Shown: piece after piece, positions 1-64,000 of the stretch
Layout: each line of letters opens with the position of its first letter
Position numbering within the stretch: the stretch's first letter is position 1
Source of the DNA: Allostella vacuolata
GTDB taxonomy: Bacteria > Pseudomonadota > Alphaproteobacteria > ATCC43930 > Allostellaceae
DNA length: 64,000 nucleotides
NCBI GenBank assembly: GCA_006739055.1
Contig: AP019702.1
Coordinates: forward strand, 806,501-870,500
Reading direction: 5' to 3'
Made by a program: the position numbers and the translations under genes
Notes under the pieces: model-generated
Told to the model about the DNA's origin: nothing
Seen by the model: the letters and a program-made list of their open reading frames with translations, nothing else
Databases searched by the model: none

Positions 1-479
1 CGCCGCTCGCCCGCGACCTGCCGCCGGTCGAATGGGCGCCCAACGTGCGGATCGTCCGGCGGGTGCCGGTCGCGCCCTACCTGGCGGCCTTCGACGCGGC
101 GGTGACGACGGCCGGGATGAACAGCGGCGCGGAGCTGATGGCGGCCGGCCTGCCGATGGTCTGGACGCCGCTCGGGCCGCCGTCGATGGACCAGGTGCGG
201 AACGTCCGGCGCTGGATCTCGGCCGGCATCGGCCGCCTGCCGGCCTCCGGCACGCCGGAGGCGCTGGCCCGGGCCCTGCGCGAGGTCCTGGACCCCCAGG
301 TGGCGGCAGAGATGCGGGCGAGGATGGCCCCTGCGGGGGCGATCGACGGGGCGGGCCGGGCGGCGGCGGCGATCCTCAGCCTCGCCCGCCCGCCGGCGCC
401 CGGCAATCAGGCAATCGCCAATCAGGCAATCGCAGCGAAGGGAGACAGCCATGCGAACGGTGACCCTGGCCACGGGTGA
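1..479 (+). CDS. Glycosyltransferase, C-terminal part (5' end outside window)
   Basis: The frame is already open at the left edge, so only about 158 C-terminal residues are visible. The segment AGMNSGAELMAAGLPMVW followed by TPLGPPSMDQ resembles the nucleotide-sugar binding C-terminal half of UDP-glycosyltransferases (GT1/GT28-like), where a conserved glycine-rich loop precedes a P-x-x-x-DQ segment. Substrate cannot be judged. The tail is low-complexity and contains NQAIANQAIA, encoded by a perfect 15-bp tandem duplication at 404-433. The frame ends 29 bp inside the following aldo/keto reductase gene, so the two are probably co-transcribed. The family assignment is moderate because the N-terminal half is missing. 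Confidence 0.6.
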   Translation, partial: PLARDLPPVEWAPNVRIVRRVPVAPYLAAFDAAVTTAGMNSGAELMAAGLPMVWTPLGPPSMDQVRNVRRWISAGIGRLPASGTPEALARALREVLDPQVAAEMRARMAPAGAIDGAGRAAAAILSLARPPAPGNQAIANQAIAAKGDSHANGDPGHG

Positions 480-1284
480 GACGGTGCCGGCGCTGGGCTT
501 CGGCACCTGGCGGATGGGCGAGCGCGGCGGCGACCGGGCAGCCGAGCTGGCGGCGCTCCGGCTCGGCCTCGACCTCGGCCTGACGCTGGTCGACACGGCC
601 GAGATGTATGGCGACGGCCGCTCCGAGGAGCTGGTCGGCGAGGCGATCCGCGGCCGCCGCGACGAGGTCTTCGTGGTGACCAAGTTCTACCCCCACAACG
701 CCTCGCGGGCGGGTGTGCCGGCGGCCTGCGCGCGCAGCCTGAAGCGGCTCGGCACCGACCGCATCGACCTCTACCTGCTGCACTGGCCGGGTTCGACCCC
801 GCTCGAGGAGACGGTGGCGGCGCTGGAGCGCTTGCAGGACGCCGGACACATCCGCCACTGGGGCGTCAGCAACTTCGACACCGACGACATGGAGGAGCTG
901 GAGGCGGTGGCCGGCGGCGAGCGATGCCGCACCGACCAGGTGCTCTACAACCTCGGCCGCCGCGGCATCGAGTTCGACCTGCTGCCCTGGATGCGCGCGC
1001 GGGCCATGCCGGCCATGGCCTATACGCCGCTGGAGCCGGACCGGCTGGCCGGCAAGCCGGCGCTGGCCCGGATCGCGACGGCGCGCGGGGTGACGCCCTT
1101 GCAGGTGGCGCTCGCCTGGGTGCTGGCCCAGCCCCAGGTGATCGCCATCCCGAAGGCATCGCGGGCCGAGCATGTCCGCCAGAACCGGGCCGCCCACGAC
1201 ATCGAACTGACGGCGGACGAGCTGGCCGCGCTCGACGCCGCCTTCCCGCCGCCCACGCGCAAGCGGTCGCTGGAAATGCTCTAG
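451..1284 (+). CDS. Aldo/keto reductase
   Basis: A 277-residue NADPH-dependent oxidoreductase of the AKR superfamily, cytoplasmic, reducing aldehydes or ketones. The N-terminus has GFGTWRMGE, and the catalytic tetrad is visible: Asp and Tyr in [14 protein letters not shown], Lys in VVTKFYP, and His in LYLLHWPGS. The C-terminal IPKAS segment followed by HVRQN is the usual cofactor 2'-phosphate binding region. The length is typical of single-domain AKRs. The ATG is preceded by an AGGGAG ribosome site about 7 bases upstream, which supports this start although it overlaps the upstream glycosyltransferase end. The physiological substrate is unknown. Confidence 0.9.
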
Positions 1285-1355
1285 ATCGTTGTTCGCGGGG
1301 CGGCGAGCGGCTAGGTTCCGGGCCGCCCTACCACGAGCGCGCGAGGATGCCGTCG

Positions 1356-2720
1356 ATGTCGGATCAGGTGAAGTACCTGCTCTCGGAAGAGCAGATGCCG
1401 AAGAGCTGGTACAATATCGCGGCCGACCTGCCGACGCCGCTGGCGCCGCCGCTGCATCCCGGCACCGGGCAGCCGATCGGGCCGGACGACCTGGCGGCGA
1501 TCTTCCCGATGGAGGTGATCCGCCAGGAGGTGTCGACCGAGCGGCGGATCGACATTCCCAAGGAGGTGCGCGACATCTTCCGCCAGTGGCGCCCGTCGCC
1601 GCTCTACCGCGCCCGCCGGCTGGAGCAGGCGCTGGGGACCCCGGCCAAGATTTTCTACAAGTACGAGGGCGTCAGCCCGGCCGGCAGCCACAAGCCCAAC
1701 ACCTCGATTCCCCAGGCCTTCTACAACAAGGCCGAGGGCGTGAAGCGCCTGACGACCGAGACCGGGGCCGGCCAGTGGGGCTCCTCGCTCGCCTTCGCGG
1801 GCGCGCTCTTCGGGATCGAGGTCGAGGTCTTCATGGTCCGCGTCAGCTATGACCAGAAGCCCTATCGCCGCGCGCTGATGGAGGCCTATGGCGCACGCTG
1901 CGTCGCCAGCCCCAGCACCGAGACGGCGTCCGGCCGGGCCATCCTGGCCGAGAACCCGGACAGCACCGGCAGCCTCGGCATCGCCATCAGCGAGGCGGTG
2001 GAGCGCGCCGTCCAGGCGGACGACACCAAGTACGCGCTGGGCAGCGTGCTGAACCACGTCCTGCTGCACCAGACCATCATCGGCGAAGAGGCGATGCTGC
2101 AGCTGGAGATGGCGGGCGAATATCCCGACATCATCGTCGCCTGCACCGGCGGCGGCAGCAACTTCGGCGGCATCGCCTTCCCCTTCCTGGGCGAGAAGCT
2201 GCGCGGCGGCAAGGATGTCGAGATCATCGCCGTCGAGCCTGCCGCCTGCCCGACCCTGACCAAGGGCACCTACGCCTACGACTATGGCGACACCGGGCAC
2301 CTGACGCCGCTGGTCAAGATGCACACGCTGGGGTCGACCTTCGTGCCGCCCGGCTTCCACTCGGGCGGCCTGCGCTATCACGGCATGGCGCCGCTGGTCA
2401 GCCACGTCCAGGACCTGGGGCTGATCTCGTCCCGCGCCTACAAGCAGCTGGAGACGTTCGAGGCCGGGGTCTTCTTCGGGCGCACCGAGGGCATCCTGCC
2501 GGCGCCGGAGGCGAACCACGCGGTCAAGGGCGCGATCGACGTGGCGCTCGAATGCAAGCGCGACGGCCGCGCCCGCACCATCCTCTTCAACCTGTGCGGC
2601 CACGGCCATTTCGACATGCAGGCCTATATCGACTACGCGGCGGGCAAGCTGCGCGACATCGACTACAGCCAGGCGGAACTCGAACGGGCCCTGGCGGGGC
2701 TGCCCAAGGTCGCGGCCTGA
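1356..2720 (+). CDS. TrpB2-type tryptophan synthase beta chain (PLP enzyme)
   Basis: A 454-residue fold-type II PLP enzyme of the TrpB2 branch, which condenses indole (or a related nucleophile) with serine. The PLP lysine is about K113 in [11 protein letters not shown], the phosphate-binding loop is [10 protein letters not shown], and the extended N-terminus ([12 protein letters not shown]) and late [16 protein letters not shown] helix are typical of TrpB2 rather than TrpB1. No trpA is adjacent, so it may serve indole salvage rather than de novo synthesis. Two ATGs are possible: 1347 abuts a GAGG motif, whereas 1356 lies nine bases after it and is preferred. Confidence 0.9.
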
Positions 2721-2762
2721 ACCAAGGATAACCTGAACCAGGGATTAGGGGGGAGCGCAGTC

Positions 2763-3950
2763 ATGAAGACGTTGCATCTGGCGGCGGCCGCCGTCCTGGC
2801 ATCCGCCCTGGCGGCGGGGGGCGCCCTGGCCCAGGCGCCGGTGAAGATCGGCCTGGTCCTGCCCTATTCGGCGGGGCCCTTCGTCGCCATCGCCAACGAG
2901 ATCACCGACAGCATGGCGCTGGCGCTGGAGGAGACCGGCTACATGGTGGCCGGCCGCAAGATCGAGCTGGTGCGCGAGGACACCACCCACAAGCCGGACG
3001 TCGCCCAGGCCAAGGCCAAGAAGCTGGTGTTCGAGGACAAGGTCGACATGCTGGTCGGCCCGGTCGCCTCGGCCGAACTGACCGCGCTCTTCGACTTCGC
3101 CCACCAGTCGAAGGTGCCGCTGCTGATCCCCAATGCCGGCGACAACGAGGTGACGGGCGAGAAGTGCAGCCCCTGGGTCCTGCGCACCTCCTTCTCGAAC
3201 GACCAGATCGTCCGCGACATGGGCACCTGGATGGCCGGCAAGGGCTACAAGAAGGTCGCGCTGCTGGCGTTCGACTACAAGGCCGGGCACCAGCTCATGG
3301 GCGGCTTCAAGAAGCCGTTCGTCGCCGCGGGCGGCACCATCGTCACCGAGCAGTACCCGCCCTTCGGCCGCCTGTCGGACTTCGGGCCGTGGCTCGGCCG
3401 CATCCGCGACGCCAAGCCGGACGCCATCTTCAGCTTCTTCGCCGGCCCGCCCGCCACCCTGCTGGTGCAGCAGTTCAAGGAATTCGGCCTCGACCGCGAG
3501 ATGAAGCTGACCGGCGCCGGCTGGCTCGTCTCGCCGCTCAACCTGCCGAGCCAGGGCCAGGCGGCGGCCGGCGTGATCGGTGTCCTCAACTACGTCCCGG
3601 CGATCGACAACCCGGTCAACAAGTCCTACCAGGAGCGCTTCCAGGCCAAGTTCAAGCGGGTCGGCTCGGAGTTCGGGGCCCAGGGCTACGACACGGCGAA
3701 GCTGATCCACGCTGCGCTCGCCCAGGCCGGCGGCAAGACCGACGACAAGGCGGCGCTGGTCAAGGCGATGCACGCGGTGCGCATCGAGGGCACCCGCGGG
3801 CCGCTGCGCATCGACCCCAGGACCAACAACGTCGTCCAGGACATCTACGTGTTCGAGACCGAGATGCAGGGCAGCGCCGTCGGCTACAAGGTGCTCGACC
3901 GGATCCGCGACGTGCAGGACCCGCCCAACGGCTGCACGCTGGGCGGCTGA
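2763..3950 (+). CDS. livK: Branched-chain-amino-acid-type ABC transporter substrate-binding protein
   Basis: A 395-residue periplasmic binding protein of the type I fold (Peripla_BP_6 family). Residues 1-23 are a classic Sec signal ending in ALA-Q. Mature domain features include KIGLVLPYSAGPF at the start, NAGDNEVTG in the first lobe, and QGYDTAKLIHAALAQAGG near the C-terminus. It would deliver a branched-chain amino acid, amide or related carboxylate to the adjacent permeases. It heads a five-gene set (LivK-H-M-G-F order), and the leading position of the binding protein gene is usual. Ligand identity cannot be read from sequence. The last residues include a lone Cys (NGCTLGG), which is unusual but not diagnostic. 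Confidence 0.9.
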   Translation: MKTLHLAAAAVLASALAAGGALAQAPVKIGLVLPYSAGPFVAIANEITDSMALALEETGYMVAGRKIELVREDTTHKPDVAQAKAKKLVFEDKVDMLVGPVASAELTALFDFAHQSKVPLLIPNAGDNEVTGEKCSPWVLRTSFSNDQIVRDMGTWMAGKGYKKVALLAFDYKAGHQLMGGFKKPFVAAGGTIVTEQYPPFGRLSDFGPWLGRIRDAKPDAIFSFFAGPPATLLVQQFKEFGLDREMKLTGAGWLVSPLNLPSQGQAAAGVIGVLNYVPAIDNPVNKSYQERFQAKFKRVGSEFGAQGYDTAKLIHAALAQAGGKTDDKAALVKAMHAVRIEGTRGPLRIDPRTNNVVQDIYVFETEMQGSAVGYKVLDRIRDVQDPPNGCTLGG

Positions 3951-3982
3951 CCGGCAGCGTCCCGCCGGCCCGCGCGGCGCCG

Positions 3983-4840
3983 ATGGTCATCCAGCTCCTC
4001 AACGGGATGCAGCTGGCGATGCTGCTGTTCCTGCTGTCGGTCGGGCTGTCGGTGGTGTTCGGCCTGATGCGCTTCGTCAACCTGGCGCACGGCACCCTCT
4101 TCATGCTGGGCGCCTTCGTCGGCCTCAGCACGGTGGAGGCGACCGGGTCCTTCTGGTGGGCGCTGGTCGCCGGCACCCTTGCCTCAGCCATCGTCGGCGG
4201 GCTGCTCTATCTGGGCCTGCTGCGCCGGCTGCAGGCGGAAAGCCCGTTGAAGCAGGTGCTGGTCACCTTCGGCCTGATCTTCATCGGGCTCGAAGCCGCC
4301 CGCATCATCTGGGGCGACTATGCCGAGCGGCTGCCGGGGCCGGCCCTGCTGGCCGGCAGCACCGCGCTGTTCGGCGTCGTCTACCCGACCTATCGGCTGT
4401 TCGTCATCGGGCTAGGGCTGGCGGTCGCCGCGATGCTCTATTTCGGGCTGGAGCGGACCCGGGTCGGCGCCATCATCCGGGCCGGGGTCGACGACCGGAC
4501 GATGACGGCGGCACTCGGCATCGACATCGGCCGGGTCTTCTTCGTGGTCTTCGTGCTGGGTTGCGCCCTGGCCGGGCTGGCCGGGGTGGTGGCGGGACCG
4601 GTGCTGTCGGTCTATGCCGGGATGGACATGGGGGTCCTGGTGCTGTCGCTGGTGGTGGTGGTGATCGGCGGGCCCGGGAGCCTCAAGGGGGCCTTCGTCG
4701 GCGCCATCCTGGTCGGCATGGTCGAGACGTTCGGGCAGGTCTGGCTGCCGGAGGTGGCGGGCATGCTGCTCTATGGCCTGATGGCGGCGGTGCTGGCGCT
4801 CCGGCCGCAGGGGCTGCTGCCGGCCGGGCCCCGGCCATGA
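3983..4840 (+). CDS. livH: Branched-chain amino acid ABC transporter permease LivH
   Basis: A 285-residue inner membrane permease with about eight hydrophobic helices. The N-terminal LLNGMQLAMLLFLLSVGLS and the conserved GLMRFVNLAHGTLFMLGAF are hallmarks of LivH. A late cytoplasmic loop (GVDDRTMTAALGIDIGR) matches the EAA-like coupling segment that contacts the ATPases. The ATG at 3983 is the first that gives a family-length product; upstream codons in frame are a shadow of livK. Only 32 bp separate it from livK, consistent with one operon. Confidence 0.92.
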   Translation: MVIQLLNGMQLAMLLFLLSVGLSVVFGLMRFVNLAHGTLFMLGAFVGLSTVEATGSFWWALVAGTLASAIVGGLLYLGLLRRLQAESPLKQVLVTFGLIFIGLEAARIIWGDYAERLPGPALLAGSTALFGVVYPTYRLFVIGLGLAVAAMLYFGLERTRVGAIIRAGVDDRTMTAALGIDIGRVFFVVFVLGCALAGLAGVVAGPVLSVYAGMDMGVLVLSLVVVVIGGPGSLKGAFVGAILVGMVETFGQVWLPEVAGMLLYGLMAAVLALRPQGLLPAGPRP

Positions 4841-4864
4841 GCGGCCGGCCATGAGCCGCCGGGC

Positions 4865-5827
4865 ATGACGCCACCCGCGTCCGGAACCCGGCATGTGGTG
4901 GCGGTGCTGCTGGCGGCGGCGGCCGGGGGCTACTGGCTGGCATCCGGCTACTACGGCAAGGAACTGCTGGCGGAGACGGCGATCACCGCCATCCTGGCGA
5001 TGAGCCTGTCGCTGCTGGTCGGGCAGGCGGGGCTGGTCTCGCTCGGCCACGCGGCCTTCTTCGGCATCGGCGCCTATGCGCTGGCCGGCTTCGGCGCCCG
5101 GCTCGGCTGGCCGCCGGCGCTTGCCATGGCGGCCGCGGTCGCCACCGGGGCGGTGGCCGCCCTGCTGGTCGGGCTGGTGGCGGTGCGGCTGGCCGGCGTC
5201 TTCTTCATCATGATCACGCTCGCGGCCGGCGAGATGGCCCATGCCTGGTTCCTGAAAGACCGGCTGTTCGGCGGCGTCGGCGGCATGGCGGGCGTCCCCC
5301 GGCTCGACCTGTCGGCGATCGGCATCGACACCGGCGATCCCGCCAGCTTCGCCCTGCTGGCGCTCGGCGTCGCCATCCTCGTCTACCTGCTGCTCGACCG
5401 GCTGGTGCTGTCGCCGTTCGGCCAGACGCTGCGCGCCATCCACCAGAACGAGGAGCGGGCCCGGGCGCTCGGCTGCCCCGTCGGCCGCTACAAGCTGGCG
5501 GCCTTCGTCGTCGCCGGCGCGGTCGCGGCGCTGGCCGGCACGCTGGCCGCCCAGCGCTCGGCCTTCGTCTCGCCCGAGCTCCTGACCTGGACCCTGTCGG
5601 GCGAGGTGCTGATCGTCGTCATCGTCGGCGGCGGCGCCAGCCTGCTCGGCGTTTCGGCCGCGGCCGCCCTGTGGATCGGCCTGCGCCACCAGCTCTCGAC
5701 CCTGACCGACCACTGGATGCTGGCGATGGGGGCGATCTTCGTCGTCCTGGTGCTGGTCGCCGGCGACGGCATCGACGGCGCGGTCCGCGGCCTGTGGCGC
5801 CGCCTGGCGCAGCGGCGCGGGCCATGA
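4865..5827 (+). CDS. livM: Branched-chain amino acid ABC transporter permease LivM
   Basis: A 320-residue polytopic permease, partner of LivH. The family signature SLLVGQAGLVSLGHAAFFGI is near residues 50-70, and the coupling loop is AIHQNEERARALGCPVGRYK, where EERARALG corresponds to the LivM EAA motif. A late ALAGTLAAQRSAFVSPELL segment is also typical. The gene ends in an ATGA overlap with livG, indicating translational coupling, so channel and ATPase subunits should be made in step. The 24-bp gap after livH is filled by short GC-rich sequence without a promoter. Confidence 0.92.
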   Translation: MTPPASGTRHVVAVLLAAAAGGYWLASGYYGKELLAETAITAILAMSLSLLVGQAGLVSLGHAAFFGIGAYALAGFGARLGWPPALAMAAAVATGAVAALLVGLVAVRLAGVFFIMITLAAGEMAHAWFLKDRLFGGVGGMAGVPRLDLSAIGIDTGDPASFALLALGVAILVYLLLDRLVLSPFGQTLRAIHQNEERARALGCPVGRYKLAAFVVAGAVAALAGTLAAQRSAFVSPELLTWTLSGEVLIVVIVGGGASLLGVSAAAALWIGLRHQLSTLTDHWMLAMGAIFVVLVLVAGDGIDGAVRGLWRRLAQRRGP

Positions 5828-6588
5828 TCCCGGCCGCGATGCCTCCAGCCCTGGCCGCCGACGGCCTGCGCAAGTCCTTCGGCGCGCTGGAGGCGACCCG
5901 CGGCGTCTCGCTGTCCCTGCCGCCCGGCCGGCGGCACGCCATCATCGGGCCGAACGGCGCCGGCAAGACCACGCTCTTCAACCTGCTGGCAGGGGCGCTG
6001 CGGCCGGACGCCGGCCGGGTCCGGCTCGGCAGCGCCGACGTGACGGCCGACGGCCCCGATGCCCGCGCGCGGCGCGGCCTCGCCCGCAGCTTCCAGCGCA
6101 ACAGCCTGTTCCCCGGGATGACGGTCGAGGCGGCGCTGATGACGGCGGCCGCCATCGCGGGCGGCCTCGGCGCCGTGTTCTGGCGCCGCTTCGACCGCGA
6201 CCGCGGCCTGGCCGACGGCGCGGCCGAGATCGCGGCCCGCGTCGGCCTGGCCGACCGGCTGGCGGTGCCGGTCGCCAACCTCGCCTATGGCGCCCAGCGC
6301 CAGCTGGAGATCGGCCTGGCCCTGGCGACCCGGCCCGCGGTGCTGCTGCTCGACGAGCCGACCGCCGGCATGAGCCCGGAGGAGACCCGGGCGATGCAGC
6401 GCCTCCTGGCCGGCCTGCCGCGCACCATCACCATCCTGGTCATCGAGCACGACATGGACGTGGTCTTCGACCTGGCCGAGCGGGTGACGGTGCTCGACTA
6501 CGGCCAGGTGCTGCTGGAGGGCACGCCGGACGAGGTGCGCGCGTCCGACCTCGTCCGCCGCCGCTATCTCGGGGACCGCACCGGATGA
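5824..6588 (+). CDS. livG: Branched-chain amino acid ABC transporter ATP-binding protein LivG
   Basis: A 254-residue ABC ATPase. Walker A is GPNGAGKTT, the Q-loop region is RSFQRNSLFPGM, the signature is degenerate (NLAYGAQRQLEIGLAL, typical of LivG where LSGG is replaced by LAYG/LSYG-like sequence), Walker B is VLLLDEPTAGM, and the switch His is in VIEHDMDVV. The start ATG overlaps the livM stop (ATGA). The gene is followed by a 264-bp spacer carrying a REP-like palindrome before livF, an unusual break in this normally tight operon. Confidence 0.93.
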   Translation: MIPAAMPPALAADGLRKSFGALEATRGVSLSLPPGRRHAIIGPNGAGKTTLFNLLAGALRPDAGRVRLGSADVTADGPDARARRGLARSFQRNSLFPGMTVEAALMTAAAIAGGLGAVFWRRFDRDRGLADGAAEIAARVGLADRLAVPVANLAYGAQRQLEIGLALATRPAVLLLDEPTAGMSPEETRAMQRLLAGLPRTITILVIEHDMDVVFDLAERVTVLDYGQVLLEGTPDEVRASDLVRRRYLGDRTG

Positions 6589-6668
6589 GGCGCCATCGGT
6601 TGCCCCGACCCGCCGCGAACGAAACCGACGGGAGCCATCGACAGGAGCGCTGGTCGCCGGCCGATGCG

Positions 6669-6761
6669 TCCCTCGACTTCGCTCGGGATGAGGAGATTCT
6701 CTTTATTCCACAAGCGCTTCCGCCAATACGGAGCTTCCTCATCCCGAGCGAAGTCGAGGGA
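6669..6761. repeat. REP-like palindrome R1 between livG and livF
   Basis: Two perfect 26-bp inverted arms, 6669-6694 and 6736-6761, flank a 41-bp loop. The arms contain CCTCGACTTCGCTCGGGATG and its complement. The loop carries TTATTCCACAAGCGCTTCCG, which recurs nearly identically in two further copies around the IS110 element near 28.1 kb. Such dispersed palindromes lie between genes in many alphaproteobacteria. Here it could form a stable mRNA hairpin that changes the ratio of livF to upstream transcripts; that role is inference. Confidence 0.85.
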
Positions 6762-6852
6762 TGCTGCGACCGACGGGCAATGGGCCTGCTTCCATCTGGT
6801 GCCGGGCGGCTGCGCTCGACGGGCAGCACTGCCGCAGGGCGGGGCCGAGGCC

Positions 6853-7551
6853 ATGTCTAGCGCGCCGCTCCTCTCCGTCGACGGCCTGCATGTCCATTAC
6901 GACCGCAGCCATGTCCTGCAGGGCGTCGACCTGGAAGTGCCGGAGGGGACGGTGGTGGCGCTGGTCGGGCGCAACGGGGCGGGCAAGACCACCACCCTGA
7001 AGGCGATCATGGGCATCGTCCGCGGCTCGGCCGGCACCGTCCGGTTCGCCGGTCGGGCGATCGCGGCCGAGCGCACCGACCGCATCGCGCGCCTGGGCAT
7101 CGGCTACGTCCCCGAGACCCGGGCGATCTTTCCCTCGCTGTCGGTCGAGGAGCACCTGACGCTGGCCGCGCGCGCCGGCGGCTGGACCCTGGAGCGTGTC
7201 TATGACCGTTTCCCGCGCCTGGCCGAGCGCCGTCGCGCCGGCGGCGCCACCCTGTCGGGTGGCGAGCAGCAGATGCTGACCATCGCCCGGGCCATGACCA
7301 CGGGCCCCCGGCTCCTGCTGCTCGACGAGCCGACCGAGGGCCTGGCGCCGCTCGTGGTCGAGGAGATCGCGGGCATGCTGCGGGCCCTGAAGGCGGAGGG
7401 CATGACGCTGCTGCTGGTGGAGCAGAACCTGGCCTTCGCGCTGGGCTTCGCCGACATGGTCGTCCTGCTCGGCCGCGGCCAGGTGCGCTGGACCGGCGCG
7501 CCCGCCGCCTTCCACGCGGCGCCGGAGACGCGGGCCTGGCTCGCCGTGTAG
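6853..7551 (+). CDS. livF: Branched-chain amino acid ABC transporter ATP-binding protein LivF
   Basis: A 232-residue ABC ATPase, the second nucleotide-binding subunit. Walker A is GRNGAGKTTTLKAI, the signature is ATLSGGEQQMLTIARA, Walker B is LLLLDEPTEGL, and the H-loop position is LLVEQNLAFAL, with Gln-Asn in place of the usual His as is normal for LivF. The VPETRAIFPSLSVEEHL Q-loop variant is also characteristic. The ATG at 6853 gives the expected length and follows GGGGCCGAGGCC. Frame-open sequence upstream is the REP-like spacer and not part of the gene. Confidence 0.93.
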   Translation: MSSAPLLSVDGLHVHYDRSHVLQGVDLEVPEGTVVALVGRNGAGKTTTLKAIMGIVRGSAGTVRFAGRAIAAERTDRIARLGIGYVPETRAIFPSLSVEEHLTLAARAGGWTLERVYDRFPRLAERRRAGGATLSGGEQQMLTIARAMTTGPRLLLLDEPTEGLAPLVVEEIAGMLRALKAEGMTLLLVEQNLAFALGFADMVVLLGRGQVRWTGAPAAFHAAPETRAWLAV

Positions 7552-7580
7552 GGTCCGCCAAACACAAGAGGGGGCCCAGC

Positions 7581-8174
7581 TTGAGCAGGAGACGCAGATC
7601 GTCCGGTCGCACCGGGTCCGGCGCCGGCCGCTGGCTGGCCGCGGCGGCGATCCTGGTGGTGGCGCAGGCGGCGATCCTGCTGGCCATGGGACAGCCGGCC
7701 ATCTGCACATGCGGCCATGTCGCGCTGTGGACGGGCGACGTGACGGGGCCGGAGAATTCCCAGCAGGTGAGCGACTGGTACACCCCGTCCCACGTCATCC
7801 ACGGCCTGATCTTCTATGCCCTCGCTCGCCTTCTCGTGCCGGGCGCGCCCATGACCGCGCGCCTCGCGCTCGCCATCCTGGTCGAGGCGGCGTGGGAGCT
7901 GGTCGAGAACTCCCCGCCGGTCATCGAGCGCTACCGCCAGCAGGCCCTGGCCCAGGGCTATGCCGGCGACAGCGTGCTCAACTCGGTCGTCGACACGGTG
8001 GCGATGGCGGCGGGGTTCCTGCTGGCCCGCCTGCTGCCGACCGCAGCCAGCATCGGGCTGGCGCTGGCGCTGGAGGTCGCCGTGCTGTGGGCCATCCGCG
8101 ACAACCTCAGCCTCAACGTCATCCAGCTCCTCTACCCGATCGAGGCGGTATCGCGCTGGCAGGCCGGCAAGTAG
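7581..8174 (+). CDS. DUF2585 / UPF0314 membrane protein
   Basis: A 197-residue protein matching the alphaproteobacterial DUF2585 (UPF0314) family. A basic N-terminus precedes a first membrane helix (about residues 20-38). The conserved core NSQQVSDWYTPSHVIHG is followed by ELVENSPPVIERYR and GYAGDSVLNSVVDTV, all family hallmarks, with further helices near the C-terminus. Function is unknown; the conserved polar residues in the periphery of membrane segments suggest a membrane enzyme but nothing more can be said. It is convergent with hemF, only 18 bp away. Confidence 0.85.
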   Translation: MSRRRRSSGRTGSGAGRWLAAAAILVVAQAAILLAMGQPAICTCGHVALWTGDVTGPENSQQVSDWYTPSHVIHGLIFYALARLLVPGAPMTARLALAILVEAAWELVENSPPVIERYRQQALAQGYAGDSVLNSVVDTVAMAAGFLLARLLPTAASIGLALALEVAVLWAIRDNLSLNVIQLLYPIEAVSRWQAGK

Positions 8175-8192
8175 CCTCGGGCAGGCCGGCGC

Positions 8193-9038
8193 CTACGGCC
8201 AGCGCACCTCGGGCGGCATCGACATCAGGATCGCCTCGGTGTTGCCGCCGGTCTTGAGGCCGAACAGGGTGCCGCGGTCGTAGAGCAGGTTGAACTCGAC
8301 GTAGCGGCCGCGGCGGACCAGCTGGTGCTCGCGCTCGGCCGCGGTCCAGGGCTCGTTCATGTGGCGGCGGACGATCGGCGGGTAGGCGGCGAGGAAGGTC
8401 TCGCCCACGTCGCGGGTGAAGGCGAAGTCGCGCTCCCAGTCGCCGTTGTTGAGGTTGTCGAAGAAGATCCCGCCCACCCCGCGCGGCTCGTTGCGGTGCG
8501 GCAGGAAGAAGTAGCGGTCGCACCATTCCTTGAAGCGCGGATAGTATTCGGGGTCGTGGCGGCCGCAGCACGCCGCGAAGGCGCCATGGAAGGCGGCGGT
8601 GTCCTCGGCATCGGGGACCATCGGCGTCAGGTCCGCGCCGCCGCCGAACCAGCCGAGCGTGGTGCGGATGTAGCGGGTGTTCATGTGCACCGCCGGCACC
8701 TTGGGCGAATGCATGTGGGCGACCAGCGAGATGCCGGAGGCCCAGAAGCGGGGATCCTCGGCGGCACCCGGGATGTTGCGCCGGAATTCCTCGCTGAACT
8801 CGCCATGGACGGTCGAGCAGTTGACGCCGACCTTCTCGAACACCCGCCCGCGCATCACCGACATGACGCCGCCGCCGCCGCCCGGCCGCTCCCAGGCGGT
8901 GCGCTCGAAGCGGCCGGGCGGCCGGTCGGCCATCGGGCCGGTCAGGTCGTCCTCCAGCGCTTCGAACGCCGCGCAGATGCGGTCGCGCAGGCTCCGGAAC
9001 GTCGCCTCGGCGGCGTTCTTCCGTTCGTCGTCGGTCAT
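8193..9038 (-). CDS. hemF: Oxygen-dependent coproporphyrinogen III oxidase
   Basis: A 281-residue cytoplasmic enzyme that oxidatively decarboxylates coproporphyrinogen III to protoporphyrinogen IX using O2. Conserved blocks are visible: [79 protein letters not shown] and the C-terminal [16 protein letters not shown] followed by MSMPPEVRW. The length is standard. Its start overlaps the stop of trmL by ATGA, so the two form an operon on the minus strand. Presence of hemF indicates an aerobic haem route, in keeping with the adjacent bc1 complex genes. Confidence 0.96.
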
Positions 9039-9520
9039 GTCCTTCTCTCCTCGGGTCCGGGCGCCGCTGCGGCCGGCGGGAAACCGCCGGTCTGCCGCAG
9101 CGCTTCGCCCAGCACCATCGCGGCGGCGGTGGCGACGTTCATTGATCTAAGTCCGGGCCGCAGCGGCACAGTGACGCGGGCATCGGCGGCCGCATGGACT
9201 TCGTCCGGCACCCCGGCGCTCTCGCGGCCGAGCAGCAGCACGTCGGCGGGCGCGAACGCGAAGCCGGTATAGGGCAGGGCGGCATGGCGCGTCAGCAGCA
9301 CCAGCCGGCCGTGGCCGGCCGCGCGGAACGCCCGCCACGAGGGATGCCGGGCGACGTCGGCGTGGGCCAGGTAGTCCATGCCGGCGCGCCGCAGCCGGGC
9401 ATCGCTCCAGACGAAGCCGAAGGGTTCGATCAGATCGACGGCGACGCCCAGGCACGCGGCCAGGCGGATGATCGCGCCCGCGTTCTGGGGAATGTCGGGC
9501 TGGAAGAGGGCGATGCGCAT
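9035..9520 (-). CDS. trmL: tRNA (cytidine(34)-2'-O)-methyltransferase TrmL
   Basis: A SPOUT-class methyltransferase of about 161 residues that 2'-O-methylates the wobble base of certain tRNA-Leu species using SAM. It begins [20 protein letters not shown], where the NxG-x-I-R-L motif is family-defining. The trefoil-knot SAM site shows [33 protein letters not shown] and a final LGEALRQ. ATG 9520 matches the family start; a TTG 24 bases upstream also keeps frame but adds nothing conserved. It is divergent from petA and overlaps hemF by ATGA. Confidence 0.92.
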
Positions 9521-9764
9521 GGGTCGGGCGGCGGCCGGCGGCAAGAGGGGCGAAGGGGGCGGCGAGGGGACGCAGGGGGGCCTTCAGGCCGCCCCAAGTC
9601 TTTGCAGCGGGGCGCTTTTGCTTTATAGCCCAAGCCGTTCTGACGCCAGGGGACGGCGTCTCCGGCCGTGCGGCAGCGTGTCGCATCCCTTGGGGCGGTG
9701 ATCCGTCTAGCTTGCGCCCGCGCGGACGACGGCCGACCCGTCCGTTCGATGAAGGTGACACTAG

Positions 9765-10340
9765 ATGGCGAATTCCCCTGCTAACGCCTCCCATGCCGGC
9801 AACGGGCATCCGTCCGGCCATGAGGAAGGCGGTACCCGTCGTGATTTCCTCTTCCTGGCGGCGGGTGCCGTGGGCGGGATCGGCGTGGCTTCGGCCGTCT
9901 GGCCGTTCATCAGCTCGCTCAACCCGTCGGCGGACGTGCTGGCCCTGTCCTCGACCGAACTGGACCTCACCCCGATCCGGGACGGCCAGGCCGTCACGGT
10001 GACGTGGCGCGGCAAGCCGGTCTTCGTGCGCCGCCGGACCGCCGAAGAGATCAAGCTCGCGACCGACGTCCCGCTCGCCGACCTGCCGGACCCGCAGACC
10101 GACCAGGCCCGGGTCAAGAAGCCGGAATGGCTGATCGTCGTCGGCGTCTGCACGCATCTCGGTTGCGTCCCGCTCGGCCAGAAGGCGACCGACCCGCGGG
10201 GCGACTATGGCGGGTGGTTCTGCCCGTGCCACGGCTCGCACTACGACACCTCCGGCCGCATCCGGAAGGGACCTGCCCCGGCGAACCTCACGGTCCCCGG
10301 CTACGAGTTCCTGACCGACACCTCGATCCGCATCGGGTAA
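9765..10340 (+). CDS. petA: Ubiquinol-cytochrome c reductase Rieske iron-sulfur subunit
   Basis: A 191-residue Rieske [2Fe-2S] protein of complex III. A hydrophilic leader is followed by a Tat-like [16 protein letters not shown] anchor helix (about residues 25-45). Cluster ligands are in CTHLGCVPL and [19 protein letters not shown], with both Cys-His pairs and the disulfide cysteines present. The C-terminal [17 protein letters not shown] is typical. It heads petABC, with 10 bp to petB. The 244-bp spacer back to trmL holds an AT-richer stretch that should contain the operon promoter, though I cannot place a clear -10/-35 pair. Confidence 0.96.
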
Positions 10341-10350
10341 GGGAAGCGTC

Positions 10351-11598
10351 ATGGCCCTGCAGTCTCAGAACGCGATCATCCGGTGGGTGGACCACCGGCT
10401 GCCCGTATTCTCGTTCATGAACCACGAGTTGAACGAGTATCCGACGCCGCGGAACCTCAACTACTGGTGGAATTTCGGCTCGCTCGCCGGCATCGTCCTG
10501 GTGATCATGATCGCCACGGGCGTGTTCCTGGCGATGCAGTACACGCCGCACACCGCCCATGCGTTCGACAGCGTCGAGCGGATCATGCGCGACGTCAACT
10601 TCGGTTGGCTGATCCGCTACATCCACATGAACGGCGCCTCGTTCTTCTTCATCGTCGTCTTCATCCATATCTTCCGCGGGCTCTATTACGGATCCTACAA
10701 GGCCCCGCGCGAGATCCTGTGGATGCTGGGCGTCGTCATCCTGCTGCTGATGATGGCGACGGCGTTCCTCGGCTACGTGCTGCCCTGGGGGCAGATGAGC
10801 TTCTGGGGGGCGACCGTCATCACCAACCTGTTCTCGGCCTTCCCGCTGGTCGGCGAGAGCATCGTGACCTGGCTGTGGGGCGGCTTCTCGGTCGACAACC
10901 CGACGCTCAACCGCTTCTTCGCGCTGCACTTCCTGCTGCCGTTCGTCATCGTCGGCGTGGTCGTGCTGCACATCGTGGCGCTGCACCAGCACGGGTCGAA
11001 CAACCCGCTCGGCATCGAGCGCAAGGGCCCGCAGGATTCGATCCCGTTCCACCCGTACTACACGATCAAGGACCTGTTCGGCCTGGGCGTGTTCCTGATC
11101 ATCATGTCGGCCTTCGTGTTCTTCGCGCCGAACTTCATGGGCCACCCGGACAACTACATCCCGGCCAACCCGATGGTGACGCCGGCGCACATCGTCCCCG
11201 AATGGTACTTCCTGCCGTTCTACGCGATCCTGCGCGCGGTGCCGGACAAGCTGGGTGGCGTGCTGCTGATGTTCGGCGCGGTGGCGGTGCTGTTCATCGT
11301 GCCGTGGCTCGACACCTCGCGGGTGCGCAGCGCCAAGTTCCGGCCGATCTACCGCCAGTTCTTCTGGTTGCTGGTGATCGACTGCTTCGTGCTGGGCTGG
11401 GTTGGCGGCAACCCGCCGGAAGGGGCGTTCATCGTCATCGGCCGCCTCGCCACGGTCTACTACTTCCTCCACTTCCTCGTGATCCTGCCGCTGCTCGGCA
11501 AGCTGGAACGGCCGCTGCCGCTGCCCGCCAGCATCGCGGAGCCGGTTCTGCCGGGCGGCCTTGCCGGGGCCGGTGCCGCACCGATGGAGAAGCGCTGA
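10351..11598 (+). CDS. petB: Cytochrome b of the bc1 complex
   Basis: A 415-residue, eight-helix cytochrome b. The Qo-site motif is present in full ([20 protein letters not shown]), as are [17 protein letters not shown] and the haem-binding histidine pairs in [19 protein letters not shown] and [20 protein letters not shown]. Length fits the unsplit proteobacterial cytochrome b. It transfers electrons between ubiquinol and the low/high potential haems to build proton-motive force. The gene starts 10 bp after petA behind a GGGAAG ribosome site and its TGA overlaps the petC ATG. Confidence 0.97.
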
Positions 11599-12353
11599 TG
11601 CGTAAGTTCCTCCTCGCCACCGTCCTGGCCGCGGGCCTGGCGGGCCCGGCCTTCGCCGCCGGTGATGCGCCCAAGCCGCCGGCACAGGACTGGTCGTTCG
11701 GCGGCCTGTTCGGCACCTTCGACCGGGCGTCCGCGCAGCGCGGCTTCCAGGTCTACAAGGAGGTCTGCTCGGCCTGCCACGGCGCCTATCACCTCGCCTA
11801 CCGCAACCTGGCGGCGATCGGCTTCAACGAAGACGAGGTCAAGGGCATCGCCGCCGGGGTGACGGTGCGCGACGGCCCGAACGACGAGGGCGAGATGTTC
11901 GAGCGGCCGGGCCGCCCGTCCGACAAGTTCGCCCGTCCCTTCGCCAACGAGAAGGCGGCGCGGGCGGCCAACAACGGCGCCTATCCGCCCGACCTGTCGC
12001 TGATGACCAAGGCGCGCCCCGACGGCGCGAACTACGTCCACGGCCTGCTGACCGGCTACGCACCGCCGCCGGCCGGCGTCACGATGGGCGAGGGGATGAA
12101 CTACAACAAGTACTTCCCCGGCCATCAGATCGCCATGGCGCCGCCGCTCAACGAGAACGGCGTCACCTATTCCGACGGCACGCCGGCCAGCGTCGACCAG
12201 ATGGCCCGCGACGTGACCACCTTCCTCGCCTGGGCGGCCGAGCCCGAGATGGAGGAGCGCAAGAAGACCGGGATCAAGGTGATCCTGTTCCTCCTGGTGC
12301 TGACCGGCCTGCTCTACGCCACCAAGCGGAAGATCTGGGCCGCGATCCACTGA
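11598..12353 (+). CDS. petC: Cytochrome c1 of the bc1 complex
   Basis: A 251-residue membrane-anchored c-type cytochrome. Residues 1-21 form a signal peptide ([20 protein letters not shown]). The haem attachment motif CSACH is near residue 54, and the axial methionine is probably in GHQIAMAPPL. A C-terminal membrane helix (KVILFLLVLTGLLYATKRKIW) anchors it. It takes electrons from the Rieske protein to a soluble cytochrome c. TGATG overlap with petB supports coupled translation. A strong hairpin about 30 bp downstream probably ends the transcript. Confidence 0.96.
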   Translation: MRKFLLATVLAAGLAGPAFAAGDAPKPPAQDWSFGGLFGTFDRASAQRGFQVYKEVCSACHGAYHLAYRNLAAIGFNEDEVKGIAAGVTVRDGPNDEGEMFERPGRPSDKFARPFANEKAARAANNGAYPPDLSLMTKARPDGANYVHGLLTGYAPPPAGVTMGEGMNYNKYFPGHQIAMAPPLNENGVTYSDGTPASVDQMARDVTTFLAWAAEPEMEERKKTGIKVILFLLVLTGLLYATKRKIWAAIH

Positions 12354-12381
12354 CGCCGGGCGGGGTTCGCTTGTCCCGCGG

Positions 12382-12410
12382 CGGGCCGCCATCCACCGGA
12401 TGGCGGCCCG
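12382..12410 (+). terminator. Hairpin after petABC
   Basis: A perfect 13-bp stem (12382-12394 with 12398-12410) and a 3-base loop, followed by TTCGCGTTT. Its position just after the petC stop suits an intrinsic terminator, although the T-tract is weak, so partial read-through into the SMR gene is possible. Confidence 0.6.
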
Positions 12411-12432
12411 TTCGCGTTTCCGGGGGCGCGCC

Positions 12433-12771
12433 ATGATCGACATCGCCTACCTCTATCTGGGCGTCGCCATCCTGACCGAGATCGCCGCGACCTCCGCGCT
12501 CAAGGCTTCGGACGGTTTCACCCGGCCGCTGCCGGCGGTCTTCTCGGCAGCGGGATACGTCGTCTCTTTCTACTGCCTGTCGCTGGCGCTGCGTACCCTG
12601 CCGCTCGGCATCGCCTATGCCCTGTGGTCGGGGGTCGGCATCGTCCTGCTTGCCGCCATCGGCTGGATCTGGTTCCGCCAGCGGCTGGACGCCCCGGCGA
12701 TCCTCGGCCTCCTGCTGATCATCGCCGGCATCCTCGTCATCAAGGTCTTCTCCCGCACCGCGGGGCGATAG
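12433..12771 (+). CDS. Small multidrug resistance (SMR) family transporter
   Basis: A 112-residue, four-helix protein of the EmrE/SugE family, which exports cationic compounds or guanidinium in exchange for protons as an antiparallel dimer. The essential membrane glutamate is E16 in ILTEIAATSALKAS, and the LGIAYALWSGVGIVL segment (helix 3) is highly conserved. Length is standard. ATG 12433 follows GGGGGCGCGCC with no good Shine-Dalgarno. It sits between petABC and mtnP and may be read through from petC. Substrate subclass (drug versus guanidinium) cannot be fixed from sequence alone. Confidence 0.88.
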   Translation: MIDIAYLYLGVAILTEIAATSALKASDGFTRPLPAVFSAAGYVVSFYCLSLALRTLPLGIAYALWSGVGIVLLAAIGWIWFRQRLDAPAILGLLLIIAGILVIKVFSRTAGR

Positions 12772-12801
12772 TATGGAGGCCATGCAGGGAAGGGGTGGCC
12801 G

Positions 12802-13701
12802 ATGCGCGTGCCAGGAAACCCCGTGGTCGTCGGCGTCCTCGGCGGCAGCGGGCTCTATCAGATCGCCGGGCTGGCGGACGGGGAGTGGCGTCCGGTGGAA
12901 AGCCCCTGGGGCACCCCGTCGGATGCCGTCTGCTTCGGGACGATCGGCGGGGTGCCGGTGCGCTTCCTGCCGCGGCATGGGCGCGGGCACCGGCTGCCGC
13001 CGTCGGAGATCGACTTCCGCGCCAACATCGATGCGCTGAAGCGGGCCGGCGCCACCATCATCGTCTCGCTGAGCGCGGTCGGCTCGCTGCGCGGGCACCT
13101 GCCGCCCGGCGCCTTCGTGCTGGTCGACCAGTTCATCGACCGCACCTTCGCCCGCGCCAAGAGCTTCTTCGGCACCGGCTGCGTCGGCCATGTCTCGGTC
13201 GCCCGCCCGGTCTGCCGCCATGTCGGCGACCATGTCTGCCAGGCAGCGGCGGACGTCGGCCTCGACCTCCATCGCGGCGGCACCTACCTCGCCATGGAAG
13301 GCCCGCAATTCTCGACCTTCGCCGAATCGGAGCTCTATCGCGCCTGGAACTGCGACGTCATCGGCATGACCAACATGCCGGAGGCGAAGCTGATCCGCGA
13401 GGCGGAGATGTGCTACGCCAGCATCGCCATGGTCACCGATTATGATTGCTGGCACCCCGACCAGGCTGACGTGACGGTCGACCAGATCGTCGCCGTCCTG
13501 CACCGCAATGCCGCCCGCGCCCGCGAGCTGGTCCAGGCGCTGGTGCCGCGCCTGGCGGCCCATGCCGGCCCGTGCCCGCAAGGCTGCCACACCGCGCTCG
13601 ACCATGCGTTGATCACCGCGCCCGAGGCGCGCGACCCGGCCCTGCTGGCCAGGCTGGACGCGGTGGCGGGGCGGGTGCTGCATCCCCGGGCGGGCCGCTA
13701 G
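12802..13701 (+). CDS. mtnP: S-methyl-5'-thioadenosine phosphorylase
   Basis: A 299-residue purine-nucleoside phosphorylase-fold enzyme that splits methylthioadenosine into adenine and methylthioribose-1-phosphate. Visible signatures are GVLGGSGLYQI (phosphate site), PRHGRGHRLPPSEI, VSLSAVGSLRG, TYLAMEGPQFSTFAES and VIGMTNMPEAKLIREAEM followed by VTDYDCW, all characteristic of MtnP rather than PNP. It is directly followed by mtnA with no spacer, so the first two methionine-salvage steps are co-expressed. Length fits the family. Confidence 0.95.
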   Translation: MRVPGNPVVVGVLGGSGLYQIAGLADGEWRPVESPWGTPSDAVCFGTIGGVPVRFLPRHGRGHRLPPSEIDFRANIDALKRAGATIIVSLSAVGSLRGHLPPGAFVLVDQFIDRTFARAKSFFGTGCVGHVSVARPVCRHVGDHVCQAAADVGLDLHRGGTYLAMEGPQFSTFAESELYRAWNCDVIGMTNMPEAKLIREAEMCYASIAMVTDYDCWHPDQADVTVDQIVAVLHRNAARARELVQALVPRLAAHAGPCPQGCHTALDHALITAPEARDPALLARLDAVAGRVLHPRAGR

Positions 13702-14793
<1,092 letters not shown>

Positions 14794-14799
14794 AGCCCT

Positions 14800-14819
14800 C
14801 TGTGGCGCTGCCGCCACAG
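14800..14819 (+). terminator. Hairpin after mtnA
   Basis: An 8-bp perfect stem (CTGTGGCG / CGCCACAG) with a 4-base loop, seven bases after the mtnA stop. No T-run follows, so it is only a candidate terminator. The remaining spacer to 14969 is AT-richer (TCAATATTCAATAGTTACTG) and probably contains the promoter of the RTX gene. Confidence 0.4.
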
Positions 14820-14969
14820 CTAAGGCTGTCAATATTCAATAGTTACTGTAGTCAGAACAAGCGACTTGCGTTCAGGCGATTCGGAAGCCAAGTTGCGGAG
14901 GTCGCGCTCGTTGGACTGGGAGCGGCAAGTGCCATACGGGGGGGTGGTGTACGGGAAGGGTAGCCGCTC

Positions 14970-16829
14970 ATGGCGATTTTCAGTTGGGATGGCGTCAGCA
15001 ATCTCGATCTCAAGGTCCTTGGACAGTCGTTCGATTTCCGCACGGACGTGCTCCAGATCTCGGATCCGGGCCTGCAGGCCAGTCAGTTCGACGTCGTCGA
15101 GGTCGGCACCGACCTGGCGATCGTCAAGGTGCGGGACGAGAACGGCGAGCCGCTTCCATCTTCCGAAGTGACCTACGCGTACATCCCGAACATGGTCATC
15201 CGCCAGGTCGGCGGGACCGGCACGACAGCCGCCACCGTCAACATCGTCATGTCCAATGGCGGCCAGCTGTGGGTCGGCGACCGCCTGACGGACACGATCC
15301 TGGACGATGCCGGCAACGACATCACCGACCTGTCGACCCAGCTGCAGTCCGTGCAGGTCTACGGCCTGGGCGGGGCGGACACGATCTGGGGCGGCGAAGG
15401 CGCGGACCGCATCTACGGCAACACCGGTGCCGACTGGATCCGCGGCGGCAAGGGCAATGATTCCATCTATGGCGGTCGCGACAACGACACCATCGAGGGC
15501 GGCGACGGAAACGACCAGATCGCGGGCGATCTCGGCAACGACAGCCTGCTGGGCGGGGCCGGCGACGACATCCTCTATGGCGGCCAGGGCAACGACGTGC
15601 TCGACCCGGGCACCGGCAACGACACGCTGTTCGCCGGCCAGGGCAACGACACGGTGGCGATGGGCAACAGCGACACCGGCGACAAGCTCATCTACATGGA
15701 CAAGGGACAGGACTACGTCTCGATCGTCTCCACCACCGGCAACCATCTGGTCTATCTCGGCGACAACAACGACATCGCGGTGATGAGCGCCAATGCCGGC
15801 GAGATCCAGGTCTTCGGCGACGGCGGCAACGACACCATCCGCTCGCAGAACTACGGTGCCGACACGCTCGATGGCGGCGAGGACAACGACTACCTGGTGA
15901 TCGAAGACGGCTCGGTCGGCGCCAAGACGCTGATCGGCGGCCTCGGCGCCGACGAGATCCACATCCTCGACAGCTCCGGCGGCGTGTATGGCATCCAGCC
16001 GAACACCCAGATCTCGGTCGATGCCGGCGAAGGCAACGATTCGGTCTACTACGAGCGCGGCCTCTTCATCGGCGACCAGAACAATGGCGGCACCGGCCAG
16101 GACGTCATCTCCTTTTCCGGCGAGACGAACCTGCAGCTGCGCGACCTGTCGCTGCAGAACTTCGAGACGGTCAACTTCAGCGCCGAGGATGACGCCGTCA
16201 TCTTCGCCGACGGCAACGTGGCGGCCGGGGCGAAGCTGGTGGTCAATGCCGGCATCGGCTCGGACGTGATCGATGGATCGGCCGAGACCGACGGCGTGTT
16301 CTCCATGTTCGGCGGCGAGGGTGCCGACACGCTGATCGGCGGCGCCGGGGCCGACACGCTGGAAGGCGGGGCGGGCAACGACTTCCTCGACGGCGGGGCG
16401 GGGCAGGACGTCTATGTGATCCGCGACGCCGTCGCCGACGGGGTCGACCGCTTCGTCTTCGAGGCCGGCGAGGACGTGCTGGCGTTCGACGGCAACGGCT
16501 TCGACGGCATGGGTGCGATCTCCGCCTACAAGGGGGCCTCGGGGGCGGAGGCCGATGCCAACACCAACCTCTACATCGCGACCGGCGAGAACTATTTCAG
16601 CGTCGGCGATTTTTACGACCAGTTCGTGACCACCATCGACGACCAGAGCGACCGGCCCGTCTTCTACATGTTCTACAACTCGGGCACGGGCAACGCCGAG
16701 CTGTGGTGGGACCTGGACCAGGACTCGGACGGCTTCGCCGACGCCGAACTCGTCGCGGTCTTCGACAACATCACCGGCGGCTCCAGCGCGCTCGGCAACA
16801 TCGAGCTCGACCAGTTCGTCGTTCTCTGA
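14970..16829 (+). CDS. RTX-type calcium-binding repeat protein
   Basis: A 619-residue acidic protein without an N-terminal signal peptide. Residues about 130-230 hold consecutive nonapeptide RTX repeats of the form GGxGNDxIx (GGKGNDSIYGG, GGDGNDQIAGD, GGAGDDILYGG, GGQGNDVLDPG), with a second cluster near 450-480 (GGEGADTLIGGAGADTLEGG). These bind Ca2+ after export. The family is normally secreted by a type I system using a C-terminal signal; the end here (GNIELDQFVVL) is hydrophobic and acidic as expected. No type I secretion genes are nearby. No enzymatic domain is recognised, so adhesin or S-layer-like roles are possible. Confidence 0.85.
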   Translation: MAIFSWDGVSNLDLKVLGQSFDFRTDVLQISDPGLQASQFDVVEVGTDLAIVKVRDENGEPLPSSEVTYAYIPNMVIRQVGGTGTTAATVNIVMSNGGQLWVGDRLTDTILDDAGNDITDLSTQLQSVQVYGLGGADTIWGGEGADRIYGNTGADWIRGGKGNDSIYGGRDNDTIEGGDGNDQIAGDLGNDSLLGGAGDDILYGGQGNDVLDPGTGNDTLFAGQGNDTVAMGNSDTGDKLIYMDKGQDYVSIVSTTGNHLVYLGDNNDIAVMSANAGEIQVFGDGGNDTIRSQNYGADTLDGGEDNDYLVIEDGSVGAKTLIGGLGADEIHILDSSGGVYGIQPNTQISVDAGEGNDSVYYERGLFIGDQNNGGTGQDVISFSGETNLQLRDLSLQNFETVNFSAEDDAVIFADGNVAAGAKLVVNAGIGSDVIDGSAETDGVFSMFGGEGADTLIGGAGADTLEGGAGNDFLDGGAGQDVYVIRDAVADGVDRFVFEAGEDVLAFDGNGFDGMGAISAYKGASGAEADANTNLYIATGENYFSVGDFYDQFVTTIDDQSDRPVFYMFYNSGTGNAELWWDLDQDSDGFADAELVAVFDNITGGSSALGNIELDQFVVL

Positions 16830-16838
16830 GGGGAAGCG

Positions 16839-16870
16839 CCACCCTCCCCGCCGCCAGGCGGGGAGGGTGG
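16839..16870. terminator. Bidirectional terminator between RTX gene and dienelactone hydrolase
   Basis: A perfect 14-bp stem (16839-16852 with 16857-16870) with loop GCCA, lying between two convergent genes. The symmetry and position suggest it ends transcription from both sides, although flanking T-runs are absent. Confidence 0.7.
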
Positions 16871-16877
16871 TCGCCCG

Positions 16878-17546
16878 TTATGCCAGGTGCCGGGCGAAGA
16901 AGGCCTGGGTGCGTTCCCAGGCCTGCTCGGCGCAAGCCGGCGTGAAGTCCTTGCGCTCGTCGCAGGCAAAGCCGTGGCCGGCCGGGTAGACATGGATCTC
17001 CACCTCCGGCTGGGCGCGGGCGATCGTCAGCACGTCGGCCATCGGGATGCCGCCGTCGCGGTCGCCGAAATGCAGCATCGTCGGCACCTTCGGCGTCTCG
17101 CCCAGGAAGGGCACGATCTGGCCGCCGTAATAGCCGACCGCGGCCGCCACCGGCAGGCGGGCGGCGGACAGGTAGGCGACCGAGCCGCCCCAGCAGAAGC
17201 CGACCGTACCCACCTTCAGCCCTTCGCCCGCCAGGAGCGCCACGGCGGCCCCGATGTCGGCGATCACCGCGTTCCAGTCGGTCTTCGCCCGGATGGCGAC
17301 GCCGCGCGCGATGTCGTCCGGCGTGTAGCCCAGCTGCACGCCGCGCTCGACCCGGTCGAAGATGGCAGGTGCCACCGCCGCATAGCCGGCCGCGGCATAG
17401 CGGTCGGCGACGTTGCGCATGTGCGGGTTGACGCCGAAGATCTCCTGGATGACGACGATGCCGGCCTTGGGCGTGCCGGCCGGGTCCGCGCGATAGGCGC
17501 CGAGCCGGTGGCCGTCCTTGGCCGAGAGTTCGATGTCCTTGCCCAT
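16878..17546 (-). CDS. Dienelactone hydrolase family protein
   Basis: A 222-residue alpha/beta hydrolase. The nucleophile Cys is in VGFCWGGSVAY, the Asp in HFGDRDGGIP and the His in YPAGHGFACD, giving the C-D-H triad of dienelactone hydrolases. These enzymes hydrolyse dienelactone in aromatic degradation, but many members have other ester substrates, and no catechol-pathway genes are near. ATG 17546 is preceded by AAGGAG (read on the minus strand), which decides this start. It lies 23 bp after the first M20 amidohydrolase gene and may share its transcript. Confidence 0.9.
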   Translation of the reverse strand: MGKDIELSAKDGHRLGAYRADPAGTPKAGIVVIQEIFGVNPHMRNVADRYAAAGYAAVAPAIFDRVERGVQLGYTPDDIARGVAIRAKTDWNAVIADIGAAVALLAGEGLKVGTVGFCWGGSVAYLSAARLPVAAAVGYYGGQIVPFLGETPKVPTMLHFGDRDGGIPMADVLTIARAQPEVEIHVYPAGHGFACDERKDFTPACAEQAWERTQAFFARHLA

Positions 17547-17569
17547 GAAAGGCTCCTTCCTGGTTTCGA

Positions 17570-18757
17570 TCAGGCCGCGGCCGGGGCGCCGAGCTTGGCC
17601 TCGACCAGGCGGGCGAACAGCGTGGCGCCCAGCGGCAGGACCTCGTCGTTGAAGTCGTAGCCGGGGTTGTGCACCTCGCAGCTGCCGCCGCCGTCCGGCC
17701 CGCCCCCCTGGCCTGTCAGGATGAAGGCGCCCGGCACCGCCTGCAGCATGTACGAGAAATCTTCCGATCCCATGACGAGCGCGCCGTTGCGGTTGACGTT
17801 CTCCTCGCCGACCAGGGAGGCGGCCACGTCGGCGATGTAGTTCGCCTCGGTCGCGTCGTTGACGAGCGGCGGGTAGCCCTTGCGGATGCTGCACGCGGCG
17901 GTGGCACCGTAGGCGGCCGCGACCTGGGTCGCCACCCGCTCCAGCTGCTGCATCATCTGGTCCATCACCTCGGTGCGGAAGGCGCGGATGGTGCCGCGCA
18001 GGACGCAGGTCTCGGGGATGACGTTGTAGGCGTCGCCGGCATGGATCTGGGTGATGCTGAGCACGGCCGGGTCGTGCGGCGACAGGCTGCGCGAGCGGAT
18101 CGTCTGGGCGGCGGTCACCACGTGCGAGGCCACCACCACCGGGTCGATGCCGGATTCGGGCCGGGCGCCATGGGCGCCCTTGCCCTTGATGGTGATGTCG
18201 AAGCTGCCGGCGCCGGCCATCATCGGGCCCGGGCGGATCTGGAACTTGCCGACCGGCAGGCTCGGCCGGTTGTGCATGCCGAAGACGCTGTCGCAGGGGA
18301 ATTTCTGGAACAGCCCCTCCTCGACCATCACCCGGCCGCCGCCGGGCCCCTCCTCGGCCGGCTGGAAGATGAAATGGACGGTGCCCTGGAAGTTGCGCGT
18401 CGCCGACAGGTAGCGGGCGGCCGTCAGCAGCATGGCGGTGTGGCCGTCATGGCCGCAGCCATGCATCCTGCCCTTGAACTTCGAGGCGTGCGCGAAGGTG
18501 TTCGCCTCCTGCATCGGCAGGCAGTCCATGTCGGCGCGCAGGCCGATGGAATTGGGGCTGTTGCCGACCCGGATGGTGCCGACGACGCCGGTCTTGGCGA
18601 TGCCGGTCGTCACCTCGCAGCCATATTCGCGCAGCCTCTCGGCGACGATGGCCGCGGTCCGCTCCTCCTCGAAGGCGAGCTCGGGATGGGCATGGATGTC
18701 GCGGCGGATAGCCGTCATTTCCTCGTGCCAGGCGGCGATGCGCTGTTCGATCTTCAT
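17570..18757 (-). CDS. M20 family amidohydrolase, copy A of three
   Basis: A 395-residue cytoplasmic metallopeptidase-type amidohydrolase (M20D; hippurate/N-acyl-amino-acid hydrolase group). It has RRDIHAHPELAFEE at the start, the metal-binding MHGCGHDGHTAML, PAEEGPGGGRVMVEEG with the catalytic Glu, and a late MGSEDFSYMLQAVPGAF. The central lid/dimerisation domain carries KGKGAHGARPESGIDPV. It would remove acyl groups from amino acids or conjugates. It is one of three closely similar tandem genes, last in the minus-strand order C-B-A. Substrate unknown. Confidence 0.9.
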   Translation of the reverse strand: MKIEQRIAAWHEEMTAIRRDIHAHPELAFEEERTAAIVAERLREYGCEVTTGIAKTGVVGTIRVGNSPNSIGLRADMDCLPMQEANTFAHASKFKGRMHGCGHDGHTAMLLTAARYLSATRNFQGTVHFIFQPAEEGPGGGRVMVEEGLFQKFPCDSVFGMHNRPSLPVGKFQIRPGPMMAGAGSFDITIKGKGAHGARPESGIDPVVVASHVVTAAQTIRSRSLSPHDPAVLSITQIHAGDAYNVIPETCVLRGTIRAFRTEVMDQMMQQLERVATQVAAAYGATAACSIRKGYPPLVNDATEANYIADVAASLVGEENVNRNGALVMGSEDFSYMLQAVPGAFILTGQGGGPDGGGSCEVHNPGYDFNDEVLPLGATLFARLVEAKLGAPAAA

Positions 18758-18776
18758 CGTGCGGATTCCCAGAAGG

Positions 18777-19976
18777 TCAGGATGCCTTGGCGGCCAGCTT
18801 CGCCTCGACCAGGCGGGCGAAGAGGGTGGCGCCGAGCGGCAGCAGGTCGTCGTTGAAGTCGTAGCCGGGGTTGTGCAGCTCGCAGCCGCCGACGCTGCCG
18901 CTGTGCCCTCCCCCTTGGCCCGACAGGATGAAGGCGCCCGGCACCGCCTCCAGCATGTAGGAGAAGTCCTCCGACCCCATCACCCGGGGGCCGTTGCGCT
19001 GGACGTTCTCCTCGCCCACCAGGCTGACGGCGACGTCGGCCATGAAGGCGGCCTCGGCCGGGTCGTTGACCAGCGGCGGATAGCCGGGGCGGATGTTGGG
19101 GGTGGCCTCGGCGCCGAAGGCGGCGGCCACGTCGCGGGCGATGCGGGCCAGCGCCGTCGTCACCTCGGTGCGCACCTGGTTGCTGTAGCAGCGGATGGTG
19201 CCGCGCAGCACGGCCGTCTCGGGGATGACGTTGTAGGCCTCGCCGGCATGGACCTGGGTGAAGCTCAGCACCACCGGCTCGTGCGGGCTGGTGTTGCGCG
19301 AGACGATGGTCTGGGCGGCGCCGACGATGTGGGCCGCCACCACCACCGGGTCGACCCCGGTCTCCGGCCGGGCGCCATGGGCGCCCTTGCCCTTGATGGC
19401 GATGTCGAAGCGGGTGCCGCCGGCCAGCATCGGGCCGGGCCGGATCGCGAACTGGCCGACCGGCAGGCTCGGCCGGTTGTGCATGGCGAACACGGCGTCG
19501 CAGGGGAACTTCTGGAACAGCCCCTCCTCGACCATCACCCGGCCGCCGCCGCCGCCCTCCTCGGCCGGCTGGAAGATCAGGTGCACGGTGCCCTGGAAGT
19601 TGCGGGTTTCGGCCAGGTACTTGGCGGCACCCAGCAGCATGGTGGTGTGCCCGTCATGGCCGCAGCCATGCATCTTGCCCTTGTACTTCGAGACATGGGC
19701 GAAGGTGTTGGTCTCCTCCATCGGCAGGCAGTCCATGTCGGCGCGCAGGCCGATGGAATTGGGGCTGTTGCCGACCCGGATGGTGCCGACCACGCCGGTC
19801 TTGGCGATGCCGGTCACCACCTCGCAGCCGAACTGGCGCAGCTTCTCGGCGACGATGCCGGCCGTGCGCTCCTCCTCGAAGGCGAGCTCGGGATGGGCGT
19901 GGATGTCGCGCCGCCAGCCGACCATCTCGTCGTGGAAGGCGGCGATGCGCGGCTCGATGTTCATTTTCTGCGTCAT
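18777..19976 (-). CDS. M20 family amidohydrolase, copy B of three
   Basis: A 399-residue paralogue of its two neighbours, with RRDIHAHPELAFEEERTAGI, MHGCGHDGHTTMLLGAAKYL, PAEEGGGGGRVMVEEG and MGSEDFSYMLEAVPGAF. Metal ligands and catalytic Glu are intact, so it should be active. It differs from the others mainly in the lid domain (HEPVVLSFTQVHAGEAYNV) and a glycine-rich QGGGHSGSVGG loop before the conserved HNPGYDFNDD. ATG 19976 has a GAGG site 6 bases upstream; the downstream ATG 19964 is an alternative. Only 8 bp separate it from copy C and 19 bp from copy A. Confidence 0.9.
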   Translation of the reverse strand: MTQKMNIEPRIAAFHDEMVGWRRDIHAHPELAFEEERTAGIVAEKLRQFGCEVVTGIAKTGVVGTIRVGNSPNSIGLRADMDCLPMEETNTFAHVSKYKGKMHGCGHDGHTTMLLGAAKYLAETRNFQGTVHLIFQPAEEGGGGGRVMVEEGLFQKFPCDAVFAMHNRPSLPVGQFAIRPGPMLAGGTRFDIAIKGKGAHGARPETGVDPVVVAAHIVGAAQTIVSRNTSPHEPVVLSFTQVHAGEAYNVIPETAVLRGTIRCYSNQVRTEVTTALARIARDVAAAFGAEATPNIRPGYPPLVNDPAEAAFMADVAVSLVGEENVQRNGPRVMGSEDFSYMLEAVPGAFILSGQGGGHSGSVGGCELHNPGYDFNDDLLPLGATLFARLVEAKLAAKAS

Positions 19977-19984
19977 CTGGGGCC

Positions 19985-21178
19985 TCACGCGGCGGTCTCG
20001 GTCGAGAGCTTCCTCTCGACCAGGCGGGCGAACAGCGTGGCGCCGAGCGGCAGGACCTCGTCGTTGAAGTCGTAGCCGGGATTGTGCACCTCGCACGAGG
20101 TATGGCCGCTGCCGGTGGTGCCGCCGCCCTGGCCCAGCATGACGAAGGCGCCCGGCACCGCTTCCAGCATGTAGGAGAAGTCCTCCGACCCCATGATGCG
20201 CGGCCCGTTGCGCTCCACGTTCTCGGCCCCGACGATCTCGGTCGCGACGTCGGCCAGGAAGGCCGCCTCCTTCTCGTCGTTGACCAGCGGCGGGTAGCCC
20301 TCGCGGATGTCGACGATCGCCTCGGCGCCGAAGGCGGCCGCCATCTCGTGGGCGATGCGGGTGAAGGCCGTGCGCACCTGCTCGCGGGCGGCGGTGCTGA
20401 AGCAGCGGATGGTGCCGCGCAGCACGGCGGTCTCGGGGATGACGTTGTAGGCGTCGCCCGCATGGATCTGGGTGACGCTGAGGACGACCGGGTCGTGCGG
20501 GCTGATGGTGCGCGAGACGATGCTCTGGGCGGCGGTCGCGATGTGGGCGGCGGTGATGACCGGGTCCACCCCGGTCTCCGGCTTGGCGCCGTGGGTCCCC
20601 TTGCCCTTGACCGTGATGTCGAAGCGCATGCCGCCGGCCAGCATCGGGCCGGGCCGGATCTGGAACTTGCCCGCCTCCAGCACCGGCCAGTTGTGCATGG
20701 CGTAGATGGCATCGCAGGGAAACTTCCGGAACAGGCCTTCCTCGACCATCACCCGGCCGCCGCCCTGGCCTTCCTCGGCCGGCTGGAAGATGAAGTGCAC
20801 CGTGCCCTGGAAGTTGCGGGTCTCGGCCAGGTACTTGGCCGCCCCCAGCAGCATGGTGGTGTGCCCGTCATGGCCGCAGCCATGCATGCGGCCCTTGAAC
20901 TTGGAGGCGTGGGCGAAGGTATTGGTCTCCTGCATCGGCAGGCAGTCCATGTCGGCGCGCAGGCCGACCGCGCGCGGGCTGTTGCCGACGCGGATGGTGC
21001 CGACCACGCCCGTCCGGGCGATCCCGGTCGTCACCTCGCAGCCATATTCGCGCAGCTTGGCCGCGACGATGCCGCTGGTGCGCTCTTCCTCGAAGCCGAG
21101 CTCGGGATGGGCGTGGATGTCGCGTCGGATGCGGGTCAGTTCCTCGTGCCAGGCGGCAATCCGCGTTTCGATCGTCAT
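19985..21178 (-). CDS. M20 family amidohydrolase, copy C of three
   Basis: A 397-residue enzyme and first gene of the minus-strand cluster. The same signature set is present (RRDIHAHPELGFEEERTSGI, MHGCGHDGHTTMLLGAAKYL, PAEEGQGGGRVMVEEG, MGSEDFSYMLEAVPGAF). The substrate-facing segment YAMHNWPVLEAGKFQI differs from the HNRPSLPVG of copies A and B, hinting at a different specificity. Being promoter-proximal, its upstream spacer (21179-21433), shared with the divergent carbonic-anhydrase-like gene, should contain the promoter; I could not identify boxes confidently. Confidence 0.9.
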   Translation of the reverse strand: MTIETRIAAWHEELTRIRRDIHAHPELGFEEERTSGIVAAKLREYGCEVTTGIARTGVVGTIRVGNSPRAVGLRADMDCLPMQETNTFAHASKFKGRMHGCGHDGHTTMLLGAAKYLAETRNFQGTVHFIFQPAEEGQGGGRVMVEEGLFRKFPCDAIYAMHNWPVLEAGKFQIRPGPMLAGGMRFDITVKGKGTHGAKPETGVDPVITAAHIATAAQSIVSRTISPHDPVVLSVTQIHAGDAYNVIPETAVLRGTIRCFSTAAREQVRTAFTRIAHEMAAAFGAEAIVDIREGYPPLVNDEKEAAFLADVATEIVGAENVERNGPRIMGSEDFSYMLEAVPGAFVMLGQGGGTTGSGHTSCEVHNPGYDFNDEVLPLGATLFARLVERKLSTETAA

Positions 21179-21433
21179 GGGGGCGGTCCATCGGAAGGGG
21201 AGCGGGGAGGGATGCGATGCCGCCGATGCTAACCCCTCGCGCTGCCGAGGTCACGCAGCCCCGAGCCGGCAGCCGCCCGTTTCATCCGGGCGCCGACGGC
21301 CGCCCGGCCCCGCGGCGGCATTCGCTTCGCCTGTTGCCGCGGCGACGCTAAAGTTAGAAGTTGCAGAGTGCCGGTGGCGCGGACGCCACGGTGCATGCTC
21401 AATAATTCGACAACAGGTCGAGGGAGGACGGCT

Positions 21434-21982
21434 ATGGCGAGACTTCATCGGGCGGATTGCACGTGCTGCACCGGCCAGGGGCCGACGCGCCGGGGCCTGC
21501 TCGGGGCATTCGCGGCCCTGGGGGCATTGTCCATCCTGCCGCGTGGCGCACCGGCCGGCGAATATGCCGGGGTCGAGGCGTGCCTGATCAACTGCATGGA
21601 CCCCCGCATCACCGAGGACGGCCACACCTATATGAGCGGCCGCGGCTGGAACGAGGGCGACTACAGCCAGATCGCCCTGGCCGGCGGGCCGATCGCCGCG
21701 GTGGCCCCGGCCTTCGTCGACTGGCACAAGGCCGTCTGGGACAATCTGGCGGCGACCGTCCAGTTGCATGCCGTCCACCGCCTGATCGCCCTGTCGCACC
21801 GCGACTGCGGCGCGGTGCGCATCGCCTTCGGCCCGGAGGCGGCGGCAACGGTGGAGATCGAGACGGCGAACCACACCAGGCTGCTGCTCGAATTCCGCCG
21901 GCAGGTGGCGGCCCGCCACCCGGACCTGGTGGTCGAGACCGGGATCATGACGCTGGACGGCTCGGTGCTGATGGTCAGCTGA
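21434..21982 (+). CDS. Exported beta-carbonic-anhydrase-like protein
   Basis: A 182-residue protein with a Tat-type leader: TRRGLLGAFAALGALSILP follows a Cys-rich N-terminus (RADCTCCTGQGP). The mature part resembles the beta-carbonic anhydrase fold: CLINCMDPR stands where the zinc Cys-x-Asp-x-Arg motif would be, and ALSHRDCGAVRIAFG matches the His-x-x-Cys zinc pair. The segment between them is short and the protein is small, so it may be a divergent or non-catalytic member. ATG 21434 is fixed by an AGGGAGG site 6 bases upstream; an upstream in-frame ATG has no ribosome site. Export to the periplasm is inferred. Confidence 0.7.
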   Translation: MARLHRADCTCCTGQGPTRRGLLGAFAALGALSILPRGAPAGEYAGVEACLINCMDPRITEDGHTYMSGRGWNEGDYSQIALAGGPIAAVAPAFVDWHKAVWDNLAATVQLHAVHRLIALSHRDCGAVRIAFGPEAAATVEIETANHTRLLLEFRRQVAARHPDLVVETGIMTLDGSVLMVS

Positions 21983-21997
21983 GGGGCATCCCGGGCG

Positions 21998-22417
21998 TTA
22001 CGGGCAGTCGAGCAGCGGGTTGGGGTGCTCCGCCTCGCAGCCGCCGCTGCCGTACGACCGGGTGATCACCTCGAGCAGGTGTCCGTCGGGATCGTCGAAG
22101 TAGACGCCGCGCCCGTCGTCCCAGCGATTGATCCGGCCCGGCTCGCGGTGGAACGGGTCCGCCCAGTAGGGGATGCCGCGCTGCCGGATGCGCTCCAAGA
22201 CCTGGTCGAACTCCGCCTCGCCGACCCGGAAGGCGAAGTGCCGCGAGGCGATCGCCTCGTCGGTCGCGATCAGGTCGATCGATGTCGGCCCGACGCGGAC
22301 GACGGTGAAATGCCCCAGCCGCTCGGCCGGCGGCAGGCCCAGGATCTCCGTCAGGAAGCGGGCGGTCGCGGCCGGGTCGCGGGCGTGGACGATGGTGTGG
22401 TCGAGGAAGACCGCCAT
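21998..22417 (-). CDS. VOC superfamily (glyoxalase-like) protein
   Basis: A 139-residue single-unit VOC protein. It opens with MAVFLDHTIVHARDPAATARFL, an HT metal-ligand region, and has GVYFDDPDGHLLEVITRSYG near the end, where the Glu is the usual metal ligand. Members include glyoxalases, fosfomycin-modifying enzymes and dioxygenases; no feature discriminates between them. It lies 21 bp downstream of nrdB on the same strand and may be the last gene of the nrdA-dut-nrdB transcript. Confidence 0.8.
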   Translation of the reverse strand: MAVFLDHTIVHARDPAATARFLTEILGLPPAERLGHFTVVRVGPTSIDLIATDEAIASRHFAFRVGEAEFDQVLERIRQRGIPYWADPFHREPGRINRWDDGRGVYFDDPDGHLLEVITRSYGSGGCEAEHPNPLLDCP

Positions 22418-22438
22418 GGCTGCTCCCGGCCCGCGCCC

Positions 22439-23449
22439 TCAGTCTTCCGCCGTCGCGAACAGGCTCGCCCGCGCGCTCTGGCGCTGGTCGAAGCGCGACC
22501 AGGTGGCGGACCAGTCGCCGCGGGTGGCGGCCTTGGAGTATTCGGTCGAGCGGGTCTCGAAGAAGTTGGCGTGCTCGACCCCGTTCAGGATTGCGGTCAG
22601 CCAGGGCAGCGGATGCTGCTCGATGTGGTAGATGGCGGGCAGGCCCAGCTGCTTCAGGCGCCAGTCGGCGATGTAGCGGATGTAGCGCTTGAGGTCGGCC
22701 GCCTGCATGCCCTCGACCGGCCCCATCTCGAAGGCGAGGTCGATGAAGTCGTCCTCCAGCTTCACCACCGTGCGGCAGCACTCGACGATGTCGTCCTGCA
22801 CGGCCTTTGTCAGGCAGCCCGTCTCGCGTGCGAAGGCGTGGAACAGGCGGATCACCCCCTCGCAGTGCAGGCTCTCGTCGCGCACCGACCACGACACGAT
22901 CTGGCCCATCCCCTTCATCTTGTTGAAGCGGGGGAAGTTCATCAGCATGGCGAAGCTGGCGAAGAGCTGCAGCCCCTCGGTGAAGGCGCCGAACATGGCC
23001 AGCGTGCGGGCGATGTCGGCATCGTTGCCGACCCCGAACTTCTGCATGTAGTCGTGCTTGGCCGCCATCTCGCGGTGCTGCATGAAGGCGCCGTACTCGG
23101 ATTCCGGCATGCCGATGGTGTCGAGCAGGTGGCTGTAGGCCGCGATGTGGATCGTCTCCATGTTGGAGAAGGCGGTCAGCATCATCTTCACTTCGGTCGG
23201 CTTGAACACCCGGCCGTAGCGCTCGTGGTAGCAGTCCTGCACCTCCACGTCGGCCTGGGTGAAGAAGCGGAAGATCTGGGTCAGCAGGTTGCGCTCGTTG
23301 GGGCTCAGCTTGCGCGCCCAGTCGCGGCAATCCTCGCCGAGCGGCACCTCCTCGGGCATCCAGTGGATCTGCTGCTGGCGCTTCCAGAACTCGTACGCCC
23401 ACGGATACTCGAAGGGCTTGTAGACGGTGCGGGCGGAGAGGAGGGGCAT
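22439..23449 (-). CDS. nrdB: Ribonucleotide reductase beta (radical) subunit
   Basis: A 336-residue class I RNR small subunit that houses the diiron-tyrosyl radical cofactor. The radical tyrosine lies in METIHIAAYSHLLDT, with iron ligands Glu and His in the same segment. The first iron ligand is probably in QADVEVQDCYHERYG, and further ligands are in EGLQLFASFAML and SVRDESLHCEGV. The C-terminal tail SRFDQRQSARASLFATAED would dock onto NrdA. It is third in nrdA-dut-nrdB, 27 bp downstream of dut. Length is standard. Confidence 0.94.
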   Translation of the reverse strand: MPLLSARTVYKPFEYPWAYEFWKRQQQIHWMPEEVPLGEDCRDWARKLSPNERNLLTQIFRFFTQADVEVQDCYHERYGRVFKPTEVKMMLTAFSNMETIHIAAYSHLLDTIGMPESEYGAFMQHREMAAKHDYMQKFGVGNDADIARTLAMFGAFTEGLQLFASFAMLMNFPRFNKMKGMGQIVSWSVRDESLHCEGVIRLFHAFARETGCLTKAVQDDIVECCRTVVKLEDDFIDLAFEMGPVEGMQAADLKRYIRYIADWRLKQLGLPAIYHIEQHPLPWLTAILNGVEHANFFETRSTEYSKAATRGDWSATWSRFDQRQSARASLFATAED

Positions 23450-23476
23450 CGGGGGACCTGGGGGTTCTGCAGGGGT

Positions 23477-23953
23477 TCAGGCGGCGGCGACGCCGGTCGA
23501 GCCGAAGCCGCCCTGGCCGCGCTGGGAGGCGGCCGAGAAGCTCGAGACGACGGCGAATTCCGGCCGCAGGATGGGCACGAAGACCATCTGGGCGATGCGG
23601 TCGCCGGGCTCGATGGTGATCGCCCGGCCGTCGCCGGGCGGGTTGCGGTTCCAGGCCGAGACCATGACCTCGCCCTGGTAGTCGGGGTCGATCACGGCGA
23701 CGGCGTTGCCCAGCACCAGCCCGCGCTTGTGGGCGAGGCCGGAGCGCGGATAGATCATCGCCGCCACCCGCGGGTCGGCCATGTGCACGGCGATGCCGCT
23801 CGGCACCAGCACGGCCGGGGCCTGCGGCTCCAGGACCAGCGGGGCTTCCAGGCAGGCGACCAGGTCGATCCCGGCCGCCATCGGCGTCTGATAGCCGGGC
23901 ATGCCGAAGCGCTCCAGCATCTCCGGGCGGACGAGGCGGATCTCGCAGCGCAT
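23477..23953 (-). CDS. dut: Deoxyuridine 5'-triphosphate nucleotidohydrolase
   Basis: A 158-residue trimeric dUTPase that hydrolyses dUTP to dUMP and PPi, protecting DNA from uracil and supplying dTMP precursor. Motifs: AAGIDLVA (motif 1), [22 protein letters not shown] with DPDYQGEV (motifs 2-3), [12 protein letters not shown] (motif 4) and the C-terminal [10 protein letters not shown]-loop-like arm (motif 5). It is placed between nrdA and nrdB with 14- and 27-bp gaps, so dUTP removal is co-expressed with dNTP synthesis. ATG 23953 gives the family length. Confidence 0.95.
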
Positions 23954-23967
23954 CGCGGCTCCCCCTC

Positions 23968-25782
23968 CTACTGGCAGGCCAGGCATTCGTCGTAGTCGCG
24001 CACCTCGGCCAGCAGGCGGCGGCGGTCGATGGTGTTGTCGGCCTCGACCCCGCCCGCGAAGGATGCGCGCTGCACGCTCTTCGAGCGGCAGTAGTAGAGG
24101 CTCTTCAGCCCCATCTCCCAGGCCCGGTAGTGGAGCATCAGCAGGTCCCACTTCTCCGCGTCGCCCGGCAGGAAGAGGTTGAGCGAGGTCGACTGGCAGA
24201 CATGCGGCGTGCGGTCGGCGGCGAACTCCAGCAGCCAGCGCTGGTCGATCTCGAAGGCGGTGCGGAAGCAGGCCTTCTCGTCCTCGCTGAGGCAGTCGAG
24301 ATGCTGCACCGAGCCCTCGTGCTCCAGCACCGACTCCCACACCTCCGGCCGGTCCTGGCCCTTCTCCCGGAGCAGCCGCTCCAGGTGGCGGTTCTTGACC
24401 GCGAACGAGCCGGACAGGGTCTTGTGGGTGTAGAGGTTGGCCGGGATCGGCTCGATGCCGGCGGACGTGCCGCCGCAGATGATCGAGATGGAGGCCGTCG
24501 GCGCGATCGCCAGCTTGTTCGAGAAGCGCTCCATGGTCCCGGTGTCGGCCGCGTCCAGGCAGGGGCCGCGCTCCACCGCCAGCACCATGCTGGCCGCGTC
24601 CGCGCGCTCCTTCAGGTGGCGGAAGATGCGCAGGTTCCACGACTTGGCGAGCGCGCTCTCGAGCGGGATGCCCATCCCCTGGAGGAAGCTGTGGAAGCCC
24701 ATCACGCCGAGCCCGACCGAGCGCTCGCGCATGGCGCTGTATTTGGCGCGGGCCATCGGCTCCGGCGCGCGGTCGATGAAGTCCTGCAGGACGTTGTCGA
24801 GGAAGCGCATCACGTCCTCGACGAAGCGCCGGTCGCCGCGCCACTCCTCCCAGGTCTCGCAGTTGATCGAGGACAGGCAGCAGACGGCGGTGCGGTCTTG
24901 GCCCAGATGGTCGGGGCCGGTCGCCAGCGTGATCTCGCTGCACAGGTTGGAGGTGGTGACCTTCAGCCCAAGCTCGCGCTGGTGCGCCGGCATGGTCCGG
25001 TTGACCGTGTCGATGAACACCACATAGGGCTCGCCGGTGGCGATGCGGGTCTCGACGATGCGCTGGAAGAGAGCGCGGGCGTCGACCCGGGACATCACCT
25101 CGCCGGTCTTCGGGCTCTTCAGGGGGAAGTCGGTGCCGTCGCGCACCGCCTCCATGAAGGCGTCGGTCAGCAGCACGCCGTGATGCAGGTTGAGGGACTT
25201 GCGGTTGAAGTCGCCCGACGCCTTGCGGATCTCGATGAACTCCTCGATCTCCGGATGGTCGACGTCGAGATAGACCGCCGCCGAGCCGCGCCGCAGCGAC
25301 CCCTGGCTGATCGCGAGGGTCAGGGAATCCATGACCCGGATGAAGGGGATGATGCCGGACGTCTTGCCGTTGAGGCCGACCGGCTCGCCGATGCCGCGCA
25401 CCCGGCCCCAGTAGGTGCCGATGCCGCCGCCGCGCGCCGACAGCCAGACATTCTCGTTCCAGGTGTTGACGATCTCGTCCAGGCTGTCGCCGACCGAGTT
25501 CAGGTAGCACGAGATCGGCAGGCCGCGCCCGGTGCCGCCGTTCGACAGCACCGGCGTCGCCGGCATGAACCACAGGCGGCTGATGTAGCCATAGAGGCGC
25601 TGGGCATGGTCGGCATCGTCGGCATAGGCGTCGGCCACGCGGGCGAACAGCGACTGGTAGGTCTCGCCGGGCAGCAGGTAGCGGTCGTCGAGCGTCGCCT
25701 TGCCGAAATCGGTCAGAAGCGCGTCGCGCGTCGGATCGATCGTCACCCGTCCGACCCGAAGCGCCCGGAAATCGCCGTCCAT
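23968..25782 (-). CDS. nrdA: Ribonucleotide reductase alpha (catalytic) subunit, ATP-cone lacking
   Basis: A 604-residue class I RNR large subunit. The first redox Cys is in [12 protein letters not shown], the radical Cys is probably in [13 protein letters not shown], and the partner Cys is in [10 protein letters not shown]. The tail ends in ECLACQ, the CxxC thiol pair that re-reduces the active site. It starts almost directly in the catalytic domain, lacking the roughly 90-residue ATP-cone, so overall activity control by dATP through this subunit is not expected. Substrate specificity residues around [17 protein letters not shown] are intact. It is first in the nrdA-dut-nrdB operon. Confidence 0.94.
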
Positions 25783-25931
25783 GCCTCATCCTCTCGAAAC
25801 TGCTGTCGCCGCCGGCCCCTCGTCGGGGCCGCCCCTGGCAGCGTCATCAGCCCTGGAAAATCAGTGTTTTCCGGGGCTCCCGTCCTGGTCCCGCCTTCGA
25901 TGCGGCAGGCCCGACGCGACGCGCGGCCCCA

Positions 25932-25962
25932 TATCTAGGTCCATGTGACCGGCAACTGTCAA
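25932..25962 (-). promoter_or_regulatory. Candidate sigma70-type promoter for nrdA
   Basis: On the minus strand TTGACA (25962-25957) is followed after 18-19 bases by a TAGATA-like -10 (25937-25932), about 150 bp upstream of nrdA. Just upstream, 25969-25978 is the perfect palindrome GACATATGTC, which could be an operator. Between promoter and gene, around 25851-25878, an imperfect stem (TGGAAAA / TTTTCC) may fold in the leader. No match to an NrdR box pair is evident. Confidence 0.45.
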
Positions 25963-26040
25963 TATCTTGACATATGTCGGAATTCATTGCCCGCGTCGCA
26001 CCGCCCATGGTAGCGCCAGGGATCCCCCCGAGGAGCCGCC

Positions 26041-26829
26041 ATGCCCGCCGTCGACCAGCCCGCCTCCGCGCCCGTCCTGACCATCGAGGGCGCCCGCGCG
26101 ACCATCCGCCTCAACCGGCCGGCGCAGCACAACCGGATCGAGCCGGATGACCTGCGGGCCCTGATGGACCATTTCTCCGCGGCCGCCGCCGACCCCGCCG
26201 TGCGCGTGCTGGTGCTGACCGGCACCGGCCGCACCTTCTGCGCCGGCTATGACATCGGCGCGCTCGCCCGCGGCAAGGTGCCCGTCGGCGGCGCCGACGC
26301 CCCGCCGCTCTTCGGCGACGTCGTCGACCGGCTGGAGGACCTGGCCCTGCCGACCATCGCCGCGCTCAATGGCGGGGTGTTCGGCGGCGGCACCGACCTG
26401 GCGCTCGCCTGCGACTTTCGCATCGGCGTGGAGGGTGCCCGCATGTTCATGCCGGCCGCCCGCCTCGGCCTGCAATACTACACGACCGGCCAGCGCCGCT
26501 ATGTCGAGCGGCTCGGCCTGGGTGCGGCCAAGCGCCTCTTCCTGGCGGGCGAGACGCTGGATGCCACCGGCATGCTGGCGATCGGCTATCTCGACGAGGT
26601 GGTGAAGGCGGACGAGCTGGGGCCCCGCGTCGACGGGCTGGTCGGCCAGCTCGCGGTCGGCTCGCCGCGCGCCATCGTCGGCATGAAGCAGACCCTCAAC
26701 GCCATCTCCCGCGGCACGCTCGACCGCGCGGCGGCCGATGCTGCCTACGCCCAGAGCATCCAGTCCCCCGACGCGGCCGAGGGCGTGCGCGCCTGGCACG
26801 AGAAGCGGCCGCCCAACTTCGCCCGCTGA
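26041..26829 (+). CDS. Enoyl-CoA hydratase/isomerase family protein
   Basis: A 262-residue crotonase-fold protein. The oxyanion-hole segments are TFCAGYDIGALARG and AALNGGVFGGGTDLALACDFRIG, and the C-terminal part has ARLGLQYYTTGQRRYVERLG. The usual hydratase catalytic Glu pair is not fully conserved: GGGTDLA replaces the common GGGxELA, so a standard beta-oxidation hydratase role is uncertain. No other fatty acid genes are adjacent. ATG 26041 follows GAGGAGCCGCC, a good ribosome site. It is divergent from nrdA. Confidence 0.85.
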   Translation: MPAVDQPASAPVLTIEGARATIRLNRPAQHNRIEPDDLRALMDHFSAAAADPAVRVLVLTGTGRTFCAGYDIGALARGKVPVGGADAPPLFGDVVDRLEDLALPTIAALNGGVFGGGTDLALACDFRIGVEGARMFMPAARLGLQYYTTGQRRYVERLGLGAAKRLFLAGETLDATGMLAIGYLDEVVKADELGPRVDGLVGQLAVGSPRAIVGMKQTLNAISRGTLDRAAADAAYAQSIQSPDAAEGVRAWHEKRPPNFAR

Positions 26830-26924
26830 CCGATAGATAGAGGCCGGAGCTGCCCCTGGTCCGACCCGCCGGCCGCCGCCGAATGGAGCACTGGCCGACG
26901 GCCAACGCGCCCTTCGACTGCGCT

Positions 26925-28088
<1,164 letters not shown>

Positions 28089-28221
28089 AACACAGTTGCT
28101 CGGGGTGAGGAAGTTTCCTTTATTCCACAAGTGCTTCCGCCAATTGGGACGGCCCTCATCCCGAGCGTAGTCGAGGGACGCTTTGGCCGGCGGGCAGTGC
28201 CCAGTTTCTATCTCGGTGCTT

Positions 28222-28286
28222 CTCCACTGGCGGAAATGCTTGCGGAATAAGGATGGTCTCCTCACCCCGAAGCGAAGTCGAGGGGC
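28222..28286. repeat. REP-like repeat R3
   Basis: A third, inverted copy of the palindrome-family sequence: GCGGAAATGCTTGCGGAATA is the complement-type version of the loop core, followed by an arm at 28258-28285 (CTCACCCCGAAGCGAAGTCG). It lies about 45 bp beyond R2, so R2 and R3 could pair as a larger structure between the IS element and thpR. Confidence 0.7.
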
Positions 28287-28304
28287 GCACCGGCCGGTGG
28301 GAAC

Positions 28305-28823
28305 TCACCCCAGCCGGCGGCCGTCCACGGTCTCCAGGGTCCGCCCGTCCCACGCCGCGAGGCGGATGGCACCGACCGAGAGCGGGATCGCCGGCCATCC
28401 CTGCGCCATGCGTCGGACACGCCCTGCGGCCGCCCTGTCCAGGCGGGCGGCGACGGTGAGGTGCGGGCGATAGGGGCCGGCGCCGCGGCGGTTGCCGTCG
28501 AGCGGCGGGCGCGACAGGCGGTGGTGCAGGCGGGCAAGAGCGGGGGCGCCGGCCGTGACCGGCAGGACGACGAACCAGCCGCGCGGCCCCGGCGTGCGGA
28601 TCGTCTCCGCCCGGCCCAGCCGGCCGCGGACGATGCCGGGGGTGGCCGCGGCGGCGCGGGCGACCCGTTGCCGGGCCGCGGCACGGTCCACCGCCGCCTT
28701 GGGGAAGGCCAGCGTCACATGGGCCGGCACGGCGGCATGGCGCGGGTCGAAGCGGCGGCGCAGCCGGTCGATGCGCCGCCGGTCGCCCGCCGCCAGCGCC
28801 GGCAGCGCGATCACCGCCAGCAT
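28305..28823 (-). CDS. thpR: 2'-5' RNA ligase / cyclic phosphodiesterase family (2H) protein
   Basis: A 172-residue 2H phosphoesterase. The two catalytic HxT motifs are present as HVTLAF (near residue 35) and HLTVAA (near residue 120), spaced as usual. Members hydrolyse 2',3'-cyclic phosphates or ligate RNA ends with 2'-5' bonds. The protein is unusually Ala/Arg rich but colinear with the family. It starts 7 bp after the gyrB stop on the same strand, so it is probably the last gene of the dnaN-recF-gyrB unit. Confidence 0.85.
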   Translation of the reverse strand: MLAVIALPALAAGDRRRIDRLRRRFDPRHAAVPAHVTLAFPKAAVDRAAARQRVARAAAATPGIVRGRLGRAETIRTPGPRGWFVVLPVTAGAPALARLHHRLSRPPLDGNRRGAGPYRPHLTVAARLDRAAAGRVRRMAQGWPAIPLSVGAIRLAAWDGRTLETVDGRRLG

Positions 28824-28830
28824 CGCCGCC

Positions 28831-32494
<3,664 letters not shown>

Positions 32495-32498
<4 letters not shown>

Positions 32499-33613
32499 AC
32501 CCGCATCGGCATCAGGACATAGAGCGCCGAGGCGTCCTGGCTGTCCTGGACGAGGGTGGGGGAGCCGGCGTCGGCCATGGCGAAGCGGGCATCGTCGCCG
32601 TCGATCTGCTGCAGGATGTCGAGCAGGTAGCGGGCGTTGAAGCCGATCTCGATCGGGCTGGCGGAATAGGTGACCTCGACCTCTTCCTGGGCGGTGCCGG
32701 TATCGGCGCTGGTCGCCGACAGCACCAGCCCCTTGGCGGCGATGTGCAGCTTGACCGCCCGGGCCTTGTCCGAGGTGATGGTGGAGACGCGGTCGACCGC
32801 CTCGAAGAAGGGCTGGCGCGGCACGTCCATGATCTTGTCGTTCTGGGCCGGGATGACCCGCTCATATTCCGGGAAGCTGCCGTCGATCAGCTTGGAGGTG
32901 AGCGTCGCCCCTTCGAACGAGAAGCGGATCTTCGCCTCCGAGACGCCGATGCTGACCGGCGCGCCCACTTCCTCGATCAGCTTGCGCAGCTCGTTCACCG
33001 TCTTGCGCGGCACGATCACGCCCGGCATGCCGGTGGCGCCCTCGGGCAGCGGCATCTCGACCCGGGCCAGGCGGTGGCCGTCGGTGGCGACCGCGCGCAG
33101 CACCGGCAGGTCGTTCGACTGCGCGGTGTGGAAATAGATGCCGTTCAGGTAGTAGCGCGTCTCCTCGGTGGAGATGGCGAAGCGCGAGCGGTCGACCAGG
33201 CGGCGCAGGGCGTCGGCCGCGACCGAGAAGCGGTGCGGCAGCTCGCCGCCGGACAGGGCCGGGAAATCCTCCGCCGGCAGGGTGGCGAGCGTGAAGGTGG
33301 AGCGGCCGGAGCGGAGCGTCAGCGTGCCCTTGGTCCCGTCCGTCTCCATCTGCACCTGCGAGCCGTCGCGCAGCTTGCGGACGATGTCGTAGAGGGTGTG
33401 GGCGGGGACCGTGGTGGTGCCGGCCTGCTGGATCTCGGCCGGGACCGTCTCGATGATCTCGATGTCCATGTCGGTGGCGGCCAGCGAGATTTCGCCCTTC
33501 TCGCCGCGCATCAGCAGGTTCGAGAGGATCGGGATGGTATTGCGGCGCTCCACCACGCTCTGTACGTGGGCCAGCGCGCGAAGCAGGGCGGCGCGTTCGA
33601 TCGTGAGCTTCAT
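32495..33613 (-). CDS. dnaN: DNA polymerase III beta subunit (sliding clamp)
   Basis: A 372-residue clamp protein that encircles DNA as a dimer of three-domain subunits. It starts MKLTIERAALLRALAHVQSV and has ERRNTIPILSNLLM, ALRRLVDRSRFAISTEETRYYLNGIYF (domain 2) and the C-terminal ALYVLMPMRV that lines the partner-binding pocket. An upstream in-frame GTG/ATG extension (to 33685) is not conserved, so ATG 33613 is used. dnaA is not next to it; the upstream neighbour is a Bax-inhibitor-1 gene. Confidence 0.97.
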
Positions 33614-33707
33614 GGCCGGCGTCGTCCGTTCGGGAAATTGGTCCTGTGCGCTCGACTGGGCATCGGCGCCCGTTCGCCGGGTCAATGCCCCCGCCCTGAG
33701 ACAGGGA

Positions 33708-33729
33708 AGACGCCCCTGGGGGGGCGTCT
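33708..33729. other. Hairpin in the dnaN upstream region
   Basis: A perfect 9-bp stem (AGACGCCCC / GGGGCGTCT) with a 4-base loop, 95-116 bp upstream of the dnaN start. It may sit in the dnaN leader or act as a second stop for transcripts from the Bax-inhibitor-1 gene. Sequence between it and dnaN holds a weakly AT-rich stretch (CACTATATCACG at 33740-33751) that could contain the promoter. Confidence 0.35.
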
Positions 33730-33810
33730 CGGCGGGGTCGCACTATATCACGGATCGGGCCTGTGGAAGTAGCCCCGTGCGAGCGCGTCAAGTGCCTGAC
33801 GGGGAACGGG

Positions 33811-33839
33811 AAAACGCCCGGCCTTGGAGGCCGGGCGTT
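33811..33839 (-). terminator. Intrinsic terminator of the Bax-inhibitor-1 gene
   Basis: On the minus strand an 11-bp perfect GC-rich stem (33839-33829 with 33823-33813) with a 5-base loop is followed by TTTT, 30 bp after the gene's stop. This is a standard intrinsic terminator and separates the gene from dnaN. Confidence 0.85.
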
Positions 33840-33869
33840 CCCGATTCGCCGACTGGCGGCCGGGCGGCG

Positions 33870-34586
33870 CTACTCGCGCCGTCCGCCGAAGAGCTGGAGG
33901 AGAAGCACGAACAGGTTGATGAAGTCGAGATAGAGCGTGACCGCGCCCATCACCGCCTTCTTGCCCATCGTGTCGCCGTCGTCGGTCTCCAGGTACACTT
34001 CCTTGATGCGCTGGGTGTCGTAGGCGGTGAGGCCGACGAACAGCAGCACGCCGATCACCGAGATCGCGAACTGCAGCGCGGTCGAGCCCAGGAAGATATT
34101 GACGATGCTGGCCAGGATGATGCCGATCAGCCCCATCATCAGGAACGAGCCGAAGCGCGACAGGTCGGACTTCGTCGTGTAGCCGTAGAGGCTCATGGCG
34201 GCGAAGGTGCCGGCGGTGATGAAGAACACCCGGGCGATGCTGGCGCCCGTGTAGCGCAGGAAGATGTAGCTGAGCGACAGGCCCATCAGCACCGAGAACA
34301 CCCAGAAGGTCGCCTGGGCGGTGAAGAACGACATCTGCTGGATGCGGAAGCTGAGGAAGAACACGGCCGCCAGCGGCGCCAGCATGACGACCCAGACCAG
34401 CGGGGTCTGGGCGATCGAGGCGTAGAAGCCGGTGCTCGCGCCCAGATAGGCGACGATGCCGGTCAGCGCCAGGCCGGATGCCATGTAGTTGTAGACCTGG
34501 AGCATGTATTGCCGCAGGCCGACGTCAATCTGCGCAGCCTCCGCCTGGGCGCGCGTCATGTACCGTCTGTCTTGCCCGTATGCCAT
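33870..34586 (-). CDS. Bax inhibitor-1/YccA family membrane protein
   Basis: A 238-residue protein with about seven membrane helices. Family marks are the central FVGLTAYDTQRIKEVY (conserved Asp pair of the Ca2+/pH sensor) and the C-terminal LYLDFINLFVLLLQLFGGRRE. Members are Ca2+-leak channels or regulators of membrane protein turnover by FtsH. ATG 34586 is fixed by GGAGG 7 bases upstream; a longer frame to 34655 lacks a ribosome site. It is a single-gene unit with its own terminator. Confidence 0.93.
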   Translation of the reverse strand: MAYGQDRRYMTRAQAEAAQIDVGLRQYMLQVYNYMASGLALTGIVAYLGASTGFYASIAQTPLVWVVMLAPLAAVFFLSFRIQQMSFFTAQATFWVFSVLMGLSLSYIFLRYTGASIARVFFITAGTFAAMSLYGYTTKSDLSRFGSFLMMGLIGIILASIVNIFLGSTALQFAISVIGVLLFVGLTAYDTQRIKEVYLETDDGDTMGKKAVMGAVTLYLDFINLFVLLLQLFGGRRE

Positions 34587-34717
34587 CGAATGCCTCCGTT
34601 GTCCGGCGAAGATCTCTCCCGGATGCAAATATAAGGAAAGCCGCGGGGCGATCAATGCGTGCGTGCGGCGCCCGCATCAAACCTTGCCGCGATTTCACCA
34701 GGCCGGGGCCGGGGCGC

Positions 34718-37216
34718 CTAGGGATTGCGCAACAGCGGCGCTGCCTTGCGGCCGAGGGCCCGCCAGGTGCCGGCGAAGCCCATCGCCAGCGTCACCAGCA
34801 CCGCCACCGCGGCGGTCACCAGGACCGGCCCCGGCAGGAAGACCCAGGGCGCGCGCATGACCCCGGTCAGGATGAACCAGCCCGCCAGCGTGCCGAAGGC
34901 GGCCGCGATCACCGCCGTCGCCAGGCCGAGCAGCCCATACTCCGTCAGGTAGGCGGCGAAGATGTGGCGGCGGGTGGCGCCCAGCACCTTCAGCACCACC
35001 GCGTCGCGCACCCGGCGCTGATGGCCGGCGGCAAAGGCGCCGGCCAGGACCAGCAGGCCGGCCGCCAGCGTGACCGCCGCCGTCGCCCGGGTGGCCGCCG
35101 CGATGTCGCCCAGCACCCCGGCCACCGCATCCAGCGCGTCGCGCACCCGGATCGCCGAGACGTTGACGAAGCGGTCGGTGACGGCGGTCAGCAGGGCGTT
35201 CTCCTGCTCCGGCGTCACCCGGGCGGTGGCGAGGTGGGTCTGCGGGGCGCCCTCCAGCGTGCCGGGCGCGAACAGGATGGTGAAGTTGATGGCGAGGCTG
35301 GTCCAGCGGATGCGCCGCAGGTTGGCGATCCGCGCCGTCACCTCGCGGCCCAGCACGTTGACCGTCAGCGTGTCGCCGACGCCGAGGCCGAGGCCCTTGG
35401 CCACCTCGGCGTCGAACGAGATCAGCGGCTCGCCGCGATAGTCGGCCGGCCACCATTGCCCGGCCACGATCTCCGACCCTTCCGGCGGGGTGGCGGCGTA
35501 GGTCAGGCCGCGCTCGTTGCGCAGCGCCCATTCGGCCTCCGGCGCCACGGTCGCCTGGTCGATCGGCACGCCGTTGATGCGGGTGATGCGGCCGCGCAGC
35601 GACGGCACCCGGGCATGGCGGGAAACGCCCGGGTGGCCGTCGACCAGGGCGTCGAAGGCGGCCGCCTGGTCGGCCTGGATGTCGATGAAGAAGAAGGTCG
35701 GGGCGGCCGCCGGCAGGGCTTCGGTCACCTGGCGCTCCATGTTGGCCTGGACCAGTGCTACCGCGACCAGGGTCGACAGGCCGAGGCCGAGCGACAGCAC
35801 CACGGAAGGGGCCGGCGAGCCGGGGCGGTGGATGTTGGCGAGCGCCAGCCGCAGCGCCGGGCGGCGGGGATGGGGCATCAGGCGGGCGAGCCGCATCACC
35901 ACCCAGGCGGCCGAGCGGAACAGGACCAGGGCGCCGGTGACGCCGACCACGTACCAGATCGCCAGGCGGCGGTCGGGCGCGTTCCACACCGCCAGCAGCG
36001 CCAGCCCGATCGCGGCGGCCGCGGTCCCGCCCACGAGCAGCCGCCCGGGGCGGATGCCGGACGGCTGCACGGAATCGCGGAAGAGGCGGGCGGCCGGGAT
36101 CGCCCGCGTCCGGCCGAGCGGCCACAGCGCGAAGGCGAGCGTGGTCAGCAGGCCGAAGGCGGCGGCCGCGGCCAGCGGCCCCGGATAGATGCCGATGCGC
36201 GCCTCGACCGGCAGCTGGTCGCCGACGGCCGCGGCCAGGGCCCAGGGCAGGGCGGCCCCGGCCGCCAGGCCGATGGCGATGCCGACCGCGGCCATCGCCG
36301 CCACCTGCAGGAAATAGGCGGCGAGCACGGTGCCGCCCGGCGCGCCCAGGCACTTCAGGATGGCGATGGTCGACTGCTTGCGTTCCAGGAACGCCTCGAC
36401 CGCGTTGGCGATGCCGACCCCGCCGACCAGCAGCGCGGTCAGGCCGACCAGGGTCAGGTAGAGGCGCAGCCGGTCGATGAAGGAGACGAGGCCGGGGGCG
36501 GCGTTGGCGACGGTGCGCACCCGCCAGCCGGCATCCGGGTGGCGCGCCTCCAGCCCGGCCGCCACCGCCTGGGCATCGCTGCCGGCCGGCAGCGCCAGGC
36601 GATAGCGCCAGGCGACCAGGCTGCCCGGCTGGACCAGGCCGGTCGCCGCCAGGTCGCCCATCCGGATCAGCGCGGGCGGGCCGAGCGTGATGGCGCTGGT
36701 GCCGCGGTCGGGCTCGCGCAGGATGGCGCCGCGGACGACGAAGTCGGCCTCGCCGATGCGCACGGTGTCGCCCGGCGCGATCCGCAGGCGGGCGAGCAGG
36801 CCGGAATCGAGCAGGACGCCGCGGCCGGGCGCCTGCAGCGCCGCGAGCCCGGCGGGCGGGGCGGTCTCGACCGCGCCCACCAGGGGGTGGCGGTCGTCGA
36901 CGGCCTTCAGCTCGACCAGCGTGCGCCGGTCGCCGGCGCGCGCCATCGCCCGCATCTCCGCCACCTCCGACAGCTGGCCGAGCCGGGCCAGCTCGGCCCG
37001 GGTGGCGTCGTCGACCGGGCGGTGGATGAGGCGGATCTCGATGTCGCCGCCCAGCAGGCGGCGGGCGTCCGCGTCGAGGCCGGCGACGACGGCGGCGGCG
37101 AACGAGCCGACCGCGGCGATCGCCGCCACCCCCAGCGCCAGGCAGGCGACGAACAGGCGGAAGCCGGCGATGCCGGTGCGCAGCTCGCGCCGGGCGACGG
37201 TCAGGGCGAAGCGCAT
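34718..37216 (-). CDS. ABC transporter permease, FtsX-like (YbbP type)
   Basis: An 832-residue inner membrane protein with two FtsX-type four-helix modules. It starts MRFALTVARRELRTGIAGFR with a helix, then a large periplasmic domain, helices around residues 250-370 (LTLVGLTALLVGGVGIANAV), a central pair, a second periplasmic domain and a final helix set ending ALGRKAAPLLRNP. This is the YbbP/LolE-related layout for exporting or extracting hydrophobic molecules, with an adjacent ATPase. Its start lies 4 bp after that ATPase stop. The substrate is unknown. Confidence 0.9.
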   Translation of the reverse strand: MRFALTVARRELRTGIAGFRLFVACLALGVAAIAAVGSFAAAVVAGLDADARRLLGGDIEIRLIHRPVDDATRAELARLGQLSEVAEMRAMARAGDRRTLVELKAVDDRHPLVGAVETAPPAGLAALQAPGRGVLLDSGLLARLRIAPGDTVRIGEADFVVRGAILREPDRGTSAITLGPPALIRMGDLAATGLVQPGSLVAWRYRLALPAGSDAQAVAAGLEARHPDAGWRVRTVANAAPGLVSFIDRLRLYLTLVGLTALLVGGVGIANAVEAFLERKQSTIAILKCLGAPGGTVLAAYFLQVAAMAAVGIAIGLAAGAALPWALAAAVGDQLPVEARIGIYPGPLAAAAAFGLLTTLAFALWPLGRTRAIPAARLFRDSVQPSGIRPGRLLVGGTAAAAIGLALLAVWNAPDRRLAIWYVVGVTGALVLFRSAAWVVMRLARLMPHPRRPALRLALANIHRPGSPAPSVVLSLGLGLSTLVAVALVQANMERQVTEALPAAAPTFFFIDIQADQAAAFDALVDGHPGVSRHARVPSLRGRITRINGVPIDQATVAPEAEWALRNERGLTYAATPPEGSEIVAGQWWPADYRGEPLISFDAEVAKGLGLGVGDTLTVNVLGREVTARIANLRRIRWTSLAINFTILFAPGTLEGAPQTHLATARVTPEQENALLTAVTDRFVNVSAIRVRDALDAVAGVLGDIAAATRATAAVTLAAGLLVLAGAFAAGHQRRVRDAVVLKVLGATRRHIFAAYLTEYGLLGLATAVIAAAFGTLAGWFILTGVMRAPWVFLPGPVLVTAAVAVLVTLAMGFAGTWRALGRKAAPLLRNP

Positions 37217-37220
37217 GGCG

Positions 37221-37934
37221 TCAGCCGGCGGCGCGCAGCGCGGGGCGGGTGTCGTCGGCGGCGATCCGCCCGTCCGCCAGCCGGATGACGCGGTCGGTGC
37301 GGCCGGCCAGGGCCGGGTCGTGGGTGATGAGGATGAGGGTGGTGCCATGGTGCCGCCGCAGGCCGAACATCAGCTCGATCACCTGCTCGCCGGTCGCGCC
37401 GTCGAGGTTGCCGGTCGGCTCGTCCGCCAGCAGCAGCCGCGGGCCGGTGGCAAACGCCCGCGCCAGCGCCACGCGCTGCTGCTCGCCGCCGGACAGCTGC
37501 CCCGGATAGTGGTCGAGCCGGTGGCCCAGGCCGACCGCCGCCAGCCCCTCCCGGGCCCGGTCGAAGGCGTCGCGGCGCCGCGCCAGCTCCAGCGGGATCG
37601 CCACGTTCTCCAGCGCCGACATGGTCTGGATCAGGTGGAAGGACTGGAAGACGATGCCGACATGGTCGCGCCGGAAGCGCGCCAGCCCGTCCTCGTCGAG
37701 CGTGCCGAGGTCCACTCCGGCGACCTGGATGCGGCCCGCGGTCGGCCGTTCCAGGCCGGCCGTGACCATCAGCAGGGTCGACTTGCCGGACCCGGACGGG
37801 CCGATGATGCCGACCGTCTCGCCCTCGGCGATGGACAGGTCGATGCCGCGCAGGATGTTGACGATGCCGCCGGCGCTCGCCAGCTTCACCTCGACGGACG
37901 ACAGGGACACCAGCGGCGAAGGGGACGGCGACAT
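37221..37934 (-). CDS. ABC transporter ATP-binding protein (YbbA/LolD type)
   Basis: A 237-residue ATPase partner of the FtsX-like permease. Walker A is GPSGSGKSTLL, the Q-loop is GIVFQSFHLI, the signature is QLSGGEQQRVALARAF, Walker B is LLLADEPTGNLD and the switch His is in LILITHDPAL. The MacB/LolD group signature DEPTGNLD is intact. ATG 37934 gives the family length. Its 5' end faces the divergent tesA only about 40 bp away, so promoters of both must overlap the coding ends. Confidence 0.93.
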   Translation of the reverse strand: MSPSPSPLVSLSSVEVKLASAGGIVNILRGIDLSIAEGETVGIIGPSGSGKSTLLMVTAGLERPTAGRIQVAGVDLGTLDEDGLARFRRDHVGIVFQSFHLIQTMSALENVAIPLELARRRDAFDRAREGLAAVGLGHRLDHYPGQLSGGEQQRVALARAFATGPRLLLADEPTGNLDGATGEQVIELMFGLRRHHGTTLILITHDPALAGRTDRVIRLADGRIAADDTRPALRAAG

Positions 37935-37974
37935 GGACCAGCCGGAAACGGTGGAGGGGACGGGCGGCGGAGGG

Positions 37975-38661
37975 ATGGGCGGCAGCATCGCGTCCGGCGC
38001 CGACCGGGTTCCGTCCCGCTCATATGGAGCAAACCGGCGGCGCTTCAACGCGGGCCTCCTGGCGGGGGTCCTGTTCCTGGCCGGCCTGGGGGCGGCGGCG
38101 GCCGAGCCTGTGAAGCTGCTGGCGCTGGGCGACAGCCTGACGGCGGGCTATGGCCTTCCTGCGTCGGAGGGGTTCGTGCCGCGGCTCGAGGCGGCGCTGC
38201 GCGCCCGCGGCCGTCAAATCTCGGTGATCAACGCGGGCGTGTCCGGGGATACCACGGCGGGCGGGCGGGCGCGGATCGACTGGGCGCTGGGCGACCGGCC
38301 CGATGCCGCCCTGGTCGCGCTCGGCGCCAACGACGCCCTGCGCGGGCTCGACCCGGCCGAGGCGGAACGCAACCTGGACGCGATCCTGGCCCGGCTGGGC
38401 AAGGTCGGGGTGCCGGCGCTGCTGGTGGGGATGATGGCGCCGCCCAACCTCGGGCGGGACTACGGCGCGGCCTTCGACGGGATCTATGCCCGCCTGGCCC
38501 GGCGGCACGGGGTGCCGCTCTACCCGTTCTTCCTGGACGGCGTCGCCGCGGACCCGGCGCTCAACCAGCCGGACGGCATCCACCCCAACGCCAGGGGGGT
38601 GGCGGTGATGGTGGAGCGCATCCTGCCGGCCGTGGAAAGACTTCTGGATCGCAAGAGCTAG
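37975..38661 (+). CDS. tesA: Periplasmic GDSL esterase/lysophospholipase (TesA)
   Basis: A 228-residue SGNH hydrolase. An Arg-rich n-region (YGANRRRF) and a hydrophobic segment ending GAAAAEP form a signal peptide, so it should be periplasmic. Catalytic blocks: LLALGDSLTAGYG (block I Ser), LGANDALRGLDP (block III Asn) and DGIHPNARG (block V Asp-His). It hydrolyses acyl thioesters and lysophospholipids in known members. The start is uncertain: ATG 37975 gives a workable leader, while 37933 is also in frame. Divergence from ybbAP matches the arrangement in E. coli. Confidence 0.9.
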   Translation: MGGSIASGADRVPSRSYGANRRRFNAGLLAGVLFLAGLGAAAAEPVKLLALGDSLTAGYGLPASEGFVPRLEAALRARGRQISVINAGVSGDTTAGGRARIDWALGDRPDAALVALGANDALRGLDPAEAERNLDAILARLGKVGVPALLVGMMAPPNLGRDYGAAFDGIYARLARRHGVPLYPFFLDGVAADPALNQPDGIHPNARGVAVMVERILPAVERLLDRKS

Positions 38662-38673
38662 AGGAAGCCGACG

Positions 38674-38778
38674 CTAGTTGGTGGCTGCGATCACGGTTGC
38701 CGTGATCATCATGACGGCGGCATTGGCGGCGACGATGAACAGGAAGTCCATGGTTCGTGCTCCGAGGGGTTTCTGCAT
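38674..38778 (-). CDS. Possible 34-residue single-span membrane peptide
   Basis: A short open frame coding MQKPLGARTMDFLFIVAANA followed by a hydrophobic remainder rich in Val, Met, Ile and Ala. The last 25 residues would form one membrane helix. AGGAGAGG lies 7 bases before the ATG (38793-38786), a very good ribosome site. Function is unknown. It stands alone between tesA and msrBA. A GGAAC-N16-GGTT sequence overlaps the ribosome site and would start RNA at about the ATG, so that match may be chance. Confidence 0.5.
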   Translation of the reverse strand: MQKPLGARTMDFLFIVAANAAVMMITATVIAATN

Positions 38779-39045
38779 CGGGAAACCTCTCCTGAGCGCG
38801 CCTGTTCCGCTGCGTCGCAAAAGTCACGAAATCGCCGCAAGCTGGCCCTTCGGTTGACGGTGGCGCACCGTTTCAACACAATCCGGCGAAGAAATTGGGC
38901 AGTTGCGGGGCGCCGGAGCATCGGACGCGCGGGCAGTGTGTGCGTCGGTGGCCGGATCACAGGTGATGACGAGGCGGTGACCGGGCATGGGCGGCGGGGG
39001 GCCGAGCGCCTACATTACGGTCCTGTCAGATTTGGGAGGTTCCCG

Positions 39046-39981
39046 ATGAGCCTGGGCAAGCTGTTCGGCCGATCCCACGGGGCGCCGGCGAGTGCCTACC
39101 CCGTGGCCAAGAGCGAGGAGCAGTGGCGCTGCGACCTGCCGCCGGAGGCGTTCCACGTCCTGCGCGAGCACGGCACCGAGCGCGCCTTCACCAGCCCGCT
39201 CAACAAGGAGAAGCGCAAGGGAACGTTCGTGTGCGCCGCCTGCGGCCAGCCGCTGTTCGATTCCGCGACCAAGTTCGAGAGCGGGACCGGCTGGCCCAGC
39301 TTCTGGCAGCCGATCGACGGCGCCGTCGGCTCGACCATCGACCGCTCCTTCTTCATGACCCGGACCGAGATCCACTGCTCGAACTGCGGCGGCCATCTGG
39401 GGCATGCCTTCGACGACGGCCCGCCGCCGACCGGGATGCGCTACTGCATGAACGGGGCGGCGATGGCGTTCGAGCCGGCCGAGGCCGGCCGCGATGCGGC
39501 GACCGCACCCGGGCGCGCCGTCGCCACCTTCGGCGCCGGCTGCTTCTGGGGCGTCGAGCAGGCCTTCCGGGAGGTCGACGGGGTGCTGGAGACGGCGGTC
39601 GGCTATGCCGGCGGCCGGGTCGCCAGCCCGACCTACGAGCAGGTCTGCGGCGACGACACCGGCCATGCCGAGGTCGTCCAGGTGGCCTATGACCCGTCCC
39701 GGGTCGGCTACGAGGAGCTGCTCGACCTCTTCTTCGCGCTCCACGACCCGACCCAGAAGGACCGCCAGGGCGCCGATGTCGGCAGCCAGTACCGTTCGGT
39801 GGTGTTCGTCGAGACCGATGCCGAGCGGGCGGCGGCCGAGGCGGCGGTGGCGCGGCACCAGGCCCGGTTCCGGCGCCCGATCGTGACGGAGATCGCCGCG
39901 GCACGGCCGTTCTGGAAGGCCGAGGACTACCACCAGCAGTACCTGGAGAAGCGCGGCATGGCCCCCTGTCACATCCGGTGA
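39046..39981 (+). CDS. msrBA: Fused methionine sulfoxide reductase MsrB-MsrA
   Basis: A 311-residue bifunctional repair enzyme. The N-terminal MsrB domain (about residues 20-145) has both zinc pairs (CAACGQ and CSNCGGH), GTGWPSFWQPID and the catalytic Cys in MRYCMNGAAMAF. The C-terminal MsrA domain (about 158-311) has the catalytic Cys in GAGCFWGVEQAF, GYAGGRVASPTYEQVC and GHAEVVQVAYDP. It reduces both R- and S-methionine sulfoxide. No signal peptide is seen, so it is probably cytoplasmic. ATG 39046 has GGGAGG 6 bases before it. The B-then-A domain order is the less common arrangement. Confidence 0.95.
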   Translation: MSLGKLFGRSHGAPASAYPVAKSEEQWRCDLPPEAFHVLREHGTERAFTSPLNKEKRKGTFVCAACGQPLFDSATKFESGTGWPSFWQPIDGAVGSTIDRSFFMTRTEIHCSNCGGHLGHAFDDGPPPTGMRYCMNGAAMAFEPAEAGRDAATAPGRAVATFGAGCFWGVEQAFREVDGVLETAVGYAGGRVASPTYEQVCGDDTGHAEVVQVAYDPSRVGYEELLDLFFALHDPTQKDRQGADVGSQYRSVVFVETDAERAAAEAAVARHQARFRRPIVTEIAAARPFWKAEDYHQQYLEKRGMAPCHIR

Positions 39982-40334
39982 GCGGAAGACGGCGCACCGC
40001 CGGGCCCCCCGCAGAGGCGCCCGCCGCGAAGGAAGAGGAAGCAGGGGCCGCGCTCGGCCCCTGTCCCTTGTGCGACCGGCCGATGGTGGCGGGCCCGAGC
40101 GTGAGCCTGCATCATCTGGTGCCGCGGCGCTTCAAGGGGCGCGAGGCGGTGACCGTGCACCGCATCTGCCACGACAAGGTCCACGCGGTCCTCTCCGAGC
40201 GGGAGCTGCGCGACCGTTTCCACACCGTCGACCGCCTGCGCGAGCAGCCGGAGATCGCCGCCTTCCGCCAGTGGGTCGCCCGGAAGCCGCCGGAATTCGT
40301 CGACGGCCACCACACCGTCGACCGCCGCCGCTGA
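39978..40334 (+). CDS. Small HNH-type zinc protein
   Basis: A 118-residue protein whose GTG start overlaps the msrBA stop (GTGA). It has a zinc-binding CPLCDRPM and then SLHHLVPRRFKGREAVTVHRICHDKVHAV, which matches the His-His, spacer, Cys-His pattern of HNH endonuclease folds. The catalytic HH and the final His are present, so a nuclease is possible. The role is unknown, although coupling to a Msr gene and small size are seen in related genomes. The first 30 residues are low complexity. Confidence 0.75.
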   Translation: MSGRRRTAGPPAEAPAAKEEEAGAALGPCPLCDRPMVAGPSVSLHHLVPRRFKGREAVTVHRICHDKVHAVLSERELRDRFHTVDRLREQPEIAAFRQWVARKPPEFVDGHHTVDRRR

Positions 40335-40467
40335 ACGGCCGGGATCGCTCCGCGCGGCCAATTATCTGTTTCGCATCTGCAACCTTCCGTTCAAGATGGC
40401 GGGCAGTTGAACTGCGTGGCACGGCTGGCCGGGGGCGGCCGCCGAAGCCGAAAACTGGGGGACGGGG

Positions 40468-41010
40468 ATGTCCGCGCTCGCTGCCTTCATCCGGTGGGGC
40501 GAGGCGGTGAACTATCGGATCGGCGAATGGGTCAAGTGGCTGACGCTGGCCACCGTGCTCGTCTGCGCGACCGTGGTGTTCATCCGCTACGCCCTGCAAG
40601 CCGGGCTCATCTGGCTGCAGGATCTGTATGTCTGGATCCACGGCGCCGTGTTCATGCTCGGTGCCGGCTACACCTTCGTGGCCAACAAGCATGTCCGGGT
40701 CGACATCTACTACGCCGCGCTGCCGCCGCGCCGGCAGGCATGGCTCGACCTGTTCTCGACCATCATCTTCCTGTTCCCCTGGATCCTCGTGCTCGGCTGG
40801 TACGCCTGGCCCTATGTCGGCGCGTCGATCGACCTGCGCGAGCCGTCCTCCCAGGTGGGGGGCATGCCGGGCCTCTACGTCCTGAAGACGACCATCCTGG
40901 TCTTCTGCGTCCTGATGGGGCTCCAGGGCCTGGTGGTCATCGCGCGCAGCATCCTGACGATCGCCGGCCGCGGCGACCTGGTCCCCGAGCGCCCGGTGGC
41001 GGCGGAATGA
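40468..41010 (+). CDS. dctQ: TRAP transporter small permease (DctQ)
   Basis: A 180-residue, four-helix membrane subunit. WLQDLYVWIHGAVFMLGAGY and the following ANKHVRVDIYYAAL are hallmarks of DctQ (the D/E-HVRVD loop). It pairs with the DctM subunit encoded 40 bp downstream. The transporter uses ion gradients to take up organic acids captured by a DctP-type binding protein, a candidate for which lies 2.5 kb away on the other strand. Confidence 0.9.
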   Translation: MSALAAFIRWGEAVNYRIGEWVKWLTLATVLVCATVVFIRYALQAGLIWLQDLYVWIHGAVFMLGAGYTFVANKHVRVDIYYAALPPRRQAWLDLFSTIIFLFPWILVLGWYAWPYVGASIDLREPSSQVGGMPGLYVLKTTILVFCVLMGLQGLVVIARSILTIAGRGDLVPERPVAAE

Positions 41011-41050
41011 CGACGGCAACGCACCGGCCCGGCCGGAGGGTGGAATACCG

Positions 41051-42568
41051 ATGACCGACGGCCTGACCCTCGGCGACTGGCTCAGCATCCTGCTGTTCGC
41101 CTCCGTCATCGGCACGCTCCTGATCGGCTATCCGATCGCGATCACGCTGGCCGGCACCTCGCTGATCTTCGCCTGGATCGGGCACGGTTTCGGCGTCTTC
41201 GACTACAGCCTGCTGGGCGGCCTGCCCTCGCGCTACCTCGGATCGATGATCAACGAGGTGCTGGTGGCGGTGCCCCTGTTCATCTTCATGGGGCTGGTGC
41301 TGGAGCGATCGGGCATCGCCGAGATGCTGCTCACCACCATGGGGCAGCTGTTCGGCAAGCTGCGCGGCGGGCTCGCCTATTCGGTGGTCCTGGTCGGCGC
41401 CCTGCTGGCCGCCTCGACCGGCGTGGTCGGCGCCACCGTCGTGACCATGGGCCTGATCAGCCTGCCCGCCATGCTGCGCGCCGGCTACGACCCGAAGGTG
41501 GCGACGGGCACCATCTGCGCCTCGGCGACGCTGGCCCAGATCATCCCGCCCTCGACCGTGCTGATCTTCGTCGGCGACCTCCTGGCCGGCGTCAATCAGG
41601 CGGCGCAGCTGCGCATGGGAAACTTCTCGCCGGATCCGATCTCGGTCGGCGACCTCTTCGCGGGCGCCCTGCTGCCCGGCATCTTCCTGTGCGGCCTGTA
41701 TCTCCTGTGGATCATCTACAAGGCGGTGTTCCAGCCGGAGACGGTGCCGGCCCTGCAGATGACCGATGCCGAGCGCCGCGGCCTGCCGCGGCGGGTGGTG
41801 CTGGCCCTCATTCCGCCGCTGGGGCTGATCGTCGCCGTCCTCGGCAGCATCCTGGGAGGCATCGCCACGCCGACCGAATCCGCCTCGATCGGGGCGATCG
41901 GCGCGCTGGTCCTGGCCGGGCTCAACCGCCGGCTCAGCCTCGATACGCTGACCTACGCCGCGCGCAACACGATGGTGACGACCTCGATCATCTTCGTGAT
42001 CGTGCTGGCGGCCTCACTCTTCTCGCTGGTGTTCCGCGGGCTGGGCGGCGAGCACCTGGTCGAGGAGGCGCTGAAGAATGTCCCGGGCGGCGCGTTCGGC
42101 GCCATGCTGGCCGTGATGCTGGTCATGTTCGTCCTCGGCTTCTTCCTGGACACGTTCGAGATCATCCTGATCGTGCTGCCGATCTGCGGCCCGGCGCTGA
42201 TCATCCTCGGCCTCGACCCGGTGTGGATCGGGGTCATGATCGGCGTCAACCTGCAGACCAGCTTCCTGACCCCACCCTTCGGCTTCACCCTCTTCTACAT
42301 GCGCGGCATCGCTCCCGCCTCGGTCCGGACCGGGCAGATCTGGCATGGCGCCATTCCCTTCGTCGCCCTGCAGGTCTTCGCGCTCTGCATCCTGTGGGCG
42401 TTCCCGCCGCTGGCGACCTGGCTGCCGAACCAGATCTTCCAGCAGGCGCAGGTATCGGCCCCGGCGTCGCGCGGCGCGGGCGGGATCGACAGCCTGATCG
42501 ACAGTTCGATGCAGGAGGGCGAGGAGAACGACGAGTCCTCCGACCCCTACGCCACGCCGAAGCAATGA
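41051..42568 (+). CDS. dctM: TRAP transporter large permease (DctM)
   Basis: A 505-residue polytopic transporter subunit. Conserved blocks include FIFMGLVLERSGIAEMLL, AASTGVVGATVVTMGLISLP, CASATLAQIIPPSTVLIF, GIATPTESASIGAIGAL and LQTSFLTPPFGFTLFYMRG. It forms the transport core with DctQ. The C-terminal about 50 residues (SRGAGGIDSLIDSSMQEGEE and on) form an acidic soluble tail beyond the usual end. Length without it fits the family. Confidence 0.93.
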   Translation: MTDGLTLGDWLSILLFASVIGTLLIGYPIAITLAGTSLIFAWIGHGFGVFDYSLLGGLPSRYLGSMINEVLVAVPLFIFMGLVLERSGIAEMLLTTMGQLFGKLRGGLAYSVVLVGALLAASTGVVGATVVTMGLISLPAMLRAGYDPKVATGTICASATLAQIIPPSTVLIFVGDLLAGVNQAAQLRMGNFSPDPISVGDLFAGALLPGIFLCGLYLLWIIYKAVFQPETVPALQMTDAERRGLPRRVVLALIPPLGLIVAVLGSILGGIATPTESASIGAIGALVLAGLNRRLSLDTLTYAARNTMVTTSIIFVIVLAASLFSLVFRGLGGEHLVEEALKNVPGGAFGAMLAVMLVMFVLGFFLDTFEIILIVLPICGPALIILGLDPVWIGVMIGVNLQTSFLTPPFGFTLFYMRGIAPASVRTGQIWHGAIPFVALQVFALCILWAFPPLATWLPNQIFQQAQVSAPASRGAGGIDSLIDSSMQEGEENDESSDPYATPKQ

Positions 42569-42611
42569 GAACCCCCCGCACCCCAGCCGCGCGACGGGAA
42601 AGGTAGGATCC

Positions 42612-42815
42612 ATGGAGACGACCCTGGGCGGCATCCTGCTCGTCGCCTATCTGCTGGCGATCCCGCTGATGCTGAAGGTCATCTCGCGCCCCGGGCGGCC
42701 CGGGCCGCTGAAGCGATCGGGGCACATCGAGGCGGTGATGCTGCTGCACATCGCCACCCTGCTGACGGGGGTGGTGCTGGTGCTCCTCGGCCTCGGGGTC
42801 GGCGAGGGGACCTGA
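42612..42815 (+). CDS. Small two-helix membrane protein
   Basis: A 67-residue protein with helices at about residues 6-24 (GGILLVAYLLAIPLMLKVI) and 43-62 (LLHIATLLTGVVLVLLGLGV) joined by a basic loop. It follows dctM by 43 bp with AGGTAGG as ribosome site, so it is probably the last gene of the TRAP operon. I do not recognise a family. An accessory or assembly role with DctQM is plausible from position only. Confidence 0.6.
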   Translation: METTLGGILLVAYLLAIPLMLKVISRPGRPGPLKRSGHIEAVMLLHIATLLTGVVLVLLGLGVGEGT

Positions 42816-42819
42816 TCCC

Positions 42820-43362
42820 CTAGACGGGCACCAGCGGCCGGTGGGGCAGGGGCGGCAGCTCGATCGCGATGCCGTCGCCGGGGTGGACGTCGCCGCCCTC
42901 GACGATCACGGCCATGATGCCCGCCTTGCGCACCAGGTTGCCTGCGCCGTCCCGGTCCAGGGTGGCGGCCATCAGGCCGGGCTGCAACCCGTTCAGCTGG
43001 TGGCAGGGGTTGCGCAGGCCGGTCACCTCGACCACGGCCCGGGCGCCGAGCCGCAGCCGGGTGCCGGTCGGCAGGGCCAGCAGGTCGATGCCGCGGGTGG
43101 TCACGTTCTCACCCATCCGGCCCGGTGGAACGGCGAAGCCGGCCGCCGACAGTTCGTCCTGCAGCTCGGCATGGATCAGGTGCAGCTGGCGCAGGTTGGG
43201 CTGGGTCGGATCGCGCGCGACGCGGGAGCGGTGCTTCACCGTCCGGCCCAGATGGGCATCCCCTTCCACGCCCAGGCCGGCCAGCAGGCGGATCGCCGGC
43301 CGGTTCGGCTTGCTCATGGTGTGGGTCGGGCTGCAGCTGACGGCGATGACGGTGCCGGTCAT
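42820..43362 (-). CDS. MOSC domain protein
   Basis: A 180-residue stand-alone MOSC domain. The conserved Cys is in EVTGLRNPCHQLNGLQPG, and GRMGENVTTRGIDLLALPTG is the typical MOSC core; the N-terminal GTVIAVSCSPTHTMSKP is also characteristic. MOSC domains bind sulfur or molybdenum cofactor-linked substrates. It is convergent with the small membrane gene (4 bp). ATG 43362 is chosen because upstream codons are not conserved. Confidence 0.85.
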   Translation of the reverse strand: MTGTVIAVSCSPTHTMSKPNRPAIRLLAGLGVEGDAHLGRTVKHRSRVARDPTQPNLRQLHLIHAELQDELSAAGFAVPPGRMGENVTTRGIDLLALPTGTRLRLGARAVVEVTGLRNPCHQLNGLQPGLMAATLDRDGAGNLVRKAGIMAVIVEGGDVHPGDGIAIELPPLPHRPLVPV

Positions 43363-43409
43363 GCGGGGGGCGCTCCTGGCCGTGGGGTGGACCGCTGCCG
43401 GCAAAGAAA

Positions 43410-43439
43410 CGCCCGCGGCATCGAGCGATGCCGCGGGCG
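43410..43439 (-). terminator. Terminator of dctP
   Basis: A 14-bp self-complementary arm pair (43410-43423 with 43426-43439) followed on the minus strand by TTTCTTTG, 20 bp after the dctP stop. It has the stem and T-rich tail of an intrinsic terminator. Confidence 0.75.
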
Positions 43440-43458
43440 GTTCCGGACCGACGCCGGA

Positions 43459-44562
43459 TCAGCCGTACTTGTACTCGAGCAGGCGGGCATTCATGAAGCC
43501 CTGCTCGGCGATGCGGTTCCAGGCCATCAGCTCGCGCCGGTTCTTCAGGAACGATTCCGTCACCTTCTTGGTGATGGCGTCGCCGCTGTCGCGCATCTCG
43601 GCGATCACCTGGCCGCACGCCTCGCCATAGGCCTTGAGGAACTCGTTCGGGAAGCGGCGCAGCTGCACCTTGTGCTGGCGGATCAGGGTCTCCAGCGACG
43701 CGCCGTTGCGCGCGTTGAACTCCGACGTCAGCATCTCGTTCTCGGCCCGGCAGCACGCCATCAGGATGGCGTAGATGTCCTTGGGCAGGGCCATCAGCTT
43801 CTTCTTGTCGAAGGTGATCTCGATCTGGGTGCCGGGCTCGTGCATGCCGGGCCAGTAGTAGTACTTGGCGGCCTTGTAGAAGCCGAGCGACAGGTCGTTC
43901 CAGGGGCCGACCCACTCGGTGGCGTCGATCGCGCCCGACTGGAGGGCCGCGAAGATCTCGCCCGCCGGCAGGTTGATCGTCGTCATGCCGAGCTTGCGCA
44001 GGGCCTCGCCGCCGATGCCGGGGATGCGCATCTTCATCCCCTTCACGTCATCCGGGGTGCGCACTTCCTTGTTGAACCAGCCGCCCATCTGCACGCCGGT
44101 CGAGCCGCCATGGACGCCCTTCAGGCCGAACTGGTCGTAGAGTTCGTCCCACAGCTCCTGGCCGCCGCCGAAGTTCATCCAGCCGGCGAGCTCGCTGGTG
44201 ACAAGGCCGAACGGGACGGTGGAGAAGAAGTTCACCGCCTTCGACTTGTTGACCCAGTAGTAGGGCGTGCCGTGGAACAGGTCGGCGGCGCCGCGGGTGA
44301 CCGCGTCGAAGCTCTCGAAGGCGGGAACCAGTTCGCCCGCGCCATAGACCTTGATGGTCAGCCGGCCGTCGGTCGCCTCGCCGACCGACTTCGCGAATCG
44401 CTCGGCGCCGGTGCCCTGGCCGGGGAAGTTCTTGGGCCAGGTGGTGACCATCCGCCATTCGATGCGGCTTTGGGCGAGGGCCGGGGTCGCCAGCGCGGTC
44501 GCGCCCGCGGCGGCGGCGCCAACGGCCGCGCCCTTGATGAGCGCGCGTCGTTTCATCGACAT
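43459..44562 (-). CDS. dctP: TRAP transporter substrate-binding protein (DctP)
   Basis: A 367-residue periplasmic protein. The leader SMKRRALIKGAAVGAAAAGA ends ATPALAQ and has a twin-arginine, so Tat export is likely. The mature part has WRMVTTWPKNFPGQGTGAER, the substrate-contact region GVQMGGWFNKEVRTPDDVKG with MRIPGIGGEALRKLG, and GAIDATEWVGPWND, as in the group that binds 2-oxo or aromatic acids. ATG 44562 has GGGAGG 7 bases upstream. It is probably the binding partner of DctQM, though on the opposite strand with its own terminator. Confidence 0.92.
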   Translation of the reverse strand: MSMKRRALIKGAAVGAAAAGATALATPALAQSRIEWRMVTTWPKNFPGQGTGAERFAKSVGEATDGRLTIKVYGAGELVPAFESFDAVTRGAADLFHGTPYYWVNKSKAVNFFSTVPFGLVTSELAGWMNFGGGQELWDELYDQFGLKGVHGGSTGVQMGGWFNKEVRTPDDVKGMKMRIPGIGGEALRKLGMTTINLPAGEIFAALQSGAIDATEWVGPWNDLSLGFYKAAKYYYWPGMHEPGTQIEITFDKKKLMALPKDIYAILMACCRAENEMLTSEFNARNGASLETLIRQHKVQLRRFPNEFLKAYGEACGQVIAEMRDSGDAITKKVTESFLKNRRELMAWNRIAEQGFMNARLLEYKYG

Positions 44563-44827
44563 GAAATAACCTCCCAAGAAGTCGTTGCAGGCCCGGCCGC
44601 TGGGTGCCGGCTGCGCGTATCATGCGATGCCCGCCGGCGCTTTTGCAACGCTGGCGGCGCACCGAGTCGCGGGTTCGTGACCGGCACCGGACCCGTTGCA
44701 CAAAACGCAATGCAGGCGCCCAAATTTGCGGCAGGACTGGCCGGCAGGGTGCTGTAGGATTAGGTTCGGTCGGACGAGGCCCCCCGCGCCCGAGCGACCC
44801 TGGAGCCCCCTAGCAGGATCCGAGCAC

Positions 44828-46054
44828 ATGGATGCGAGCAGCACCCTCGCGCCGCCGTCGGCGCGCCGCGACCTGTCGGTCATCGGCCTGATCTGCGCGG
44901 CGCATTTCGTCAGCCACGTCCATATCTTCATCCTGCCGCCGCTCTTCCCCTTCCTGAAGGACGCGCTCCAGGTCAGTTACGTCGAGCTCGGCCTGGTGCT
45001 GACCGTCTTCAACGTCGCGACCGCCGTCACCCAGACGCCGGCCGGGTTCCTGGTCGACCGCATCGGCCCCTTCCGCCTGCTGGTCGGCGGGCTGGTGCTG
45101 GGCAGCCTGTCGCTGGCCGCGGCCGGGATCGCCGGGTCCTACACGGCGCTCCTCGTCGCCTTCCTGTTCGCCGGCCTCGCCAACTCGGTCTACCACCCGG
45201 CCGACTACTCGATCCTGTCCTCGAGCGTGCAGGACAGCCGCATCGGCCGCGCCTTCTCGTTCCACACCTTCTCGGGCTATCTCGGCACCGCGGTGTCGCC
45301 GGCCCTGATGCTGGGGCTGGCGCTCACCGTCGGCTGGCAGGCGGCCCTGGTGGTCGCCGGCGCGATCGGCTTCGCGGTCGCCATCCTGCTGCTGGTCCGC
45401 TCGGCCGACCTCGCCCACGCCCAGCCGCGCCGCAAGGCCAGGACGGACGATCCCGCGGCGCCGTCGGGCGTCAAGCTGCTGTTCCAGCCGACCATTCTCG
45501 GCCTGATGTTCTTCTTCATGCTGATCACGATGTCGGCGTCCGGGATCACCTCGTTCGCCGTGGTGGCGCTCAACAGCCTCTACGGAACGCCGCTCGCGGT
45601 CGGCAACACGGCCCTGACCGGCTACCTGGTCAGCGGCGCCATCGGCGTCCTGCTGGGCGGGTGGATCGCGGACCGTACCCGCCACCATGCGCTGGTCGCC
45701 GCCGCCTGCTTCGCCGCCACTTCCTCGGTGGTGCTGCTGATCGGCTCGGTCGATCTCGGCTCGGTCCTGCTGGTGGCGGTGATGACCCTGTCGGGCCTGG
45801 CCTACGGCATCATCATGCCCTCGCGCGACATGATGGTGCGCGCGGCCACCCCGGCCGGCTCGTTCGGCAAGGTCTTCGGCTTCGTCTCGACCGGCTTCAG
45901 CATCGGCGGGATGATCGCCCCGCCGCTCTACGGCTTCATCATGGACAAGGGCGATCCCTACTGGATCTTCGTCGTCGCGGCCGGGCTGATGCTGGTCGGC
46001 ACGCTGACCGCGGTCGGCCGCTCGCGCATCGCGACCCGGCCCGCAGCGGCCTGA
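44828..46054 (+). CDS. Major facilitator superfamily transporter
   Basis: A 408-residue, 12-helix MFS protein. The loop 2-3 motif is QTPAGFLVDRIGPFRLL (A-motif G-x-L-x-D-R), repeated as GVLLGGWIADRTRHHAL in the second half. The start GLICAAHFVSHVHIFILPPL is reminiscent of the Fsr/fosmidomycin-resistance group of MFS proteins, but substrate cannot be assigned. ATG 44828 gives a normal N-terminus; the upstream in-frame extension is non-coding in appearance. It is divergent from dctP across a 265-bp spacer that should hold both promoters. Confidence 0.88.
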   Translation: MDASSTLAPPSARRDLSVIGLICAAHFVSHVHIFILPPLFPFLKDALQVSYVELGLVLTVFNVATAVTQTPAGFLVDRIGPFRLLVGGLVLGSLSLAAAGIAGSYTALLVAFLFAGLANSVYHPADYSILSSSVQDSRIGRAFSFHTFSGYLGTAVSPALMLGLALTVGWQAALVVAGAIGFAVAILLLVRSADLAHAQPRRKARTDDPAAPSGVKLLFQPTILGLMFFFMLITMSASGITSFAVVALNSLYGTPLAVGNTALTGYLVSGAIGVLLGGWIADRTRHHALVAAACFAATSSVVLLIGSVDLGSVLLVAVMTLSGLAYGIIMPSRDMMVRAATPAGSFGKVFGFVSTGFSIGGMIAPPLYGFIMDKGDPYWIFVVAAGLMLVGTLTAVGRSRIATRPAAA

Positions 46055-46067
46055 GTTCCCGGGTCGC

Positions 46068-46799
46068 CTATCCGGCGATCCGCACCGGGTCGCCGGCCGC
46101 GACCGGTCCCGGCCGGACGACGGCCAGCAGCGCGCCGAAATCCGCCCGGTTGCTGCGGGCGAGCAGGTCCAGCACGGCCGGGTCGTGCGCGATGCCGGGC
46201 TGGGCGATGGTGACGAAGGCGCAGCGCCGGCACGGCTCCAGCACCCGCAGGCGGGCCCCGCCCACCTCCAGCTCCAGCCCGGGCGGCCATTCCGATTCGG
46301 GGAACGGCAGCGCGCGATCGGGCCAGTCGACGACGAGGTTGGGGCGGAAACGCCGCGGGTCGCCCGGCCGGTCGGGCAGGCGCTCGTCCAGCGTCGCCAG
46401 GGACGCGGTGGTGACGAGGTGGAGCGCCCGCACGTCGTAGCGCGGCGGCACGGTCTCGGTGCCGGGCGGCAGGTCCGGCGACGGGTGCCGGACCAGGCGG
46501 ACGGGGAACGTGAAATGCCCGGCGAGTGCCGCGTCGGTTTCCGGTGCCGCGCCGGGCCGCCAGGTTCCATCCGGCAGTTGCAGTTCGACGCCGTCCGCCC
46601 CGAGCCGGGCCCGGACATGCGGCGTGGCGCGCCAGCGCCGCCGCTTGGGCGAGGCGATCTCGCCGTCGGCATCGACCACGCCCCACAGGCGGTCGCCGCC
46701 GATGCCGCCCGGGCCGACCTCCGCCCGGTCGAGCCGCTCCCCGCCCATCGAGCTGACGGGATAGCGCCAGACCGACAGGACGGAGGCGGCTGCGGACAT
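46068..46799 (-). CDS. MOSC N-terminal plus MOSC domain protein
   Basis: A 243-residue protein with a MOSC_N beta-barrel (VLSVWRYPVSSMGGERLD, GIGGDRLWGVVDADGEIAS) followed by a MOSC domain (FRPNLVVDWPDRALPFPESE, EPCRRCAFVTIAQPGI). The Cys in EPCRRC is the conserved MOSC cysteine. This layout is that of mARC/YcbX-like molybdoproteins that reduce N-hydroxylated compounds, here without an added ferredoxin domain. It sits 14 bp downstream of the ThDP-enzyme gene on the same strand. Confidence 0.85.
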   Translation of the reverse strand: MSAAASVLSVWRYPVSSMGGERLDRAEVGPGGIGGDRLWGVVDADGEIASPKRRRWRATPHVRARLGADGVELQLPDGTWRPGAAPETDAALAGHFTFPVRLVRHPSPDLPPGTETVPPRYDVRALHLVTTASLATLDERLPDRPGDPRRFRPNLVVDWPDRALPFPESEWPPGLELEVGGARLRVLEPCRRCAFVTIAQPGIAHDPAVLDLLARSNRADFGALLAVVRPGPVAAGDPVRIAG

Positions 46800-46813
46800 C
46801 GGCGGGCTTGCCC

Positions 46814-48361
46814 TCAGATGACCGCTTCGATCAGGTAGGGGCCCGGGGTGGCGATGGCGCGGGCCAGCTGGTCGTTGAACTCCTCGGCGGTGGTGGCCCG
46901 GCTGCCGGCCACCCCCATGCCGCGGGCCATGTCGACCCAGTTGAGGTCGGGCCGGTCGAGGCTCAGCATGTCGATCGCCTTGCGGCCCGGGTTGTGGGCG
47001 CCGACATTGTGCAGCTCGCCGCGCAGGATCGCGTAGGAGCGGTTCGAGAAGATGACGTTGACGACGTCGAGGCCCTCGCGCGCCATCGTCCACAGCGCCT
47101 GCACCGTGTACATGCCGCTGCCGTCGCCTTCCAGGCACAGGACCTTGCGGTCGGGACAGGCGACCGCCGCCCCGAGCGCGAGCGGCAGGCCGAGGCCGAT
47201 GGCGCCGCCGGTGATCTGCAGCCAGTCGTGCGGCGGCGCGCCCTTGGTGAAGGGGAACAGGCCGCGGCCGGAGGTCACCGCCTCGTCGGCGACGATGCAG
47301 TTCTCCGGCATCAGGGCGCCGATGGCGTTGGCGCAGGCGTCGACGGTCAGGGCGCCGGTGGAGAGCGCCGGGCGCTTGGCCGGCTCGAACGCGACCGCCG
47401 CACCCTTGGCGCCGACCTCGTCCGCCAGCCATTCCAGCGCGTGGACCAGGTCCTGGTCGATGGTCGCCAAGCGGAAGATGTTGGCGCCGGGCGCGGTCAT
47501 CACGCTGGGCTTGCCGGGATAGGCGAAGAAGCCGACCGGGGCCTTGGCGCCGACCAGGATGACCTGGCGGAAGTCCTTCAGGCGGGCGATCGCCTGGTCG
47601 ACCGGGTAGGGCACGCGGTCGACCGAGAAGCGGCCGGCGCCGCGCTCGGTGCGGCCGTTGGAGGTCTGGGCCAGGATCTGGCAGCCGGTCCGGGCGGCGA
47701 TCGCCCCGGCCGCCGTCGTGCCGGCGACCCGCAGGGCCTGGCCGGTGATCAGGATGAGCGTGCCCTGGGGGTCCTTGCGCAGGAGCTCGGCCGCCTCGCG
47801 GATCGCCTCCTGCGTCACCTGCTCGCGCGGCGGCGGCGGCGCCACCGGGGCGGGGCCGGTCCCCTCGTTCCAGGCGGTGTCGGCGGGCAGGATCAGGGTC
47901 GCGATCTGCCCAGGCGCGGTGCGGGCGACGCGGATCGCCTCGGCCCCGTCGGCGGCGATCGTCTCGGCCGACGGCGAGGTCTTGACCCAGTGCGAGAAGG
48001 GCCGGGCGATGCCCTCGATGTCGGAGGTGAGCGGCGCGTCGTACTGGTGGTGATAGACCGCGTGGTCGCCGACGATGTTGACGATCGGGGTGAAGGCGCG
48101 CCGCGCATTGTGCAGGTTGGCGCCGCCATTGGCGAGCCCGGGGCCGAGATGCAGCAGCGTGGCGGCCGGCTTGTCGGCCATGCGGCCATAGCCGTCGGCG
48201 GCCCCGGTGACCACGCCCTCGAACAGGCCGAGCACGCAGCGCATGCCCTCGACCCGGTCGAGCGCGGCCACGAAATGCATCTCCGACGTGCCGGGGTTGG
48301 TGAAGCACACGTCGACGCCGCCCCCGACCAGGGTCCGCACCAGGCTTTCCGCACCGTTCAT
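46814..48361 (-). CDS. Thiamine diphosphate-dependent decarboxylase/synthase (IlvB-like)
   Basis: A 515-residue ThDP enzyme. The PYR domain has the catalytic Glu in GLFEGVVTGAADGYGRM and FTNPGTSEMHF; the middle domain spans about residues 170-310; the PP domain has the cofactor motif GDGSGMYTVQALWTMAREGL with VNVIFSNRSYAI. It resembles the acetolactate synthase-like group of unknown substrate (benzoylformate decarboxylase-like GTSEMHF start). The usual NN at the end of the ThDP motif is replaced by SNRSY, as in this subgroup. No FAD site is evident. Confidence 0.85.
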   Translation of the reverse strand: MNGAESLVRTLVGGGVDVCFTNPGTSEMHFVAALDRVEGMRCVLGLFEGVVTGAADGYGRMADKPAATLLHLGPGLANGGANLHNARRAFTPIVNIVGDHAVYHHQYDAPLTSDIEGIARPFSHWVKTSPSAETIAADGAEAIRVARTAPGQIATLILPADTAWNEGTGPAPVAPPPPREQVTQEAIREAAELLRKDPQGTLILITGQALRVAGTTAAGAIAARTGCQILAQTSNGRTERGAGRFSVDRVPYPVDQAIARLKDFRQVILVGAKAPVGFFAYPGKPSVMTAPGANIFRLATIDQDLVHALEWLADEVGAKGAAVAFEPAKRPALSTGALTVDACANAIGALMPENCIVADEAVTSGRGLFPFTKGAPPHDWLQITGGAIGLGLPLALGAAVACPDRKVLCLEGDGSGMYTVQALWTMAREGLDVVNVIFSNRSYAILRGELHNVGAHNPGRKAIDMLSLDRPDLNWVDMARGMGVAGSRATTAEEFNDQLARAIATPGPYLIEAVI

Positions 48362-48520
48362 GTCTGTCACTACTCCTAGAGCGGCGCCGATCGCCCGGGG
48401 CCGGGGGATTCTGTCGTCCGGATGGCGCGGGCACCCTGGCCCGCCGGGAACTGCCGGCGGAATGTATCGGCCGCCACCGGGGGACACAAGCGGGCCCCCG
48501 GCGGCGGCGATCCCCGGGCG

Positions 48521-49264
48521 TCAGTGGGCGCCTTCGGCCTCCTTGCGCTTGCGGCGCCCGGCCGCGATCAGATTCAGGCTCTCGACCAGGATCGAGAAGC
48601 CCATGGCGGCGTAGATGTAGCCCTTCGGGATGTGGAAGCCGAAGCCGTCGGCGACCAGCACCATGCCGATCAGCAACAGGAAGCTGAGCGCCAGCATCTT
48701 CACCGTCGGGTGCCTGGAGACGAAGGCGCTGAGCGGCGCCGATGCGACCAGCATCAGGGCGACGGCGATGATCACGGCCGTCACCATCACCCACAGCTCC
48801 TCGGCCATGCCGACCGCGGTGATGACGCTGTCGAGCGAGAACACGGCGTCGAGGATGATGATCTGCAGGATGACGCCCTGGAAGGTCGCCCGGGCCAGGG
48901 TGGCGCCGACCGCCTCGTCATGCCCTTCGACGCGCTCGTGGATCTCGCGCGTGCCCTTGAAGATGAGGAACAGGCCGCCGCCGATCAGGATCAGGTCGCG
49001 CCACGAGAAGGCCTGCCCGGCGACCTCGAACACCGACGTCGTCAGGCCGGCGATCCAGGAGATCGAGGCGAGCAGCGCCAGGCGCATCAGCAGGGCCAGG
49101 GCCAGGCCGACCTTGCGCGCCCGGTCGCGCTGTTCCTCGGGCAGCTTGTTGGCAAGGATCGCGATGAAGACGAGGTTGTCGATCCCGAGCACGATCTCGA
49201 GCGCGGTCAGCGTCGCGAGACTGGCCCACACGTGCGGGTCACTCAGCCACTCCATGATCCCCAT
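48521..49264 (-). CDS. TerC family integral membrane protein
   Basis: A 247-residue protein with about seven helices. The family motifs LEIVLGIDNLVFIAILANKL and DAVFSLDSVITAVGMAEEL each carry the intramembrane Asp residues thought to bind metal. TerC proteins export Mn2+ (MeeF/MeeY group) during exoenzyme metalation or in alkaline stress. No yybP-ykoY element is apparent upstream. ATG 49264 or the nearby 49255 are both possible starts. Confidence 0.92.
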   Translation of the reverse strand: MGIMEWLSDPHVWASLATLTALEIVLGIDNLVFIAILANKLPEEQRDRARKVGLALALLMRLALLASISWIAGLTTSVFEVAGQAFSWRDLILIGGGLFLIFKGTREIHERVEGHDEAVGATLARATFQGVILQIIILDAVFSLDSVITAVGMAEELWVMVTAVIIAVALMLVASAPLSAFVSRHPTVKMLALSFLLLIGMVLVADGFGFHIPKGYIYAAMGFSILVESLNLIAAGRRKRKEAEGAH

Positions 49265-49310
49265 GTCCCCCGTTCGTCGTCGATGGCCCGTTTGTCGTCG
49301 AAGGGCTCGG

Positions 49311-49640
49311 TCAGCGCAGGGTCCGCAGCCGCGCCAGGATGACCGCCGCCAGGCCGAAGAGCATGGCCAGGATCGGCGCCAGGATGACGAGCACGGCCTC
49401 GGCCACCAGCAGGCCGCCCAGCGCACTACAGGCGACGGCAAATACGCCGGCGAGCCATTCCGGTTCCCCGAATACGTCGATGGCACCCAGCGCGGCCGCC
49501 GCCGCCGCGGTGCCGCCGCGAACGGTCCAGCGGCTGCGCGCCAGGAAGGAGAGGAAGATGGCGGTCGCGACCGTCAGCGGATGGACGACCGCCGCCAGGA
49601 GCGGGACCAGCAGGTCGACGGGATCCTCGAACCCGGTCAT
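49311..49640 (-). CDS. Hypothetical small membrane protein
   Basis: A 109-residue protein with three predicted helices (about residues 10-33, 42-60 and 66-103) and few charged residues. It is 46 bp upstream of terC on the same strand, so it may be co-transcribed. I recognise no family. The ATG at 49640 sits behind a weak ribosome site. It is divergent from the VOC-protein gene across a 214-bp spacer. Confidence 0.6.
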   Translation of the reverse strand: MTGFEDPVDLLVPLLAAVVHPLTVATAIFLSFLARSRWTVRGGTAAAAAALGAIDVFGEPEWLAGVFAVACSALGGLLVAEAVLVILAPILAMLFGLAAVILARLRTLR

Positions 49641-49854
49641 GGCCGACGGGCTTCCTGCAGCAGCTCGGACCTCGGAGGTTCGCGATTCGTCATCGGCAGG
49701 GGCCCAGTTGGCAGGATTCCGTGGCCAAGACCAGCGGAATCGGTCGGATGCCGCCGCCGCACCCGCGCCTTTGGGTTCCCGTCGGCGGCCATGCCCTATA
49801 TGAGAGGCGGCAAGGGCCGCCGGGGGGCGGCCGGTCCGATCGGAGTTTCGCCAG

Positions 49855-50703
49855 ATGCGCGCCCATGTCCTCGGCATCGATCATGTCATCGTCCTGGTCC
49901 GCGACCTCGATGCGGCCGCCGCCGACTATGGCCGGCTCGGCTTCACGATTTCCCCGCGCGGCACGCACAGCGCGCATATGGGGACGGGCAATCATACCAT
50001 CATGCTGGAACGCGACTATTTCGAACTGATGGGCGTGCTGGCGCCGACCGAGGCCAACGCCCGCTGGCGCGAGATCCTGGCCCGGCGCGAGGGCATGAGC
50101 GGGGTCGCGCTCAAGACCGACAGCGCCGCCAAGGCCGCGGCCGAGATGCGCCGGGCGGGCATCGCGGCCGCCGACCCGGTGCATTTCTCGCGGCCCGTGC
50201 CCCTGCCGGGCGGCGGCACCGGCGAGGCGGCGTTCGACACCACCCAGTTCCCGCCCGAGGCGACGCCCGACGCCCGCATGTTCTGCTGCCAGCACCTGAC
50301 GCCGCAAACCGTGTGGGTCCCGTCGCTCCTGCACCATGCCAACAGCGCCCAGGGACTGGCCGAGGTGCTGCTGGCGACCGACGACCCGGCGGCAGCGGCG
50401 CCGGCGTATGCCCGGATCTTCGATCGCGGCTCGGCGGCGATCCCGGGCGGCGTGGCGGTTCCGACCGGCAACACGCCCCTGTCGCTGCTGCGCCCGGCGG
50501 CGCTGGCCGCGCGCTATCCGGGGGTCGACCTGTCGGACCTGCCGGGCGCGGGCCTGGCCGGCTTCGTCGTCCGCGTCCGCAGCCGCGACGCGGCCCGCGC
50601 GGCGCTGGCCGCGGGCGGGGTGGCGTTCGTGGAGGAGGGGGCGTCCCTGGTGGTGCCGCCGGCCGCGGCCCGCGGCGCGCTGATCGAGTTCCGGCCGGGC
50701 TGA
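49855..50703 (+). CDS. Glyoxalase-like (VOC) domain protein
   Basis: A 282-residue protein. It starts MRAHVLGIDHVIVLVRDLDA with the VOC strand-helix and HTIMLERDYFELMGVL, and has a second half with an internal repeat of the fold (LAEVLLATDDPAAAAPAYAR). This fits the glyoxalase-like domain of Pfam PF13468, whose members lack a proven activity. ATG 49855 begins after TTTCGCCAG without a strong ribosome site. It is followed after 41 bp by a glycosyltransferase gene. Confidence 0.8.
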   Translation: MRAHVLGIDHVIVLVRDLDAAAADYGRLGFTISPRGTHSAHMGTGNHTIMLERDYFELMGVLAPTEANARWREILARREGMSGVALKTDSAAKAAAEMRRAGIAAADPVHFSRPVPLPGGGTGEAAFDTTQFPPEATPDARMFCCQHLTPQTVWVPSLLHHANSAQGLAEVLLATDDPAAAAPAYARIFDRGSAAIPGGVAVPTGNTPLSLLRPAALAARYPGVDLSDLPGAGLAGFVVRVRSRDAARAALAAGGVAFVEEGASLVVPPAAARGALIEFRPG

Positions 50704-50744
50704 GCGGCGGCGGCCCCCGGGCCGCGGCGGCAGCGGGCTGCCCG

Positions 50745-51770
50745 ATGGCGTCCATCGTCCTGGCCGACGACGGCCTCGTGTTCGACGGGGCGAGCGTCGA
50801 GGAACGCCCGCTGGGCGGGGCCGAGACCGCGTTCGCCGCCCTGGCGGCGGCGCTGGCGGCGCGCGGCCACGATGTCCGGGCCTATGCCGCGGGCGCCCGC
50901 GGCATCCGCCATCGCGGGGTGGCCTGGGCGCCGATCGCGGACGGGGTGGCCGAGGCGGCCGACCTCTATGTCGCCAACCGCGGCCACCGCGTGCTGCGCG
51001 CCTGCCCGGCGGCGCGTCACGTCGCCTTCTGGGTCCACAATCCGGCCCGCTACCTGCTGAAGTGGCGCTACCAGTGGCCGCTGCTGCGCCGCCGTCCGAC
51101 GCTGGTCTTCGCCGGCCCCTCTCATGCCGCGACATATCCCGCGTGGGCGATGGGCGGCCCCCGGCGCGCGATCCCGCTCGGCGTCTCGGCCGAATTCCTG
51201 GGCCGGGCGGAGCGGTCGCCGCCCGCGCCGGTCGCGGTCTTCACCTCCAACCCCCTGCGCGGTCTCGGCTGGCTGGCCGACCTGTGGGCGCGCTCGGTGC
51301 ATCCGCGGGTGCCGGCGGCCCGCCTGCTGGTGCTCGCCGGCGGCGCGGTCTATGGCGACGCCCGGCTCGCGGCCCGCATGGCCCCGGTGCTCGACCATGC
51401 CCGGACCCTGGCCGGGGCGGGAGTGGAGCTGCGCGACCCGCTGCCGAAGGCGGCCCTGGCGGCCGAACTGGCCGGGGCGCGGCTGTTCCTGCATGCGGGT
51501 GACCCCAACGAGACCTTCTGCCTGGCGGCGGCCGAGGCGCAGGCGATCGGCCTGCCCGCGGTGGTGGGGCGGGCAGGGTCGCTGCCGGAACGGGTCGCCG
51601 ACGGGGTGACCGGATTCGTCGCGGACGACCCCGACCGCTTCGCCGATGCGGTCGTCCGGCTGTTGACGGACGACGGCTTGTGGCAGAACCAGCACCGCGC
51701 GGCACTCGCCCGGTCGGCCGGGGCCGGCTGGGACGGTGCCGCGGCGGCATTCGAGGCGCTGGCGGCCTGA
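50745..51770 (+). CDS. Glycosyltransferase, GT4-like
   Basis: A 341-residue GT-B enzyme. The N-domain starts MASIVLADDGLVFDGAS with ERPLGGAETAFAALAAALAA, as in GT4 members. The C-domain has the nucleotide-sugar site: LGVSAEF (arm), TSNPLRGLGWLADLW and the diagnostic AGDPNETFCLAAAEAQAIGL where the Glu binds the donor ribose. A final GRAGSLPERVADGVTGFVAD matches the family. Donor and acceptor are unknown. No other polysaccharide genes are near. Confidence 0.88.
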   Translation: MASIVLADDGLVFDGASVEERPLGGAETAFAALAAALAARGHDVRAYAAGARGIRHRGVAWAPIADGVAEAADLYVANRGHRVLRACPAARHVAFWVHNPARYLLKWRYQWPLLRRRPTLVFAGPSHAATYPAWAMGGPRRAIPLGVSAEFLGRAERSPPAPVAVFTSNPLRGLGWLADLWARSVHPRVPAARLLVLAGGAVYGDARLAARMAPVLDHARTLAGAGVELRDPLPKAALAAELAGARLFLHAGDPNETFCLAAAEAQAIGLPAVVGRAGSLPERVADGVTGFVADDPDRFADAVVRLLTDDGLWQNQHRAALARSAGAGWDGAAAAFEALAA

Positions 51771-51813
51771 ACCGGGCCGGGCTGCGCCGGAACGAGGGAA
51801 AGGAGCGATCGAC

Positions 51814-52050
51814 ATGCGCGCAAGTTGGGCCATCGCGGGGCTGGCGGCGGTGCTCGCGGCCGGCGGCTGCACCGGCAATTCGGACCTCATCCTCGAGCGC
51901 AAGGGCAACGAGCTGACCGTGCGGATGGTCGAGGGCGATCCGGGCGCCGCGCACCGCGCCGCGCGCGAGGCTTGCGCGGCCGACCGCAAGCGGGCGGCGG
52001 TGGCGGCGGTCGGCTCGGATACGCTGAAGTTCGTCTGCCAGCCCTTCTGA
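51814..52050 (+). CDS. Small lipoprotein
   Basis: A 78-residue protein with a lipobox: MRASWAIAGLAAVLAAGGC, where Cys19 would be acylated. The mature about 60 residues are acidic and basic mixed with two further Cys. It has an AGGAGCG ribosome site 8 bases before the ATG. It is probably anchored to the outer membrane. I recognise no family. Confidence 0.7.
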   Translation: MRASWAIAGLAAVLAAGGCTGNSDLILERKGNELTVRMVEGDPGAAHRAAREACAADRKRAAVAAVGSDTLKFVCQPF

Positions 52051-52081
52051 CCCGCACCGCGGCGGTCAGGCGGACAGGCGG

Positions 52082-52540
52082 TCAGGCGGTCAGGCGCCGC
52101 CTGGCCAGCACGCGCTTGCGCGCCGCCCCCCGCTCCCGGTCGGAAACATGGACCAGGCCGGCGATGCGCCGGACCAGCGCGTCCTCCTGCGGGTCGAGGG
52201 TGCCGTCGGCATAGGCGACGTCCCATAGCATCTCGATCAGCTCGATCCGCTCCTCGGCGTCGTAGCCGTCGGTGATGCGGCGGATATAGCGGTACATCTC
52301 GACCGAGCGGTCCTGGGCGTCGCCGGCCGCGCGCAGCAGGCGCTCGGTCTCGGCCGGGGCAAGGTCGAAGCGGCGGGCGAGCAGGTCGCGGATCATCGTC
52401 CGCTCGGCCGTATCGAAGCCCGCGTCCGTGCGCGCGGCCTCGATCAGCAGGGCTGCGACCGCCACCTGCAACTCGTCGGAGCGCGCATGGCGATGCTGCG
52501 GCGCCTGGCCGGTGAAGATCTCGATCAAGCGGCCGATCAT
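52082..52540 (-). CDS. TerB-family (tellurite resistance-like) protein
   Basis: A 152-residue helical protein. ELQVAVAALLIEAARTDAGFD and ERIELIEMLWDVAYADGTLD followed by EDALVRRIAGLVHVSD are the paired acidic repeats of the TerB/DjlA-N domain, which probably bind metal or act as an adaptor. ATG 52540 (MIGRLIEIFTG) gives the usual amphipathic start; a longer in-frame upstream extension to 52636 looks non-coding. It stands alone upstream of the stress sigma locus but on the other strand. Confidence 0.88.
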   Translation of the reverse strand: MIGRLIEIFTGQAPQHRHARSDELQVAVAALLIEAARTDAGFDTAERTMIRDLLARRFDLAPAETERLLRAAGDAQDRSVEMYRYIRRITDGYDAEERIELIEMLWDVAYADGTLDPQEDALVRRIAGLVHVSDRERGAARKRVLARRRLTA

Positions 52541-52824
52541 CGCATCCGTCCTGTCTGTGCACGTCCCGGGGCCATCGCCGCCGTCCGCGGCCGGTTCTGA
52601 CGCCGGGGTGGGGAAGAGATGGGCTTTTGCCCGCACGACGCAGGGCCCATCACAACAATGCCTTCTTCTCGACCGCTTTCCATCCGATTCCGGGCCTTGA
52701 ATGCCAATGTGGGAAGAGCGCCGGGGGCGGCTCCGACCGACCCCGGCCAGTATCGCCGGGCCTGCGCGAAATCCCCCGTGAAAAGGAGTTGAGAAAACAG
52801 TCCGCCGTTTGGACGATCGCGTTT
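52541..52824. other. Intergenic spacer between TerB gene and nepR
   Basis: Part of a 406-bp gene-free stretch (52541-52946). It is less GC-rich than its surroundings around 52780-52830. I see no coding frame with a ribosome site, no phyR, and no repeat. A near-consensus stress promoter lies at its right part and is listed separately. Confidence 0.6.
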
Positions 52825-52849
52825 GGATCGGAATCGCGTCTCGTGCGTT
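52825..52849 (+). promoter_or_regulatory. Near-consensus EcfG-type promoter of nepR-ecfG
   Basis: GGATC (52825-52829), 16 bases, then CGTT (52846-52849), ending 97 bp before the nepR start. The EcfG consensus is GGAAC-N16/17-CGTT, so there is one mismatch in the -35 box. Autoregulation of nepR-ecfG by EcfG is common in alphaproteobacteria. Confidence 0.6.
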
Positions 52850-52946
52850 GCATAGATTGGCAGTGATCGAATGACCGCATCCGAGCCCACCCCGAGGACA
52901 GTTTCCCGGGACATGACGTGATCAAGCCCAGGACGGGAGCCCGCCG

Positions 52947-53252
52947 GTGGACGACGACAAGAAGACGGTGCGAAGGACCGGCGGAGCGCGCGACACCAGC
53001 CGCGCCGACCCCGGGCAAGGATCCTCCCGCGAGCGGAACTTCTTCGACGAGTGGGTGGATAGAAGACTGAAGACGATGCACGACGCGGTGCTCGACGAGA
53101 AGATCCCGGACGACATGCTGCGGATGCTTCTCGGGGACACGGCGGACGAAGAGACCAAATCAGAGCGAGGGACGAGCGATGACGCGAACCGACTGCGACC
53201 AGAAGGCCAGCCCGATGCCGAAGTCCGTCCAGGCCGCCACCACCGGCACTGA
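52947..53252 (+). CDS. nepR: NepR-type anti-sigma factor of the general stress response
   Basis: A 101-residue protein. The NepR core is FFDEWVDRRLKTMHDAVLDE followed by KIPDDMLRMLLG (about residues 33-63), two amphipathic helices that clamp EcfG until phosphorylated PhyR removes them. The flanks are charged and disordered, as in other NepR proteins. The GTG start follows GGGAG. The gene overlaps ecfG by 74 bp in another frame, giving tight coupling. The usual third partner, phyR, is not in the adjacent spacer. Confidence 0.85.
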   Translation: MDDDKKTVRRTGGARDTSRADPGQGSSRERNFFDEWVDRRLKTMHDAVLDEKIPDDMLRMLLGDTADEETKSERGTSDDANRLRPEGQPDAEVRPGRHHRH

Positions 53253-53856
53253 CCGGGCGGCCCAGGTTCCCTCCGTCACCGCCTACCGCGGCGATTTCCG
53301 CCGGGGGCTGCTGCTCTGCCTGCCCCAGCTGCGTGCCTTCGCCCGGGTCCTGACCGGCGCCCGCGACCGCGCCGACGACCTGGTCCAGGATGCGCTGGCC
53401 CGCGCGCTCACGGCCGAACAGCGGTTCGAGCAGGGCACCAACATCCGCGCCTGGCTCATGACCATCCTGCGCAACCAGTGGATCAGCGACATGCGCTCCG
53501 CGCGCCGCCATCGCAGCGAGGAGCTGACGCCCGACCTGGCGACGCTGCCGGCAGCCCAGCTGCCGACCGTGGCGCTGGCGGAGCTGGGCCGGGCCATGGG
53601 CAAGCTGTCCGCCTCGCACCGGGAGGTGCTGATGCTGGTCGCGGCCTCGGGCCTCGACCACGAGGAAGCGGCCCAGATCTGTGGCTGCGCCGTCGGCACC
53701 ATCAAGAGCCGCCTGAACCGCGCCCGCACCCACCTGCACGAACTGCTCGACGGTCCCGAGGCGGCCGAGACGGCCAAGGCCGACGCGGATGCGCCGGCCC
53801 GCGGTCGCCGGGTGCGCCGCACGACCGCAGTCGGCCCGGAACTCCGCGCCGACTGA
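53179..53856 (+). CDS. ecfG: ECF sigma factor of the EcfG (ECF15-like) type
   Basis: A 225-residue sigma factor. Region 2 contains LRAFARVLTGARDRADDLVQ with DALARALTAEQRFEQGTNIR and WLMTILRNQWISDMR; region 4 has LSASHREVLMLVAASGLDHE with CGCAVGTIKSRLNRARTHL. It directs RNA polymerase to GGAAC...CGTT promoters. A long charged C-terminal tail (about 30 residues) is present. ATG 53179 has a GAGGGA site 6-8 bases upstream. NepR overlap and the family fit support the call. Confidence 0.9.
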   Translation: MTRTDCDQKASPMPKSVQAATTGTDRAAQVPSVTAYRGDFRRGLLLCLPQLRAFARVLTGARDRADDLVQDALARALTAEQRFEQGTNIRAWLMTILRNQWISDMRSARRHRSEELTPDLATLPAAQLPTVALAELGRAMGKLSASHREVLMLVAASGLDHEEAAQICGCAVGTIKSRLNRARTHLHELLDGPEAAETAKADADAPARGRRVRRTTAVGPELRAD

Positions 53857-53881
53857 CGCGCGATCTCCTCCTCGCGCGCCG

Positions 53882-53915
53882 AAGGGGCGCCGGCTGGCCA
53901 GCCGGCGCCCCTTTT
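53882..53915 (+). terminator. Terminator after ecfG
   Basis: A 13-bp perfect stem (53882-53894 with 53901-53913) and six-base loop, ending in CTTTTCG. It follows the ecfG stop by about 25 bp and is a strong intrinsic terminator. Confidence 0.85.
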
Positions 53916-53984
53916 CGTTGTGCGACGGCGATGGCGGTCGTATGTCACGGCGCCGGCCAGCCCGGCAGCCCACCGGAGACCGTC

Positions 53985-55271
53985 ATGACTGCCATTGCCG
54001 ACCTGTCCGCCACGGACCTCGACCAGCGCCTGCGGCAGACCCGCCAGGAGTACGAGGCGTTCCGCGCCCGCGGCCTGAAGCTCGATATGACCCGTGGCAA
54101 GCCGGCGCCCGACCAGCTCGACCTGGCCGCCGGCATGCTGGCCCTGCCCGGCAACCGCGACCATTTCACCGAGGCGGGCGAGGATGCACGCAACTATGGC
54201 GGGCTGCAGGGCCTGCCGGAAGCGCGCGCGCTGTTCCAGGCGATGATGGGGGCGGACGCCGGGCGCATCGTCGTCGGCGACAACTCCAGCCTCGCCCTGA
54301 TGCATGACTGCCTGGTCTGGGCGCTGCTGAAGGGCGTGCCCGGCTCGGCCCGGCCCTGGTCGAAGGAGGAGGCGCCGGCCTTCCTCTGCCCGGTGCCGGG
54401 CTACGACCGCCATTTCGCCCTCTGCGAGGAGTTCGGCATCCGCATGCTGCCGGTGCCGCTGACCGGCGAGGGCCCGGACATGGACCGGGTCGAGGCGCTG
54501 GCGGCGGACCCGTCGGTCAAGGGGATGTGGTGCGTGCCGAAATACTCCAACCCCAGCGGCGAAGTCTATTCGGACGCGGTCGTCGCCCGCCTGGCGGCGA
54601 TGGCGACCGGGGCGCCCGACTTCCGCCTGTTCTGGGACAATGCCTATGCGGTCCACCACCTGACCGAGGAGCGGCGGGCGATCGCCAACATCCTCGACCT
54701 CTGCCAGGCGGCGGGCCATCCCGACCGTGCCTTCGTCTTCGCCTCCACCTCGAAGATCACGCTCGCCGGAGCCGGGCTGGCGCTGTTCGCGTCCTCGCCC
54801 GGCAATGTCCGCTGGTACCTGGCGCGGGCGGGCAAGCGCACCATCGGGCCCGACAAGCTGAACCAGATCCGCCATGTCCGCTTCCTGCGCGACGATGCCG
54901 GGCTGCAGCGGCACATGGACGGCCACCGCCGCCTGCTGGTGCCGAAGTTCGATGCGGTCGACGCGGCCTTGCAGGCGCGGCTGGCCGGCACCGGTGCTGC
55001 CCGCTGGACGAAGCCGGCCGGCGGCTACTTCATCACGGTCGACGCCGTGGACGGCACCGCCCGGCGGGTGGTGGAGCTGGCCCGCGACGTCGGCCTGGCC
55101 CTGACGCCGGCGGGGGCCACCTGGCCGAAGGGGCAGGATCCGCGGGATTCCGGCCTGCGCCTCGCCCCGACCTTTCCCTCGCTCGACGAGGTTCGCCTCG
55201 CCTCGGAGGGGATCGCGCTCTGCATCCTGCTGGCCGGGCTGGAGCAGCAGCAGGCGGCCATCGGCGGATAG
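53985..55271 (+). CDS. Aminotransferase, aspartate-type class I fold
   Basis: A 428-residue PLP enzyme of the aminotransferase group represented by Pfam PF12897. Marks include LKLDMTRGKPAPDQLDL, YGGLQGLPEARALFQ, WDNAYAVHHL with the cofactor Asp, and the PLP Lys in FASTSKITLAGAGLALF. C-terminal FITVDAVDGTARRVV and RLAPTFPS hold the substrate-carboxylate Arg. Reported members use aspartate. ATG 53985 has CGGAGAC upstream. Not obviously linked to stress genes. Confidence 0.88.
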   Translation: MTAIADLSATDLDQRLRQTRQEYEAFRARGLKLDMTRGKPAPDQLDLAAGMLALPGNRDHFTEAGEDARNYGGLQGLPEARALFQAMMGADAGRIVVGDNSSLALMHDCLVWALLKGVPGSARPWSKEEAPAFLCPVPGYDRHFALCEEFGIRMLPVPLTGEGPDMDRVEALAADPSVKGMWCVPKYSNPSGEVYSDAVVARLAAMATGAPDFRLFWDNAYAVHHLTEERRAIANILDLCQAAGHPDRAFVFASTSKITLAGAGLALFASSPGNVRWYLARAGKRTIGPDKLNQIRHVRFLRDDAGLQRHMDGHRRLLVPKFDAVDAALQARLAGTGAARWTKPAGGYFITVDAVDGTARRVVELARDVGLALTPAGATWPKGQDPRDSGLRLAPTFPSLDEVRLASEGIALCILLAGLEQQQAAIGG

Positions 55272-55281
55272 GACATGCGGA

Positions 55282-55311
55282 AAGGGCGCCGGCGTTGCCG
55301 CCGGCGCCCTT
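55282..55311. terminator. Bidirectional terminator between aminotransferase and PRC-barrel gene
   Basis: A 12-bp perfect stem (55282-55293 with 55300-55311) with loop GTTGCC, 10 bp after the aminotransferase stop and 20 bp after the stop of the facing gene. Likely terminates both. Confidence 0.75.
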
Positions 55312-55331
55312 CCTGGCTTCAGGCCCGAGGG

Positions 55332-55769
55332 TTAGCCCTTGAATTCGGGCTGACCCTTGAGCTGCTCCTTGGTCACGTTGTAGGTGATGGTGCTGTCGGT
55401 GCCGAAGGACAGCTCGCTCCACGGCACGGCCACCTTGCGGTCGCCGATGCCGAGGAAGCCGCCGACGGACAGCACCGCCATCACCACCTGATCCTTCTCG
55501 CGGACCACGAGGTCGTCGATCGAGCCGACGGTCTCGCCGGCGCTGTTCTTGACGTTGGTGCCGATGATCTTGGTCACCCGCATCCCGGTGGTCGGGTTGC
55601 CCATGTCGCGCTGGGCGGCGGGCGCCCGGGCGGCGGGCGGGGTGATCGGGGCCGGCGTCACTACGGCCGGACGGTCGGTGGTCGGGGCCGGCATCGTGGT
55701 CTGCGCCATGACGGGCGCGGCGGCGATGGCACCGGCGGCGGCGAGAATGGCGATCAGCGACGTACGCAT
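55332..55769 (-). CDS. Exported PRC-barrel domain protein
   Basis: A 145-residue protein with a signal peptide (MRTSLIAILAAAGAIAAAPV ending MAQ), a Pro/Ala/Thr-rich linker and a PRC-barrel domain (IGTNVKNSAGETVGSIDDLV, MAVLSVGGFLGIGDRKVAVP). PRC-barrels bind partners or RNA in other contexts; the secreted type is common in stress regulons of alphaproteobacteria. ATG 55769 follows AGGAGGATTTC, an excellent ribosome site, which overrules the longer upstream frame. An EcfG-type promoter lies about 115 bp upstream. Confidence 0.88.
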   Translation of the reverse strand: MRTSLIAILAAAGAIAAAPVMAQTTMPAPTTDRPAVVTPAPITPPAARAPAAQRDMGNPTTGMRVTKIIGTNVKNSAGETVGSIDDLVVREKDQVVMAVLSVGGFLGIGDRKVAVPWSELSFGTDSTITYNVTKEQLKGQPEFKG

Positions 55770-55884
55770 GAAATCCTCCTGGTATCGAAGTGGATCCTGT
55801 CCGGGGCCGACTGGCATGCCCATGTCCGCAACTGTTAAGCTGCTTGACCGCAGGCCGTGTGCCGTCGTCCCCCGATGCCAAGAC

Positions 55885-55909
55885 AACCGCCCATTCTTCG
55901 ATTGGTTCC
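55885..55909 (-). promoter_or_regulatory. EcfG-type promoter of the exported PRC-barrel gene
   Basis: On the minus strand GGAAC (55909-55905), 16 bases, then GGTT (55888-55885). It differs from CGTT at one base. It faces the plus-strand EcfG-type promoter 25 bp away, so the two form a divergent pair. Confidence 0.7.
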
Positions 55910-55934
55910 GCCCGGCAGGGGGATGAATTCACCG

Positions 55935-55959
55935 GGAACCTTCGCCCGCTGCGCGCGTT
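55935..55959 (+). promoter_or_regulatory. EcfG-type promoter of the DUF883/YqjE-like pair
   Basis: GGAAC (55935-55939), exactly 16 bases, then CGTT (55956-55959), a perfect consensus, ending 34 bp before the ATG. Confidence 0.8.
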
Positions 55960-55993
55960 CGCTTGCGGGAACTCAAGCCCGAAAGGAACTTCC

Positions 55994-56308
55994 ATGGCCA
56001 CGTCCGACCGCGAGGTGCGTAAGTTGAAAGCCAGCGTCCAGTCCCTGCAGAGCGCGCTCGCCACGATCGCCGGCGACATCGAACAGATCGCCGGCAGTGC
56101 CGGCAGTGCCGGTGCGGCCGGCCTCGAGCACACCAAGGCCAAGCTGGAGGATATTCGCGAGCAGATCGGCGACCTCGTCTCCGACCAGGTCGACCGGGCC
56201 GAGGAGATGGGCCAGTCGGTGAAGAAGTCGGTGGTCGAGAACCCGATGGCGGCCCTGGCCGCCGCGTTCGCCGCCGGGGTCGCCGCCGCCATCCTGCTGC
56301 GCCGCTGA
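55994..56308 (+). CDS. DUF883 (ElaB/YqjD-like) membrane-anchored protein
   Basis: A 104-residue protein: a long amphipathic helical segment (about residues 5-80, LKASVQSLQSALATIAGDIE and AKLEDIREQIGDLVSDQVDR) and a C-terminal membrane helix (AALAAAFAAGVAAAILLRR). This is the ElaB/YqjD plan, which tethers ribosomes to the membrane in stationary E. coli. An internal GSAGSAGAAG stretch comes from a small direct repeat. It has AAAGGAAC as ribosome site and a perfect EcfG-type promoter upstream. Confidence 0.82.
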   Translation: MATSDREVRKLKASVQSLQSALATIAGDIEQIAGSAGSAGAAGLEHTKAKLEDIREQIGDLVSDQVDRAEEMGQSVKKSVVENPMAALAAAFAAGVAAAILLRR

Positions 56309-56724
56309 TGGGCGCGCTCCTCCGCCTGCTGGCGGTCGGGCGCGCCGCCGCTTCGGTGCGGGCGCAGGCAAGGATCGCCTGCCTCCGTGCCGGATTCGGT
56401 GCGGCGGTGGCGCTGCTGGTGGCGGTGGGGCTCGGTTTCATGGTGGCGGCCGGCCACGAGTGGCTGCGCTGGCATTTCTCCGGACCCCAGGCGTCGGCCA
56501 TCGTCGGCGGCGGCTTCCTGGGCGTGGCGCTGATCGTCGCGATCATCGCCCATTTCGTGCTGCGCCGGCAGCGCCGGGCCCCGCCCGCCGCGGTCGACCC
56601 GGCCGCGGCCACCCTGGCGGCGCTGGGCCCGCTGGCGTCGGCCGTATCGTCCCTGTCGCCGGCGATCCTGGCCGCCGCCGTGGCCGGCTTTATCTACGGC
56701 TTCCGCGGCAAGCGCGGCGATTGA
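56308..56724 (+). CDS. YqjE/holin-like two-helix membrane protein
   Basis: A 138-residue protein that starts in the stop of the DUF883 gene (TGATG). It has two helices in the middle (about residues 28-50 and 62-88, with ALLVAVGLGFMVAAGHEWL and IVGGGFLGVALIVAIIAHFV) and a further hydrophobic C-terminal stretch. The pairing with a YqjD-type gene and the size fit YqjE-like proteins. Function unknown; stress-induced membrane stabilisation is inferred. Confidence 0.75.
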   Translation: MGALLRLLAVGRAAASVRAQARIACLRAGFGAAVALLVAVGLGFMVAAGHEWLRWHFSGPQASAIVGGGFLGVALIVAIIAHFVLRRQRRAPPAAVDPAAATLAALGPLASAVSSLSPAILAAAVAGFIYGFRGKRGD

Positions 56725-56754
56725 CGGCCATCCGGCGGGCTGCCGGCCGCGGCG

Positions 56755-57546
56755 TCAGGCGATCGGCAGCGCGGCCAGATAGTCGCCCGCCTCCGCGCCG
56801 AGCTTTTCCTTCACCGCCGCCCGCAGCCCTGCATAGTGCTCCTGGTTGAGGGTCATCTTCCGCGCGGCGGCCCAGAACCGGATCTCCTCCGACCCCCATG
56901 TCCAGAACAGGGACCGCCGGCGCCGGTCCGACGCCTCGAAGCGGAACGCCCCGATCGCGAGCGAGAGGGCGCCGTTGGCCGACCGCTCGACGGCGCCGAG
57001 CTGGAAGTTGCCGCTGCGCTCGGCCTGGGCCTGCAACTCGAAGACGCGGATGGCCCCGTCCTCGTCGGCCAGGTTCTTCATCACCTCGATGGCCTTGACC
57101 AGGATCGCCAGCTGGTTGCCCGTGGCGACCGTCGCGATCACGTCGAGCGCCGACCGGTCCATCCGGAACGTGCCCGACCCGGAGCGCCGCTCGCTGAAGG
57201 CGAAGCTCTCGCCTGCCCAGCCGAGCCGTTCGAGCACCGCGACATAGACCTCGTACCAGGCGTCGGTCGCCGTGTGGCGGTCATGCCGGGCGCTGGCCGC
57301 GCGTTGGGCGAGCTGGGTGGAGAACAGGACGTCGCTCTTCTCCGCCGGGGTGACGCCCGCCACGAACGAGACCAGCGAGCCCGCATTCACCGCGGCGCGC
57401 AGCCGCCCGCCCACCGCCACATCGATGTCCGCACTCGCTTCGCCGCGGCGCAGCGCCTCGAACGGCCCGGGGCGCGGGCCTGGTGGCGGGTGCAGCCGTG
57501 CATCCCGGGCCAGATCGAGTGCCGCGATGAATTCGAGATCGGTCAT
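56755..57546 (-). CDS. Unassigned 263-residue protein coupled to the CHAT-TPR gene
   Basis: I do not recognise its family with confidence. It has no signal peptide and no long hydrophobic helix. An initial Gly/Ala/Pro-rich segment is followed by a mixed alpha/beta part: GGRLRAAVNAGSLVSFVAGV, STQLAQRAASARHDRHTATD, WYEVYVAVLERLGWAGESF, SALDVIATVATGNQLAILVK and ARKMTLNQEHYAGLRAAVKE. Its ATG overlaps the stop of the upstream CHAT protein gene (ATGA), so the two are made together. That context suggests a substrate, effector or regulator of the CHAT protease. It is convergent with the YqjE-like gene, 30 bp apart. Confidence 0.7.
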   Translation of the reverse strand: MTDLEFIAALDLARDARLHPPPGPRPGPFEALRRGEASADIDVAVGGRLRAAVNAGSLVSFVAGVTPAEKSDVLFSTQLAQRAASARHDRHTATDAWYEVYVAVLERLGWAGESFAFSERRSGSGTFRMDRSALDVIATVATGNQLAILVKAIEVMKNLADEDGAIRVFELQAQAERSGNFQLGAVERSANGALSLAIGAFRFEASDRRRRSLFWTWGSEEIRFWAAARKMTLNQEHYAGLRAAVKEKLGAEAGDYLAALPIA

Positions 57547-60500
57547 CGGGGGGCGTCCTGTGCACTTGCCGGCGGCGCGTCGGGTTCCGTGCCGGCGATC
57601 CTCGCCCGCAGGTCCCGGACCTGGCCGACGCCGTCGGCGCGGCCGAGCATGGCATGGGCCTGCTCGACCTCGTCGAGCACTTCCAGCGCCGCGTCGCGGT
57701 GCCCGCCCATGGCCATCACCTGCGCCAGCAGGCCGCCGGTCGCGGCGACACCGTCCGGCAGGCCGAGACGCCGGGCGATCGCGAACGCCTCGGCGAGCGC
57801 GTCGAAGACCTCCTGGACGCGGCCGTCCTCGATGGCGCCAGCCTCCAGGAGTGTGGTTGCGATCCTGTGCAGAGTGACGGAGCGGGACCGGACGTCGCCG
57901 AGGCGGTCGAATATCGGCAACAGTTCTTCGGTGCGGATGCGTAGGGCCTCGTCGAGCTGTCCGCGGGCGTGGAGGATGTCGGCGATCTTGCCCATGGTGA
58001 CGGCGCGGGAGCGGACGTCGCCGAGGCGGTCGTAGACGGGGAGCTCCTCCGCGGTGCGGATGCGCAGGGCCTCGTCGAGCTGTCCGCGGGCGTGGAGGAT
58101 GTCGGCGATCCTGCCCATGGTGACGGCGCGGGACCGGACGTCGCCGAGGCGGTCGAATATCGGCAACTGTTCATCGGTGCGGATGCGCAGTGCCTCGTCG
58201 AGCTGTCCGCGGGCGTGGAGGATGTCGGCGATCTGGCCCATGGTGACGGCGCGGGACCGGACGTCGCCGAGGCGGTCGTAGACCGGCAGCTGTTCGTCGG
58301 TGCGGATGCGCAGGGCCTCGTCGAGCTGTCCGCGGGCGTGGAGGATGTCGGCGATCTTGCCCATGGTGACGGCGCGGGACCGGACGTCGCCGAGGCGGTC
58401 GTAGACCGGCAGCTGTTCCTCGGTGCGGATGCGCAGGGCCTCGTCGAGCTGTCCGCGGGCGTGGAGGATGTCGGCGATCTTGCCCATGGTGACGGCGCGC
58501 TCCCGGACGTCGCCGAGGCGGTCGAATATCGGCAGCTGTTCTTCGGCGCGGATGCGCAGGGCCTCGTCGAGCTGTCCGCGGTCGTGGAGGATGTCGGCGA
58601 TCTTGCCCATGGTGACGGCGCGGGACCGGACGTCGCCGAGGCGGTCGTAGACGGGGAGCTCCTCCTCGGTGCGGATGCGCAGTGCCTCGTCGAGCTGTCC
58701 GCGGTCGTGGAGGATGTCGGCGATCTTGCCCATGGTGACGGCGCGGGAGCGGACGTCGCCGAGGCGGTCGTAGACGGGGAGCTCCTCCGCGGTGCGGATG
58801 CGCAGGGCCTCGTCGAGCTGTCCGCGGGCGTGGAGGATGTCGGCGATCTGGCCCATGGTGACGGCGCGGGAGCGGACGTCGCCGAGGCGGTCGTAGACCG
58901 GGATCTCCTCCTCGGTGCGGATGCGCAGGGCCTCGTCGAGCTGTCCGCGGGCGTGGAGGATGTCGGCGATGTTGCCCATGGCGACGGCGCGGGACCGGAC
59001 GTCGCCGAGGCGGTCGTAGACGGGGAGCTCCTCCTCGGTGCGGATGCGCAGTGCCTCGTCGAGCTGTCCGCGGGCGTGGAGGATGTCGGCGATCTTGCCC
59101 ATGGTGACGGCGCGCTCCCGGACGTCGCCGAGGCGGTCGTAGACGGGAATCTCCTCCTCGGTGCGGATGCGCAAGGCCTCGTCGAGCTGTCCGCGGTCGT
59201 GGAGGATGTCGGCGATCCGGCCGGCACAGATCGCTGCGGCTCTGTCGTCGCCCGCGGCGGTGAAGACGGTCCGGGCGCCGTGGATGAGAGGCTCAGCCTT
59301 CTCGCCTTCCCCTTTGCGCAACATGCGTTCGGCACGTCGGACATCTAAGGCGGCGCGGGCGGTGTCGGGCGCGCCCGTGCGGGGCGGGCGGACGGGGGCT
59401 TCGCACAGGCGGTCGGCGAAGGCGCCGTCGCCGGTCAGGACGGCGCATTCGATGCCGAGCCGCAGGAACGCCGGGCCGGCGGCATGGCCGGGCGGCAGGG
59501 CCGCGAAGGCGGCGCGGATGAGGTCCAGCGCCTCGGCGTTGCGGTCTTCGCGGCGGGCGAGCCAGGCGGCGCCGGCCCGTACCGCGGCCTCCAGCCGGCC
59601 GGGCGATGCTGCGCCCGCCAGCGCGATCCTGGCTGCCACGACTCCACGAGGGGCGGTGGGAAAATCTCCATCCGCGTCCGCCCAGGCGGTATCGAGTTCG
59701 GGGAATGCGGCGCGGGCGAGGCGGGGCCGGTCGGCCGGATCGAGCGGCGCGGCGAGCGGCCGCGCGAGCGGGTTGGCCGCCGCATGGGCATGGCCGTCGA
59801 TCGTGCCATGGTCGTCGAACAGCCCGAGGCCGACGAGGCGTGCCACCGCGGCCGCGGCGCCCTCCGTGCCGAGCGCGGCGCCCGCCGCCGCCAGCGCCGC
59901 CTTGGGGATCGGCACGCCCTCGGCGAACAGGGTCGCGGCCGAAAGCTGGCGCGCCTGGTCCGCGCTCAGCGCCGCCCGGTAGGCGGCGAAGGAAACCCGC
60001 CGGAAGAAGGCGACCAGCGCATTCTCCGCGTCCCCCGTTGCGTCTTCGGCGAGCAGCCGCTCGATCTCGGCCGGCGGGGCGCCGTGCGCCCGGTAGTGCT
60101 CGATCTGCCCGATCGCTGCCTCGGCGGCCCCGAACTCGGCGGCGAGGATGGGCCGGGTCAGCACTGCCTGGAGGCCGGGGTTGCCGCCCGCCGCTGCCAG
60201 CGCGCGGCCGCACAGCGCCACCGCCCGCGCGCCGAGGGCGGCTGCTTCCTGCCCGACGATCCGCTCGAACGCACGCAACTGCTTCACCCGCTCCCGATCC
60301 GTCATCGGGGCGAGGGGCACGCGCACAAGGTCGGCCGCAAGATCGCGCCGGCCGTCCGCCAGCCTGAAGTCGTAGCGGCTGGTCAGCAGCAGCCGGGAGC
60401 GCGTGCGCGCCCGCGCGAACCCCGCCAGGATTGCGGCCAAGGTGGGGCGAAAGCGACCCTGCACGCCGGTTGCCGCGGCGGCGGGTGTCGGCGGCTCCAG

Positions 60501-62093
60501 GATCTGTTCCAGGTCATCCACGATCAGGAGGATGGGCGCGGCATCGAACGGCCCCTCGAGCAGGCTTTCCAGCGCGTCGGCGAGCCTGCCATGGTCGGCC
60601 TCGACCATCTCCCGCCAGGCGTCCTCGGTCGCCTTGCGCTCCAGGGGCGGCAAGGCGGCCACCAGCGCGGCCAGCACCGCGGGCGCGTCGTAGCGATCGA
60701 ACACCACGACCGTCTCGTTCCTGAACCGGCTCGCCACCCGTGCCGCCAGGCTCGACTTGCCGAGCGCCCCCATGCCGTGCACGAGCGCGGCCGACCCGTC
60801 GCGGAAGGCCCGCAGCACCGCCTGGATGCGCCGTCGCCGGCCGACGAAGGCATCCCGCGATGCCACCTGGGAGCGCCCGCGATGCCGATCGAGGAACGCC
60901 GGCGCGTCTCCGCCGGGCCGGCGCAGGTGTCGCGGCCTGGCCGCCGCGCACAGCGGCCCGCCGCCGCCGGGGCCGAGATAGATCCGCGCCAGATGCCAGT
61001 GCTGCCCTTTCCGGGGGTCGGTGTCTCGCAGCTGCAGCAGGTCGCGCCGGGCCTGGGCCGCCGCCCACGCCACCCGGGCACCCCTTCCAAGCTCGTCGTA
61101 GAATGTCCGGGCGAACGCCGTGGCGTCCTGGTCGTAGACGGAGCCGTCCCAGGCCAGGACATGGGCGACCTGCACCGCGAGCTGGCGCGCGAAGGAGGCC
61201 GTCAGCGCGATGCCGCCTCCCGCCCGTGCCGCGTCCAGGTCCCGGCGAACGCCGTCCTTGGTCGCCCGCGGACCTGTCCTTCTGTCGGCGCCTGCGCCCA
61301 TCTCCGCCGTCCGGCACCCCGACAGCGCCACCAGCAGCGGCCGGGTCTCGCCCAGCGCGCGGATCACGGCCCCCGCCGTCACCGGGTCCGCGTTTCCCTC
61401 CGGTGTCTCCAGGTACAGGATCGGACCGTGCTTCGGATGGATGCCGCCGTGGCAGGAGAGGTGCAGGGCCTCGAACGGCCCCTCGTCCGAGGCGAGGCGT
61501 TCGGCGAGGAATTCCAGCGCGCCCGTCTCTTCCACCACGACGTCGACCCGGCGCGCCCCGCCGCGGCTGGTCGCCTCCAGGATCGCCGCCTCCTCGGCCT
61601 CGAACTCCAGCTCGACAAGGCCTTCCGGGGCGGAAGCCATGAACATCAGCCGCACGTCCTGGAACGGCGCCTCGACCAAGGCGCCCGCCGGCCCGATCCG
61701 CCGCGCGACCACGAACAGCCGCAACGGGTCGCCCGCCAGCCGCTGGTCCCCTTTCGCCAGAAGCTCCCAGGGCGCGTCGAGCAGTGCCGCCTCCGCGGCG
61801 TCGCCGTCCGTCCCCGGAACCCGGATTTCCAGCTCCCGGTCGCCGGGCGCAGACGCCCAGGCCGTGGCCCAGCCGGCCTCGTCGAGCCAGGCGAACATCT
61901 CCTGGCCGATAGCCAGCAACTCGCCCGCGTCGTCGCGCGCCGACGCCCCGTCGTAGCGCGCCGACCATCCCTGCAGCATCGGCAGTACCGTATGGTCGCC
62001 GGCGGTCGCGAAGCGCGTTTCGGCCGCACCGGCCAGCCCCGGCGCGCGGCAGCGGATGTCGAAGCCAATCAGTTCGATCAATCCCAGCGCCAT
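57543..62093 (-). CDS. CHAT protease-STAND NTPase-TPR repeat protein
   Basis: About 1,516 residues. Order: an N-terminal CHAT caspase-like domain (about 1-380) with catalytic His in [10 protein letters not shown] and Cys in [14 protein letters not shown]; a STAND/NB-ARC ATPase (about 420-820) with Walker [17 protein letters not shown] and Walker [13 protein letters not shown]; a helical linker; eleven near-identical 41-residue TPR-like repeats (57864-59216); and an about 100-residue helical end. The plan is that of sensor proteases in which ligand binding to repeats drives NTPase oligomerisation and protease activation. The start is uncertain: ATG 62093 or a TTG at 62129; neither has a clear ribosome site. 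The 3' end overlaps the 263-residue gene. Confidence 0.85.
57864..59216 (-). repeat. Eleven tandem 123-bp repeats encoding 41-residue TPR-like units
   Basis: Period exactly 123 bp (for example IAD codons at 57986 and 59216 are 10 periods apart). Consensus unit begins [20 protein letters not shown], then [20 protein letters not shown] plus one residue (K, Q, N or R). Variation is confined to a few positions: A/D in HARG/HDRG, T-E/A/D-E, E/Q/L before LP, VY versus IF, and RSRA versus RERA. Nucleotide identity between units is very high, indicating recent amplification or gene conversion. Confidence 0.95.
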
Positions 62094-62180
62094 GCGCCAC
62101 AGCCCAATGCGATCGAATATCGCAATCAACCATACACGCGGTCATCCGCCATGCAACCATCGGTACGGCGGGCCGACGCG

Positions 62181-62208
62181 AAAAAGGGCACCGCCTTGCG
62201 GCGATGCC
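62181..62208 (-). terminator. Intrinsic terminator of the cytoplasmic PRC-barrel gene
   Basis: On the minus strand GGCATCGCC - GCAA - GGCGGTGCC (one wobble pair) is followed by CTTTTT, 30 bp after the gene's stop. It separates this gene from the CHAT-TPR operon. Confidence 0.8.
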
Positions 62209-62237
62209 CCTTGCGGTCGCGCTGTTCTGGGCTCGTG

Positions 62238-62615
62238 CTACATCCAGTAGGGCGGCACGCGGTAATAGTCGTGCACCTTCTTGCCCCAGGCCTGGTCGTC
62301 GTAGTTGGGCGTCTCGGCCGCGTCATAGACCGGGGCGCCTTCGAGCGCGGTCTTGTCGAGGTCGACCACATACCCGCCCTGGCCGCGATGGTAGGTCAGC
62401 ATGCTCCAGGGCAGGGGGTGGTACTTCTCGCCGATGCCGAGGAAGCCGCCGAAGGACATGACCGCGTAGGCGACCTTGCCGCTCGGCTTGTCGATCATCA
62501 CCGTCTTGATGGAGCCGAGATGATCGCCCGACCGGTTGTAGACGGCCGTGCCTTCGACCCGATCGGCGGCGATGAGGGAGCCGTTGCCGACCTTCGAAAC
62601 CACTTCTTCCTGCAT
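62238..62615 (-). CDS. PRC-barrel domain protein, no signal peptide
   Basis: A 125-residue protein: [20 protein letters not shown], then a PRC-barrel ([40 protein letters not shown]) and a basic/aromatic end ([14 protein letters not shown]). It lacks the leader of the 55.3-kb paralogue, so it is probably cytoplasmic. ATG 62615 has GGAAG upstream. A consensus EcfG-type promoter lies about 55 bp before it. Confidence 0.9.
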
Positions 62616-62668
62616 GTCTCTTCCTTCCTGAATCCGGCCCCGGTCTCGATCGGGGAGTTGCTTGTTCC

Positions 62669-62694
62669 AACGCCGGCCGTCGCGCCGCGGTTCC
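62669..62694 (-). promoter_or_regulatory. EcfG-type promoter of the cytoplasmic PRC-barrel gene
   Basis: On the minus strand GGAAC (62694-62690), 17 bases, then CGTT (62672-62669): a perfect consensus. Confidence 0.8.
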
Positions 62695-62731
62695 GCGGGG
62701 GGCCGGCCTGGGACCGCCGGCCGTCGGGAAG

Positions 62732-62757
62732 GGAACGGGCGCCGCGCGAGACGCGTT
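62732..62757 (+). promoter_or_regulatory. EcfG-type promoter of the DUF1328 gene
   Basis: GGAAC (62732-62736), 17 bases, then CGTT (62754-62757): a perfect consensus, back to back with the minus-strand promoter at 62694. The transcript would have an about 75-base leader. Confidence 0.78.
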
Positions 62758-62837
62758 TGCCGGTGATCGACCTGGCCGCGACGCACCGGGGTGTGACGCA
62801 TCGGGGGCGTCGGGCCGCCGCAGAAGGAACGAAACCC

Positions 62838-63002
62838 GTGCTCTACTACGCCCTCGTCTTCCTCGTCGTCGCGCTGATCGCGGGCCTGCTCGGATTCGGC
62901 GGCGTGGCCGCGGTGTCGACGGACATCGCGCAGATCCTCTTCTTCATCTTCCTGGTCGGCTTCGTCATCACGCTGCTGATGCATGCGTTCCGGCGGCGCT
63001 AG
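62838..63002 (+). CDS. DUF1328 / UPF0391 small membrane protein
   Basis: A 54-residue protein starting at GTG after [27 protein letters not shown] and [20 protein letters not shown] are textbook for the DUF1328 (YtjA-like) family: two helices with a short loop. Function is unknown; it is often in the general stress regulon of alphaproteobacteria. It is preceded by an EcfG-type promoter. Confidence 0.9.
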
Positions 63003-63044
63003 CCGCGCCGGCCGCCGCCAGCGGGTCTCGGCGCGGGTTCGCCT

Positions 63045-63070
63045 GGAACGCGGCGGCGGCCGGCGGCGTT
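63045..63070 (+). promoter_or_regulatory. EcfG-type promoter abutting a small membrane gene
   Basis: GGAAC (63045-63049), 17 bases, then CGTT (63067-63070), a perfect consensus. It ends only 8 bp before ATG 63079, so RNA would begin at or next to the start codon (leaderless), or the ATG at 63088 is used, or the match is fortuitous. Confidence 0.6.
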
Positions 63071-63078
63071 TCCCCGGC

Positions 63079-63252
63079 ATGCCGAACATGAATCCGAACG
63101 AACGGGAACAAGAGGCCGCGAGCGGCCACGACGTTACCCCCACCGAGGCCCGGCAGGGCACCGAAACCCATCGCGTGCGCTATGTCCTGGGCACGTCCCT
63201 GGCTGCAGCCGTGGTGGCGCTCGGCGTCGTGGTCGTGCTGTTCGTCCTGTAG
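63079..63252 (+). CDS. Small single-span membrane protein
   Basis: A 57-residue protein: a polar N-terminal half (MPNMNPNEREQEAASGHDVT, PTEARQGTETHRVRYVLG) and one C-terminal helix (TSLAAAVVALGVVVVLFVL). The EARQG-x-x-x-x-RYVLG pattern recurs in small alphaproteobacterial membrane proteins of unknown function. No ribosome site precedes either ATG (63079 or 63088), which fits a leaderless message. Confidence 0.7.
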   Translation: MPNMNPNEREQEAASGHDVTPTEARQGTETHRVRYVLGTSLAAAVVALGVVVVLFVL

Positions 63253-63285
63253 CGGCCGCGATCGCCGGCGCCCGCCGGCGCAAGA

Positions 63286-63316
63286 ACGGCCCCCGAGCGG
63301 ATGCTGCGGGGGCCGT
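63286..63316. terminator. Bidirectional hairpin between convergent genes
   Basis: A perfect 10-bp stem (ACGGCCCCCG / CGGGGGCCGT) with an 11-base loop between the small membrane gene and the facing 100-residue gene. Short T-runs are lacking; terminator role inferred from position. Confidence 0.55.
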
Positions 63317-63348
63317 CTGGCGGTCAGGGCAACCGGGCGCCGGGTGGT

Positions 63349-63651
63349 TCAGGCCCCTCCGGTCTTGGTCGGCGCGCCCTCGTCGGGGGATTCGACCCCG
63401 AGCTTGGCCAGCGCGGCATGGACCTGGCGCAGCTGGTCGCCGGTCCGGTCCCCCGGCCCGGGCGCCATGTTCTCGTCGGCCGCCACCATGAGCAGGCGCA
63501 GGTCGACATCCCACTGCTTCAGAAGGGCCACCTTCTCGTCCTGGGAAAACTCGGTCGAGGCGACCACGGCCGCCGGGTGGCCGAAGAACTTGGCGACGTC
63601 GGCCGTCGCCTCCACGAACCGCTGCTTTTGTGGCGCGGTGGCTGGGGTCAT
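63349..63651 (-). CDS. Hypothetical 100-residue stress-linked protein
   Basis: A soluble, mostly helical protein with the segment FSQDEKVALLKQWDVDLRLL followed by MVAADENMAPGPGDRTGDQL, similar to small alphaproteobacterial proteins with an LLKQWexDLRxLxVAxxENM pattern whose function is unknown. ATG 63651 has GGGAG 8 bases upstream. It follows the 23-residue membrane peptide gene by 17 bp on the same strand, so both should be read from the EcfG-type promoter at 63809. Confidence 0.7.
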   Translation of the reverse strand: MTPATAPQKQRFVEATADVAKFFGHPAAVVASTEFSQDEKVALLKQWDVDLRLLMVAADENMAPGPGDRTGDQLRQVHAALAKLGVESPDEGAPTKTGGA

Positions 63652-63668
63652 CAGTGATCTCCCTTGGT

Positions 63669-63740
63669 TCAGGTGAAGAGCCAGATCAGGAAAATGATCG
63701 GCAAGGGAATGCCCAGCAGCCAAAGCAGTATCAACCGCAT
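63669..63740 (-). CDS. 23-residue hydrophobic membrane peptide
   Basis: The frame reads MRLILLWLLGIPLPIIFLIW then LFT and stop, a single membrane helix with a central Pro. GGAGGA lies 4 bases before the ATG. Downstream of a perfect EcfG-type promoter (about 45 bp). Peptides of this type occur repeatedly next to stress genes in alphaproteobacteria. Function unknown. Confidence 0.65.
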   Translation of the reverse strand: MRLILLWLLGIPLPIIFLIWLFT

Positions 63741-63784
63741 GATTCCTCCGTCGTTTCCCGCAGGGCGCATCCTGGTCCCGGCAA

Positions 63785-63809
63785 AACGCCAGGTGAAGAA
63801 ACCGGTTCC
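63785..63809 (-). promoter_or_regulatory. EcfG-type promoter of the small peptide/100-residue operon
   Basis: On the minus strand GGAAC (63809-63805), exactly 16 bases, then CGTT (63788-63785), a perfect consensus. Its -35 box lies 12 bp from that of the csbD promoter on the other strand. Confidence 0.82.
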
Positions 63810-63821
63810 CCAATTTACTTT

Positions 63822-63847
63822 GGAACGCGCATCGGCGTCGGGAGGTT
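63822..63847 (+). promoter_or_regulatory. EcfG-type promoter of csbD-like gene
   Basis: GGAAC (63822-63826), 17 bases, then GGTT (63844-63847), one base off CGTT, ending 38 bp before the csbD ATG. Confidence 0.7.
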
Positions 63848-63885
63848 GATTGGGCATTGGATCCATTGAACGAAGGAGAACTCTG

Positions 63886-64000
63886 ATGAACTGGGATCAG
63901 ATCGCCGGCAACTGGAAGCAGGCCAAGGGCAAGGTCAAGGAGCAGTGGGGCAAGCTGACCGACGACCAGCTCGACGTGATCGACGGCAAGCGCGACCAGC
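63886..64000 (+). CDS. CsbD family stress protein (3' end outside window)
   Basis: The first 38 residues are visible: MNWDQIAGNWKQAKGKVKEQ, then WGKLTDDQLDVIDGKRDQ. This is the CsbD hallmark (W-x-Q-x-KGK-x-KE-x-WGKLTDDD). CsbD proteins are small, abundant general-stress proteins of unknown mechanism. AAGGAG lies 6 bases before the ATG, and an EcfG-type promoter is just upstream, so it belongs to the stress regulon. The gene continues past the right edge. Confidence 0.93.
   Translation, partial: MNWDQIAGNWKQAKGKVKEQWGKLTDDQLDVIDGKRDQ

What the first reader, a model, noticed from the sequence alone, without database searches (positions are those of the whole stretch)
57543..62129. CHAT protease-STAND-TPR protein with eleven nearly identical 41-residue repeats
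Seen: His (LHLSCHGG) and Cys (LSGCRTAEM) of a CHAT protease, Walker A/B of a STAND NTPase, and a perfectly periodic 123-bp array with changes at only a few positions. Known: CHAT and STAND-TPR proteins act as immune or cell-death sensors in bacteria. Inference: the array is a recently expanded sensor surface that can change copy number by recombination, and the few variable positions may set specificity. It sits within a stress regulon island, not in an obvious defence island.
Basis: partly seen in the sequence, partly recalled or inferred. Interest (0 to 1): 0.85.

Follow-up and report, generated by a model that had tools for sequence, protein, structure and literature searches.

The report
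Mobile bacterial protease-sensor gene pair
A bacterium carries an inserted pair of genes, a caspase-like protease joined to a molecular switch and a long, recently multiplied repeat array, plus a partner protein of an unnamed family whose relatives often sit beside such proteases; it looks like an immune or cell-suicide device with swappable parts, which nobody has yet tested.

Summary
ORF 57543-62129 (-) encodes a CHAT protease, a STAND NTPase and eleven TPR-like 41-residue units; catalytic His and Cys and both Walker residues are invariant in 15 of 15 aligned rows. The array was amplified within this gene: its 11 units form one clade among 66 units from nine genes, which hold 5-11 units each. 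Specificity-setting variable positions are not supported (dN/dS 0.46).

The next gene (56755-57546, P0002, 263 aa) overlaps by ATGA, and the two genes form a 5.4-kb insertion: all three congeners held have an empty site. Six orthologues, including the sister protein, carry at that position an unrelated 121-132 aa protein (predicted membrane segment in five), so the partner was probably swapped. P0002 belongs to a family without a Pfam match. At 9 of 23 family loci a CHAT, caspase, trypsin or subtilisin domain is fused or lies within three genes; at others the neighbours are housekeeping genes.

Best reading: a mobile, NLR-like two-gene module: TPR array senses, STAND switches, CHAT cuts, and the coupled partner is substrate or adaptor. 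Sensing, cleavage and defence are inferred. New variant of a known kind.

The parts
57543..62129 (-). CHAT-STAND-TPR gene, 1528 codons from TTG (likelier start ATG at 62093, 1516 aa)
60996..61643 (-). CHAT peptidase domain (residues 163-378), dyad H227 and C272
   Evidence: Pfam; invariant in 15 of 15 rows
60171..60863 (-). STAND NTPase (residues 423-653), Walker A K458, Walker B D538
   Evidence: Pfam AAA_16 and nSTAND1; invariant in 15 of 15 rows
57894..59246 (-). array of eleven 41-residue (123-bp) TPR-like units
56755..57546 (-). P0002, 263-aa partner gene, overlapping the CHAT gene by 4 nt (ATGA); unnamed family
56725..62178 (.). two-gene insertion; the flanks (holin-like gene stop at 56724, terminator of the PRC-barrel gene at about 62179) adjoin in three congeners
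62094..62178 (-). only space left for a promoter of the pair (no sigma-70 consensus match found)
   Evidence: inference

Best explanation
A horizontally acquired two-gene conflict module that works like an NLR. At rest the STAND domain is closed; a ligand (phage or stress cue, unknown) binds the C-terminal TPR superhelix; the STAND domain exchanges ADP for ATP and multimerises; the N-terminal CHAT proteases are brought together and cut. The translationally coupled downstream protein is the module's private partner, either the substrate released or activated by cleavage or an adaptor of the protease, and the output is growth arrest or death of the infected cell. The partner slot is exchangeable: a small protein, mostly with a predicted membrane segment, in most close orthologues, a P0002-family protein here. 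The TPR array renews itself by unequal recombination or conversion. Shown: domains, conserved residues, 4-nt overlap, insertion of the pair, partner difference, array amplification. Inferred: switching, cleavage, partner role, death, defence.
For: CHAT, STAND and TPR domains and invariant catalytic and Walker residues. The pair is absent as a unit from three congeners, whose flanks adjoin with about 91 bp (G001) and 114 bp (G002) between the aligned blocks, and likewise in G003. Six orthologues have another partner in the same slot, overlapping by 4 nt in five and 17 nt in one; the window protein is sister to one of them (L040, support 0.997). In Azospirillum brasilense (L043) the orthologue and its partner lie alone between a resolvase gene and TniQ, TniB and Mu-type transposase genes. 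The P0002 family is fused to GDSL-caspase-M15 proteins in L027 and L131 and lies by CHAT, caspase, trypsin or subtilisin genes in seven more loci. In L132 a CHAT-STAND protein 49.8% identical to the window's over residues 78-727 is followed by a TCAD7-CHAT gene, a lipase-subtilase gene and a P0002-like gene. The single C14 match in G591 and in G817 (genome of L003) is the one fused to or beside the P0002-like domain, and the single CHAT match in the host genome is the one beside P0002. Published parallels: TPR-bearing CHAT protease activating a gasdermin from a two-gene cluster in Podospora (passages of PMC12881547); STAND-TPR autoinhibition (abstract of PMC6468293).
Against: No function was measured and no ligand is known. 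In the same sample of 397 genomes the two families meet only in the window's own genome (9 genomes with P0002-like; 8 with a strong CHAT-STAND match); the second meeting (L132) has a CHAT-STAND gene that ends before the TPR region. 14 of 23 P0002-family loci showed no such peptidase nearby (one of them, L006, is a broken copy of L004's locus), and the neighbours scanned in L029, L030, L034 and L133 are ordinary metabolic or membrane genes, so the family can work without one. L123, L124 and four gammaproteobacterium-like orthologues have neither partner. The host's own C14 caspase (C1:2000476) is not near P0002. PADLOC gave no meaningful hit and the site is not a defence island.
Confidence: 0.6

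Rival explanations
1. The partner is a non-catalytic adaptor or localiser of the protease (like the Trypco or EAD domains of known conflict systems) rather than a cleaved effector.
For: C-terminal fusion to multi-enzyme GDSL-caspase-M15 proteins; partners with different peptidase classes; no catalytic motif or Pfam match; no strong hydrophobic segment (maximum KD19 1.43).
Against: Six close orthologues do without it. Standalone and tandem copies exist without a peptidase seen nearby. A fused domain could equally be a pro-domain or substrate.
Confidence: 0.4
2. P0002 is an immunity protein or inhibitor that keeps the neighbouring hydrolase or toxin in check.
For: The family sits beside many hydrolases and, in two genomes of one genus, beside a large TcdA/TcdB-pore protein, in tandem copies; tandem copies also occur in Sinorhizobium.
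Against: Fused within the same polypeptide as the enzymes in L027 and L131; orthologous CHAT genes exist without it.
Confidence: 0.15
3. The CHAT-STAND-TPR gene is a housekeeping or stress regulator that happens to lie in the general stress region.
For: It lies among stress-type genes (PRC-barrel neighbour; NepR- and EcfG-like ORFs by eye).
Against: Empty site in all three congeners held; patchy distribution: 3 of 387 genomes of the class, 8 of 45 with a strong match in the genus of G083; beside transposition genes in L043.
Confidence: 0.08
4. The array's homogeneity is selection for a regular superhelix or an assembly effect, without sensor meaning.
For: dN/dS 0.46 and 0.48; conservative changes; drift and conversion suffice to homogenise.
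Against: Units differ at 20 of 41 codons and the variants are reassorted between distant units (units 4 and 10 are 98% identical), which a collapsed assembly would not give; number varies among relatives.
Confidence: 0.35

Closest known systems
EACC1 two-gene conflict system (Kaur et al. 2020, PMC7159879, passages seen)
   Same: Two genes; caspase-superfamily protease with variable C-terminal domains including STAND NTPases and repeats; in the close orthologues a small protein with a membrane helix between alpha+beta ends.
   Different: The small gene is 3', not 5'; it gives no Pfam match at E 1 or better that bears the EACC1 name; in the window the slot holds P0002, without a predicted membrane helix.
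Fungal two-gene gasdermin cluster with a TPR-bearing CHAT protease (PMC12881547, passages seen)
   Same: CHAT protease with TPRs next to a single partner gene.
   Different: P0002 gave no gasdermin match; its model failed (pLDDT 34), so fold is untested.
Fungal HNWD NLRs (HET-D/HET-E) with high internal conservation (PMC12222747, passages seen)
   Same: STAND-type receptor with near-identical, concertedly evolving repeats of variable number.
   Different: TPR instead of WD40; no evidence of diversifying selection here.
TPR-CHAT (Csx29) of Craspase (PMC9729208, abstract in search listing)
   Same: TPR plus CHAT protease.
   Different: No STAND domain and an RNA-guided partner there (recalled); here STAND and no CRISPR part was sought.
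Repeat proteins of 42 residues with high internal identity (Marold 2015, seen only as a reference)
   Same: TPR-like repeats with high internal identity.
   Different: 41 residues here; direct comparison not made.

Membership tests
CHAT peptidase (PF12770) | Score above the curated cut-off | tested here: met
   46.7 bits against 24
CHAT peptidase (PF12770) | His and Cys dyad kept | tested here: met
   H227 and C272 in 15 of 15 rows
CHAT peptidase (PF12770) | Proteolytic activity | not testable with these tools
   no assay
STAND NTPase | P-loop and Walker B, nSTAND1 or AAA_16 match over cut-off | tested here: met
   36.3 against 27.1 and 42.5 against 32.6 bits; K458 and D538 in 15 of 15 rows
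STAND NTPase | Effector, NTPase, repeat sensor order | tested here: met
EACC1 two-gene system | Small gene with one TM helix and alpha+beta ends beside a caspase-type gene | tested here: not met
   Window: P0002 is 263 aa with no hydrophobic peak above 1.43. Orthologues: 6 small genes, peak in the segment in 5 of 6
EACC1 two-gene system | Small gene is 5' of the protease gene | tested here: not met
   It is 3' in the six orthologues
EACC1 two-gene system | Sequence match to EACC1 | tested here: inconclusive
   No such Pfam match for the three small genes scanned; presence of the model in this copy was not verified
Bacterial gasdermin pair | Partner has the gasdermin fold | tested here: inconclusive
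   No Pfam match, no PDB sequence match of note, model unusable
High-internal-conservation NLR (HNWD-like) | Repeats over 80% identical, evolving in concert | tested here: met
   mean 87% aa, 90% nt; one clade
High-internal-conservation NLR (HNWD-like) | Hypervariable positions under diversifying selection | tested here: not met
   dN/dS 0.46; site ratios at most 1.3 without a significance test
Craspase TPR-CHAT | Encoded with gRAMP, CRISPR array and Csx30 | not tested
   no array search was run; weak Cas5d hits in the repeat region look like chance

The most novel reading that the evidence does not exclude
P0002 founds an unrecognised family of protease-associated effector or adaptor proteins that serves CHAT, caspase, trypsin and subtilisin systems alike, plugging into different proteases as gasdermins do; here it replaced an ancestral membrane partner of an NLR-like CHAT protease whose TPR sensor renews itself by repeat recombination.
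Probability: 0.3. Interest if true: 0.8.

Novelty: new variant of a known kind. Interest (0 to 1): 0.6.

Why it matters
If true, it gives a compact bacterial NLR-like module with a defined protease, a defined partner and a natural partner swap, so that substrate and output of a CHAT-STAND receptor become directly testable. It also ties concerted repeat evolution, known from fungal NLR sensors, to a bacterial protease receptor, and names a protein family to test beside caspase and CHAT genes.

Tried and rejected
P0002 by library: no Pfam match at E up to 1, none of note for nine family members (one hit, DUF6221, E 0.02), no NCBIfam or PADLOC match, PHROG only at E 0.076, no phage record (with a Vibrio member), no IMG/VR relative. 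PDB by sequence: nothing of note. Structure of P0002 with two sequences failed (pLDDT 34) and was not used for a fold search. The CHAT profile finds one PDB CHAT entry weakly (8tl0, E 0.00098). PADLOC 'Cas5d' and NCBIfam hits inside the repeats were put down to chance. Inverted-repeat search around L043 showed no convincing transposon ends, so I claim neighbourhood only, not cargo with borders. The one 'CHAT' match in the Tn7 cargo paper PMC8649781 was an author name. Base composition does not mark the insertion (GC 0.71-0.78 against 0.65-0.75). Literature searches for a published CHAT-STAND-TPR plus partner system found no description of this pair; subscription journals are mostly absent from that library.

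Rows dropped before counts: L130 is the same record as L009, L120 the same as L043; both were counted once. L109, L076, L077 and L075 have a cut or broken 3' end and were left out of the partner count. L080 and L081 are weak matches and were left out of the 15-row alignment.

Full report
What is there. H227, C272, K458 and D538 are identical in 15 of 15 aligned rows (window and 14 homologues). The likelier start is the ATG at 62093.

The array. Eleven 123-bp units follow one another without indels. Helix A is unit position 1-17 and helix B 21-39 in a confident single-sequence model; the best PDB matches are TPR superhelices. Among nine genes the unit count is 11 (window), 6, 5, 5, 11, 10, 6, 5 and 7. 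In a tree of 66 units the 11 window units form one clade, one other gene (L078) does so too, and seven genes do not; gene labels change 14 times against a mean of 46.7 in shuffles. So homogenisation is strong in the window, moderate elsewhere. Units differ at 20 of 41 codons; dN/dS is 0.46. The variants are reassorted: units 4 and 10 are 98% identical although six units apart. Variable positions 3 and 10 correspond, by my recollection of TPR numbering, to groove positions; no call tested that.

The pair. P0002 (56755-57546) overlaps the CHAT gene by four bases. BLASTN of window 54000-64000 against the three congeners held shows flanks present and the pair absent: in G001 the aligned blocks end and resume 91 bp apart, in G002 114 bp apart, and in G003 the same genes adjoin. 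None of the three has a P0002 match anywhere. The terminator of the PRC-barrel gene lies at the right border in the window and in G001, leaving about 85 bp for a promoter of the pair.

Partner swap. Orthologues L040, L041, L043, L119, L121 and L122 have at this place a 121-132 aa gene of one family, overlapping by 4 nt in five and 17 nt in L040; a hydrophobic segment stands out in five of six. L123 and L124 show neither partner, nor do L074, L078 and L079. The window protein is sister to L040 (0.997), so replacement of the small partner by P0002 is the simplest history. In L043 (Azospirillum brasilense plasmid) the two genes lie between a resolvase and TniQ, TniB and Mu-type transposase genes.

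The P0002 family. It was found in 9 of 397 genomes of the phylum, 2 of 387 of the class with the single protein, 1 of 43 of the order, 6 of 315 in the family of G591, and 48 plasmid records, 45 of Sinorhizobium. I examined 23 loci. A CHAT, C14, Trypsin_2 or S8 domain by Pfam is fused or within three genes at nine: window, L003, L004 and L008, L011, L027, L131, L132 and L134; L006 is a broken copy of L004's locus and was not scanned. At the other 13 I saw none: neighbours in L029, L030, L034 and L133 were scanned and are ordinary genes, L007 and L009 partly, the rest judged from annotation or ORF beginnings only. L028 and L033 lie beside TcdA/TcdB-pore proteins. The rate by chance was not measured; but C14 gave one match per genome in G000, G591 and G817, and in the last two that match is the fused or adjacent one, while in G000 it is elsewhere; CHAT gave one match in G000, the neighbour of P0002. 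L132 joins a CHAT-STAND protein 49.8% identical to the window's (residues 78-727) to a P0002-like gene over two intervening hydrolase genes; there the CHAT-STAND frame ends before the TPR region. Within the 397-genome sample only the host has both families.

Mechanism. From published STAND-TPR work (abstract of PMC6468293) and from CHAT-gasdermin and EACC1 pairs (passages of PMC12881547 and PMC7159879), I infer sensing by TPR, switching by STAND, proteolysis by CHAT and output through the coupled partner. Whether P0002 is substrate or adaptor is open; its C-terminal fusion to caspase proteins fits both.

Verdict. Real, new in detail, of a known kind.

Noticed in passing
L028:9334-15963 and L033:62-5599: In two genomes of one gammaproteobacterium-like genus, tandem P0002-like genes lie beside a large protein with TcdA/TcdB pore domain (and glycosyltransferase domain in L028). 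Described only.
   Followed up: no
L027:7808-13432 and L131:7274-12886: A conserved two-gene unit: GDSL-caspase-M15-P0002 fusion with an upstream papain-like and hydrolase-like protein (C1 match only at E 0.03).
   Followed up: partly
L003:4519-7698: A protein joining alpha/beta hydrolase, M17 N-terminal and CHAT domains, divergent from a P0002-like gene that is followed by the only C14 caspase match of that genome.
   Followed up: partly
window:52947-53856: NepR-like and EcfG-like ORFs (by eye) mark a general stress response locus next to the insertion.
   Followed up: no
L004, L005, L006, L010: Sinorhizobium symbiotic plasmids carry several P0002-like copies among insertion sequences, some broken.
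   Followed up: partly
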